Positions 1-33,005 of a stretch of DNA of 33,005 nucleotides are shown here, piece by piece. The notes below the pieces were generated by a model. It did not search any database. It was not told the origin of the DNA and worked only from the letters and a program-made list of their open reading frames with translations. This stretch comes from Okeania sp. SIO2B3. Lineage in GTDB: Bacteria; Cyanobacteriota; Cyanobacteriia; Cyanobacteriales; Microcoleaceae. The position numbers and the translations under genes were made by a program. The first letter of the stretch is position 1. The number at the start of each line of letters is the position of its first letter. The stretch spans positions 1-33,005 of the forward strand of contig NZ_JAAHGH010000086.1 in the NCBI RefSeq assembly GCF_010672525.1. Direction: 5' to 3'.

Positions 1-24
1 AGACTATCATTCCAAACCACACGT

Positions 25-123
25 TCACGAAGTGTTGCGCCAGCAAACACAACCAAATAGCTTGGCTAATCGGTATTTTTGTCCCGGTGTTGGATATATG
101 CGATACTTAAATCTAGCTTTCAT
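25..123 (-). pseudogene. TnpB N-terminal relic (IS200/IS605-type), disrupted
   Basis: Reading leftwards from the ATG at 123, the first 25 or so residues (MKARFKYRIYPTPGQKYRLA, then KLFGCV) are the classic N-terminus of TnpB. The frame then runs into CWRNTS and a stop at 25-27. The expected continuation RVVWNDS is found in another frame just beyond (about 1-15), so roughly 22 extra bases containing TTGCTGGCGCAACAC appear to have been inserted after GCV. The short repeat GTGT flanks the extra bases. The rest of the gene lies outside the window. A matching left transposon end lies upstream at 183-225. Confidence 0.75.
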
Positions 124-182
124 AATTCCTATTTAAACTAATAGTATGATAACATATTTATAGAAATAAAATCAACTAAAAA

Positions 183-225
183 GTCGCCCTAGAAGGGCGA
201 GGCTTTAGACCCAAATTTTCGGTAA
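183..225 (-). mobile_element. Left end of the TnpB-relic element (hairpin plus TTAC)
   Basis: A perfect 7-bp stem, TCGCCCT / AGGGCGA with loop AGA (184-200), lies 60 bp upstream of the TnpB start. Read on the minus strand, the order is TTAC, CGAAAATTTGGGTCTAAAGCC, hairpin. The same order recurs at the left ends of the family A elements in this window (for example 14851 and 30842). IS200/IS605 elements have subterminal hairpins and insert 3' of a short target such as TTAC, so this is probably the left end of that transposon. Confidence 0.6.
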
Positions 226-349
226 GTGTTGCATTTGAGAACTATTTTTTTTTATCAGCAAAATATTCTCTTCTATCTGGTAATTTAGCCAAACTTTGCA
301 CATCTAAAATCAAAGACAAAAATGAGTTTTTTCTGAGGATATTTTTTAC

Positions 350-616
350 TTATAAAACTCGCTTTTCTTCTATTTTTAGGACTTTTTTTTTGCTGCTAAT
401 TTCTATGTAGTAACTGTTGGTAAGGATACCCCCTATGAGAATAGATATAGGAAAAAATGTTAGTGCAAATTGTTTATAAATTGCACCATGATGTTGCCTT
501 GATGGTATGATTTTTAATATTTTATCTCCTGTTTTATTCAGTTGTACTTTCTGAGAAACAACTAAGTCAAAAATCTTTTTACAGCCCAAAAAAAATGCCA
601 AAATAATATATATCAT
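350..616 (-). CDS. Possible small membrane protein, hypothetical
   Basis: An 88-residue open frame with two hydrophobic segments (residues 2-11 and about 48-67) around a basic middle. There is no clear Shine-Dalgarno site before the ATG at 616 and I recognise no family. It lies alone in an AT-rich region. It may be a real small membrane protein, a remnant or chance; the hydrophobic pattern is the only support. Confidence 0.25.
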   Translation of the reverse strand: MIYIILAFFLGCKKIFDLVVSQKVQLNKTGDKILKIIPSRQHHGAIYKQFALTFFPISILIGGILTNSYYIEISSKKKVLKIEEKRVL

Positions 617-1059
617 AGGTGATAAAATCCTATAAGTGAATTCTTATACTATAATTATATAATACTAATAATCATCTGTGTTACCTTCATCTGTCTAGGT
701 GATTTTAACTAGGTTTTATGGCTAACCCAACTGAGCGATCGCTGCATTAAAAACTTTTAAATTACTTTTAGAAACAAGAAAAACTATAAATATAGGTAAA
801 AACTTTACGAAAAACAGAAATGATTTCTATAAATAAAAATTTAACTCTTATACATTTTTTTTTATTGATTAACATACTTATGATATTATTAATTAATTAC
901 AGTTGAACAGGTTGAATAAATAAATTAAGTCCTAAAGTATTTAAAGAGCTAGAGCAAAACTACAAACAAAATTACTTAATTATATTACATTAGCAGTTTA
1001 ACTTAATTCAGAAAAAATTGATAAAATGAAAATTATAATTACTCACTAATCGAGGTTAT
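617..1059. other. AT-rich non-coding stretch
   Basis: About 440 bp of very AT-rich sequence with one HIP1-like site (GAGCGATCGC, near 736). I see no RNA gene or convincing ORF. It presumably holds the promoter of the gene at 1060, but no confident -35/-10 pair can be named. Confidence 0.4.
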
Positions 1060-2157
1060 ATGCAACCAAATTCGGAACAATTTTCCAGCTTTACTTCTAA
1101 TATTCAATACTTTGCCTATGGCTCCAACTTATCTAAATCATTACTAGAATTCAAATTAGCATCAAATCCTCAAACTAAGGATAAATACAATACAGAACCT
1201 AATTCACTGATTTTACATTCTCAACCGGCTATATTAAAAGATTTTGAATTGAAATTTAATTTATATGTGCCGACGAATAATGTCGATCCAAGTTATGCTA
1301 ATTTAGTTTATAAAAAAAATTCTACTGTACATGGTTGTTTGTATGAAATGTCACCAGAATGTAAAGCTGTAATTGATGGATTAGAAGGTAAAGGTCAAGT
1401 ATATCAAGAAGAAATTGTACGAGTTTTGCCTTATGGTTCAACAACTACTATTACAGCTCTAACATATATAGCTTACAAAGAACAAATAAAATTCCCAGGT
1501 ATTACAATTAAAGATGGAGTACCGCCTTCTAAAAGATATTTAAAAACTCTAATTTATGGTGCTAAAGAATGTAATTTAGATTCTGAATGGATCGAATATT
1601 TAAAAAATAAAAAAGTTGCTACAATACCTTTGACTAAATTATCAAATGAAGAGTTGAAAAAAATTAAGGAAAAAATTTATACTGCCAAAGATTTAGAACT
1701 TAAAAATTTACCATTAGACCAGGCTTTTAATGAAAAGGGAGAACTTATCAAACCTATTATTAGCAGTATTTGTGGGTTAGTATTTATGTGTAATCCGAAT
1801 CAAGGATTTGCGATTGGAGCAAGGGCATGGATTGAACAAATATTAGGACGAGATATGACAGTATTTTATGCAAGAAGATGTTTGCGAAATGAAGGCGTTT
1901 CATTGTATGAAACTGAACAAGATGTATTGTTAGGAGATCGAGATTGTCTAGATTATGTTATAGCAAATGCCTATGATTTATTGAGGCAATCAAGAATAGA
2001 AGGAGAAGGTGTATTTTTACTTGGTAGGACAACTAATTTTCATTTGTGGAAAGATTATTTGGGTGCATCTCAATGCAAGAATAAAGCCAAAAATTTATCG
2101 CTTTTAGGCAACAGCTCATCTGGCAACAGGCAACAGGGAATAGAGAATAGGGAATAG
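1060..2157 (+). CDS. Gamma-glutamylcyclotransferase-like protein with extra C-terminal domain; 3' end altered by MITE
   Basis: The N-terminal ~150 residues have the GGCT/AIG2-like fold signature: FAYGSNLS at 18-25 (substrate loop) and VHGCLYEM...IDGLEGKG at 90-112, where Glu109 matches the catalytic Glu of the 'LD.xEG' motif. The family cyclises gamma-glutamyl dipeptides to 5-oxoproline; the actual substrate is unknown here. Residues ~230-333 form a second conserved-looking region (CGLVFMCNPNQGFAIGARAW..., RRCLRNEGVSLYETEQDVLLGDRDCLDYV) that I do not recognise. The last ~32 residues (from GASQCK) are encoded by a 149-bp transposon-like insertion at 2061-2209. Without it the frame would read KDYLTSRS and stop. 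Upstream sequence is AT-rich with only a weak GAGG site before the ATG. No operon partner. Confidence 0.75.
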   Translation: MQPNSEQFSSFTSNIQYFAYGSNLSKSLLEFKLASNPQTKDKYNTEPNSLILHSQPAILKDFELKFNLYVPTNNVDPSYANLVYKKNSTVHGCLYEMSPECKAVIDGLEGKGQVYQEEIVRVLPYGSTTTITALTYIAYKEQIKFPGITIKDGVPPSKRYLKTLIYGAKECNLDSEWIEYLKNKKVATIPLTKLSNEELKKIKEKIYTAKDLELKNLPLDQAFNEKGELIKPIISSICGLVFMCNPNQGFAIGARAWIEQILGRDMTVFYARRCLRNEGVSLYETEQDVLLGDRDCLDYVIANAYDLLRQSRIEGEGVFLLGRTTNFHLWKDYLGASQCKNKAKNLSLLGNSSSGNRQQGIENRE

Positions 2158-2209
2158 AGAATAGGGAATATATAGGAAAAAAGTATTTTTGCAAATATGA
2201 GATGCACCC
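2061..2209. mobile_element. 149-bp MITE with 12-bp inverted ends and 8-bp target duplication
   Basis: The left end GGGTGCATCTCA (2061-2072) is the inverse of the right end TGAGATGCACCC (2198-2209). GATTATTT is present directly before (2053-2060) and directly after (2210-2217), as expected for a target-site duplication. The interior holds the heptamer-like tract GGGAATAGAGAATA. No transposase is encoded, so it needs one in trans. Confidence 0.85.
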
Positions 2210-2346
2210 GATTATTTGACTTCAAGAAGTTAGTCAAATTTAAAAATGTATGATAATGTTTGTCGTAACTTACTCCTCCTCTGAAATAGAGGTGAATTTT
2301 AGCCTAAATACTTAGGAGCTTGCTTCTAATTCTAATATATTTTATA

Positions 2347-2474
2347 TATAGCGCTACGCATTAAGGTTAGGAGATTTATAAAGCTTGTTCGTGGAGCATT
2401 TCCGCACCGAAAACCCTTTAACAGTTTACTATTCCCTATTCCCTATTCCCTATTCCCTAGCGCGTAGTGCTATA
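2347..2474. repeat. 128-bp inverted-end element with TATTCCC heptamers
   Basis: The left end TATAGCGCTACGC (2347-2359) is nearly the inverse of the right end GCGTAGTGCTATA (2462-2474). The interior has a CTATTCC heptamer run at 2429-2459. A related copy with the same outer end and the shared CGCATTAAGRTTAGGA segment lies in reverse orientation at 15199-15349. It fills most of the gap between the GGCT-like gene and the GUN4 gene. Confidence 0.6.
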
Positions 2475-2538
2475 AAATTTTAATTAAATAGGATTACTAT
2501 ATATTGAATAAATTATAGAATATGATGATGAATAATTT

Positions 2539-2544
2539 GGAGGT
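2539..2544 (+). promoter_or_regulatory. Strong ribosome binding site of the GUN4-domain gene
   Basis: GGAGGT lies six bases before the ATG at 2551, the best Shine-Dalgarno site in this part of the window, and it fixes the start. A short upstream frame (ATGATGATG... from 2522, 10 codons) ends in a TGA that overlaps the gene's ATG by ATGA; it has no ribosome site of its own. Confidence 0.7.
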
Positions 2545-2550
2545 TAATTT

Positions 2551-3183
2551 ATGATTAAGTATAAATTCAGAAATTTAACTATTTTATTATGGATTTTTTT
2601 CGCAGCACTTCCATCATTAGCAAATTCTAATAATCTAGAAATATTAACTCACAATAAATCAGATATTTCTCAATCTCAAATTATTACTTCACCAGAGCTA
2701 GATAATTCTCCTTACACTAAGTTGGAAAACTTATTAGCAGATAATAAATGGCAAGAAGCAGACGAAGAAACATACGATTTGATTTTAACTTTAACTCAAA
2801 GAAAGAGAGGAGGAGGTATCAATACAAGAGCAATAAAAGAAAAAATTTCTTGTGAAGAAATTAGCAATATAGATCGACTCTGGCGGAAATATTCTGAAGA
2901 CAAATTTGGTCTTAGTATTCAAATGTCAATTTACTTAGAAACTGGCAATAATTTGGAAGCATACGACCCACAAAGTTACCAACTATTCGGTGACAAATTA
3001 GGTTGGAGAAAAGCCAGAAAATGGAAACAATATGAGCAGTTAAATTTTTCAGAAAATGCTCCTAAAGGTCATTTGCCAATAGCTATAAGAGAGTTAGATG
3101 CTACTGTGAATATTCCAGAATTTATGATTACTAAACGTTTGCGTCGGATATTATATTCTAAGGTTCAAGAATGTAATCTCTAA
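2551..3183 (+). CDS. GUN4-domain protein with signal peptide
   Basis: Residues 54-~165 match the GUN4 domain: YTKLENLLADNKWQEADEET (55-74), then the signature IDRLWRKYSEDKFGLSIQ (107-124), and a LGW...W motif near 150-158. GUN4 domains bind porphyrins, and the stand-alone cyanobacterial protein activates Mg-chelatase in chlorophyll synthesis. This copy begins with a basic start and a hydrophobic stretch (TILLWIFFAALPSLA, 10-24) followed by a likely cleavage site before NSNN. That suggests export to periplasm or thylakoid lumen, or a membrane anchor, unlike cytosolic GUN4. The loop at 85-90 (RKRGGG) is unusually basic and glycine-rich. It is probably a paralogue rather than the chlorophyll-pathway gun4. 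It is convergent with the oxidoreductase at 3346. Confidence 0.85.
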   Translation: MIKYKFRNLTILLWIFFAALPSLANSNNLEILTHNKSDISQSQIITSPELDNSPYTKLENLLADNKWQEADEETYDLILTLTQRKRGGGINTRAIKEKISCEEISNIDRLWRKYSEDKFGLSIQMSIYLETGNNLEAYDPQSYQLFGDKLGWRKARKWKQYEQLNFSENAPKGHLPIAIRELDATVNIPEFMITKRLRRILYSKVQECNL

Positions 3184-3210
3184 ATTGAAGAAGGAGTCAG
3201 GAGTCATTTC

Positions 3211-3242
3211 AGTTATCAGTTATCAGTTATCAGTTATCAGTA
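3211..3242. repeat. AGTTATC heptamer tract
   Basis: Four tandem copies of AGTTATC between two convergent genes. The same heptamer occurs near 22193 and 23706 in the accessory island. Short heptamer repeats of this kind (STRR) are known from filamentous cyanobacteria. Confidence 0.7.
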
Positions 3243-3345
3243 CCTTGGCCTGAATTCAGAGGCTTGAAATATGGAACTTTATTTTTTTTCATCGGGCTAT
3301 GATCCGGATATGATATTACAAAGGTATTTTTTTCTCCAATACACT

Positions 3346-4329
3346 TTATCCCTCAACTTTAGCAACTATTTTACCTCGGACATGACGACCTTTTAAACGA
3401 TTTAATGCTTCTGGTATTTCCTCTAAACTAATTACTTCTGTTGACATTGAATTAACTTTTTTTTGTCTGACTAACTCCCCCATTTCTCTTGCCATTTTCC
3501 CTAAATCTTTAATTGCTTTTTTATCCCCAGATAAATAAGCTCCTCCCAAAGCAACTTCGTGAATAGAAGCAGCAATACTAAAAGGTTTAAACTTACTAAA
3601 ATCAGGCAACCCAGCAATACAAGCAATTCCACCATTAAATGCCAACATTTCAAAACCTTTTGTTGCAGTTTCCGAACTAACCGTATCTAAAATTGCATCA
3701 ACACCACGTCCTTTAGTAATTTCTTTCACCCTAACAACTACATCCTCATTTTTATAGTCAATTAAATGCTTTGCTCCCAACTGTTGTACATAGTCAAAAT
3801 TATTCTGAGAACAAGTTGTAATTACCTCCAACCCAGTTAACACTGCCAACTGTATCCCAAAACTACCAACCCCACCAGCACCACCATGAATTAAAATAGT
3901 TTGCTCTGACTGAATGTGCAAGCGTCGATGCAAAGCTTGGTAAGCAGTCAAACCCGCACAAGGAATAGCAGCAGCTTCAGTAAAAGATACACCTTCTGGA
4001 AGTGGAGCAACTGCTATAGCGGTAGCGTTAGTATATTCTGCATAACCTCCAGGTTTCGACAAATTCCCATGATAATAAACTTTATCCCCAACTTGCCAGT
4101 CAGTAACATTAGCACCGACAGCATCCACAACCCCTGCCACATCTAACCCCAAAATAAATGGATAATTCCACCTGGAAAACCCAGAAGCAGCCACTTTATA
4201 GTCAACAGGGTTTAATCCGACCGCATGAACTTTTACCCTAATTTCATCTACTTCTGGCTGTGGTAAGGGCATTTCTGCAATATGTAAACTATTAGGAATT
4301 CCTGGTTGATCCAATACTAATGCTTTCAT
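3346..4329 (-). CDS. MDR-family zinc-free NAD(P)H:quinone oxidoreductase-like protein
   Basis: A medium-chain dehydrogenase/reductase of normal length (327 aa). It has an N-terminal GroES-like part with GLNPVDYK (38-45) and LGLDVAGVVDAVG (60-72), and a Rossmann part with the nucleotide-binding loop GGAGGVG (149-155). It lacks the catalytic Cys/His zinc ligands and the four-cysteine structural zinc lobe, as in quinone oxidoreductases. The reaction is probably NAD(P)H-dependent reduction of a quinone or enone; the substrate is unknown. The start follows the stop of the upstream gene by 9 bp, with a GAAGAG ribosome-site-like sequence, so the two are probably co-transcribed. Confidence 0.85.
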   Translation of the reverse strand: MKALVLDQPGIPNSLHIAEMPLPQPEVDEIRVKVHAVGLNPVDYKVAASGFSRWNYPFILGLDVAGVVDAVGANVTDWQVGDKVYYHGNLSKPGGYAEYTNATAIAVAPLPEGVSFTEAAAIPCAGLTAYQALHRRLHIQSEQTILIHGGAGGVGSFGIQLAVLTGLEVITTCSQNNFDYVQQLGAKHLIDYKNEDVVVRVKEITKGRGVDAILDTVSSETATKGFEMLAFNGGIACIAGLPDFSKFKPFSIAASIHEVALGGAYLSGDKKAIKDLGKMAREMGELVRQKKVNSMSTEVISLEEIPEALNRLKGRHVRGKIVAKVEG

Positions 4330-4338
4330 TTTTCTCTT

Positions 4339-5337
4339 CTAAAGTTGAATTGTAATTTTACCAAAATGGGAACCTGTTTCCATATAACTTAGTGCTTCTG
4401 GAGCTGACTCAAATGGAAAGACGCGATCGCATACAGGATGCAATTTATTCACATATATCGCCTTATTCATTGCCTCAAACATCTGGCGCGAACCGACAAA
4501 AATTCCTTGTATCCGGACTCCTTTCATCACTGCTGGTAAAGGATTAAATTCTGCTTGCGCTCCTGCTAATACACCTATTAAACTAATTTGCCCTCCCATT
4601 TTGACTGCTTTTAAAGACTTACTCAAAGTATTTGCTCCACCAACTTCCACAATATAATCAACTCCCACTCCCTCGGTTAACGTCAACACCTGTTTTTCCC
4701 ACTTCGGTACAGACTTATAATTAATCACATCAGATGCACCTAACTGCTTCACCCTCTCCAACTTTTCATCACTACTGGAAGTTGCTATGACCCTTGCTCC
4801 TGCCATAACTGCAAACTGTAAAGCAAACAAAGAAACTCCACCTGTTCCCATAACTAGAACTGTTTCCCCTGGTTTTAAACCTGCTTCCATTAAAGCGTGC
4901 CAAGCTGTTACTGCAGCGCAAGGTAAAGTTGCTGCTTCTGTATCAGATAAGTGAGACGGAATACTTACTAAACCATCTTCAGACAACACTACATACTCTG
5001 CCAACATTCCGTTAACTTCACCACCCAAAGCAGACTTAAATACCTCCTTAGTTAAATTACCCGATCGCCATTTCTGCATAAAAATACCTGCAACTCTATC
5101 TCCAGGTTTAAATTTAGTAACACCTTCTCCTGCAGACACAACTTCTCCAACTCCATCCGAACACGGAATAACAGGCAAACGTAGATGGGGGTAGTAAAGA
5201 CCTTTAACCATTAAAATATCTCGATAGTTAACCGAGACTGCTTTTACCCTGACCAAAACTTCTCCAAATTTTGGTTGTGGTTGTGGTTTTTCTGTTAAGA
5301 CTAAATTACCAAATTCCTGAATTTCAAAAGCTCTCAC
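4339..5337 (-). CDS. MDR-family alcohol dehydrogenase-like protein
   Basis: 332 aa. The GroES-like half has NYRDILMVKG (37-46) and PCSDGVGEVVSAGEGV (58-73); the Rossmann half has GTGGVSLFALQFA (164-176) and ends with FPFESAPEALSYMETGSHFGKITI. This arrangement fits the 'MDR7' type, annotated as zinc-dependent alcohol dehydrogenase although the usual zinc-binding cysteines are not visible. The start is GTG at 5337 with GGGAGA nine bases upstream; no ATG is better placed. It is the first gene of a two-gene unit with the oxidoreductase at 3346-4329. Its upstream region abuts the 135-bp tandem array, so the promoter must lie in or near repeat DNA. Confidence 0.85.
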   Translation of the reverse strand: MRAFEIQEFGNLVLTEKPQPQPKFGEVLVRVKAVSVNYRDILMVKGLYYPHLRLPVIPCSDGVGEVVSAGEGVTKFKPGDRVAGIFMQKWRSGNLTKEVFKSALGGEVNGMLAEYVVLSEDGLVSIPSHLSDTEAATLPCAAVTAWHALMEAGLKPGETVLVMGTGGVSLFALQFAVMAGARVIATSSSDEKLERVKQLGASDVINYKSVPKWEKQVLTLTEGVGVDYIVEVGGANTLSKSLKAVKMGGQISLIGVLAGAQAEFNPLPAVMKGVRIQGIFVGSRQMFEAMNKAIYVNKLHPVCDRVFPFESAPEALSYMETGSHFGKITIQL

Positions 5338-5348
5338 AAAATTATCTC

Positions 5349-5808
5349 CCTATTTTTACTTCTTCCCTCTTCCCTCTTCCTTCTTCCTTCTTTTTTAGCA
5401 GTCGAAGGAAGGGTGCGAGTATATCAAAAACTTAAAATTCAAACAACGCAAGATTTTTTTTGTCTTTCGCTCCTTCCTTATTCCCTATTTTTACTTCTTC
5501 CCTCTTCCCTCTTCCTTCTTCCTTCTTTTTTAGCAGTCGAAGGAAGGGTGCGAGTATATCAAAAACTTAAAATTCAAACAACGCAAGATTTTTTTTGTCT
5601 TTCGCTCCTTCCTTATTCCCTATTTTTACTTCTTCCCTCTTCCCTCTTCCTTCTTCCTTCTTTTTTAGCAGTCGAAATAAGGGTGCGGGTATATCAAAAA
5701 CTTAAAATTCAGACAACGCAAGATTTTTTTTGTCTTTCGCTCCTTCCTTCTTCCCTATTTTTACTTCTTCCCTCTTCCCTCTTCCTTCTTCCCTCTTCCT
5801 TCTTCCTT
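5349..5808. repeat. 135-bp tandem repeat, three copies plus a partial fourth
   Basis: The landmark GTCGAA recurs at 5401, 5536 and 5671, a constant period of 135 bp. Each unit has a pyrimidine-rich part (CTTCCCT/CTTCCTT heptamers) and a unique part (GGTGCGAGTATATCAAAAAC ... TTTTTTTGTCTTTCGCTCC). Copies 1 and 2 look almost identical, indicating recent amplification; copy 3 differs at a few positions (GTCGAAATAA, GCGGG). Because 135 is divisible by three, it creates a long spurious plus-strand ORF. The partial fourth copy supplies the end of the glmU reading frame. Confidence 0.9.
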
Positions 5809-7188
5809 CTTCTCATCAGACTGCTTTAACCGCCAACCTTTTCTCGTAAGTTGTCGAGAGCGAGCAATAACCAGACTATCATCTTCCACATTCTTTGTTA
5901 CTACCGAACCTGCCGCCACCGTCACATCTTCCCCCAAAGTAACAGGAGCAACCAATACACTATTTGCACCAGTTTTAGAGCGATCGCCAATTTCGGTATG
6001 ATGTTTTTTCACCCCATCATAGTTAGCAATAATTGTACCTGCACCAACATTTACCTTTTCTCCCAAAGTCGCATCCCCTAAATAAGATAAATGAGCTGCA
6101 TTAGTGCGATCGCCCACCTGAGCTTTTTTCAATTCTACAAAATTACCAATTCGACAGTGGGAACCCACTTGAGAATCTCCTCGTAGATGTGCATAAGGGC
6201 CAATACGAGTACGATCGGCCACCGTACTATCAGAAATCACCGAATACAAAATAGATACATTTTTACCGATCTGACTATTTTCAATCAAACTTCCAGGCCC
6301 AATGCGACTACCAGCACCGATGATACTTCGACCCCGAATATGAGTTTGTGGTTCAATAATCACGTCCCGTTGTAACAAAACTGTATCATCAATAGTTATA
6401 CTATTAGGGTCTATCAAAGTTACTCCGGCACTCATCCAATCATCTTTAACCCGCGCTTGCAAAATGTCATAAGCTGTAGCCAAGTGTTTACGGTCGTTAA
6501 TACCAACAATTTCTTGATAGTCATTCACATCAACTGCCATAACAGGGCTGAGAAAATTAACTGTATCTGTTATGTAGTACTCTTGTTGGTCATTATTTGT
6601 GGTAAGTCTTGGTAAAATCTCTGCTAAAGCTGGCCAGTTAAAACAGTAGACTCCAGCATTGACTCGGTGGTTTTGCTTCTGAGCTGCCGTACAGTCTCGG
6701 TCTTCTACTATTTGCGTAACGATATTATTTATATCACAGAATATTCTACCGTAACCTTTGGGATTAGGCAGATTCGCAGTCAAGATGGTTGCTGCATTTT
6801 GATTTTCTTTGTGAGTGTCGATTAAATTCTTTAGAGTTTCTGGCCGTAATAATGGTACATCCCCATTTAAAACTAGAAGGTCTTCAGAAAAACCTTCCAG
6901 AATGGGTAATAACTGTTGAACGGCATGACCAGTCCCTAATTGTTCCCTTTGCTCTACAAATTCCGGGGTGGGTAAGTTATCGTCTTGATTTTCAGTATTA
7001 AGAAGAGACTCTTGTACAAGGTCTCCACGATAACCAACTATAATAATTATTCTCGATGGTTGAATAGAAACACAACTTTTCAAGACCCGTTCAACTAAGG
7101 TACAGGAACCTAACTGGTGTAATACCTTGGGTAGGTCAGACTTCATTCTGGTGCCACGTCCAGCCGCTAAAATTGCTACCGCTACCAT
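5761..7188 (-). CDS. glmU: Bifunctional UDP-GlcNAc pyrophosphorylase / glucosamine-1-P acetyltransferase
   Basis: GlmU makes UDP-N-acetylglucosamine in two steps, acetylating glucosamine-1-phosphate and then uridylylating it, for peptidoglycan and other envelope glycans. The N-terminal nucleotidyltransferase has [18 protein letters not shown] (7-24), LNGDVPLL and the NAGVYCF region. The C-terminal half is a left-handed beta-helix with hexapeptide repeats and the acetyltransferase active region [20 protein letters not shown]...NYDGVKKH. At 475 aa it is about 20 longer than usual. The normal end is near RKGWRLK; the remaining [19 protein letters not shown] is encoded by the heptamer-rich end of the 135-bp array, which also supplies the stop. 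The tail is probably harmless because it follows the last helix. Not in an obvious operon. Confidence 0.95.
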
Positions 7189-7454
7189 GATTTTTGGGAT
7201 TATGTTCTTATTGAATAAGAAACGTTATATTACTGAATTTATAATACCCATACTCTCATATATGACAGTCTTCGAGGTGGTTGTTGAGAAAAAGTGGGGA
7301 ATGGGGAGATGGGGAGATGGGGAGATGGGGAGTTGGGGAGTAGAGAACCCACCCCTAACCCCTCCCAGGAGGGGAATATCGAGAAAGATTTGGCAGTGGC
7401 GCATCGGTTGGAACATTTTTTAGTGGATTTGATATAAAAAGCAGATAATATAAG
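7189..7454. repeat. Repeat mosaic upstream of glmU
   Basis: It holds a GGGGAGAT(G) minisatellite at about 7298-7340, one copy of the CCCCTCC/GGAGGGG hairpin repeat (7346-7376), and the segment ATCGAGAAAGATTTGGCA...GAACATTTTTTAGTGGATTTG (7377-7433) that recurs at 24773-24843. No gene is seen. The glmU promoter is presumably within 7190-7300 but I cannot define it. Confidence 0.6.
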
Positions 7455-8345
7455 ACTTTTAGCTATTGGGTAGTCTGTACAATTTATCAATATACCCCTC
7501 AAGCACTGCTATAGTTTCATCACTTCTGACTTTTAACTTTTAACTTTTGACTTTTGACTTTTAAATACTGGGTAGTCTCTGCAATTTGTCAATATACCTC
7601 TCAAGCACTGCTATAGTTTCATCACTTCTGACTTTTGACTTTTAAATTTTAACTTTTGACTTTTAAATACTGGGTAGTCTCTGGAATTTGTCAATATACC
7701 TCTCAAGCACTGCTATAGTTTCATCACTTCTGACTTTTGACTTTTAAATTTTAACTTTTGACTTTTAACTTTTGACTTTTAAATACTGGGTAGTCTCTGG
7801 AATTTGTCAATATACCTCTCAAGCACTGCTATAGTTTCATCACTTCTGACTTTTGACTTTTGACTTTTAAATACTGGGTAGTCTCTGGAATTTGTCAATA
7901 TACCCCTCAAGCACTGCTATAGTTTCATCACTTCTGACTTTTGACTTTTGACTTTTGACTTTTGACTTTTAACTTTTGACTTTTAAATACTGGGTAGTCT
8001 CTGGAATTTGTCAATATACCTCTCAAGCACTGCTATAGTTTCATCACTTCTGACTTTTGACTTTTGACTTTTGACTTTTGACTTTTAAATACTGGGTAGT
8101 CTCTGGAATTTGTCAATATACCCCTCAAGCACTGCTATAGTTTCATCACTTCTGACTTTTGACTTTTGACTTTTGACTTTTAAATACTGGATAGTCTCTG
8201 CAATTTGTAAATATACACCTCAAGCACTGCTATAGTTTCATCAAATCTGACTTTTGACTTTTGACTTTTGACTTTTAAATACTGGATAGTCTCTGCAATT
8301 TGTAAATATACCCCTCAAGCACTGCTATAGTTTCATCACTTCTGA
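7455..8345. repeat. Nine-unit tandem array with nested, variable heptamers
   Basis: The core AAGCACTGCTATAGTTTCAT begins at 7501, 7603, 7705, 7821, 7909, 8025, 8127, 8222 and 8317. Spacings are 102, 102, 116, 88, 116, 102, 95 and 95 bp. All differ by multiples of 7, because each unit carries a different number of ACTTTTG/ACTTTTA heptamers. The remainder of the unit (ACTGGGTAGTCTCTGGAATT...) is nearly constant. The array ends against the 3' end of the mnmD-like gene. It is not CRISPR: there are no unique spacers. Confidence 0.93.
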
Positions 8346-9250
8346 CTCCTGACTCCTGAGGACTGACTCCTGAGGACTGACTCCTTCTTCAACAACCAAC
8401 GTTTTTTCCAATGAGATGTAGGTTCTAGGGAAGATTTTTGTTGTTCTAACTGGCGACGACGCATAATAATTTCCGCCGAGTCTGATAAGTGGGGGTCTCG
8501 GTAGGGAATACTAGCGCGAGTTAGTAAATGTTCTTTTTCTTTTTGGGACAGTGGGGGTAAATATTCTTCGGTAAAACTGGCCACTGTTCCTGGCGATCGC
8601 CTACCTACTGGTGCAGTAGAACCAATTTTCAAGTGAGTTTCCAGTAATGCTGTTCTGACTGCTGCAGAGCAGGAATATGTTGCTAGATGACCATCAGGTT
8701 TGAGAAAGCTAGTTACTAAGCGCAAAAATTCTACGGTCCAAAGTTGAGGACAACTGGGTGGAGAAAAGGGGTCGAGAAATATAGCATCAGCTTGGAAACC
8801 GGAGTTATTTAGTTCTTGAATAGTGATTCTAGCGTCCCCGATGGACAGTTTGGCTTGAATTTTTTCTGTTTGTAATTGATGGGTATTAGCGAGAGTAGCT
8901 AATAATTCTGGCACAGGGTCGGGCCAATTATCTAGAAGATTTGTAGCGATCGCTGTTTTTGGTACTTCTGGGTCTAATTCTAGGCCTACCAATTGAATTT
9001 TACAACCAGGATTAATTTTCCAGATGGCCGCTAAAGCAGAGGCAGTGTTATATCCTAGTCCATAACAAACGTCAAGTAGGCACACCACGGGTTGATGTAC
9101 TCTAGATAATAGTTGAACTGGGTAAACAAACTTAAATTCTGCTTCTTGTTGAGCGCCAAAATTAGAGTGAAAAGTTTCACCAAATTCGGGTGAAAAAAAA
9201 GTAAAGGAGCCATCTGCTGTTATTTGTGGCAGAAACTTATGATTTGTCAA
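8336..9250 (-). CDS. mnmD: MnmD-like tRNA 5-methylaminomethyl-2-thiouridine methyltransferase
   Basis: A class I SAM-dependent methyltransferase of the MnmC N-terminal (DUF752) type: SAM loop DVCYGLGYN (60-68), acidic residues in GLELD (89-93), and the family motif FLDPFSPPSCPQLW (158-171). In E. coli the equivalent MnmC2 activity makes mnm5s2U at the wobble position of tRNAs; here the FAD-dependent half is absent, as in stand-alone MnmD. The start is TTG at 9250, supported by an AGAGG site five to six bases upstream. The final residues (RSQSSGVRSQK) come from the TGACTCC-type repeat at 8341-8385, so the true C-terminus was probably shorter. It is divergent from the gene at 9276, with only 25 bp between starts. 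Confidence 0.85.
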   Translation of the reverse strand: MTNHKFLPQITADGSFTFFSPEFGETFHSNFGAQQEAEFKFVYPVQLLSRVHQPVVCLLDVCYGLGYNTASALAAIWKINPGCKIQLVGLELDPEVPKTAIATNLLDNWPDPVPELLATLANTHQLQTEKIQAKLSIGDARITIQELNNSGFQADAIFLDPFSPPSCPQLWTVEFLRLVTSFLKPDGHLATYSCSAAVRTALLETHLKIGSTAPVGRRSPGTVASFTEEYLPPLSQKEKEHLLTRASIPYRDPHLSDSAEIIMRRRQLEQQKSSLEPTSHWKKRWLLKKESVLRSQSSGVRSQK

Positions 9251-9275
9251 TTTTTCCTCTGAAATAGTTATCTAA

Positions 9276-10856
9276 ATGAATAAACAGAAAAAATTATACT
9301 TACCTCTTTGGTTTCCTTGTCTTCGTTCTTGGTTAAAGGCTTTAATCATGGTTTATTTTCTAACGATTTTAGTTGCCATAATTAAGGAGTTAAAGCTAGG
9401 AATATATTTTTGGCAACAACTAGGGGGAAGTTTAGAGTTGTTCATTTGTTTGAGTATTATTTTTCTGTTTTTTTTGATTCCTGCTTTTGCTTTTTTGCAT
9501 CATTACTTTCTTTTGATTTTTCATATTTTCCGGAAAATTTTAGGTCGAAGTTATCGGTATAAATTTTTATTATTTCCGCCAATTACAAGTTGGTGGAAAG
9601 CTTTATATAGTTGGTTGATAATGATTATTAGTACTCTGGCAGCAACTTTAATATATACATTAATTTTGCCTTGGTTTAACCTGAATTATCAAATTGCAAT
9701 TTTAGAAAAAAGTCAATTTTTACATCCTGAAACATTTATAGATAAGTTACTTTTATTTGTATTTATTAGTGTTTGGTTAATTGTAGCAGCTAAATTATAT
9801 CAATTTGAATTTTCATCTAAAATATTTTTTGTATTCAACAAAGCATATAGTCCTAGTCCGACTCTAAAAAATAAAAACTTTTCCAAACTACCTCAGATTA
9901 ATTTGATTGAAGAAGGAAGAAAAAAGAAGGAAGAAGGAAGAAGCGGTCGGACTCCGCGACGACGCCAGTCGCAAGCGGTAAGACTCCGCGACGACGACAG
10001 TCGCAAGCGGTCGGACCCCGCGACGACGCCAGTCGCAAGGGAACGCCGACCAAGAGAGGGAACGCCGACCAAGAGAGGGAACGCCGACCAAGAGAGGGAA
10101 CGCCGACCAAGAGAGGGAATGCTGACCAAGAGAGGGAATGGGCACCAAGAGAGGAAAAAGTGGATAGGGACTAAAACCCAAAGTAATTGTAAATACCGTG
10201 TAGACGGTGGGGTATTCAACCAAAAAGAAAAAGATAAAACAGAGAATGAATTGGCAAAAACTAGCACCTATTCTGGAGCTAAAATCACAAATAAACCTCA
10301 ATCAGTATTAGTGACAAAAAAAGTTAAGCCAGTTGATCAAAGAGAAAAAAGTAATTACTTACAAAAAATCCAGAAAACAATCAAAAACAACATTTTGGTA
10401 TTACTGATTATTCCTTTACTTACATTAGGCGTATATGGATTTTCTCAATGGCAATTAATGTCTGAAAAATCTGTAGTTATAGTTCCGGAAATCCCCTCAC
10501 CAATAGCAAAAAAAATTAACTCAAAGAACCTAGAAATTGAAGAAGTAAAAACTCAACCTACACCTATATATTCCCAAACAAAAAAACCTTCGCCCACCCC
10601 AAACACAACTCTTGTATTACCGCCACCAGACCCATTTAAACTAGCAGTTAATCGAGCTATAAATGCAGCAGAAATGGCTCAGTATGCTCAGACTAAAATA
10701 GAATGGGAAGCAGTAGCAAGTCAGTGGCAAGATGCAACAGAATTTATGAAAATAGTACCAGCATCTCATCCTAAATATAAACAAGCCAGAAAAAAAATCA
10801 AAGAATATCAAAGCAATGCTGACTATGCAATTAGAGTAGCAAAAATGAAAAAGTAG
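9276..10856 (+). CDS. Multi-pass membrane protein with repeat-derived insert, unknown function
   Basis: 526 aa. Residues ~15-180 hold four hydrophobic segments (about 22-40, 50-80, 107-130, 155-175). A further membrane segment (ILVLLIIPLLTLGVYGF) lies near 375-391. The C-terminal domain from PDPFKLAVNRAINAAEMAQYA to the end is a helical region of a kind I associate with other cyanobacterial membrane proteins; its role is unknown. Residues ~211-322 are encoded by repeats: GAAGGAA heptamers, three 32-bp units at 9943-10038, six 19-bp units at 10042-10155, and a segment also found at 11352-11610. This gives a strongly arginine-rich, probably disordered loop, yet the frame stays open. Without it the protein would be about 415 aa. 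Confidence 0.6.
   Translation: MNKQKKLYLPLWFPCLRSWLKALIMVYFLTILVAIIKELKLGIYFWQQLGGSLELFICLSIIFLFFLIPAFAFLHHYFLLIFHIFRKILGRSYRYKFLLFPPITSWWKALYSWLIMIISTLAATLIYTLILPWFNLNYQIAILEKSQFLHPETFIDKLLLFVFISVWLIVAAKLYQFEFSSKIFFVFNKAYSPSPTLKNKNFSKLPQINLIEEGRKKKEEGRSGRTPRRRQSQAVRLRDDDSRKRSDPATTPVARERRPREGTPTKRGNADQERERRPREGMLTKRGNGHQERKKWIGTKTQSNCKYRVDGGVFNQKEKDKTENELAKTSTYSGAKITNKPQSVLVTKKVKPVDQREKSNYLQKIQKTIKNNILVLLIIPLLTLGVYGFSQWQLMSEKSVVIVPEIPSPIAKKINSKNLEIEEVKTQPTPIYSQTKKPSPTPNTTLVLPPPDPFKLAVNRAINAAEMAQYAQTKIEWEAVASQWQDATEFMKIVPASHPKYKQARKKIKEYQSNADYAIRVAKMKK
9943..10155. repeat. Two adjacent minisatellites inside a gene (3 x 32 bp, 6 x 19 bp)
   Basis: The 32-bp unit AGCGGTCGGACTCCGCGACG... starts at about 9943, 9975 and 10007. 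The 19-bp unit AACGCCGACCAAGAGAGGG starts at 10042, 10061, 10080, 10099, 10118 and 10137. Both are far more GC-rich than their surroundings. Neither 32 nor 19 is a multiple of three, so successive copies are read in different frames, yet no stop arises. Confidence 0.9.
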
Positions 10857-11397
10857 TTGAAGAAGGAAGAAACAAGAAGGAAGAAGGAAGAAGGAAAAAG
10901 TGGATGGGAACTCTAATACCATTTCTCAAAAACTTTTCTACATTTTATTGAGCAGGGGAGTAGGGGAGTTAACCCACCTCTAACTCCTCCCAGGAGGGGA
11001 AGTAAAAATAAGAATAATTAACATTAAACTTAGCTGCTAATTAACAAAAAAGTTATTCTAGCTGTGTTGATTACTTAATAACGGTACTTTGGCAAAAAAT
11101 ATGTTAAGAATAGCATCAAACCTTTATATAGTCTTGGTTTTACATTGAATCAACCTTTTTCCTGATATATCTGGGTTTGAGCCATTTTTAGCCTGTTGAT
11201 GTATTTCCCTTACCCCTACTAGCTTTGAAGACATTTTCGCTGTGAAAAATATCAAAGTACCGATAACTGAAGTTGTGTCCAAGTATAGCGTCAATGTGTG
11301 GGAATTGGTATAACTCTAACCAAATTAAAAAGTAGTTGAAGAAGGAAGAAGGAATGAAATTGGAGAAAGTGTGTGGGCACTCAAACCCCAAGCAATT
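10857..11397. repeat. Repeat-rich intergenic DNA, copies of a TAGTTGAAGAAGGAAGAA element
   Basis: TAGTTGAAGAAGGAAGAA starts at about 10854 and again at 11334. Each is followed by AGTG(G/T).TGGG.ACTC, the sequence also seen inside the preceding gene at 10166. A CCCCTCC/GGAGGGG hairpin repeat lies at 10971-11001. The stretch 11000-11330 is otherwise unremarkable; a 36-codon frame there is too short to assign. Confidence 0.5.
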
Positions 11398-11541
11398 TTC
11401 AACAATTAATAATTAATAATTAACAAATACATCTCCTTGAAAACGGATAGGATTGACTCAAAGGAAAATTTTTTCTTTTTTCTCCTTAAAAGGAGAGACT
11501 TTAAACCGAATGAATTAATTATCAATTATCAATTATACATT
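11398..11541 (-). mobile_element. Family A element (IS200/IS605-derived MITE), nested in another repeat
   Basis: It carries AATTAATAATTAATAATT at one side, the hairpin CTCCTTAAAAGGAG, then ACTTTAAACCGAAT, the inverse of the family A left end (compare 12554-12618). It interrupts a repeat: GACTCAAACCCCAAGCAATT-like sequence ends at 11397 and TGTAAACACCCTGTAGACGG resumes at 11541. The corresponding halves are contiguous at 10174-10205. Confidence 0.65.
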
Positions 11542-11629
11542 GTAAACACCCTGTAGACGGTGGGTTATTAAACCAAAAGAAAAAGATCAAAACAAATATT
11601 TGCTATTTATTATTCAAAGGTAATTAATT

Positions 11630-12160
11630 ATGGTTGAATATAGATTTATCGAACTTGCTAAACAAGGAAATTCTAAATCCATTGCTACCCTATTAAATGG
11701 AACGTTACATCCTCAAGGTATTAATGCAAAAGTTAGTGCAGTAAATGGATGGTTACACATACTCCTAGAATCTGAAGAATTGCCAGAGAGAAGTTATATC
11801 GTAGATATAGTTAGACATCAATTAATAGAATTAGCTCCTGAATCAATTAAAAGAGTTAAATTACTAATTAAAAGATACAGCGATGATTATGCAACTTGGG
11901 GTCAGGAGTTTGATTTAAAATTAAATTCCTCATCTAGTTTGATTTGGCATAATTTTGATGATAATCAACAATATAGATTTGATTCAAAGTCAAAAATTAA
12001 TAGTATCAAAAATAGAAGTTGGAATCATCTCAAAATGAGTAAGATAACTCTAGGGATAGTTGTGGTAATCTTATTCATGGCAGTAGCTGTTTTTATCAGT
12101 AAAATGTCAGTCAAGCGATCGCCACAAACCATCAATAGTTTTACCTATTCTTCAAAATAA
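11630..12160 (+). CDS. Conserved cyanobacterial-type protein with C-terminal membrane anchor
   Basis: 176 aa. The N-terminal ~95 residues (LAKQGNSKSIATLLNGTLHPQGI at 9-31, then alternating strands and a helix to YATWGQEFDL) resemble a small domain I associate with the N-termini of various cyanobacterial membrane-tethered proteins; its function is unknown. One membrane segment (ITLGIVVVILFMAVAVFIS, ~139-157) near the end suggests a cytoplasmic domain anchored by its C-terminus. A HIP1 site lies in the 3' part. Weak AAGG site 9 bases before the ATG. No operon partner. Confidence 0.65.
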   Translation: MVEYRFIELAKQGNSKSIATLLNGTLHPQGINAKVSAVNGWLHILLESEELPERSYIVDIVRHQLIELAPESIKRVKLLIKRYSDDYATWGQEFDLKLNSSSSLIWHNFDDNQQYRFDSKSKINSIKNRSWNHLKMSKITLGIVVVILFMAVAVFISKMSVKRSPQTINSFTYSSK

Positions 12161-12233
12161 AAAAACTTGATTGAATTTATACAAATTGAAATGAAGCTGC
12201 ATAGAATAATATTTCAAGCATAATTGACCACAG

Positions 12234-12618
12234 TTCATTAATTGATAATTGATAATTACCTCGGGTTTTAACCGTTACGGAATTGAATATCAGGAAATAT
12301 TATTTCTTCTCTTGGTCTCATGGATATGATGCAGGTTTCGGAGCCATCCCACCCTACGGGAAGCTGCGAAGATAGAACTCCGTTCCGCTGACGCGAAACG
12401 CGACAGCGTTGCGTTACGCCAGTTTTGCGAAGCAAAAGCAAACGACCGCTGTCTTGGTCTCATGGATATGGCGAGGGGACTAGCTCTTGACAGAGCCGCT
12501 CCGCTTTATATGTTGCGGAGCAAAACGCCATCCCTCAACCGCTTTTTTCCCCTTAAAAGGGGAGGCTTTAAACCAAAATTATTTAATAATTAATAATTAA
12601 TAATTAATAATTCGGTAA
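12234..12618 (-). mobile_element. Family A element, long 385-bp version
   Basis: Its left end is at 12618: on the minus strand TTAC, CGAATTATTAATTATTAATT, GGTTTAAAGCC, then hairpin CCCCTTTTAAGGGG. Its far end is TTCATTAATTGATAATT (12234). The GC-rich interior contains CCGCTCCGCTTTATATGTTG and CAAAACGCCATCCC, shared with the copy at 14851. TTGGTCTCATGGATATG occurs twice inside (12314 and 12454), so this copy has an internal duplication or nested insertion. Confidence 0.75.
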
Positions 12619-12694
12619 GCGTAGATAAATATAAATCGATTTAATGAATTTCATCATTCTATGCAACCTAATATAAAACTTGTATTAGTAAATT

Positions 12695-13507
12695 ATGACT
12701 AAGAAAAATTTTCTTATTTCTCCTCAGTGGTTAGTAGACCATCTAAATGAACCAGACCTAATCATCATCGACTGTCGTTTTTCTTTAGCTGACCCAGAAT
12801 TAGGCCAAAAACAATATCAAGATGCTCATATCCCTGGCGCATTCTATTTCGACCTTAACCAAGACCTTTCCAGTGCAGTACAAAAACATGGCGGGCGTCA
12901 CCCATTACCCGAACCCGATCTACTTGCCCAAAAATTAGCAACTATAGGTGTTAAATACCAAGAAACTCTCATTGTGGCTTATGATGATTCTCGCTTTGCC
13001 TTTGCTTCTCGTCTATGGTGGTTATTGACATACATGGGCCATGAAAAATTTGCTCTTTTAGATGGCGGTTTTTCTCAGTGGCAAAAAAAATATCCAATTA
13101 CTAATGAAATTTCTACCCCACAAGCAGGTTTTTTTGAACCACAAATTAAATCAAAAATGGTAGTAGATATAGAAACAGTTAAAGCCAAAAAAGATTTACC
13201 AGAAGTAGTATTAGTTGATTCACGAGATAGCGATCGCTATTTAGGAAAACATGAACCTATTGACCCTATTGCTGGTCATATTCCTGGTGCGGTTAATTAT
13301 CCTTGGAAACAAGTTACTGATGAAAATTCTCTGGCAAAAGTTGACGAACAAATTCAACGGTGGGAAAAGGTTAAAAATGCTGAGGAAGTTATTGTTTATT
13401 GTGGTTCTGGTGTGACTGCTTGTGTGAATTTATGGTCGTTAAAAATGGCAGGTATTAATACAGGAAAACTTTATGCAGGTAGTTGGAGTGATTGGTGTTC
13501 ATATTAA
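12695..13507 (+). CDS. Sulfurtransferase with two rhodanese domains (thiosulfate / 3-mercaptopyruvate type)
   Basis: 270 aa. There are two rhodanese domains, each opening with a DCRF / DSRD strand (26-29, 175-178) and a DAHIPGA / AGHIPGA motif (43-49, 193-199). The active-site loop CGSGVTAC is at 236-243, with Cys236 as the likely persulfide carrier. The CGSG loop is the form found in 3-mercaptopyruvate sulfurtransferases, so SseA-like activity (sulfur transfer to cyanide or thiols) is likely. It ends at WSDWCSY, a few residues earlier than the usual WSDW.SxPxxPV end. It stands alone between repeats. Confidence 0.9.
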   Translation: MTKKNFLISPQWLVDHLNEPDLIIIDCRFSLADPELGQKQYQDAHIPGAFYFDLNQDLSSAVQKHGGRHPLPEPDLLAQKLATIGVKYQETLIVAYDDSRFAFASRLWWLLTYMGHEKFALLDGGFSQWQKKYPITNEISTPQAGFFEPQIKSKMVVDIETVKAKKDLPEVVLVDSRDSDRYLGKHEPIDPIAGHIPGAVNYPWKQVTDENSLAKVDEQIQRWEKVKNAEEVIVYCGSGVTACVNLWSLKMAGINTGKLYAGSWSDWCSY

Positions 13508-13552
13508 ATAAAGGTAGTAGGGAAGATAGGTTGTAAGATCGGGAAAAATTTA

Positions 13553-13610
13553 GCAATTAACAATTAATAATTAATAATTAATTATTACCTCTCCTTAAAA
13601 AGAAGATAAA
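13553..13610. mobile_element. Family A fragment
   Basis: AATTAATAATTAATAATTAATTATTACCTCTCCTT followed by AAAAAGAAG carries the A/T heptamers and the right-side CCTCTCC element of family A, but not the other end. It is probably a truncated copy. Confidence 0.4.
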
Positions 13611-13765
13611 AGAAGCATAAAAAGTAGATCGTCAAGATTTACGGAATAATTAAGGCTTCAAGCTTCTACATATCAAGGATAAAAAAGAAAAAAATTCTTT
13701 TAGTCAATGCTGTTCTTTTAAGGGTAGATAGTTGTTAATTATTGAAACAAGCATCTAAATAATGG

Positions 13766-13889
13766 TTAAGTGCCTATGCAAAATTAATTACACATTCTGT
13801 TGAATTCCTGTTCTCCCTTGCCTATTCCAGCTTCCAGGTGCTCTGTTTCCTCTCTCAAACTAGGAAATTAATTTTGCACGACTACTTAA
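13766..13889. mobile_element. ~122-bp MITE with AATTAATTTTGCA inverted ends
   Basis: The left end TTAAGTGCCTATGCAAAATTAATT (13766-13789) pairs with the right end AATTAATTTTGCACGACTACTTAA (13866-13889) as an imperfect inverted repeat with about five mismatches. It encodes nothing. The rest of 13508-14058 shows no gene. Confidence 0.65.
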
Positions 13890-14058
13890 TCTTTGCTATA
13901 ATTTAATAATTTAATTGCTTTTTAACCCCTGAAGCAATTGCATTTTCCTACAACCATTAAGTTAAGATTAAGAGCCTTGCAAGAGTTATAATTATAAAAT
14001 TATAGCTGTAGATTATGTCGAGCAGTTATTAAACCCCATTGAATAGGAAAATCTTGAT

Positions 14059-14820
14059 ATGTATGAAAGAATCAAAAGTACACTTAGCACATATCCTGCA
14101 GTATACGAGCCATTACGCAAAACATTAAACAGTTACAGAAACCTGAAAATACAATACAACAACAACAAGAGACTGAGAAAAATACAAAAGCAAATATGGA
14201 CAAATATTAAGCATAAAAATTCTGTTTTCTTTGTGCAAGTTGGCTCGAATGATGGCTCTCATGGAGATCCTATTCGGGATTTAGTGATCAGAAATACAAA
14301 TTGGAAGGGCATATTTATTGAGCCTATTCCTTTTCTTTTCGAGAGATTAAAAAAGAACTATAACAATTCTGAACGATTTATTTTTGAAAAGATTGCTATA
14401 TCCACCCAAAGAGGTTTTCAGAAATTCTATTATGTTTGTGAGGAAGCAAAAACAGAATTAGGAGGTCTACCAGAATGGTATGACCAATTGGGTTCTTTCA
14501 ATAGAAATCACATACTTAAACATCTTCAAGGGAAGCTTGAACCCTATATTATTGAAGAAGATATCGAAACTATAACTATGCAAGAAATCTTTGATAGAAA
14601 TAATGTAGAAGTAATAGATCTTCTTCATATAGATACAGAAGGATTTGATTATAAAGTACTATCACAAGTTGATTTTTTGAGATATAAACCCTGTGTTATC
14701 ATGTATGAGCATAAGCATCTTTCTGATGATGAGAAAAATTTAGCAAAATCACTCTTGGAAAAGTACAATTATAACTGTTTTTCTTGTGGTGGTGATACCT
14801 TAGCTTTTATCAATTACTAA
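14059..14820 (+). CDS. FkbM-family SAM-dependent methyltransferase
   Basis: 253 aa, with an FkbM-type Rossmann methyltransferase core: SAM loop FVQVGSNDGSHGDP (58-71), the acidic motif FIEPIPFLFERL (86-97), and a later LLHIDTEGFDYKVL motif typical of FkbM, which often methylate sugars or lipids by O-methylation. The N-terminal ~50 residues are basic and helical. The family acts on exopolysaccharide, glycolipid or secondary-metabolite glycans; the substrate here is unknown. An AGGA site lies 10 bases before the ATG at 14059. It has no glycosyltransferase neighbour; the MBOAT acyltransferase nearby is on the opposite strand. Confidence 0.85.
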   Translation: MYERIKSTLSTYPAVYEPLRKTLNSYRNLKIQYNNNKRLRKIQKQIWTNIKHKNSVFFVQVGSNDGSHGDPIRDLVIRNTNWKGIFIEPIPFLFERLKKNYNNSERFIFEKIAISTQRGFQKFYYVCEEAKTELGGLPEWYDQLGSFNRNHILKHLQGKLEPYIIEEDIETITMQEIFDRNNVEVIDLLHIDTEGFDYKVLSQVDFLRYKPCVIMYEHKHLSDDEKNLAKSLLEKYNYNCFSCGGDTLAFINY

Positions 14821-14850
14821 TCAGTAAGTACAGTAACCGGACATAAATAT

Positions 14851-15124
14851 TTACCGAATAATTAATTATTAATTATTAATAATTAAATAATTCTGGTTTA
14901 AAGCCTCCTCTTTTAAGGGGAAAAAGCGGTCGTTTGCGGAGAAGTCCGTTAGGATGGGATGGCGTTTTGCTCCGCAACATATAAAGCGGAGCGGCTCTGA
15001 TAAGAGCGGGTCTCCTCGCTGTCCGACCATCGACCAAGAGAAAAGAAATAATATTTCCTTATCTTCAATTCCGTAACGGTTTTAAACAGAGGTAATTATC
15101 AATTCTCAATTATCCATTAATGAA
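14851..15124 (+). mobile_element. Family A element, ~270 bp
   Basis: TTAC (14851-14854), then CGAATAATTAATTATTAATT..., GGTTTAAAGCCTCCTC, a hairpin TCTTTTAAGGGGA, a GC-rich interior (GTTTGCGGAGAAGTCCGTTA, ATAAAGCGGAGCGGCTCTG), and the right side AACAGAGGTAATTATC...TCCATTAATGAA. It is the mirror orientation of the copy at 12234-12618 and lacks that copy's internal duplication. Confidence 0.75.
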
Positions 15125-15198
15125 AAATTTGGTGATTCCTAGACAAGGTTTTTAGCTTGAATTTTGTGCATCTGCTGACTCAGTTCAACAATTAATAA

Positions 15199-15349
15199 TA
15201 TAGCTATAAGCATTTCCTACGGAATGCTCCGCAAACAGCTATCAGCTAGCCTCCTATCGGAGGAACTTCGTTATCAGCTAGAGTTAAAACTTTTAACTGT
15301 AATGTTTTGAAGTTTCTTAGCTGTCCTAATCTTAATGCGTAGTGCTATA
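15199..15349. repeat. 151-bp inverted-end element related to 2347-2474
   Basis: The right end GCGTAGTGCTATA (15337-15349) and the adjoining CCTAATCTTAATGCG match, in reverse, the left end of the element at 2347. The left end TATAGCTATAAGC is more diverged. The interior shows several short palindromes (CTATCGGAGG, TTCCTACGGAATGCTCCG). Confidence 0.5.
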
Positions 15350-15406
15350 AAAAATAAATAAAATCAATTATCACACAGAAAATTATCAATTGTTTCCTCC
15401 TACTCT

Positions 15407-15434
15407 GTAGTGACGTTGCATACAACGTCACTAC
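15407..15434. repeat. 28-bp GTAG...CTAC palindrome
   Basis: GTAGTGACGTTG and CAACGTCACTAC pair perfectly around a 4-base centre (CATA). The same 28-bp design occurs at 22648-22675 and, cut short, at 24382-24404. Confidence 0.7.
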
Positions 15435-15604
15435 TCTTTTCTGGAGATGTCTAAAAAAAACATTCACTTCATTTAGTTGTACTTCATAACTTCGGAAACT
15501 GCTGTATCATTTTGATTCAATGTTGATTCCCTCTTCCTTTTTCCTTCTTCTTTCTGTCTTTTTCCCTCTTCCTTCTTCCTTCTTACCTCTTCCCTCTTCC
15601 TTCT

Positions 15605-17116
15605 TTAAAAATCAAAATAAATATAAGGCAAACCCTCCGGTGCCAACAACCAAACAGTAAATAAAAATACAGGCACTAACAAAACTTTCAACTGCCAATT
15701 TAACTGTAACTTCAGACCACGATGAAACCAATAATTAATCGCCATTGCCACTACAACTCCACAAATTAACCACACCAAATGTAACCTTTCTAAACCCATC
15801 GCCTCCAGATAAACTTTATCCACAAATTGAACATCTGCTTCATAATTCCACCAGTGAGAAAACACCCAAAAAGAATCCCTTAAATTCGGCAGTCGGAAAA
15901 ATATCCAAGCACCAAAAACCATACTCTGAGTTAACAACCAACTGATTAAAATTCCTGGCAAACTTTCCCATACTTTTTTCACCTTAAAATGTTGAGAAGT
16001 TGCCTCTATTAATCGATGAATTACTAATGCCAAACCATGCAAAACTCCCCAAACAATAAATCCCCAAGCAGCACCATGCCAAATACCAGCAATTAACATC
16101 ACAATTAACAAATTCAAACAAGTCCTAAATAAACCTACCCTTGAACCTCCCAAAGGAAAATATAAATAGTTTCTCAACCAATCTCCCAAAGTTGTATGCC
16201 ACCTACGCCAAAATTCTGCAATACTTGTGCTGAAATAAGGAAAATCAAAATTTTGTGGCAAACTTAAACCCATCAAAAAAGCACTACCACGAGCAATATC
16301 AACATAAGCACTAAAATCAAGATAAAGTTGTAATCCATAAGCAATTGTTGCTAACCATAGATCGCCACTTCCAGCACGTTGTAAATTACTAAAACTCAGG
16401 TCTACAAAAATTCCTAAATTATCAGCTATTAAAGCTTTTTTTACCGCCCCAGTCGCAATTAACCAAATTCCTTCCGTTATTTGCTCTAAAGTTGGTAATT
16501 TTAAAGCAGGAGTTTTAACTAAAGCTTGAGTAGTTTTTTTCCCGACCATTCCTAACTGATTTTGCAGATAATGATAACGAGTTATCGGACCAGAAATAAG
16601 TTTGGGAAAAAATAACTTATAAGATGTAAATTCTAATAAAGAAAAAGCTGAAGGAGCACCTCGATAAACATCAATTAAATAAGCAAGACATTCAAAGCAG
16701 AAAAAACTTAAACCTAATGGTGCAATTACATTACTATCAACCCAATTAGCAGTTTCTAAAATATTAGGTATATTGTAGAGAATGCCAATACTATTTAATA
16801 AAAAAGGTATATATTTGAAACTTAATAAAAGTAAGATATTGCAAATTATACCTAACCACAATAATAGCAAGCGACGGCGGTTCCATTGTTTATTAGCAAT
16901 ACGCCAATCTTTTGGTTCCCCAATAGCTTGAGCAAGGTAAAAATTCAAAAGGGTAATTATTAATAGTAGTGGAATATATTGAGGTTGAATAGTGGCGTAG
17001 AAAAATAAACTAGCAACTAACAGGACAAACACTCGCCAAGACTGTCGTGGCATTGACCAATAAAGTCCCAACACTATTAATAAGAATAGAGCGTAATTAA
17101 AAGAGATAAAAGTCAT
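15605..17116 (-). CDS. MBOAT-family O-acyltransferase (AlgI/DltB type)
   Basis: 503 aa with about ten membrane segments; it starts MTFISFNYALFLLIVLGLYW as AlgI-like proteins do. Signatures are FWRRWHTTLGDWLRNYLYFP (302-321) and LGGSR, then GIWHGAAWGF with the invariant His347. Such proteins move acyl groups across the membrane onto extracellular polysaccharide or lipids, usually with an SGNH/AlgX-like partner that finishes transfer. No partner is present in the window. Downstream of the stop is a pyrimidine-rich repeat (15525-15604). The start ATG at 17116 is preceded by a weak GGATGAAACGG site. Confidence 0.9.
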   Translation of the reverse strand: MTFISFNYALFLLIVLGLYWSMPRQSWRVFVLLVASLFFYATIQPQYIPLLLIITLLNFYLAQAIGEPKDWRIANKQWNRRRLLLLWLGIICNILLLLSFKYIPFLLNSIGILYNIPNILETANWVDSNVIAPLGLSFFCFECLAYLIDVYRGAPSAFSLLEFTSYKLFFPKLISGPITRYHYLQNQLGMVGKKTTQALVKTPALKLPTLEQITEGIWLIATGAVKKALIADNLGIFVDLSFSNLQRAGSGDLWLATIAYGLQLYLDFSAYVDIARGSAFLMGLSLPQNFDFPYFSTSIAEFWRRWHTTLGDWLRNYLYFPLGGSRVGLFRTCLNLLIVMLIAGIWHGAAWGFIVWGVLHGLALVIHRLIEATSQHFKVKKVWESLPGILISWLLTQSMVFGAWIFFRLPNLRDSFWVFSHWWNYEADVQFVDKVYLEAMGLERLHLVWLICGVVVAMAINYWFHRGLKLQLNWQLKVLLVPVFLFTVWLLAPEGLPYIYFDF

Positions 17117-17703
17117 GCCGTTTCATCCAAGTCAAAAGTCAAAAGTCAAAAGTAAGATTTAATCGGTTTATAGCCTCAAAACTTTTACCCTAAAGTAATT
17201 TCAGGAAATTATTTACCTATGTAGTTTGAAACCATTTGTAACATTGTTATTTAAAATTGGTATTATCAGTTATTCTTTATCAAAATAATTGGGTCGCGCA
17301 ACCCCCCCTTTTCCGGCGAAATGTTTTTGGAGGCAAGATCAAATCCCCATGACAAAAACAACTTCTGTACGTCGCCCTACCGATGGCTCCCCTCTATCTA
17401 ACTTCTGACTTCTAACTTCTGACTTCTGACTTCGTTGACAGTACCTCCAGTCATCTCATTGCTTAAATTATGACTTTTGATTTACTTTAATTCTTACTTT
17501 TGAGGGACAATTTTTCCTCCTACCTCCTCTATCAATTCCCATTTATTCTAACTCCTGACTCCTACCTCCTCTGTAGTTTCCATTTTTCCTGATTCCTGAC
17601 TCCTGGCTCCTGACATCCTGACTCCTGACTTAATAAAAAAAATTCCAAAAGTACTTGTCAAAATTATATTTAGTCTGCTACTATAGTAAAAGTGAGAAAA
17701 AAA
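17117..17703. repeat. Repeat-filled gap before tRNA-Phe
   Basis: AGTCAAA heptamers lie at about 17131-17152, with a flank shared with 24650-24730. A segment GGGTCGCGCAACCCC...GGCGAAATGTTTTTGG (17291-17331) recurs in reverse at 25163-25210. TGACTTC and TGACTCC short repeats fill 17400-17630. The AT-rich 17640-17700 just ahead of the tRNA probably carries its promoter. No protein gene is seen. Confidence 0.5.
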
Positions 17704-17776
<73 letters not shown>

Positions 17777-17853
17777 TTCGGCCTTGCATAAATGCAGGAT
17801 GATTTTAATAATACAGTTAAGACTACCGCATCTGGTAGCAGCAGTCTATGTTA

Positions 17854-17945
17854 GCGGAGCTTTGCGCCAGCAAAACGTCAACCCGTCGAGGAGCTTCGGC
17901 TCGCTAGGAATCTCCGCGCCTTTAGGCCGGAGAGGGTGTCAAATC
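17854..17945. repeat. GC-rich palindromic repeat segment downstream of the tRNA
   Basis: TTAGCGGAGCTTTGCGCCAG, CGAGGAGCTTCGGCTCG and GCCTTTAGGCCGGAGAGGG form short stem-loops. They resemble the GCGCCAGCAAA fragment inserted in the TnpB relic (about 36-49) and GC-rich parts of family A. No coding sequence is seen between 17777 and 18258. Confidence 0.5.
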
Positions 17946-18258
17946 TATCTACATCATAAAAATGGTCTAACAGAGAATAGCCCAGTCGAGAAAAATTTCA
18001 AAAAAAAGTCATAAAAAGCTGAGGTCACTCGTCTAATTAGAAAAGGCAAAATCGAATAGAGGTTAGTCTTTATTGGCCTAATTCTGCTAGAGCCTATAGT
18101 ATATAGCCTTTCGGATAGAAATCTGGCCAAAATTGAAATGACCACTCCAAAAATGCAGGTGAAGCCCTAGCTAGCTCCAGGCTTACATCTTGTTTCTGGA
18201 CATATCTCAGGAAATACCATTCTATTGTATGAGACCCCAAAAGCAGTTAAAAGGAGAA

Positions 18259-18828
18259 ATGGCAATAAAAATGAAATTTACTAGGCTTAATTTTAAGGAT
18301 CTACTGACCACAGTAATCATAACAGCGACAATGTGTTTTACTTTTCTTCTGGCAAGTCCAGCATATGCAAAAGAGTGTAGAGTGATTAATACAGTAATTA
18401 CAAGTGCAAAAGTCAGCGAAAATACTAAAATGGGAGGGCATGTACTTCAACATATCTACGGACAAACACCTCCGACAAAAGACTTTTCTCAATTGGATAA
18501 AACATTATTTACGAATGCAGCTCAATATGAAGGTATATGGAATGCCTACAGAAATAGCACAAAAATTAGCAACCCAGCCAAATGCACTAAAATCACAGAC
18601 TCACCCCATAATTTTGATGTATTGTTAACCAAATTGCCAGGGCAACCAGAGTCAATAGAAGCATATCAGTGTCGCGAGGTGGATGATGATAAGCGATGTA
18701 CGAGGTATGTTCCAACACAAGTGACAACAGTGAATTTTGGATTTAAATATCAGAAAGAACGAAATAAAGCTAATCAAAATTGGGTTTTGAATACAGCATA
18801 TCCAGGTTACTCAAGACCGTCAAATTAA
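18259..18828 (+). CDS. Small Sec-exported protein, possible RNase-toxin-like domain
   Basis: 189 aa from the ATG at 18259; an in-frame ATG at 18271 is an equally possible start, since AAGGAG (18251-18256) sits awkwardly for both. A signal peptide (basic start, TVIITATMCFTFLL core, cleavage after SPAYA) precedes a mature domain with four cysteines (40, 109, 138, 147). Residues 58-67 read MGGHVLQHIY, followed by KTLFTNAAQYEGIWNAYRNS (81-100) and a C-terminal WVLNTAYP (175-182). A GGH...H start and a T-A-Y-P end recall the RNase-A-like CdiA C-terminal toxin family. This is a pattern match from memory, not an alignment. No immunity gene is recognised. It shares downstream flank sequences with the other two secreted genes of this island. 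Confidence 0.7.
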   Translation: MAIKMKFTRLNFKDLLTTVIITATMCFTFLLASPAYAKECRVINTVITSAKVSENTKMGGHVLQHIYGQTPPTKDFSQLDKTLFTNAAQYEGIWNAYRNSTKISNPAKCTKITDSPHNFDVLLTKLPGQPESIEAYQCREVDDDKRCTRYVPTQVTTVNFGFKYQKERNKANQNWVLNTAYPGYSRPSN

Positions 18829-19009
18829 GTGATGTAAACCGAAAAAAGGAAAAAAAAAGATTCAGGTAAAACAAAAGAGAAATCTAGGGGGCTGAAGATT
18901 GGTGGATGATCTTTCCCAGTTATAGTCCCGGAAAATTAAACAGTCCTGCTGACAAGAGCTTAAGTCACAACGCAAGAATGTTTTAGAGGCTTTTGATTTG
19001 TTAGTTAAT

Positions 19010-19320
19010 GGATGCAGATGAACGAATAATTTTCCTTGGGATCGGTTGGTAACGGGGCGATCGCCTATTTACCCAGACTATAGCCCAGTCGATAAAAATT
19101 AAAAAAAACAGAAGAATCAGAAAGGATAAAGAAACACCAATCCCAAAGATACTTAACTCAACCCTTGATAGTTCCTTCTGACCCAGGTCCATGCAGGTGA
19201 AAGGGAACGGGGCGATCGCCTCTTTCCCAACCCTTTCTGACTCAACCCTGAGTACTCCAATTCTGACTAAAATTCACCAACGGCGAGCATATTCCTCAAT
19301 GTGACTCGCTTTTACATTTT
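19010..19320. repeat. Island flanking block R1
   Basis: It contains AACGAATAATTTTCCTTGGG and GGGGCGATCGCC (also at 22050-22092), AATCAGAAAGGATAAAGAAA through CCCAAAGATACTTAACTCAA (also at 23593-23642), and ATTCACCAACGGCGAGC...CTCAATGTGACTCGC (also near 22150 and 23666). The last part can fold as a GGCGAG/CTCGCC stem. ATAGCCCAGTCGA (19079) also occurs at 17977. No gene is seen in 18829-19568. Confidence 0.65.
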
Positions 19321-19492
19321 GCTGGCAAAGTTAAGAAATATTATTAATGATTTTATAGCAAATTACATGAGAAGTTTGACCAAAATAAATGCTTAAACCC
19401 AGTCAGGGATTATTTTTTTACTTTTGACTTGGGTAAAGTAAGTATTAGAAATAATTATCTTTATTATTTATAAAAAAAATATACTTAAGCAG

Positions 19493-19522
19493 TTGACGTA
19501 GACATCACAGTAGAAATATGAT
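19493..19522 (+). promoter_or_regulatory. Candidate promoter of the sigma-factor gene
   Basis: TTGACG (19493-19498) and TATGAT (19517-19522) are spaced by 18 bases, close to the sigma-70-type consensus. They lie 130 bp upstream of the preferred start at 19650. Seen by eye only. Confidence 0.45.
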
Positions 19523-19649
19523 CGTGTTGCAGCAAAATTAAAACACTTTGAATACCCCAAATTAATCTATGGTTCATCTCAAGGCCGAGGAAAAAGGGAA
19601 ATTAACAGACCCGAACCCAGGAGGTGAAACTACCCAAGAGGGAGGAAGT

Positions 19650-20972
19650 ATGGCGATGTTAGCGATCTTGACTCCCCCTCCTGTGGCAGCCGCTCCCGGA
19701 AACGGCAAAAATCCTCAGAAATTGGAGAAAGACAATATAGAAAACGAATTTTGGCAGGTATGGTGCGAGCATCGAGACCGATTTTATCGCTGCTGTCTGA
19801 GGTTGATGAACTCTAACCATGCAGATGCCGAGGATGCTCTGAGTGAGGCAATGGTGAAGGCATTGGATAAGGTGCGCAAGTTCGCCGGGAAAATTGCTAA
19901 TTTGCCTGCTTGGTTGATGACCCTGACTCGAAATTTATGTCTGGATCTCATCCGTAAACGTTCTCGGAGAGCTGTGGGTGTAGATGATATAGAGTGGGTT
20001 GGTGATAGTGGAGAAATGGGGGTGGCGTCGGCGGTGGAGTTGCCAGAGCAGGTTTTGGAGAAGGATGAGAGGTCGGTGGTGATTCGACGGGCGATCGCTT
20101 CTTTGCCCAAACGGATGCGGGAAACTTTTATTTTACATTTTTATCAAGAGCTTTCTTCTCAGGAAATTGTCGAGCGACAGGGTATTTCCTACGATAGTGT
20201 TTACAAGCGCATCTCCCAGGCACGGAAAAAGTTGAAGCTGATGTTGAGCGGTTATTTCATTGATTTTGATGAGTCGGTGTTGGGCACAGAGAGAGAATTA
20301 GGGGATGGCAATGTATGGTGCCAGAAACAGGAAGATTTGGCAAATGTTTCGGTGCAGGGGATATCGGCAACTCCAGAGGTGTCTGGGGAAGAGGAGAAGA
20401 GGGAGGAGTTAGAAGTTGTGAGTGCGGACATTGCCTCCCAAAATTCCCAGGGGTTGGAGACTATGGCGGTATTGACATCGGAAGAGTGTGTCGAGGTGGA
20501 TGTGGCTGAAGAATCAGAATTTGTGGATGGTGCAGGGTCGTCGAAGGGTATGGTTGAGGAGAATATTGGTGATGGGGCAAATGTTTGTGGTGAGAATATG
20601 CTGTCGGCTATGATGCCAGTTGTGTTGTCGAGTTTGTTGATGGATGGGAAATGGACTGGATGTGTGGAGGCTCCTTTTAATGAATGGTGGCGCAAGGGGT
20701 TGATGTGGCTGTGCGATGGAGGAGGTATCCTTAGTGATATTGTTTTACGGCGATCGTGGGTGGTCTCGAAGTTGCTGAGTTTGAGACGGGATGAGATAGG
20801 GATGGGTACAGAGGGGGCGATCGGCTATTCACCTTCACCCCATATTAAGGACAGGATGAGACGACGCGATCGAGATTGGACTATGATGGAAAAGGCAGAG
20901 GAACAATTGCAGGTACCTCCTGAATTTGTTGATTCAGATGGTTATGTTGGCAAGTTTGACACTATAAGATAG
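19650..20972 (+). CDS. Sigma-70-type (ECF-like) RNA polymerase sigma factor with long C-terminal extension
   Basis: 440 aa from the ATG at 19650, chosen because GGAGGAAGT immediately precedes it. An in-frame ATG at 19569 would add 27 residues but has no ribosome site. Region 2 spans ~37-105 (HRDRFYRCCLRLMNSNHADAEDALSEAM, then AWLMTLTRNLCLDLIRKRSRR) and region 4 spans ~145-200 (IASLPKRMRETFILHFYQ, then SSQEIVERQGISYDSVYKRI). No regions 1 or 3, as in ECF factors. The following 240 residues are acidic, low in complexity and unrecognised; a tryptophan-rich patch (NEWWRKGLMWLCDGGG) and DRMRRRDRDW stand out. No anti-sigma gene is seen. Its 3' part is duplicated and scrambled at 22285-22590. It is more G-rich than neighbours, which may mean transfer. 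Confidence 0.85.
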   Translation: MAMLAILTPPPVAAAPGNGKNPQKLEKDNIENEFWQVWCEHRDRFYRCCLRLMNSNHADAEDALSEAMVKALDKVRKFAGKIANLPAWLMTLTRNLCLDLIRKRSRRAVGVDDIEWVGDSGEMGVASAVELPEQVLEKDERSVVIRRAIASLPKRMRETFILHFYQELSSQEIVERQGISYDSVYKRISQARKKLKLMLSGYFIDFDESVLGTERELGDGNVWCQKQEDLANVSVQGISATPEVSGEEEKREELEVVSADIASQNSQGLETMAVLTSEECVEVDVAEESEFVDGAGSSKGMVEENIGDGANVCGENMLSAMMPVVLSSLLMDGKWTGCVEAPFNEWWRKGLMWLCDGGGILSDIVLRRSWVVSKLLSLRRDEIGMGTEGAIGYSPSPHIKDRMRRRDRDWTMMEKAEEQLQVPPEFVDSDGYVGKFDTIR

Positions 20973-20987
20973 TGGGCGATCGCTTCA

Positions 20988-21005
20988 TTGGAATCGCAAT
21001 TCCAA
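20988..21005. promoter_or_regulatory. Inverted repeat after the sigma-factor gene
   Basis: TTGGAAT and ATTCCAA form a perfect 7-bp inverted repeat around CGCA, 15 bp after the sigma gene's stop. It may be a weak terminator, without a T-tract, or an operator for the downstream secreted gene. The rest of 20973-21282 is A-rich with no gene. Confidence 0.35.
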
Positions 21006-21282
21006 ATTAACATAGAGAAAAAGTTCAGGAAAAAAAGAATTAAAAAGTCTAAAAAGTGTGGGGCACAAAGAAAGTACAACTCCAAAAATAAAACGGACAA
21101 ATGCTACTTTGCTACTTAATTATGTGGAATAAAGGTTTTCTGCTTTTTACCTTAATTCTTTAATGGTAAGAAATAGAATGACAGAACAGCAAACCAAGTA
21201 GCAAAGGCAGAAAAAAACTAAAAATGTCACAGGGGGAGTTGTACTTGGCCTGATTGATAACGAAATAGAAAAGGGAAACAAA

Positions 21283-21753
21283 ATGAAAATAGAAATAACG
21301 AAAGTCAAACAAGTTCTAGCAACAATCGTCCTGGCCGTAATCATCGCAATGGGAGTTCAAACATTACCTGCGGATGCAGCAAATGTATACAATTGCAAAG
21401 TAGAGGAAGTAGGGAACGTTTGCCATTATATACTCAAACCAGGAGATATAATTATGTTGGACACGCCTGATACGAACCTGGAAGAGTACCCGATCCTCTT
21501 GGAAGCAGCAAACTTGTCCCATCTCTTGGATGCAAGTCTTTGGTACAAATGGATACCGGAATCAGGAGACAGCGATTTCGCGGCGTACAACCTCGAACGA
21601 TTAGGCTACAATCTTACAGAGCAAGGACAGGTGATCGAGGAAAACCAGATCGAGCAAGGGCACTATATCACGAACAAAGGTCAAGGAATAGGATGGGTCA
21701 GAAATCGATCGGTCTATGAGAATGTAGATATAGAAGTAGTAATTTACTCTTAA
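21283..21753 (+). CDS. Small Sec-exported protein, unknown function
   Basis: 156 aa. The signal peptide is MKIEITKVKQVLATIVLAVI..., with cleavage likely after PADA. The mature part has two cysteines ten residues apart near its start (NCKVEEVGNVCHYI), fitting one disulfide, then an acidic domain rich in Tyr, Leu and Glu (KPGDIIMLDTPDTNLEEYP, LLDASLWYKWIPESGD, QGIGWVRNRSVYENVDIEV). I recognise no family. The ribosome site AAAGGG lies 7-8 bases upstream of the ATG. It stands 310 bp downstream of the sigma-factor gene on the same strand, but no operon link can be shown. Confidence 0.7.
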   Translation: MKIEITKVKQVLATIVLAVIIAMGVQTLPADAANVYNCKVEEVGNVCHYILKPGDIIMLDTPDTNLEEYPILLEAANLSHLLDASLWYKWIPESGDSDFAAYNLERLGYNLTEQGQVIEENQIEQGHYITNKGQGIGWVRNRSVYENVDIEVVIYS

Positions 21754-22029
21754 CTCTTAGCTCTGGGGGAGGTGGAAAACTGCTTGTAAATCATGCTTTG
21801 CAGTAGTTTTAGCCAATATTCTTCTGAAAGATGCTATCTGTAATTGGCCTCGGGATTCAGAATATTAACGACATTCAGAGGGCATTCAGGCAACTTGATC
21901 GCCACTCAGTACCTGAATGGTCTATCTGTTCCGGCTAATTTTTTCTGGAGGGAGGTTTGATAAAAAGCTTATCCCAAAAGGTTTTGGCCTTGCCTGTAAC
22001 CCCTTCAGGCTGATTAATGAGACTTGATA

Positions 22030-22284
22030 TTAGTGAGAGGATGGAGATCAACGAATAATTTTCTTTGGGGTCGTATGGTAAGGGGCGATCGCTCCTTACC
22101 ATACCTGAGGAAGCTTAACCCTCGGTACTCCACTCCTAACCCAAATCAACCAACGGCGATCGCATTGCTCAATGTGACTCGCCGTTGCATTTCAGTTATC
22201 AGTACCTACCACCGATATCCCAAAAAATCCTTATTTCACGCAGTGAATGTTGCTGAGTTCGACACTAGATGAGACAATGAGCGA
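22030..22284. repeat. Island flanking block R2
   Basis: It shares AACGAATAATTTTCTTTGGG and GGGGCGATCGC with R1, and GGTACTCCACTCCTAACC, CCAACGGCGA...CTCAATGTGACTCGCC, TTCAGTTATCAGTACC, ACCACCGATATCCCAAAAAA and TAGATGAGACAATGAGCG-like sequence with R3 (23577-23822). The shared part with R3 is about 170 bp. No gene is seen between 21754 and 22887 apart from the sigma fragments. Confidence 0.7.
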
Positions 22285-22590
22285 TAGCCTATTCACCCTC
22301 ACCCCATAGTTTGACTTTGATGAGACGACGCGATCGAGATTGAACTATGATGGAAAAGGCAGAGGAACAATTGCAGGTACCTCCTGAATTTGTTGATTCA
22401 GATGGTTATGTTGGCAAGTTTGACACTGGATAAGATAGTGGGCGATCGCTTCTTTGCCCGAACGGATGCGGGAAACTTTTATTTTACATTTTTATGAAAA
22501 GCTTTCTTATCAGGAAATTGTCAAAAGGACAGGATGAGACGATAAGAAGGAGATTGGACTCATCTGGAAAAGGCAGAGGAGCAATTGGGG
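22285..22590 (+). pseudogene. Scrambled duplicate of the sigma-factor 3' region
   Basis: 22285-22440 repeats the end of the sigma gene (20821-20976) nearly base for base, through TTGCAGGTACCTCCTGAATT and GGTTATGTTGGCAAGTTTGA to AGTGGGCGATCGCTTC. There it switches to region 4 (20091-20172: TTTGCCCRAACGGATGCGGG...) up to about 22520. It then switches again to the C-terminal part, AAGGACAGGATGAGACGA (20849 onward), to about 22590. The first junction coincides with a shared GGGCGATCGCTTC containing HIP1. No complete ORF. Confidence 0.85.
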
Positions 22591-22647
22591 AAAACTACTT
22601 ACAGCGCTTTTCAAATTGATGAACCACATCTTCACACATCAAACCCT

Positions 22648-22675
22648 GTAGGGACGTTCCATGGAACGTCCCTAC
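22648..22675. repeat. 28-bp GTAG...CTAC palindrome
   Basis: GTAGGGACGTTCCA and TGGAACGTCCCTAC form a perfect 28-bp palindrome, upstream of the third secreted gene. See also 15407 and 24382. Confidence 0.8.
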
Positions 22676-22887
22676 TGTGGTCTACCGTGTAGGAAAACCG
22701 CTGTAATGAAATGATTTACACGGAAAGGTTCGCGAGTTAGACATATTAAAGAAATATAGTTCAGATAAAAGTGCTTGGAAACGTCGAAAAAATGTAAAGC
22801 CAAGAAAGCAAATTGCGAGAACAGAATGTGATAGTATTTGCGGAAAGGCTAGAAGGAAAAAACTTAAAAGAGAAAAGGACAAAATAA

Positions 22888-23547
22888 ATGTTAAAGAACA
22901 TAAAAGCGGGAATCATAGCAATAATGTTGAGCTTATTGCTAATCCCATTAACACCCAATCCTTCCTATGCATATGCAACAGACATAGAAGTATATCCCAA
23001 ACAAGAAGTTGTGGGCACCCCCTATGATAGCGAAACTGGAATAGATTACGAAGTAGCAAAAGAAATTTGTGAAGAAGAAAGGACCTTGTGCGATGCTTTC
23101 ACAGTGTATTACGGCACTCCTAATAAGGGATATTTCTATAGTTTGGAGGATAATCCAGATGGGCTGGAATTGAAAAGTTTTCGAGGAGCGGATAGTGGAT
23201 ACAGAAATTATCCCGGAGAAGTAGCAGTATCATGTCTAGTTGAACCCGATTATCTTGATTTATCTGAGAGCAAGATGAATCCTAGTCTTGGCTACATTCA
23301 GGAATGGTTGTCTGTAGTGGATGGGACAGCAAAGTCAATAGATCTAGCCCTGAATAACACCGGGTACAACGAGGAAACTATAACTCTTGTAGCAGGGAAT
23401 TGTGTAAAAAACATACAAGCACCAGGAGGTTATACGATAGAAGTGGAAGACATTTGTGATGGATATCCCCCATTCAAAAATATGCAAGTGCGTGCACTTT
23501 ATCCATCGAATATTCATCTACTTGTAACAGAGTGTGAGCCTGAGTAA
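22888..23547 (+). CDS. Small Sec-exported cysteine-rich protein, unknown function
   Basis: 219 aa. The signal peptide is MLKNIKAGIIAIMLSLLLIPL..., with cleavage likely after NPSYA. The mature part is acidic with six cysteines (EICEEERTLC, VSCLVEP, AGNCVKN, DICDGY, VTECEPE), an even number that fits three disulfides in an exported protein. No family is recognised. AAAGGAC lies 8 bases before the ATG. The downstream flank (23577-23822) is the R3 copy of the island block. Confidence 0.7.
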   Translation: MLKNIKAGIIAIMLSLLLIPLTPNPSYAYATDIEVYPKQEVVGTPYDSETGIDYEVAKEICEEERTLCDAFTVYYGTPNKGYFYSLEDNPDGLELKSFRGADSGYRNYPGEVAVSCLVEPDYLDLSESKMNPSLGYIQEWLSVVDGTAKSIDLALNNTGYNEETITLVAGNCVKNIQAPGGYTIEVEDICDGYPPFKNMQVRALYPSNIHLLVTECEPE

Positions 23548-23576
23548 AAATTAAGGGAAAAGAAGGAAAACAGGAT

Positions 23577-23822
23577 TGTAAAGGAATAGAAGAATCAGAA
23601 AGGATAAAGAAACAGCAATCCCAAAGATACTTAACTCAACCCTGGTTACTCCACTCCTAACCTAAATTCACCAACGGCGAGCCTATTCCTCAATGGGACT
23701 CGCCTATTTCAGTTATCAGTTATCAGTTATCAGTACCAACCACCGATATCCCAAAAAATCTTTATTTCACACAGTAAGTAATGTTGGCGAGTTTGACACC
23801 AGATGAGACAATGAGCGGTCGC
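23577..23822. repeat. Island flanking block R3
   Basis: It contains GAAGAATCAGAAAGGATAAA and CCCAAAGATACTTAACTCAA (shared with R1), the GGCGAGCCTATTCCTCAATG...GACTCGCC stem, AGTTATC heptamers, CACCGATATCCCAAAAAATC, and GTTGGCGAGTTTGACACCAG. The last recalls the last codons of the sigma gene (VGKFDT). It ends directly against the Rpn pseudogene. Confidence 0.7.
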
Positions 23823-23827
23823 CTCAC

Positions 23828-24569
23828 TCAATTCAGACTCAAACGTTCCTGCAACCAACTTTCCAAATCTACCAAACTATTAAAACTTAAAAATACCTTT
23901 ACTAAATCTTCTACATCTGCTAAAGGCAAACTTTCTATCTGACTACTAATCTCTTCAGAAACCTCTCCAAAACGTTGAGTTATTAACAGTTTTATTAGAG
24001 CGATCGCTTGATTAAGTAGTCCTATTGCTTCCCCTCTTGCTTCCCCTTATTGCTCTGCATAAGCTATCCGTCCTCTTTCATCTTGCATTGCTATCCCTCG
24101 GTTTTCAACTATCTCTAACTCCTCTGGACTCATATTAATAAAATTAGCAATATTTAAAGCTTGTTCTATTTCCGCAACTTCCCCTAAACTCTCTGGTATC
24201 TCATCAAAACTAGCCGCCTCTTTCAGGAAATAAATCCACTTATCTGTCAAACTCTTTAACTCCGACAAACTTTTTTTAAACTTCGGCAGTTCCACAAAAA
24301 TTAACCGCAATTCTTTTTCCAAGCATTTATACGTTTTAGTTTCCTCCTGAAACACAAATTTATTAATATAATCATCTTTATGGCGAATGGCCATTCGCCC
24401 CTACATATAATTTGACCGGGATTAAAAGGGTTGACAATTGTCAAAGATTCAATGGTTTTTTCTCCATTATAAATTATTGCATTCAGAAAACTGATTAAAA
24501 TCTCTTTGCTTTGTTCGGAACCAAATATTTTTTTAAAGCATAATCGACCTTGGGATTGATAAATTTCAT
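23828..24569 (-). pseudogene. Rpn-family PD-(D/E)XK nuclease / putative transposase, disabled
   Basis: From ATG at 24569 it reads MKFINPKVDYALKKYLV; a one-base loss in a run of A would restore the expected FKKIFGSEQSKEIL...NAIIYNGEKTIESLTIVNPF. The core nuclease part is then missing and replaced by a truncated palindrome at 24382-24404. The frame resumes with LRLIFVELPKFKKSL...LTDKWIYFL, runs to AEQ, meets TAA at 24047-24049, and continues in frame with GEARGEAIGLLNQ and a DUF4351-like end (RFGEVSEEI...LVDLESWLQERL). At least three lesions, so non-functional. In the living family these are Rpn recombination-promoting nucleases. Confidence 0.85.
24382..24404. repeat. Truncated GTAG...CTAC palindrome within the Rpn pseudogene
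   Basis: GGCGAATGG/CCATTCGCC is perfectly palindromic and is followed by CCTAC. The other outer arm (GTAGG) is missing. It marks the site where about 80 codons of the nuclease gene were lost. Confidence 0.7.
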
Positions 24570-24607
24570 AGTAGCTTTTCTCCCTATATAAATAACCAGA
24601 AATGAAG

Positions 24608-24672
24608 TTAAAAGTTAAAAGTTAAAAGTTAAAAGTTAAAAGTTAAAAGTCAAAAGTCAAAAGTCAAAAGTA
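24608..24672. repeat. GTTAAAA/GTCAAAA heptamer tract
   Basis: About nine tandem heptamers, the reverse complement of the ACTTTTG/ACTTTTA heptamers in the large array at 7455-8345. The following sequence (AAGATTTTATAGG...CAGTAATTTCCCGAAATTATTT) is related to 17152-17215. Confidence 0.8.
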
Positions 24673-24866
24673 AGATTTTATAGGATCAAAACTTTGAAGC
24701 TACAGTAATTTCCCGAAATTATTTCACGTCTAAAACGTTGAGTTATCAAAACCTTGACCAGAAAGATGGGGAGATCGAGAAAGATTTGACAATGGCGCTT
24801 TAATAGAACATTTTTTGATACCAAATCCGAGTGGATTTGATATAATATACTTTGATAATTCTATAA

Positions 24867-25015
24867 TTACCGAAATAATTAATAATTAAACAATTAAATA
24901 ATTAGATAATTCAGGTTTAAAGCCTCCCCTTTCAAGGGGAAAAAAATAAATCTTTTCCTTAAGCGTCAATCCTCTCCCTAAAAGGGAGAGGTAATTATCC
25001 ATTATCCATTAATGA
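24867..25015 (+). mobile_element. Family A element, ~149 bp
   Basis: TTAC (24867-24870), CGAAATAATTAATAATTAAA, GGTTTAAAGCCTCCCC, hairpin CCCCTTTCAAGGGG, a short interior, a second hairpin CTCTCCCTAAAAGGGAGAG, then GTAATTATCCATTATCCATT. The compact form shows both end hairpins most clearly. Further on, 25016-25285 holds a CCCCTCC repeat (25110-25146) and a reverse copy of the 17291 segment (25163-25210). Confidence 0.8.
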
Positions 25016-25285
25016 ATTCCATATTCAATCTCCCCTACTCCATTTTAAATGTGTCGGTCCAACATAAGAGTTTTAGGGAACATCTTAACGAAGTCAGAAG
25101 TCAGAAGTTAACCCACCCCTCGCCCCTCCCCCTCCCAGGAGGGGAAGTAGGGATGCGTGAGCAACTCTCCAAAAATATTTCGCCTTAAAAGGCGGGGTTG
25201 CGCGACCCATATTTTTTTGATAAGTTTTGATTCAGATTGGACTTTTTGTTTGAGTGATTCTCTAGATTTTTTGGTGAAGTGAAAA

Positions 25286-25591
25286 ATGCTGTGGTTAGTA
25301 ATTGAACTAAATATCGTTATCTCAATTTTTTGTTTTTATCTAGCTTGGAGAATCTGGAAAGTTAGACTCACATTATTACAAGTAGAACAAACTCTCAATT
25401 TGATAAATATTTGTACCAGTAAGGTACTAGATAAAACACCTGAATTTTTCCAACTTCACCAGCAGAAAATAAATCAATTACGACAACTATATAAACAACT
25501 GGATTTACAAGTTCAACAGGTTAAACAAATTATGGCCATGCTTTGGTTGCTCAGAACCATTTGGCATCGTTTCTGTAGAATTTGGCGCTAG
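25286..25591 (+). CDS. Small membrane-anchored coiled-coil protein, conserved hypothetical
   Basis: 101 aa. An N-terminal membrane segment (VIELNIVISIFCFYLAW, 5-21) is followed by a long Gln/Leu-rich helix (about 27-85, QQKINQLRQLYKQLDLQVQQVKQI) and a basic Trp-rich end (LLRTIWHRFCRIWR). I think this small protein commonly precedes a YtxH-like gene in cyanobacteria; here a TnpB element (25841-27260) separates them. Function unknown. No clear ribosome site (GGTGAAG 11 bases upstream). Confidence 0.7.
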   Translation: MLWLVIELNIVISIFCFYLAWRIWKVRLTLLQVEQTLNLINICTSKVLDKTPEFFQLHQQKINQLRQLYKQLDLQVQQVKQIMAMLWLLRTIWHRFCRIWR

Positions 25592-25629
25592 TGCCGCTAC
25601 GCGGAAGTTAAAAGTCAAAAGTCAAAAGC

Positions 25630-25672
25630 GAGTGCGTAATTCTGAGGTCTCCTCAGAATGCAAGACGCACTC
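25630..25672. repeat. Imperfect 43-bp palindrome
   Basis: GAGTGCGTAATTCTGAGG pairs with CCTCAGAAT...ACGCACTC around TCT, with a four-base bulge on the right arm. There is no T-tract, so it may be a small palindromic repeat or a transcript end for the gene at 25286. Confidence 0.55.
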
Positions 25673-25840
25673 AAGACAGTCAAAATATTAATTTGTAATT
25701 GTTTTTGGATTTTGTAACTGGTCTATTATTTCCGCCATCCTGCACTAAATATATTGACACTCTCACCATCAAATCTTACCGTCAAATAAGAGCGATGATA
25801 ATGGGAGTCCTCTTTCAAAAATTTAGATATGATTGATATT

Positions 25841-25990
25841 GACATCCTCCCGACGCTGCTCTTAGGAGACAGCGCGGGATTCCCTGGCATCACTGTTAGG
25901 GGCTTTCTGTTTCTTAGCACCCGCCTTCCGAGATTTGCTCCCTTCAGGTCTTACGGTCGCTCCACAGACTGACACTGCGAGTCCCGCAGC
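25841..25990 (-). ncRNA. Putative omega-RNA / right-end region of the TnpB element
   Basis: On the minus strand the 3' end of tnpB runs into CCCGCGCTG...CAGCGTCGGG (stem, about 25850-25879) and ends GGAGGATGTC at 25841, a typical IS200/IS605 right end. In active TnpB systems this region is transcribed as the guide (omega) RNA scaffold, with the guide being the flank, here about 25821-25840. Since tnpB here is broken, the RNA may be a relic. The 5' limit is a guess. Confidence 0.35.
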
Positions 25991-27147
25991 CTTCTTGGTG
26001 GGCGTTCCCTTGCGTCTATCGCCGACGCGGGTTCCCATCCGCAAAATATTTATACTTGCGTTTATGTCGCGGTCATGGTGACTACTACATTCAGGACAAT
26101 CCCACTCTCTAATATTTAGAGGTAATTTCTCCACTACATGACCACAATTAGAGCAACGCTTAGAACTAGGGAAATACCTGTCAATCTTAATTAATTGACG
26201 ACCGTACCACTCTGCTTTGTATTCTAATTGCCTAACTAATTCTCCCCAGTTGGCATCACTACCCACCCCTCTTGCTCCCCTCCCGGGAGGGGATGGGGGT
26301 GGGTTATGATTCTTGACCATGTTTTTTACCGCTAAATCTTCCACTACAATCAATTGATTTTCTTTGATTATTTGAGTGGTTAACTTATGGGTATAGTCTT
26401 CTCTTGAATCTTTAATCTTGGCGTGTATCCTAGCTAAAATCAGCCTGGCCTTTTGATAGTTATTAGACCCCTTGGTTTTTCTAGATAGAGACTTCCCTGC
26501 TAACCTAAGTTTTTTGTGTAACTTTTTGAGGTTCTTTGGATTAGCAATTTTTTCTCCATCACTGGTAGTAACTAAACTGGTAATTCCTAAGTCAATACCT
26601 ATTTGCTTAGTTACTGACTTAAGCTTCAAGTTTCTAGGGTCATTGACTCTAAGGGACACTGACCATCTGTTACTGGGGTCAAGTTTTACGGTAATTGTGC
26701 TTGGTACACAGTTTTGAGGTATTTGCCTACTCCATCTGATAGGTAATGGTTCAGCACATTTAGCGATCTGAGACTTGACCATCTTTCCACTTAAATGCGG
26801 ACTTTGTAAATTCTGCACTACCGCCCCGGGCGCTTTTTCTTAAAGTTAGGATATTTGGCACGTCCACTAAAAAAGTTAGTAAAAGCAGTTTGTAGATGTC
26901 TTAAACCTTGCTGTAATGGGACGCTACTGACTTCTGTGAGGAAATCTAAATCTTCCTGCTTTTTCCAGTGAGTTAGCATAGCAGAAGTTTGCTTATACCC
27001 TACTCGCTCTTTGTTTTCATACCAAGCTTGAGTTCTAGCAGCTAAAGCTCTGTTGTAGATCAGTCGAACACAGCCTAAAGTCCTCCTCAACAGGTTTTCC
27101 TGTTCTGGAGTAGGATAGAACCTAAACTTGTAAGCTTTTTCAACCAT
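25862..27147 (-). pseudogene. tnpB: TnpB (IS200/IS605-type RNA-guided nuclease), frameshifted
   Basis: Two frames together make one TnpB. Residues 1-109 (from ATG at 27147) start MVEKAYKFRFYPTPEQENLL and stop after NFKKKRPGR. The next piece GGSAEFTKSAFKWKDGQV is in a second frame, and SQIAKCAEPLPIRW onward is in a third. One extra G in GGGG (about 26823) and a one-base change near 26785 would explain this. RuvC motifs are intact: GIDLGITSLVT (Asp), VVEDLAVKNM (Glu), zinc finger CSNCG...CPEC, and DRDINAS (Asp). A 45-bp repeat (26261-26305) is read in frame as PPPSPPGRGARGVGS where SDANWGEL normally follows a short linker. No tnpA is present. It sits between the coiled-coil gene and ytxH. Confidence 0.85.
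26261..26305. repeat. CCCCTCC/GGAGGGG hairpin repeat inserted in tnpB
   Basis: ACCCACCCCTCTTGCTCCCC followed by TCCCGGGAGGGGA and GGGGGTGGGT. It belongs to a family with members at 7346-7376, 10971-11001, 25110-25146 and 27754-27785, sharing AACCCACC, then CCTCC and GGAGGGG. Exactly 45 bp, so the reading frame is kept. Confidence 0.85.
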
Positions 27148-27307
27148 TTACTGCTTGCTAATTCTAGGTTTAGATTCTAACATATTCTGTGTGAAACCGC
27201 AAAATTGATTGGCATTCCCATCCCTCCGTTCCCGATCTGCGGAGAGCGCGGGTATAAATGCCAACATTTAGATAAAGAAGTCTTCTAGAAATATATTTAT
27301 ATTAAGT

Positions 27308-27655
27308 ATGTCAAACAAAAAATCTGGACTATTTATCAGTGGTCTACTGCTAGGTTCAGCCATAGGTACATTAACAGGCTTATTAATAGCCCCTAGAACT
27401 GGTAAAAAAACACAACAGTTAGTGAAAAAATCTGCATCAGCTATTCCCCAACTTGTAACAGACTTGTCTACCAGTGTCAAATTTCAAACAGACCGTTTTT
27501 CAGGAGCTACTACTAATTCTTGGGAAGAAACTTTAGAAAGGCTAAGAGAGGCGATCGCTGCTGGATATGAAGCTAGTCAAAAAGAGAAAGAAATATTATC
27601 TCAACTAGAAGCAAAAAACTCTGAAGTTTCAGTAGTTATAAACAGGGAAAATTAA
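27308..27655 (+). CDS. YtxH-like membrane protein
   Basis: 115 aa with one N-terminal membrane segment (GLFISGLLLGSAIGTLTGLLIAP, 7-29), followed immediately by RTGKKTQQLVKKS, the YtxH/gas-vesicle-like signature, and a helical tail (TNSWEETLERLREAIAAGYEASQ). YtxH proteins are small stress-associated membrane proteins in Bacillus; the role in cyanobacteria is unknown. It is probably once contiguous with the small gene at 25286 and the DUF948-like gene at 28187; mobile elements now lie on both sides. A HIP1 site lies in the 3' part. Confidence 0.8.
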   Translation: MSNKKSGLFISGLLLGSAIGTLTGLLIAPRTGKKTQQLVKKSASAIPQLVTDLSTSVKFQTDRFSGATTNSWEETLERLREAIAAGYEASQKEKEILSQLEAKNSEVSVVINREN

Positions 27656-27700
27656 AACAATAAGCTTTTTTTTAATCTTAAAATACTCTACAATAGCACT

Positions 27701-27981
27701 AATTAGGGTTTGCGTATGGAAAGTATGAGTGGTAGGGGTAGGAGACAGGAGACAACCCACCCCTGACCCCTCCGGTGGAGGGGAAGACAGCTATACTGGA
27801 GAAATTGAAATTATAGAGGAGGTAGTCGTAAAAATTGTCCCAAGATTTTTCTGCCATAATCATCCCAAAATACTAGCTTTATGCAGCTCAATATACCGAA
27901 ACAGGCGCACTTTTTTAGACAAAAAAAGGCAGCAAACCAATATATGTCAGTGCTTTTAGATTTAATCAGCAAGCCCTAATT
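27701..27981. mobile_element. Family B MITE, copy 1 (281 bp)
   Basis: The left end AATTAGGGTTTGC (27701-27713) is inverse to GCAAGCCCTAATT (27969-27981), one mismatch. The interior holds AGGAGACAGGAGAC, a CCCCTCC-type hairpin repeat (27754-27785) and the segment GATTTTTCTGCC...GTCAGTGCTTTTAGATTTAA, shared with the copies at 28716 and 32483. No ORF of its own. Confidence 0.85.
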
Positions 27982-28006
27982 ATTGTTAAGATTATCCAGG
28001 AATAGG

Positions 28007-28146
28007 AAATTATCAATGAATAATTGATAATTGCTTAATTTGGTCTAAGACCTCTTCATTTATGAAGAAAATAAAAAGAAAATATTTTCCTTAAGTTCAA
28101 CCCTCTTCTTTCAAAGAGAGGTAATTATCCATTATTCATTGTTCAT
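28007..28146 (+). mobile_element. Family A element, degenerate
   Basis: Contains AATTATCAATGAATAATTGA, a TTTGGTCTAAGACCTC segment with a weak stem, and the right side CCTCTTCTTTCAAAGAGAGG, GTAATTATCCATTATTCATT. The left TTAC is not visible. It sits 40 bp before the DUF948-like gene, where a promoter and ribosome site would be expected. Confidence 0.55.
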
Positions 28147-28186
28147 TATCAATTGTTGAACATTCCCCTGTTTAGGCGAAATACCT

Positions 28187-28687
28187 GTGAACAACCCTTT
28201 GTTTTGGCTAGGATTGTCCCTTTTCCTGGTTGCATTGAGCCTCACTACTGTATTAATTGTCACCTTACCTGCGATGTTGGCATTAGCTAGAGCTGCTCGT
28301 AGTCTAGAAAAGTTAGCTGACATCCTAGCTCGCGAACTACCACCAACTTTAGAAGCAATTCGTCTCACTGGCATAGAAATTAGTGAGTTGACTGATGATG
28401 TTAATGATAGTGTCCAGAGTGCAGGAGAAATTGTTAAGCAAGTCGATCAAAGTATTGGTAATGTCCGTCAACAAACCAAGGAAGTTAAAACTACAACGAA
28501 AAGTATTTTTACTGGTATTAAAGTAGCCTGGAAAACATTTCATTCAAAAACAAAAGAAAATACGAGGAGGCCATTTAAGCATTCCCCATCATTTTCTCAC
28601 AAAAATGTCGATCAAAACCATCTCTACACAGATATTCCTCCTGCTTCTGAAACTGAGGATTCTACTTTAATAGATAATAAACCTTAG
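28187..28687 (+). CDS. DUF948-like membrane protein
   Basis: 166 aa from a GTG start. The N-terminal membrane segment (PLFWLGLSLFLVALSLTTVLIVTLPAML, 4-31) is followed by a heptad-like helix (ARAARSLEKLADILARELPPTLEAIRLTG...VNDSVQSAGEIVKQVDQSIGNVRQQ) like DUF948 proteins, and a polar tail. No clear ribosome site precedes it; a family A element ends just upstream and may have replaced it. It lies convergent with argB, with a family B element filling the gap. Function unknown. Confidence 0.75.
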   Translation: MNNPLFWLGLSLFLVALSLTTVLIVTLPAMLALARAARSLEKLADILARELPPTLEAIRLTGIEISELTDDVNDSVQSAGEIVKQVDQSIGNVRQQTKEVKTTTKSIFTGIKVAWKTFHSKTKENTRRPFKHSPSFSHKNVDQNHLYTDIPPASETEDSTLIDNKP

Positions 28688-28715
28688 ACAGGGAAATGTT
28701 TTCTCCCCTGTTCCC

Positions 28716-29009
<294 letters not shown>

Positions 29010-29012
<3 letters not shown>

Positions 29013-29909
29013 AAAGTTATTAAGTCCCAAACTACTTACTATCATTGATCCTACTCCAGAATCTGTAAAGATTTCCTGTAAAAGTACATGGGGAACTCGA
29101 CCATCAAGAATATGGGCAGCTCGAACTCCCTGAGCTAAACTCCGCACACAACAATTTACTTTCGGAATCATCCCACCAGATACAATTCCTTTTTCAATCA
29201 ATTGTCTAGCTTCCTGGATATCTAACTTAACAATTAAACTATCTGGATTATGATAGTCTTCCAAAATTCCGGCTGTATCTGTAAGGAGAATTAACTTTTC
29301 TGCATCCATCGCAGCAGCAATTTCACCCGCAACAGTATCTGCATTAATATTGTAGGCTTGTCCTTTTTCATCTGCAGCTACACTAGATACTACGGGAATA
29401 TAACCATCATCAACTAGGGATTGTAAAATATCTATTTTGATGTTGCTGACTTCCCCAACAAAACCAATACCTTCTCTTCCTTCGGGACGTGCTTTAATTA
29501 AGTTCGCATCCTTGCCACACAAACCCACAGCACGGCCACCAGCTTGATTTATTAAAGAAACAATTTCCTTATTAACCCTTCCCACTAATACCATCTCTAC
29601 TACTTCCATAGTGGGCGCATCAGTAACTCGCAAACCATCTTTAAATTGTGGTTCAATTCCTAATTTGCCCAACCAAGAGTTAATTTCTGGGCCACCACCA
29701 TGAACCACAATTGGACGTATACCCACACAAGATAGTAATACAATGTCCCTAATTACTTTATCTTTGAGGTTACTATCTTTCATGGCCGCACCGCCATATT
29801 TGACGACTATTTTACGACCTGCAAATTTTTGAATGTAAGGTAGTGCTTCACTTAGCACTTTGACTCGGTTGATTTCTGACTGATTTTCAAAATCTTTACT
29901 TTTTAGCAT
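29010..29909 (-). CDS. argB: N-acetylglutamate kinase
   Basis: 299 aa, the usual length. It phosphorylates N-acetyl-L-glutamate in the second step of arginine synthesis. In cyanobacteria and plants the enzyme is activated by the PII signalling protein. Motifs of the amino-acid kinase fold are present: [11 protein letters not shown] (35-45, ATP/phosphate contacts at Lys37), [10 protein letters not shown] (68-77), [30 protein letters not shown] and GGMIPKV. The C-terminus SLGLNNF is followed by a TAA that lies inside the inverted end of the family B element at 28716-29012. The ATG at 29909 is preceded by AAAGG, ten bases away. It is not in an operon. Confidence 0.96.
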
Positions 29910-29956
29910 AGACAGCTAACCTTTTGAATTGATAATTTGAACAATATCAATATATA

Positions 29957-30094
29957 AGACCTCTTGCAAAAGTTTTAATTAAATCAAGTCAAGATATGGA
30001 ATTAACAATTTCATCTCCCTATTCCCTATTCCCTATTCCCTATTCCCTATTCCCTATTCCCTATTCCCTATTCCCTGACTTCTGCAAGAAGTCT
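29957..30094. mobile_element. 138-bp MITE with TATTCCC heptamers
   Basis: The left end AGACCTCTTGCAAAAG (29957-29972) is inverse to CTTCTGCAAGAAGTCT (30079-30094) with two mismatches, flanked by TATA/ATA. The interior holds about 8.5 tandem CCCTATT heptamers (30017-30076). It fills the gap between argB and mreD. Confidence 0.75.
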
Positions 30095-30132
30095 ATAGTT
30101 TATTTCAATTTCAAACCTAGTACTTAGTTGTC

Positions 30133-30642
30133 TTAAAGTTTCCACAATTGACTAAGAGGAAAATAAATCACAGGAGCCCAAAGACTACTAATAACAGCAG
30201 AACCCAAAGCAATTTGTTTGTGGTGAACCCAAATTTCTCCAAATGTTTGATTACCGATTAATCCTAACTGAATTGCGATAAAAGTTTCTGCAAGAATTGC
30301 CAGAATAAATGTTACTAAAGCTATGGAAATAAAATCCTCCTGAATAAAGCGTTGCTTCTGTAAAAACACCGTGACAAATCCTGCAAAAACTAAAGGAATA
30401 ATGTGAGTGGGATAAGGAGCTGTGATGCTATCTTGAATTAATCCTAAAACTAAGCCAGCAACTAAAGCTTCTATAATTGAACTCTGGCTACTCCAAGCAA
30501 CTACCCAAATTAATAACCAGTTAGGTCCTATGCCAAAAATTTCCATTCCAGGAATACGAGTGAATAATAATAGTGCACAAAGAAGTACAGAAGTAATAGT
30601 GATTAGTGATTTGAAAATAGTTTGCTGAGATATATTAGACAT
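30133..30642 (-). CDS. mreD: Rod-shape-determining membrane protein MreD
   Basis: 169 aa with five to six membrane segments, typical size for MreD. It has the pattern of the family: RIPGMEIFGIGPNWLLIWVV near 29-48 and ALVAGLVLGLIQDSITAPYP near 58-78, where G.L.D is conserved. MreD works with MreC, MreB, RodA and PBP2 in the elongasome that directs lateral peptidoglycan synthesis. It lies downstream of mreC on the same strand, but about 1 kb of repeat-containing DNA separates them. No clear ribosome site. Confidence 0.85.
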   Translation of the reverse strand: MSNISQQTIFKSLITITSVLLCALLLFTRIPGMEIFGIGPNWLLIWVVAWSSQSSIIEALVAGLVLGLIQDSITAPYPTHIIPLVFAGFVTVFLQKQRFIQEDFISIALVTFILAILAETFIAIQLGLIGNQTFGEIWVHHKQIALGSAVISSLWAPVIYFPLSQLWKL

Positions 30643-30841
30643 CTGAGTTAAGGAAGTAAATTTAATAATTTGAAAGTTGTTGAGGATAAATTAATTGTTC
30701 AATTTTTAACTAGGATAAAATTTCTAGATTATTGGTAATTGATACTATTTTTTTTGCTGTAAAAAGCATCTATAGAGTTTCTCAAATTACTGAGGTATAG
30801 TTATTTTTATTCTTTTCTCCTGTTTCCTGAATTACTCGGAC

Positions 30842-31056
30842 TTACCGAATTATTAATTATTAATAATTAATAATTAAATAATTCGCGCCTTGAAGCTGAC
30901 CCTTTTAAGGGGAAAAAAGCGGTCGAGAGATGGCGAGGTCTCCTCGCTGTCCGACCATCGACCAAGAGAAGAAATAATATCTCCTGATATTCAATTCCGT
31001 AGCGGTTTTAACCAGAGGTAATTATCCATTATCCATTATCCATTATCCATTAATGA
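30842..31056 (+). mobile_element. Family A element, ~215 bp, between mreC and mreD
   Basis: TTAC (30842-30845), CGAATTATTAATTATTAATA, CGCGCCTTGAAGCTGACC, hairpin CCCTTTTAAGGGG, interior GGTCTCCTCGCTGTCCGACC and ACCAAGAGAAGAAATAATAT, and the right side CCAGAGGTAATTATCCATTA with four ATCCATT units. It is closest to the copy at 14851-15124, but lacks that copy's central GC-rich part. Confidence 0.78.
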
Positions 31057-31370
31057 ACTACTTTGCATACAACGTTCCTACCTAAAACAAACGAATTTTG
31101 TGCCTCACGCTTCTTGGGAATTGCTATATAGAATTTTTTCCTAGTCAATGATAATTTTCATTTGTCTTAGGTAAAAGATAATTAGGTAAAAAGAGTATTT
31201 TTAACAGAATAATTGCCCTGATTAGAATATTAATAAAAATGGGAAATAAAATAACTGTGAGCAGAATGAGACTTATTTCCTAATAATTTTAGGTTGTGCA
31301 AATTATTAATATTTTTGCATGATTTTAATTATGGCAGTCTTAAATGAATTGTAAAAAATTGGAAAGCCTT

Positions 31371-31486
31371 ATACCAATTTTATGTGAGGTGGCACAGAAT
31401 TATGAAATTTATTAACTTGTCTGTCTCTATCTACAGTCAACCCCGATAAAAATATTATTCTATGCAACTTTATATAAATTTGGTAT
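31371..31486. mobile_element. Possible 116-bp MITE
   Basis: ATACCAATTTTATGT (31371) and ATATAAATTTGGTAT (ending 31486) are imperfect inverse repeats with TTA on both sides. No coding capacity. The rest of 31057-31651 is AT-rich and shows nothing else I can name. Confidence 0.4.
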
Positions 31487-31651
31487 TACCTCTATCCCCT
31501 AATTCCCAGATATTTTCTGAATAATTAAAATCTGTTAAATAAAAAATTGACTAATCAAAAGCTTTTCATTTTGATTAAATACATCTAATAACCAAACAAC
31601 TCAAGGTAGACAACTAAAGAAAAATAAAAAAGCTGATCGTTGATAGTTTAA

Positions 31652-32407
31652 TTACTTTTCTGTTTCACTCTGTTTATTTTGATAAACAGTCACCCATTCC
31701 AAAGTATTAAGTGGTGCTGATAATTTAACCTTAGCTTGTGGAGCAGGACTATTATTCAAATTAATAGATTCAACTTTTCCGATAGCCAAACCTGCTGGGA
31801 ATAATTGACTATAAGCAGAAGTAGATACAACATCACCAACCTTAACATCAGGAAGATCGTTAAAAAATTCTAAGACAGCCAGATCGTCACCCTGACCCTT
31901 CATAAAACCCATCTGACGACTGCGAATAATTCCCGCGCCAACTTTACTGGTAGGGTCACTTACTAATAATACCTGGCTAGTATGAGGTGTAACGCTAGTT
32001 ATTCTACCTACTATACCACCAGTTCCCATCACAATAAAATCTTTTTGAATACCATCTTTACTACCTCTTCCTAGAGTTACTTTTTGCCACCAATAGTCTG
32101 CACTTCTACCCACTACAGGAGCTACTATTCCTTTTGTTTTTCTAGTTTTTGTATAATTAAAAAGTTGCTTGAGAGTATTATTTTGTTTCTCTAATTCTTG
32201 TAATTTAATTTCTAGTTCTTCTATACGAGCATTAACTAATACTTCTTGTTGAACAGGGCTAGGTTGAAATGGTAAACTCAGCCAATGATAAATTTCAAAA
32301 AGTAAAGAACCTTGAGTTTGTCTAACCCAAAAAGCTGCACTTATTGCTAATATTAACAATGCAGCTTTTCTGATGATTTTTAAGCTTCGACGACGCAATG
32401 TTTGCAT
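31652..32407 (-). CDS. mreC: Rod-shape-determining protein MreC
   Basis: 251 aa. A basic cytoplasmic start (MQTLRRRSLKIIRK), a membrane segment (AALLILAISAAFWV, 15-28), a periplasmic coiled coil (NARIEELEIKLQELEKQNNTLKQL, 59-82) and the MreC beta-domain (GIVAPVVGRSADYWWQKVTLGRGSKDGI, then VGRITSVTPHTSQVLLVSDP). MreC is the periplasmic scaffold of the elongasome. It is normally followed closely by mreD, here 1 kb away, and preceded by mreB, which is not within the 600 bp available upstream. It stands directly beside a family B element. Confidence 0.93.
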   Translation of the reverse strand: MQTLRRRSLKIIRKAALLILAISAAFWVRQTQGSLLFEIYHWLSLPFQPSPVQQEVLVNARIEELEIKLQELEKQNNTLKQLFNYTKTRKTKGIVAPVVGRSADYWWQKVTLGRGSKDGIQKDFIVMGTGGIVGRITSVTPHTSQVLLVSDPTSKVGAGIIRSRQMGFMKGQGDDLAVLEFFNDLPDVKVGDVVSTSAYSQLFPAGLAIGKVESINLNNSPAPQAKVKLSAPLNTLEWVTVYQNKQSETEK

Positions 32408-32482
32408 TGGTAAAACCTGAAAATTTGCTACTACTTTAAACTTTATTACTACTAATTTCTATTCAAAACAGAAACTTCTGTA

Positions 32483-32698
32483 TCAGGAGTCAGTCCTCAG
32501 GAGTCAGTCCTCAGGAGAAATGGGAATTATAGAGTAGGTAGGATATATTTGTCCCCTGATTTTTCTGCCTAACTCTTGCCCAAAATGGTAACATTCATGA
32601 GCTTCTGAGCAACCGAAAGCCTTGCACTTTTTTCCTTCCAAAAAGGCACTTGCCTTTATCTGTCAATGCTTTGATATTTGATCGGTAAGCCCTAACTA
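32483..32698. mobile_element. Family B MITE, copy 3 (partial)
   Basis: The right end GGTAAGCCCTAACTA and the interior TGATTTTTCTGCCTAACT, ATCTGTCAATGCTTT match copies 1 and 2. The left end begins with TCAGGAGTCAGTCC repeats and the inverted end is not visible, so it is truncated or altered. A further fragment (GGAGACAGGAGACAGCTATA) lies at 32911-32945. No gene is seen in 32408-33005. Confidence 0.65.
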
Positions 32699-33005
32699 GC
32701 TAATATTTGATTATTGAAATCCCAATTAACTATGAGTTATTAGTAATTAATCTTCTTACTGAATTTCGAGATTTACTCATTCAAAGATACAGAGTTTTAA
32801 GGAAATAGGAAATAGAGAACAGGGAACAGAGATGAAACTTATATAGCAGTCACAGGATAAGGTTAGGACATATTAAATCTACATTCCGCACTTCAAAATG
32901 TAGTATTGAAGAAGGAGACAGGAGACAGCTATACTGGAGACAGAATTTTAGAAGAAAATCATAGCTATCGCGATCAAGCCAACAATTAAGTAAGTATTGA
33001 TGCTT

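What the first reader, a model, noticed from the sequence alone, without database searches (positions are those of the whole stretch)
17977..23822. Island of a sigma factor with divergent secreted proteins set in recurring flanking blocks
Three unrelated-looking Sec-exported proteins (189, 156 and 219 aa) lie around an ECF-like sigma gene. All have even cysteine counts in the mature part (4, 2, 6), consistent with disulfide-stabilised export. Their downstream flanks share long segments (R1 19010-19320, R2 22030-22284, R3 23577-23822), including a GGCGAG/CTCGCC stem and sequence like the end of the sigma gene. The pattern, conserved flanks with a different gene in each slot, suggests a cassette-type locus in which genes are exchanged by recombination between flanks, possibly under the sigma factor. 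The layout is seen; the cassette model and regulation are inference.
Basis: partly seen in the sequence, partly recalled or inferred. Interest (0 to 1): 0.7.

Follow-up and report, generated by a model that had tools for sequence, protein, structure and literature searches.

The report
Sigma-linked slots with swapped secreted proteins
In a large filamentous cyanobacterium related to Okeania, a regulatory gene sits beside slots that share a promoter motif and a downstream remnant of a reverse-transcriptase gene but hold a different, probably exported protein in each slot and in most relatives compared, which looks like a rapidly replaced set of exported weapons or surface proteins.

Summary
An ECF-type sigma gene (19569-20972) lies among three unrelated, probably exported proteins, each followed by an R block. 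The three mature proteins found no match in 38 other genomes. New: (1) all three genes have a two-block promoter motif, GTCAGAAA-N12/13-ACGTCTTA, found before 24 of 32 exported genes at related sigma loci against 9 of 109 control genes, and at sigma loci of Nostoc and Moorena not used for training. (2) Before R1 lie the last 15 codons of the gene that three relatives carry in that slot. (3) R blocks are relics of the 3' end of a UG4-type reverse-transcriptase gene. Genes with this motif elsewhere include a perforin-domain protein, LodA oxidases, peptidases and a chitinase-like protein. Best reading: a sigma-controlled, rapidly replaced cargo island, probably antagonistic proteins. Recombination between shared borders is the likely route; a role for the reverse transcriptase is open.

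The parts
17704..17776 (+). tRNA-Phe; the 5' border of slot 1 lies just after it
   Evidence: ARAGORN, Rfam; homology of the tRNA region to L063, L065, L066, L067 and L088 ends at 17777-17817
18008..18037 (+). predicted ECF-type promoter of exported gene 1 (GTCATAAA-N13-TCGTCTAAT)
   Evidence: PWM score 24.6; leave-one-out 24.0
18259..18828 (+). exported gene 1 (189 aa, 4 Cys in mature part)
   Evidence: no match in 38 other genomes
18974..19021 (+). scar: last 15 codons (KNVLEAFDLLVNGCR) plus stop of the cargo gene that L063, L065 and L066 hold in this slot
   Evidence: tblastn 11 of 15 identical, E 3.7e-4; nucleotide alignment
19065..19202 (+). insert in R1 absent from L063, L065 and L066; its parts resemble the start of cassette 1 and the 3' region of exported gene 3
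19226..19354 (-). R1 core: relic of the 3' end of a UG4-type reverse-transcriptase gene
   Evidence: R model; tblastn with RT C-terminal peptide E 5.6e-8
19569..20972 (+). ECF-type sigma factor with long C-terminal extension (467 aa)
   Evidence: Sigma70_r2 E 2.5e-14, Sigma70_r4_2 E 6.3e-14
21024..21053 (+). predicted promoter of exported gene 2 (TTCAGGAA-N13-AAGTCTAAA; departs from CGTC)
   Evidence: PWM 17.5; leave-one-out 14.7
21283..21753 (+). exported gene 2 (156 aa, 2 Cys in mature part)
22030..22290 (+). R2 block: left part R1-like (resembles the old-gene scar), right part R3-like
22105..22197 (-). R2 core: relic of the UG4-type RT 3' end
   Evidence: tblastn E 1.7e-7; R model
22281..22587 (+). 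fragments of further sigma copies (3' end; region 4; 3' end again)
   Evidence: 161 of 174 and 79 of 83 aligned bases identical to the intact gene
22760..22789 (+). predicted promoter of exported gene 3 (TTCAGATA-N13-ACGTCGAAA)
   Evidence: PWM 18.1; leave-one-out 14.6
22888..23547 (+). exported gene 3 (219 aa, 6 Cys in mature part)
23580..23824 (+). R3 block
   Evidence: R model 23620-23720
23620..23706 (-). R3 core: relic of the UG4-type RT 3' end
   Evidence: tblastn E 1.4e-4
24047..24394 (-). PD-(D/E)XK (PDDEXK_2) nuclease-transposase remnant; right border of the island
   Evidence: Pfam E 1.6e-15; the region matches one to three places in L063, L065, L066, L067 and L088

Best explanation
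This is a sigma-controlled, exchangeable cargo island. The ECF-type sigma factor directs RNA polymerase to a two-block promoter (about GTCAGAAA-N12/13-ACGTCTTA) that each cargo cassette brings with it. The cassette (promoter, exported gene, 3' region) lies between a conserved left border (sigma 3' end or tRNA-Phe side) and a conserved right border (relic of the 3' end of a UG4-type reverse-transcriptase gene). Cassettes are replaced or added by recombination using these shared borders, which leaves scars: the last codons of an old gene, mosaic R blocks and sigma fragments. Shown by sequence: motif, difference of slot content between relatives, scar, nature of R. Inferred: that this sigma uses the motif, that exchange is by homologous recombination, and that the cargo is a set of extracellular antagonistic proteins (against competitors, grazers or fungi).
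For: Slots: none of the five syntenic loci L063, L065, L066, L067 and L088 has a DNA match over the three cargo genes, while MBOAT, the tRNA-Phe region and sigma match at 80-98%. L063, L065, L066 and L067 hold cargo of 252, 103, 239 and 254 aa downstream of sigma; in L088 none was detected. Mature cargo 1-3: 0 of 38 other genomes have a tblastn match at E 0.01. Enrichment: at sigma loci with core identity of 58% or more, 29 of 53 same-strand genes within 5 kb downstream are called exported, against 21 of 211 other genes (Fisher 1.4e-11). The 41 exported calls on the sigma strand from -2.5 to +6.5 kb, over all loci, fall into 30 BLASTP groups. Motif: leave-one-out score of 12 or more in 24 of 32 exported-gene upstreams against 9 of 109 controls (the seed words came from the same 32). 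At score 19, loci that include the training set have 28 sites near sigma on the same strand, 1 on the opposite strand and 1 in the reversed-sequence control; loci never used for training (Nostoc, Moorena, Scytonema and others) have 15, 1 and 0. Sites without a sigma gene nearby precede an exported 142-aa gene (C195) and LodA and GMC genes (C23). Scar. Named domains of genes with the motif: GH18, PLAT, subtilase, LodA (2), MACPF with a B_lectin hit just under cut-off, C39/C70 peptidase, M35, CBM96.
Against: The window's own sigma gene has no convincing site of this motif (score 1.6), and 5 of 11 non-redundant sigma upstreams score 10 or more, so autoregulation is not general. At score 19 a further 11 and 7 sites lie outside -1 to +5 kb of sigma in the two sets of loci. 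In loci with core identity below 58% exported genes are not enriched (5 of 48 against 22 of 160), so 'secreted' does not define the regulon there. Of 32 exported upstreams, 8 lack the motif at score 12. No cargo function was tested, and the window's three proteins match nothing. A fatty acid desaturase with the motif and, by eye, a VWA-like protein fit an arsenal poorly. Signal peptides rest on a heuristic that also of 50 genes in loci without the sigma and misflagged YtxH-like proteins (two of the 41). Several relatives are metagenome-assembled genomes, so contig errors are possible.
Confidence: 0.68

Rival explanations
1. UG4 reverse transcriptase drives the exchange: cargo transcripts ending in the R element are recognised by the RT, copied to cDNA and put back at sites bearing the same 3' sequence, much as non-autonomous elements borrow the 3' end of an autonomous one.
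For: R elements lie 3' of cargo in the same orientation. By my hand reading, 20 of 30 lie within about 600 nt of an exported gene's stop and 4 more follow other cargo (15 of the 30 were in the model's own alignment, chosen by DNA similarity); random positions have an exported ORF ending within 450 nt upstream in 38 of 1710. Strong UG4 matches are rare: 6 loci in 39 genomes, own included, at E 4.5e-40 or better (matches from 1.9e-38 on I took for other RT classes without a class test). Of those 6, three lie at sigma-cargo loci (L065, L070, L096) and one (L140) in this very syntenic slot. The RT at L074, near a Nostoc sigma gene, is an uninterrupted 345-aa frame. 66% of UG4 RTs in complete genomes are reported near fimbrial domains (PMC8934634 passages).
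Against: RTs at the sigma loci of Okeania are broken, and the window keeps only relics. R runs antisense to the RT message. No cDNA-like signature (precise 5' truncation, target-site duplication) was sought. Two of the six RT loci (L105, near a contig end, and L139) have no exported gene called beside them.
Confidence: 0.15
2. No dedicated exchange: a fast-evolving hot spot beside a tRNA gene and transposase remnants where orphan genes come and go by general and illegitimate recombination. R blocks are passive debris that happened to stay, perhaps as terminators.
For: The PDDEXK_2 region recurs in all five syntenic loci and a split IS605 OrfB lies in the window; R copies contain stop codons in the RT frame; cargo is decayed in L063 and L066.
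Against: 24 of 32 exported genes keep the motif. R sits 3' of cargo in unrelated loci. The hairpin is kept where the surrounding R sequence is not (short matches at L065 7115 and L066 12344).
Confidence: 0.3
3. The cargo are variable surface or decoy proteins (against phage adsorption, grazers or for kin recognition) rather than weapons, switched on by the same sigma.
For: In the window all three are small, with even Cys counts, probably exported, unrelated to each other and unmatched in other species; UG4 RTs elsewhere accompany fimbrial genes (PMC8934634).
Against: Genes with the motif elsewhere include perforin-domain, oxidase and peptidase proteins. Surface anchoring of the window proteins was not tested.
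Confidence: 0.25

Closest known systems
ECF (group 4) sigma factors with a small neighbouring regulon
   Same: Regions 2 and 4 only, a CGTC-type -10 block (that this is typical of ECF promoters is recalled), targets next to the sigma gene
   Different: Targets are unrelated genes that differ between species; no anti-sigma gene recognised next to the window's sigma; long C-terminal extension
ECF sigma / DUF1822 genes near EACC2-caspase conflict systems (PMC8195603, passages)
   Same: Related sigma branch: L092 and L098 hold a second, more distant sigma beside a TPR-like protein that I read as DUF1822 (label from no call)
   Different: No caspase or EACC2 gene recognised at the window locus; cargo here is probably exported and variable
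Integron gene cassettes
   Same: Variable genes, each followed by a conserved element with a hairpin
   Different: Each cassette has its own promoter motif; no integrase among 18 window proteins scanned; R is derived from a protein gene
UG4 reverse transcriptases (PADLOC RT_UG4; PMC8934634, PMC4244168, passages)
   Same: RT at L074 matches RT_UG4 at E 3.9e-120; exported-protein genes lie beside the RT at L065 and L070
   Different: Cyanobacterial, whereas PMC4244168 gives UG4 as restricted to Proteobacteria in its 2014 set; found near a sigma gene; mostly decayed
LodA/GoxA antimicrobial oxidases (PMC4417212, start of abstract in search listing)
   Same: LodA-domain genes have the motif in the own genome and in a Nostoc
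   Different: Not present in the window

Membership tests
ECF sigma factor | Sigma70 region 2 and region 4 without region 3 | tested here: met
   Pfam matches above cut-off to r2, r4_2 and r4 only; TIGR02937 96.4 bits over cut-off 42.9
ECF sigma factor | ECF-type target promoter with CGTC-like -10 block | tested here: met
   Block 2 consensus ACGTCTTAT in cargo upstreams; use by this sigma is inferred
ECF sigma factor | Cognate anti-sigma encoded next to it | tested here: inconclusive
   No anti-sigma family among 8 window proteins around the sigma scanned with Pfam; ORFs under 90 aa not scanned. 13 of 47 sigma loci have a related gene found by text match, AAA_35 in 10 of 11 scanned
Integron | Tyrosine recombinase IntI | tested here: not met
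   No integrase family among 18 of the 25 window genes of 100 aa or more; the other 7 and the rest of the genome not searched
Integron | attC sites with R/L core motifs | tested here: inconclusive
   R has a stem with a bulged base, but its sequence is that of an RT gene end; attC motifs not searched
UG4 reverse transcriptase | Match to the RT_UG4 profile as best class | tested here: met
   For relatives L074, L065 and for L105 of the own genome. The window holds only C-terminal relics
Group II intron | Maturase-class RT plus intron RNA | tested here: not met
   group_II_RT_mat 112 and 99 bits against cut-off 300; no intron RNA in 5 loci with RT genes at gathering scores
Diversity-generating retroelement | RT of DGR class with template and variable repeats in the target | tested here: inconclusive
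   Best PADLOC class is UG4; cargo differ wholly; template repeats not searched
Known anti-phage defence system | Match to PADLOC models | tested here: not met
   0 of the 4 window proteins scanned (sigma and the three exported) matched at E 0.01

The most novel reading that the evidence does not exclude
A retroelement-assisted cassette system. A UG4 reverse transcriptase, encoded convergently 3' of exported-protein genes, recognises the R element at cassette 3' ends and moves or replaces cassettes next to a dedicated ECF sigma factor, which then expresses whichever cargo is present. It would be a new way to diversify the exported protein repertoire of multicellular bacteria and would give UG4 RTs a function.
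Probability: 0.13. Interest if true: 0.92.

Novelty: new variant of a known kind. Interest (0 to 1): 0.7.

Why it matters
It gives a rule (sigma gene plus promoter motif plus right-border element) for finding fast-turnover effector genes that homology cannot detect: the three window proteins are orphans in the genomes searched, yet appear to belong to one predictable regulon. It joins perforin-domain, LodA, peptidase, chitinase-like and orphan exported proteins of cyanobacteria under one predicted promoter, and it gives the UG4 reverse transcriptases, for which the passages I saw name no function, a concrete, testable context.

Tried and rejected
R as a generic repeat or a structured RNA: rejected as the main reading. 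There are 8 copies in the own genome, no Rfam family in the window other than tRNA at gathering scores, and covariation in the stem is slight (2 of 10 pairs). R as the end of a group II intron: rejected. Cargo as one divergent family: 41 proteins fall into 30 BLASTP groups. A short N-terminal C-x-V...C...GD-like pattern recurs in several by eye, but I could not test it by structure: AlphaFold2 on single sequences of genes 2 and 3 gave mean pLDDT 37.7 and 35.4, so no fold search was run. Solved structures: no hit for gene 3, one chance-level hit (E 3.1) for gene 2; gene 1 not searched. Autoregulation of the window's sigma: no site. Genome-wide motif sites with no clear cargo: C124 and C233, and the one-mismatch sites on C13, C112 (two) and C195:233158; the one on C230 precedes a 389-aa gene called exported. 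Papers: searches listed none that by title or start of abstract describes this system, and one search returned none; UG4 with reverse transcriptase gave 3 papers, one unrelated by title. The ECF classification paper PMC7826278 is not held.
Full report
What is there. The window lies in contig C235 of a 10.0 Mb genome of 249 contigs. The closest named matches to the sigma core are from Okeania metagenome-assembled genomes. Between a conserved MBOAT gene with tRNA-Phe on the left and a conserved 101-aa gene on the right lies the island: exported gene 1, R1, sigma, exported gene 2, R2, sigma fragments, exported gene 3, R3, PDDEXK_2 remnant.

Slot content differs. I aligned the window with five loci that share its left flank and sigma (L063, L065, L066, L067, L088). 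MBOAT, the tRNA-Phe region and sigma align at 80-98% DNA identity. The three exported genes have no match; short repeat pieces around them do. Downstream of sigma the relatives hold other genes: 252 aa in L063, 254 aa in L067 (85.7% identical to the L063 gene), 103 aa in L065 and 239 aa in L066, all called exported; none was detected in L088. L064 carries a close sigma (90%) in another genomic setting, with two exported genes of 137 and 141 aa. L140 has the MBOAT and 101-aa flanks but a 348-aa gene, a broken UG4 reverse transcriptase and no sigma between them. A joint query of the three mature window proteins found no match at E 0.01 in 38 other genomes, four of them congeneric.

A scar of replacement. 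In L063, L065 and L066 the slot upstream of sigma holds a gene beginning MFLEKLKQW: open at 139 aa in L065, broken by stops in the other two. In the window this gene is gone, but its last 15 codons remain at 18974-19018, followed by the same stop and 3' sequence (11 of 15 residues identical, tblastn E 3.7e-4). R2 begins with a related but more decayed copy of that end. R1 also contains a 138-base insert absent from those three relatives. It resembles the start of cassette 1 (33 of 46 bases) and the 3' region of gene 3 (63 of 69 bases), as if a tandem cassette had been inserted and largely lost; that reading is inference. R2 joins an R1-like left part to an R3-like right part, and sigma 3' ends are repeated before gene 3.

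The same pattern at other sigma loci. The own genome has paralogues of this sigma on C72, C19 and C239, and a split one on C181. I examined 47 loci including the window (fetched; some orthologous, two overlapping). Where the sigma core is at least 58% identical to the window's, 29 of 53 same-strand genes within 5 kb downstream are called exported, against 21 of 211 other genes in the same loci (Fisher p 1.4e-11). Where identity is lower (Nostoc, Moorena, Scytonema and others) there is no enrichment (5 of 48 against 22 of 160). The loci are not fully independent, so the p-value is too small. The signal-peptide calls come from a simple script; its rate in six loci without this sigma is 6 of 50.

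A shared promoter motif. Among gapped word pairs in 32 non-redundant upstream regions of exported genes, GTCA-N18-CGTC stood out among the pairs that are not A-runs (11 of 32; A-run pairs reached 12). A two-block matrix seeded from it (GTCAGAAA, spacer of 12 or mostly 13, ACGTCTTAT) scored at least 12 by leave-one-out in 24 of 32, against 9 of 109 upstream regions of other genes in the same loci. By their scores some of those controls are themselves cargo, such as the subtilase gene on C19. The three window genes score 24.0, 14.7 and 14.6. At a cut-off of 19, in loci that include the training set, sites near sigma number 28 on the same strand and 1 on the opposite strand, with 1 in the reversed-sequence control and 11 farther away. 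In loci never used for training the figures are 15, 1, 0 and 7; this is the independent test. In the whole own genome, exact and one-mismatch versions give 11 and 15 sites with 5 and 5 in controls, so about a third to a half may be chance. Sites on contigs with no sigma match precede an exported 142-aa gene on C195, a 193-aa gene on C217, and GMC and LodA genes on C23. The window's sigma gene lacks the motif; 5 of 11 non-redundant sigma upstreams have it at a score of 10 or more.

What the R blocks are. The model of R found 8 places in the own genome and 30 in 49 loci (15 of these had gone into the model). Of the 8, six follow a gene called exported on the same strand: three in the window, C19, C72, and C249, where the protein resembles PAN domains only below cut-off; the two on C23 do not clearly do so. 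Of the 30, I count by hand 20 within about 600 nt 3' of an exported gene, 4 after other cargo and 6 unclear or not. Random positions have an exported ORF ending within 450 nt upstream in 38 of 1710. The reverse strand of R corresponds to the C-terminus of a reverse transcriptase. In L065 this peptide is in frame with an RT fragment holding the YMDD motif. The RT is of the UG4 class: E 3.9e-120 for an uninterrupted 345-aa frame about 2 kb downstream of the sigma gene of a Nostoc genome (L074), E 1.9e-117 for one on C186 of the own genome, E 1.8e-69 for an L065 fragment. It is not a group II maturase by NCBIfam cut-off, and no intron RNA was found at gathering scores. Strong UG4 matches are rare here: six loci in 39 genomes, own included, at E 4.5e-40 or better. 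Three lie at sigma-cargo loci, one in this syntenic slot without sigma, and two have no exported gene called beside them. In 386 genomes drawn from the phylum only the own genome passed 1e-50; at most five candidates per genome were scored there.

Cargo and likely role. Genes with this motif across the loci encode: GH18-like and PLAT proteins (C72), a subtilase in a peptide-precursor-like cluster (C19), LodA oxidases (C23 and a Nostoc), a GMC oxidoreductase (C23), a MACPF protein whose B_lectin match is just under cut-off (Nostoc carneum), C39/C70-like and M35 peptidases, a CBM96 protein and a fatty acid desaturase. A cupin protein on C23 has a weak site (15.4); a DUF642 protein at the C239 sigma locus has none, though a BLASTP relative in L092 does. 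Of the 20 proteins scanned had no Pfam match at E 0.01 and two more only matches below or barely at cut-off. Several of the named domains suit extracellular attack or defence, hence the arsenal reading; this is inference from family names, and the desaturase does not fit it. A gene found by text match lies near the sigma in 13 of 47 loci; of 11 scanned, 10 are AAA_35 NTPases and one Nostoc protein has a response-regulator domain. It may be the sensor; the window's locus lacks one. Accessory AAA_35 and NB-ARC domains fused to cyanobacterial sigma factors are reported in PMC11119718 (passages).

Judgement. A shared ECF-like promoter motif and replacement of cargo between relatives are well supported by sequence; use of the motif by this sigma is inferred. 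The route of exchange is not shown. The repeated sigma 3' ends and R blocks make homologous recombination between borders the simplest route. The recurring link to a UG4 reverse transcriptase, a class noted beside fimbrial genes elsewhere (PMC8934634, passages), leaves a retroelement route open at low probability. Papers searched; none listed describes this system by title or start of abstract.

Noticed in passing
L028 1586-5675 (own genome C19): Downstream of the sigma paralogue, two motif sites precede a subtilase gene, two 329-335 aa proteins and two 78-79 aa Cys-rich peptides sharing a GVEGQF leader-like stretch: a possible ribosomal peptide cluster under the same sigma.
   Followed up: partly
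L072 13755-16244: A Nostoc carneum gene with a MACPF (perforin) domain and a B_lectin match just under cut-off has the motif 106 nt upstream, near the same sigma family.
   Followed up: partly
L065 4343-6004: The sigma gene has an in-frame internal partial duplication (553 aa), with a third partial copy downstream; sigma fragments recur at several loci.
   Followed up: no
window 21070-21255: By eye, a long nested inverted repeat (AAGTACAACTCC / GGAGTTGTACTT and an inner pair) lies between the motif and the start codon of exported gene 2.
   Followed up: no
window 25862-27147: IS605 OrfB (TnpB-like, Cas12f1-like TNB domain) split over two ORFs next to the conserved 101-aa gene.
   Followed up: partly
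L108 6130-6477 (own genome C249): An R-like element lies about 350 nt 3' of a 115-aa protein called exported, with PAN-domain similarity below cut-off; no sigma match on this contig and no motif site at score 15 or more.
   Followed up: partly
L032 (own genome C23): GMC oxidoreductase, a cupin-domain protein called exported and LodA share one contig with motif sites and two R elements but no sigma match: a possible remote part of the regulon.
   Followed up: partly
L140 (G021:C1069): Same MBOAT and 101-aa flanks as the window, but no sigma between them and a broken UG4 RT facing a different 348-aa gene.
   Followed up: partly
window 23841-24600 and the matching place in L063, L065, L066, L067, L088: The PDDEXK_2 transposase-like region matches one to three places at the right border of the island in all five compared relatives.
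   Followed up: no
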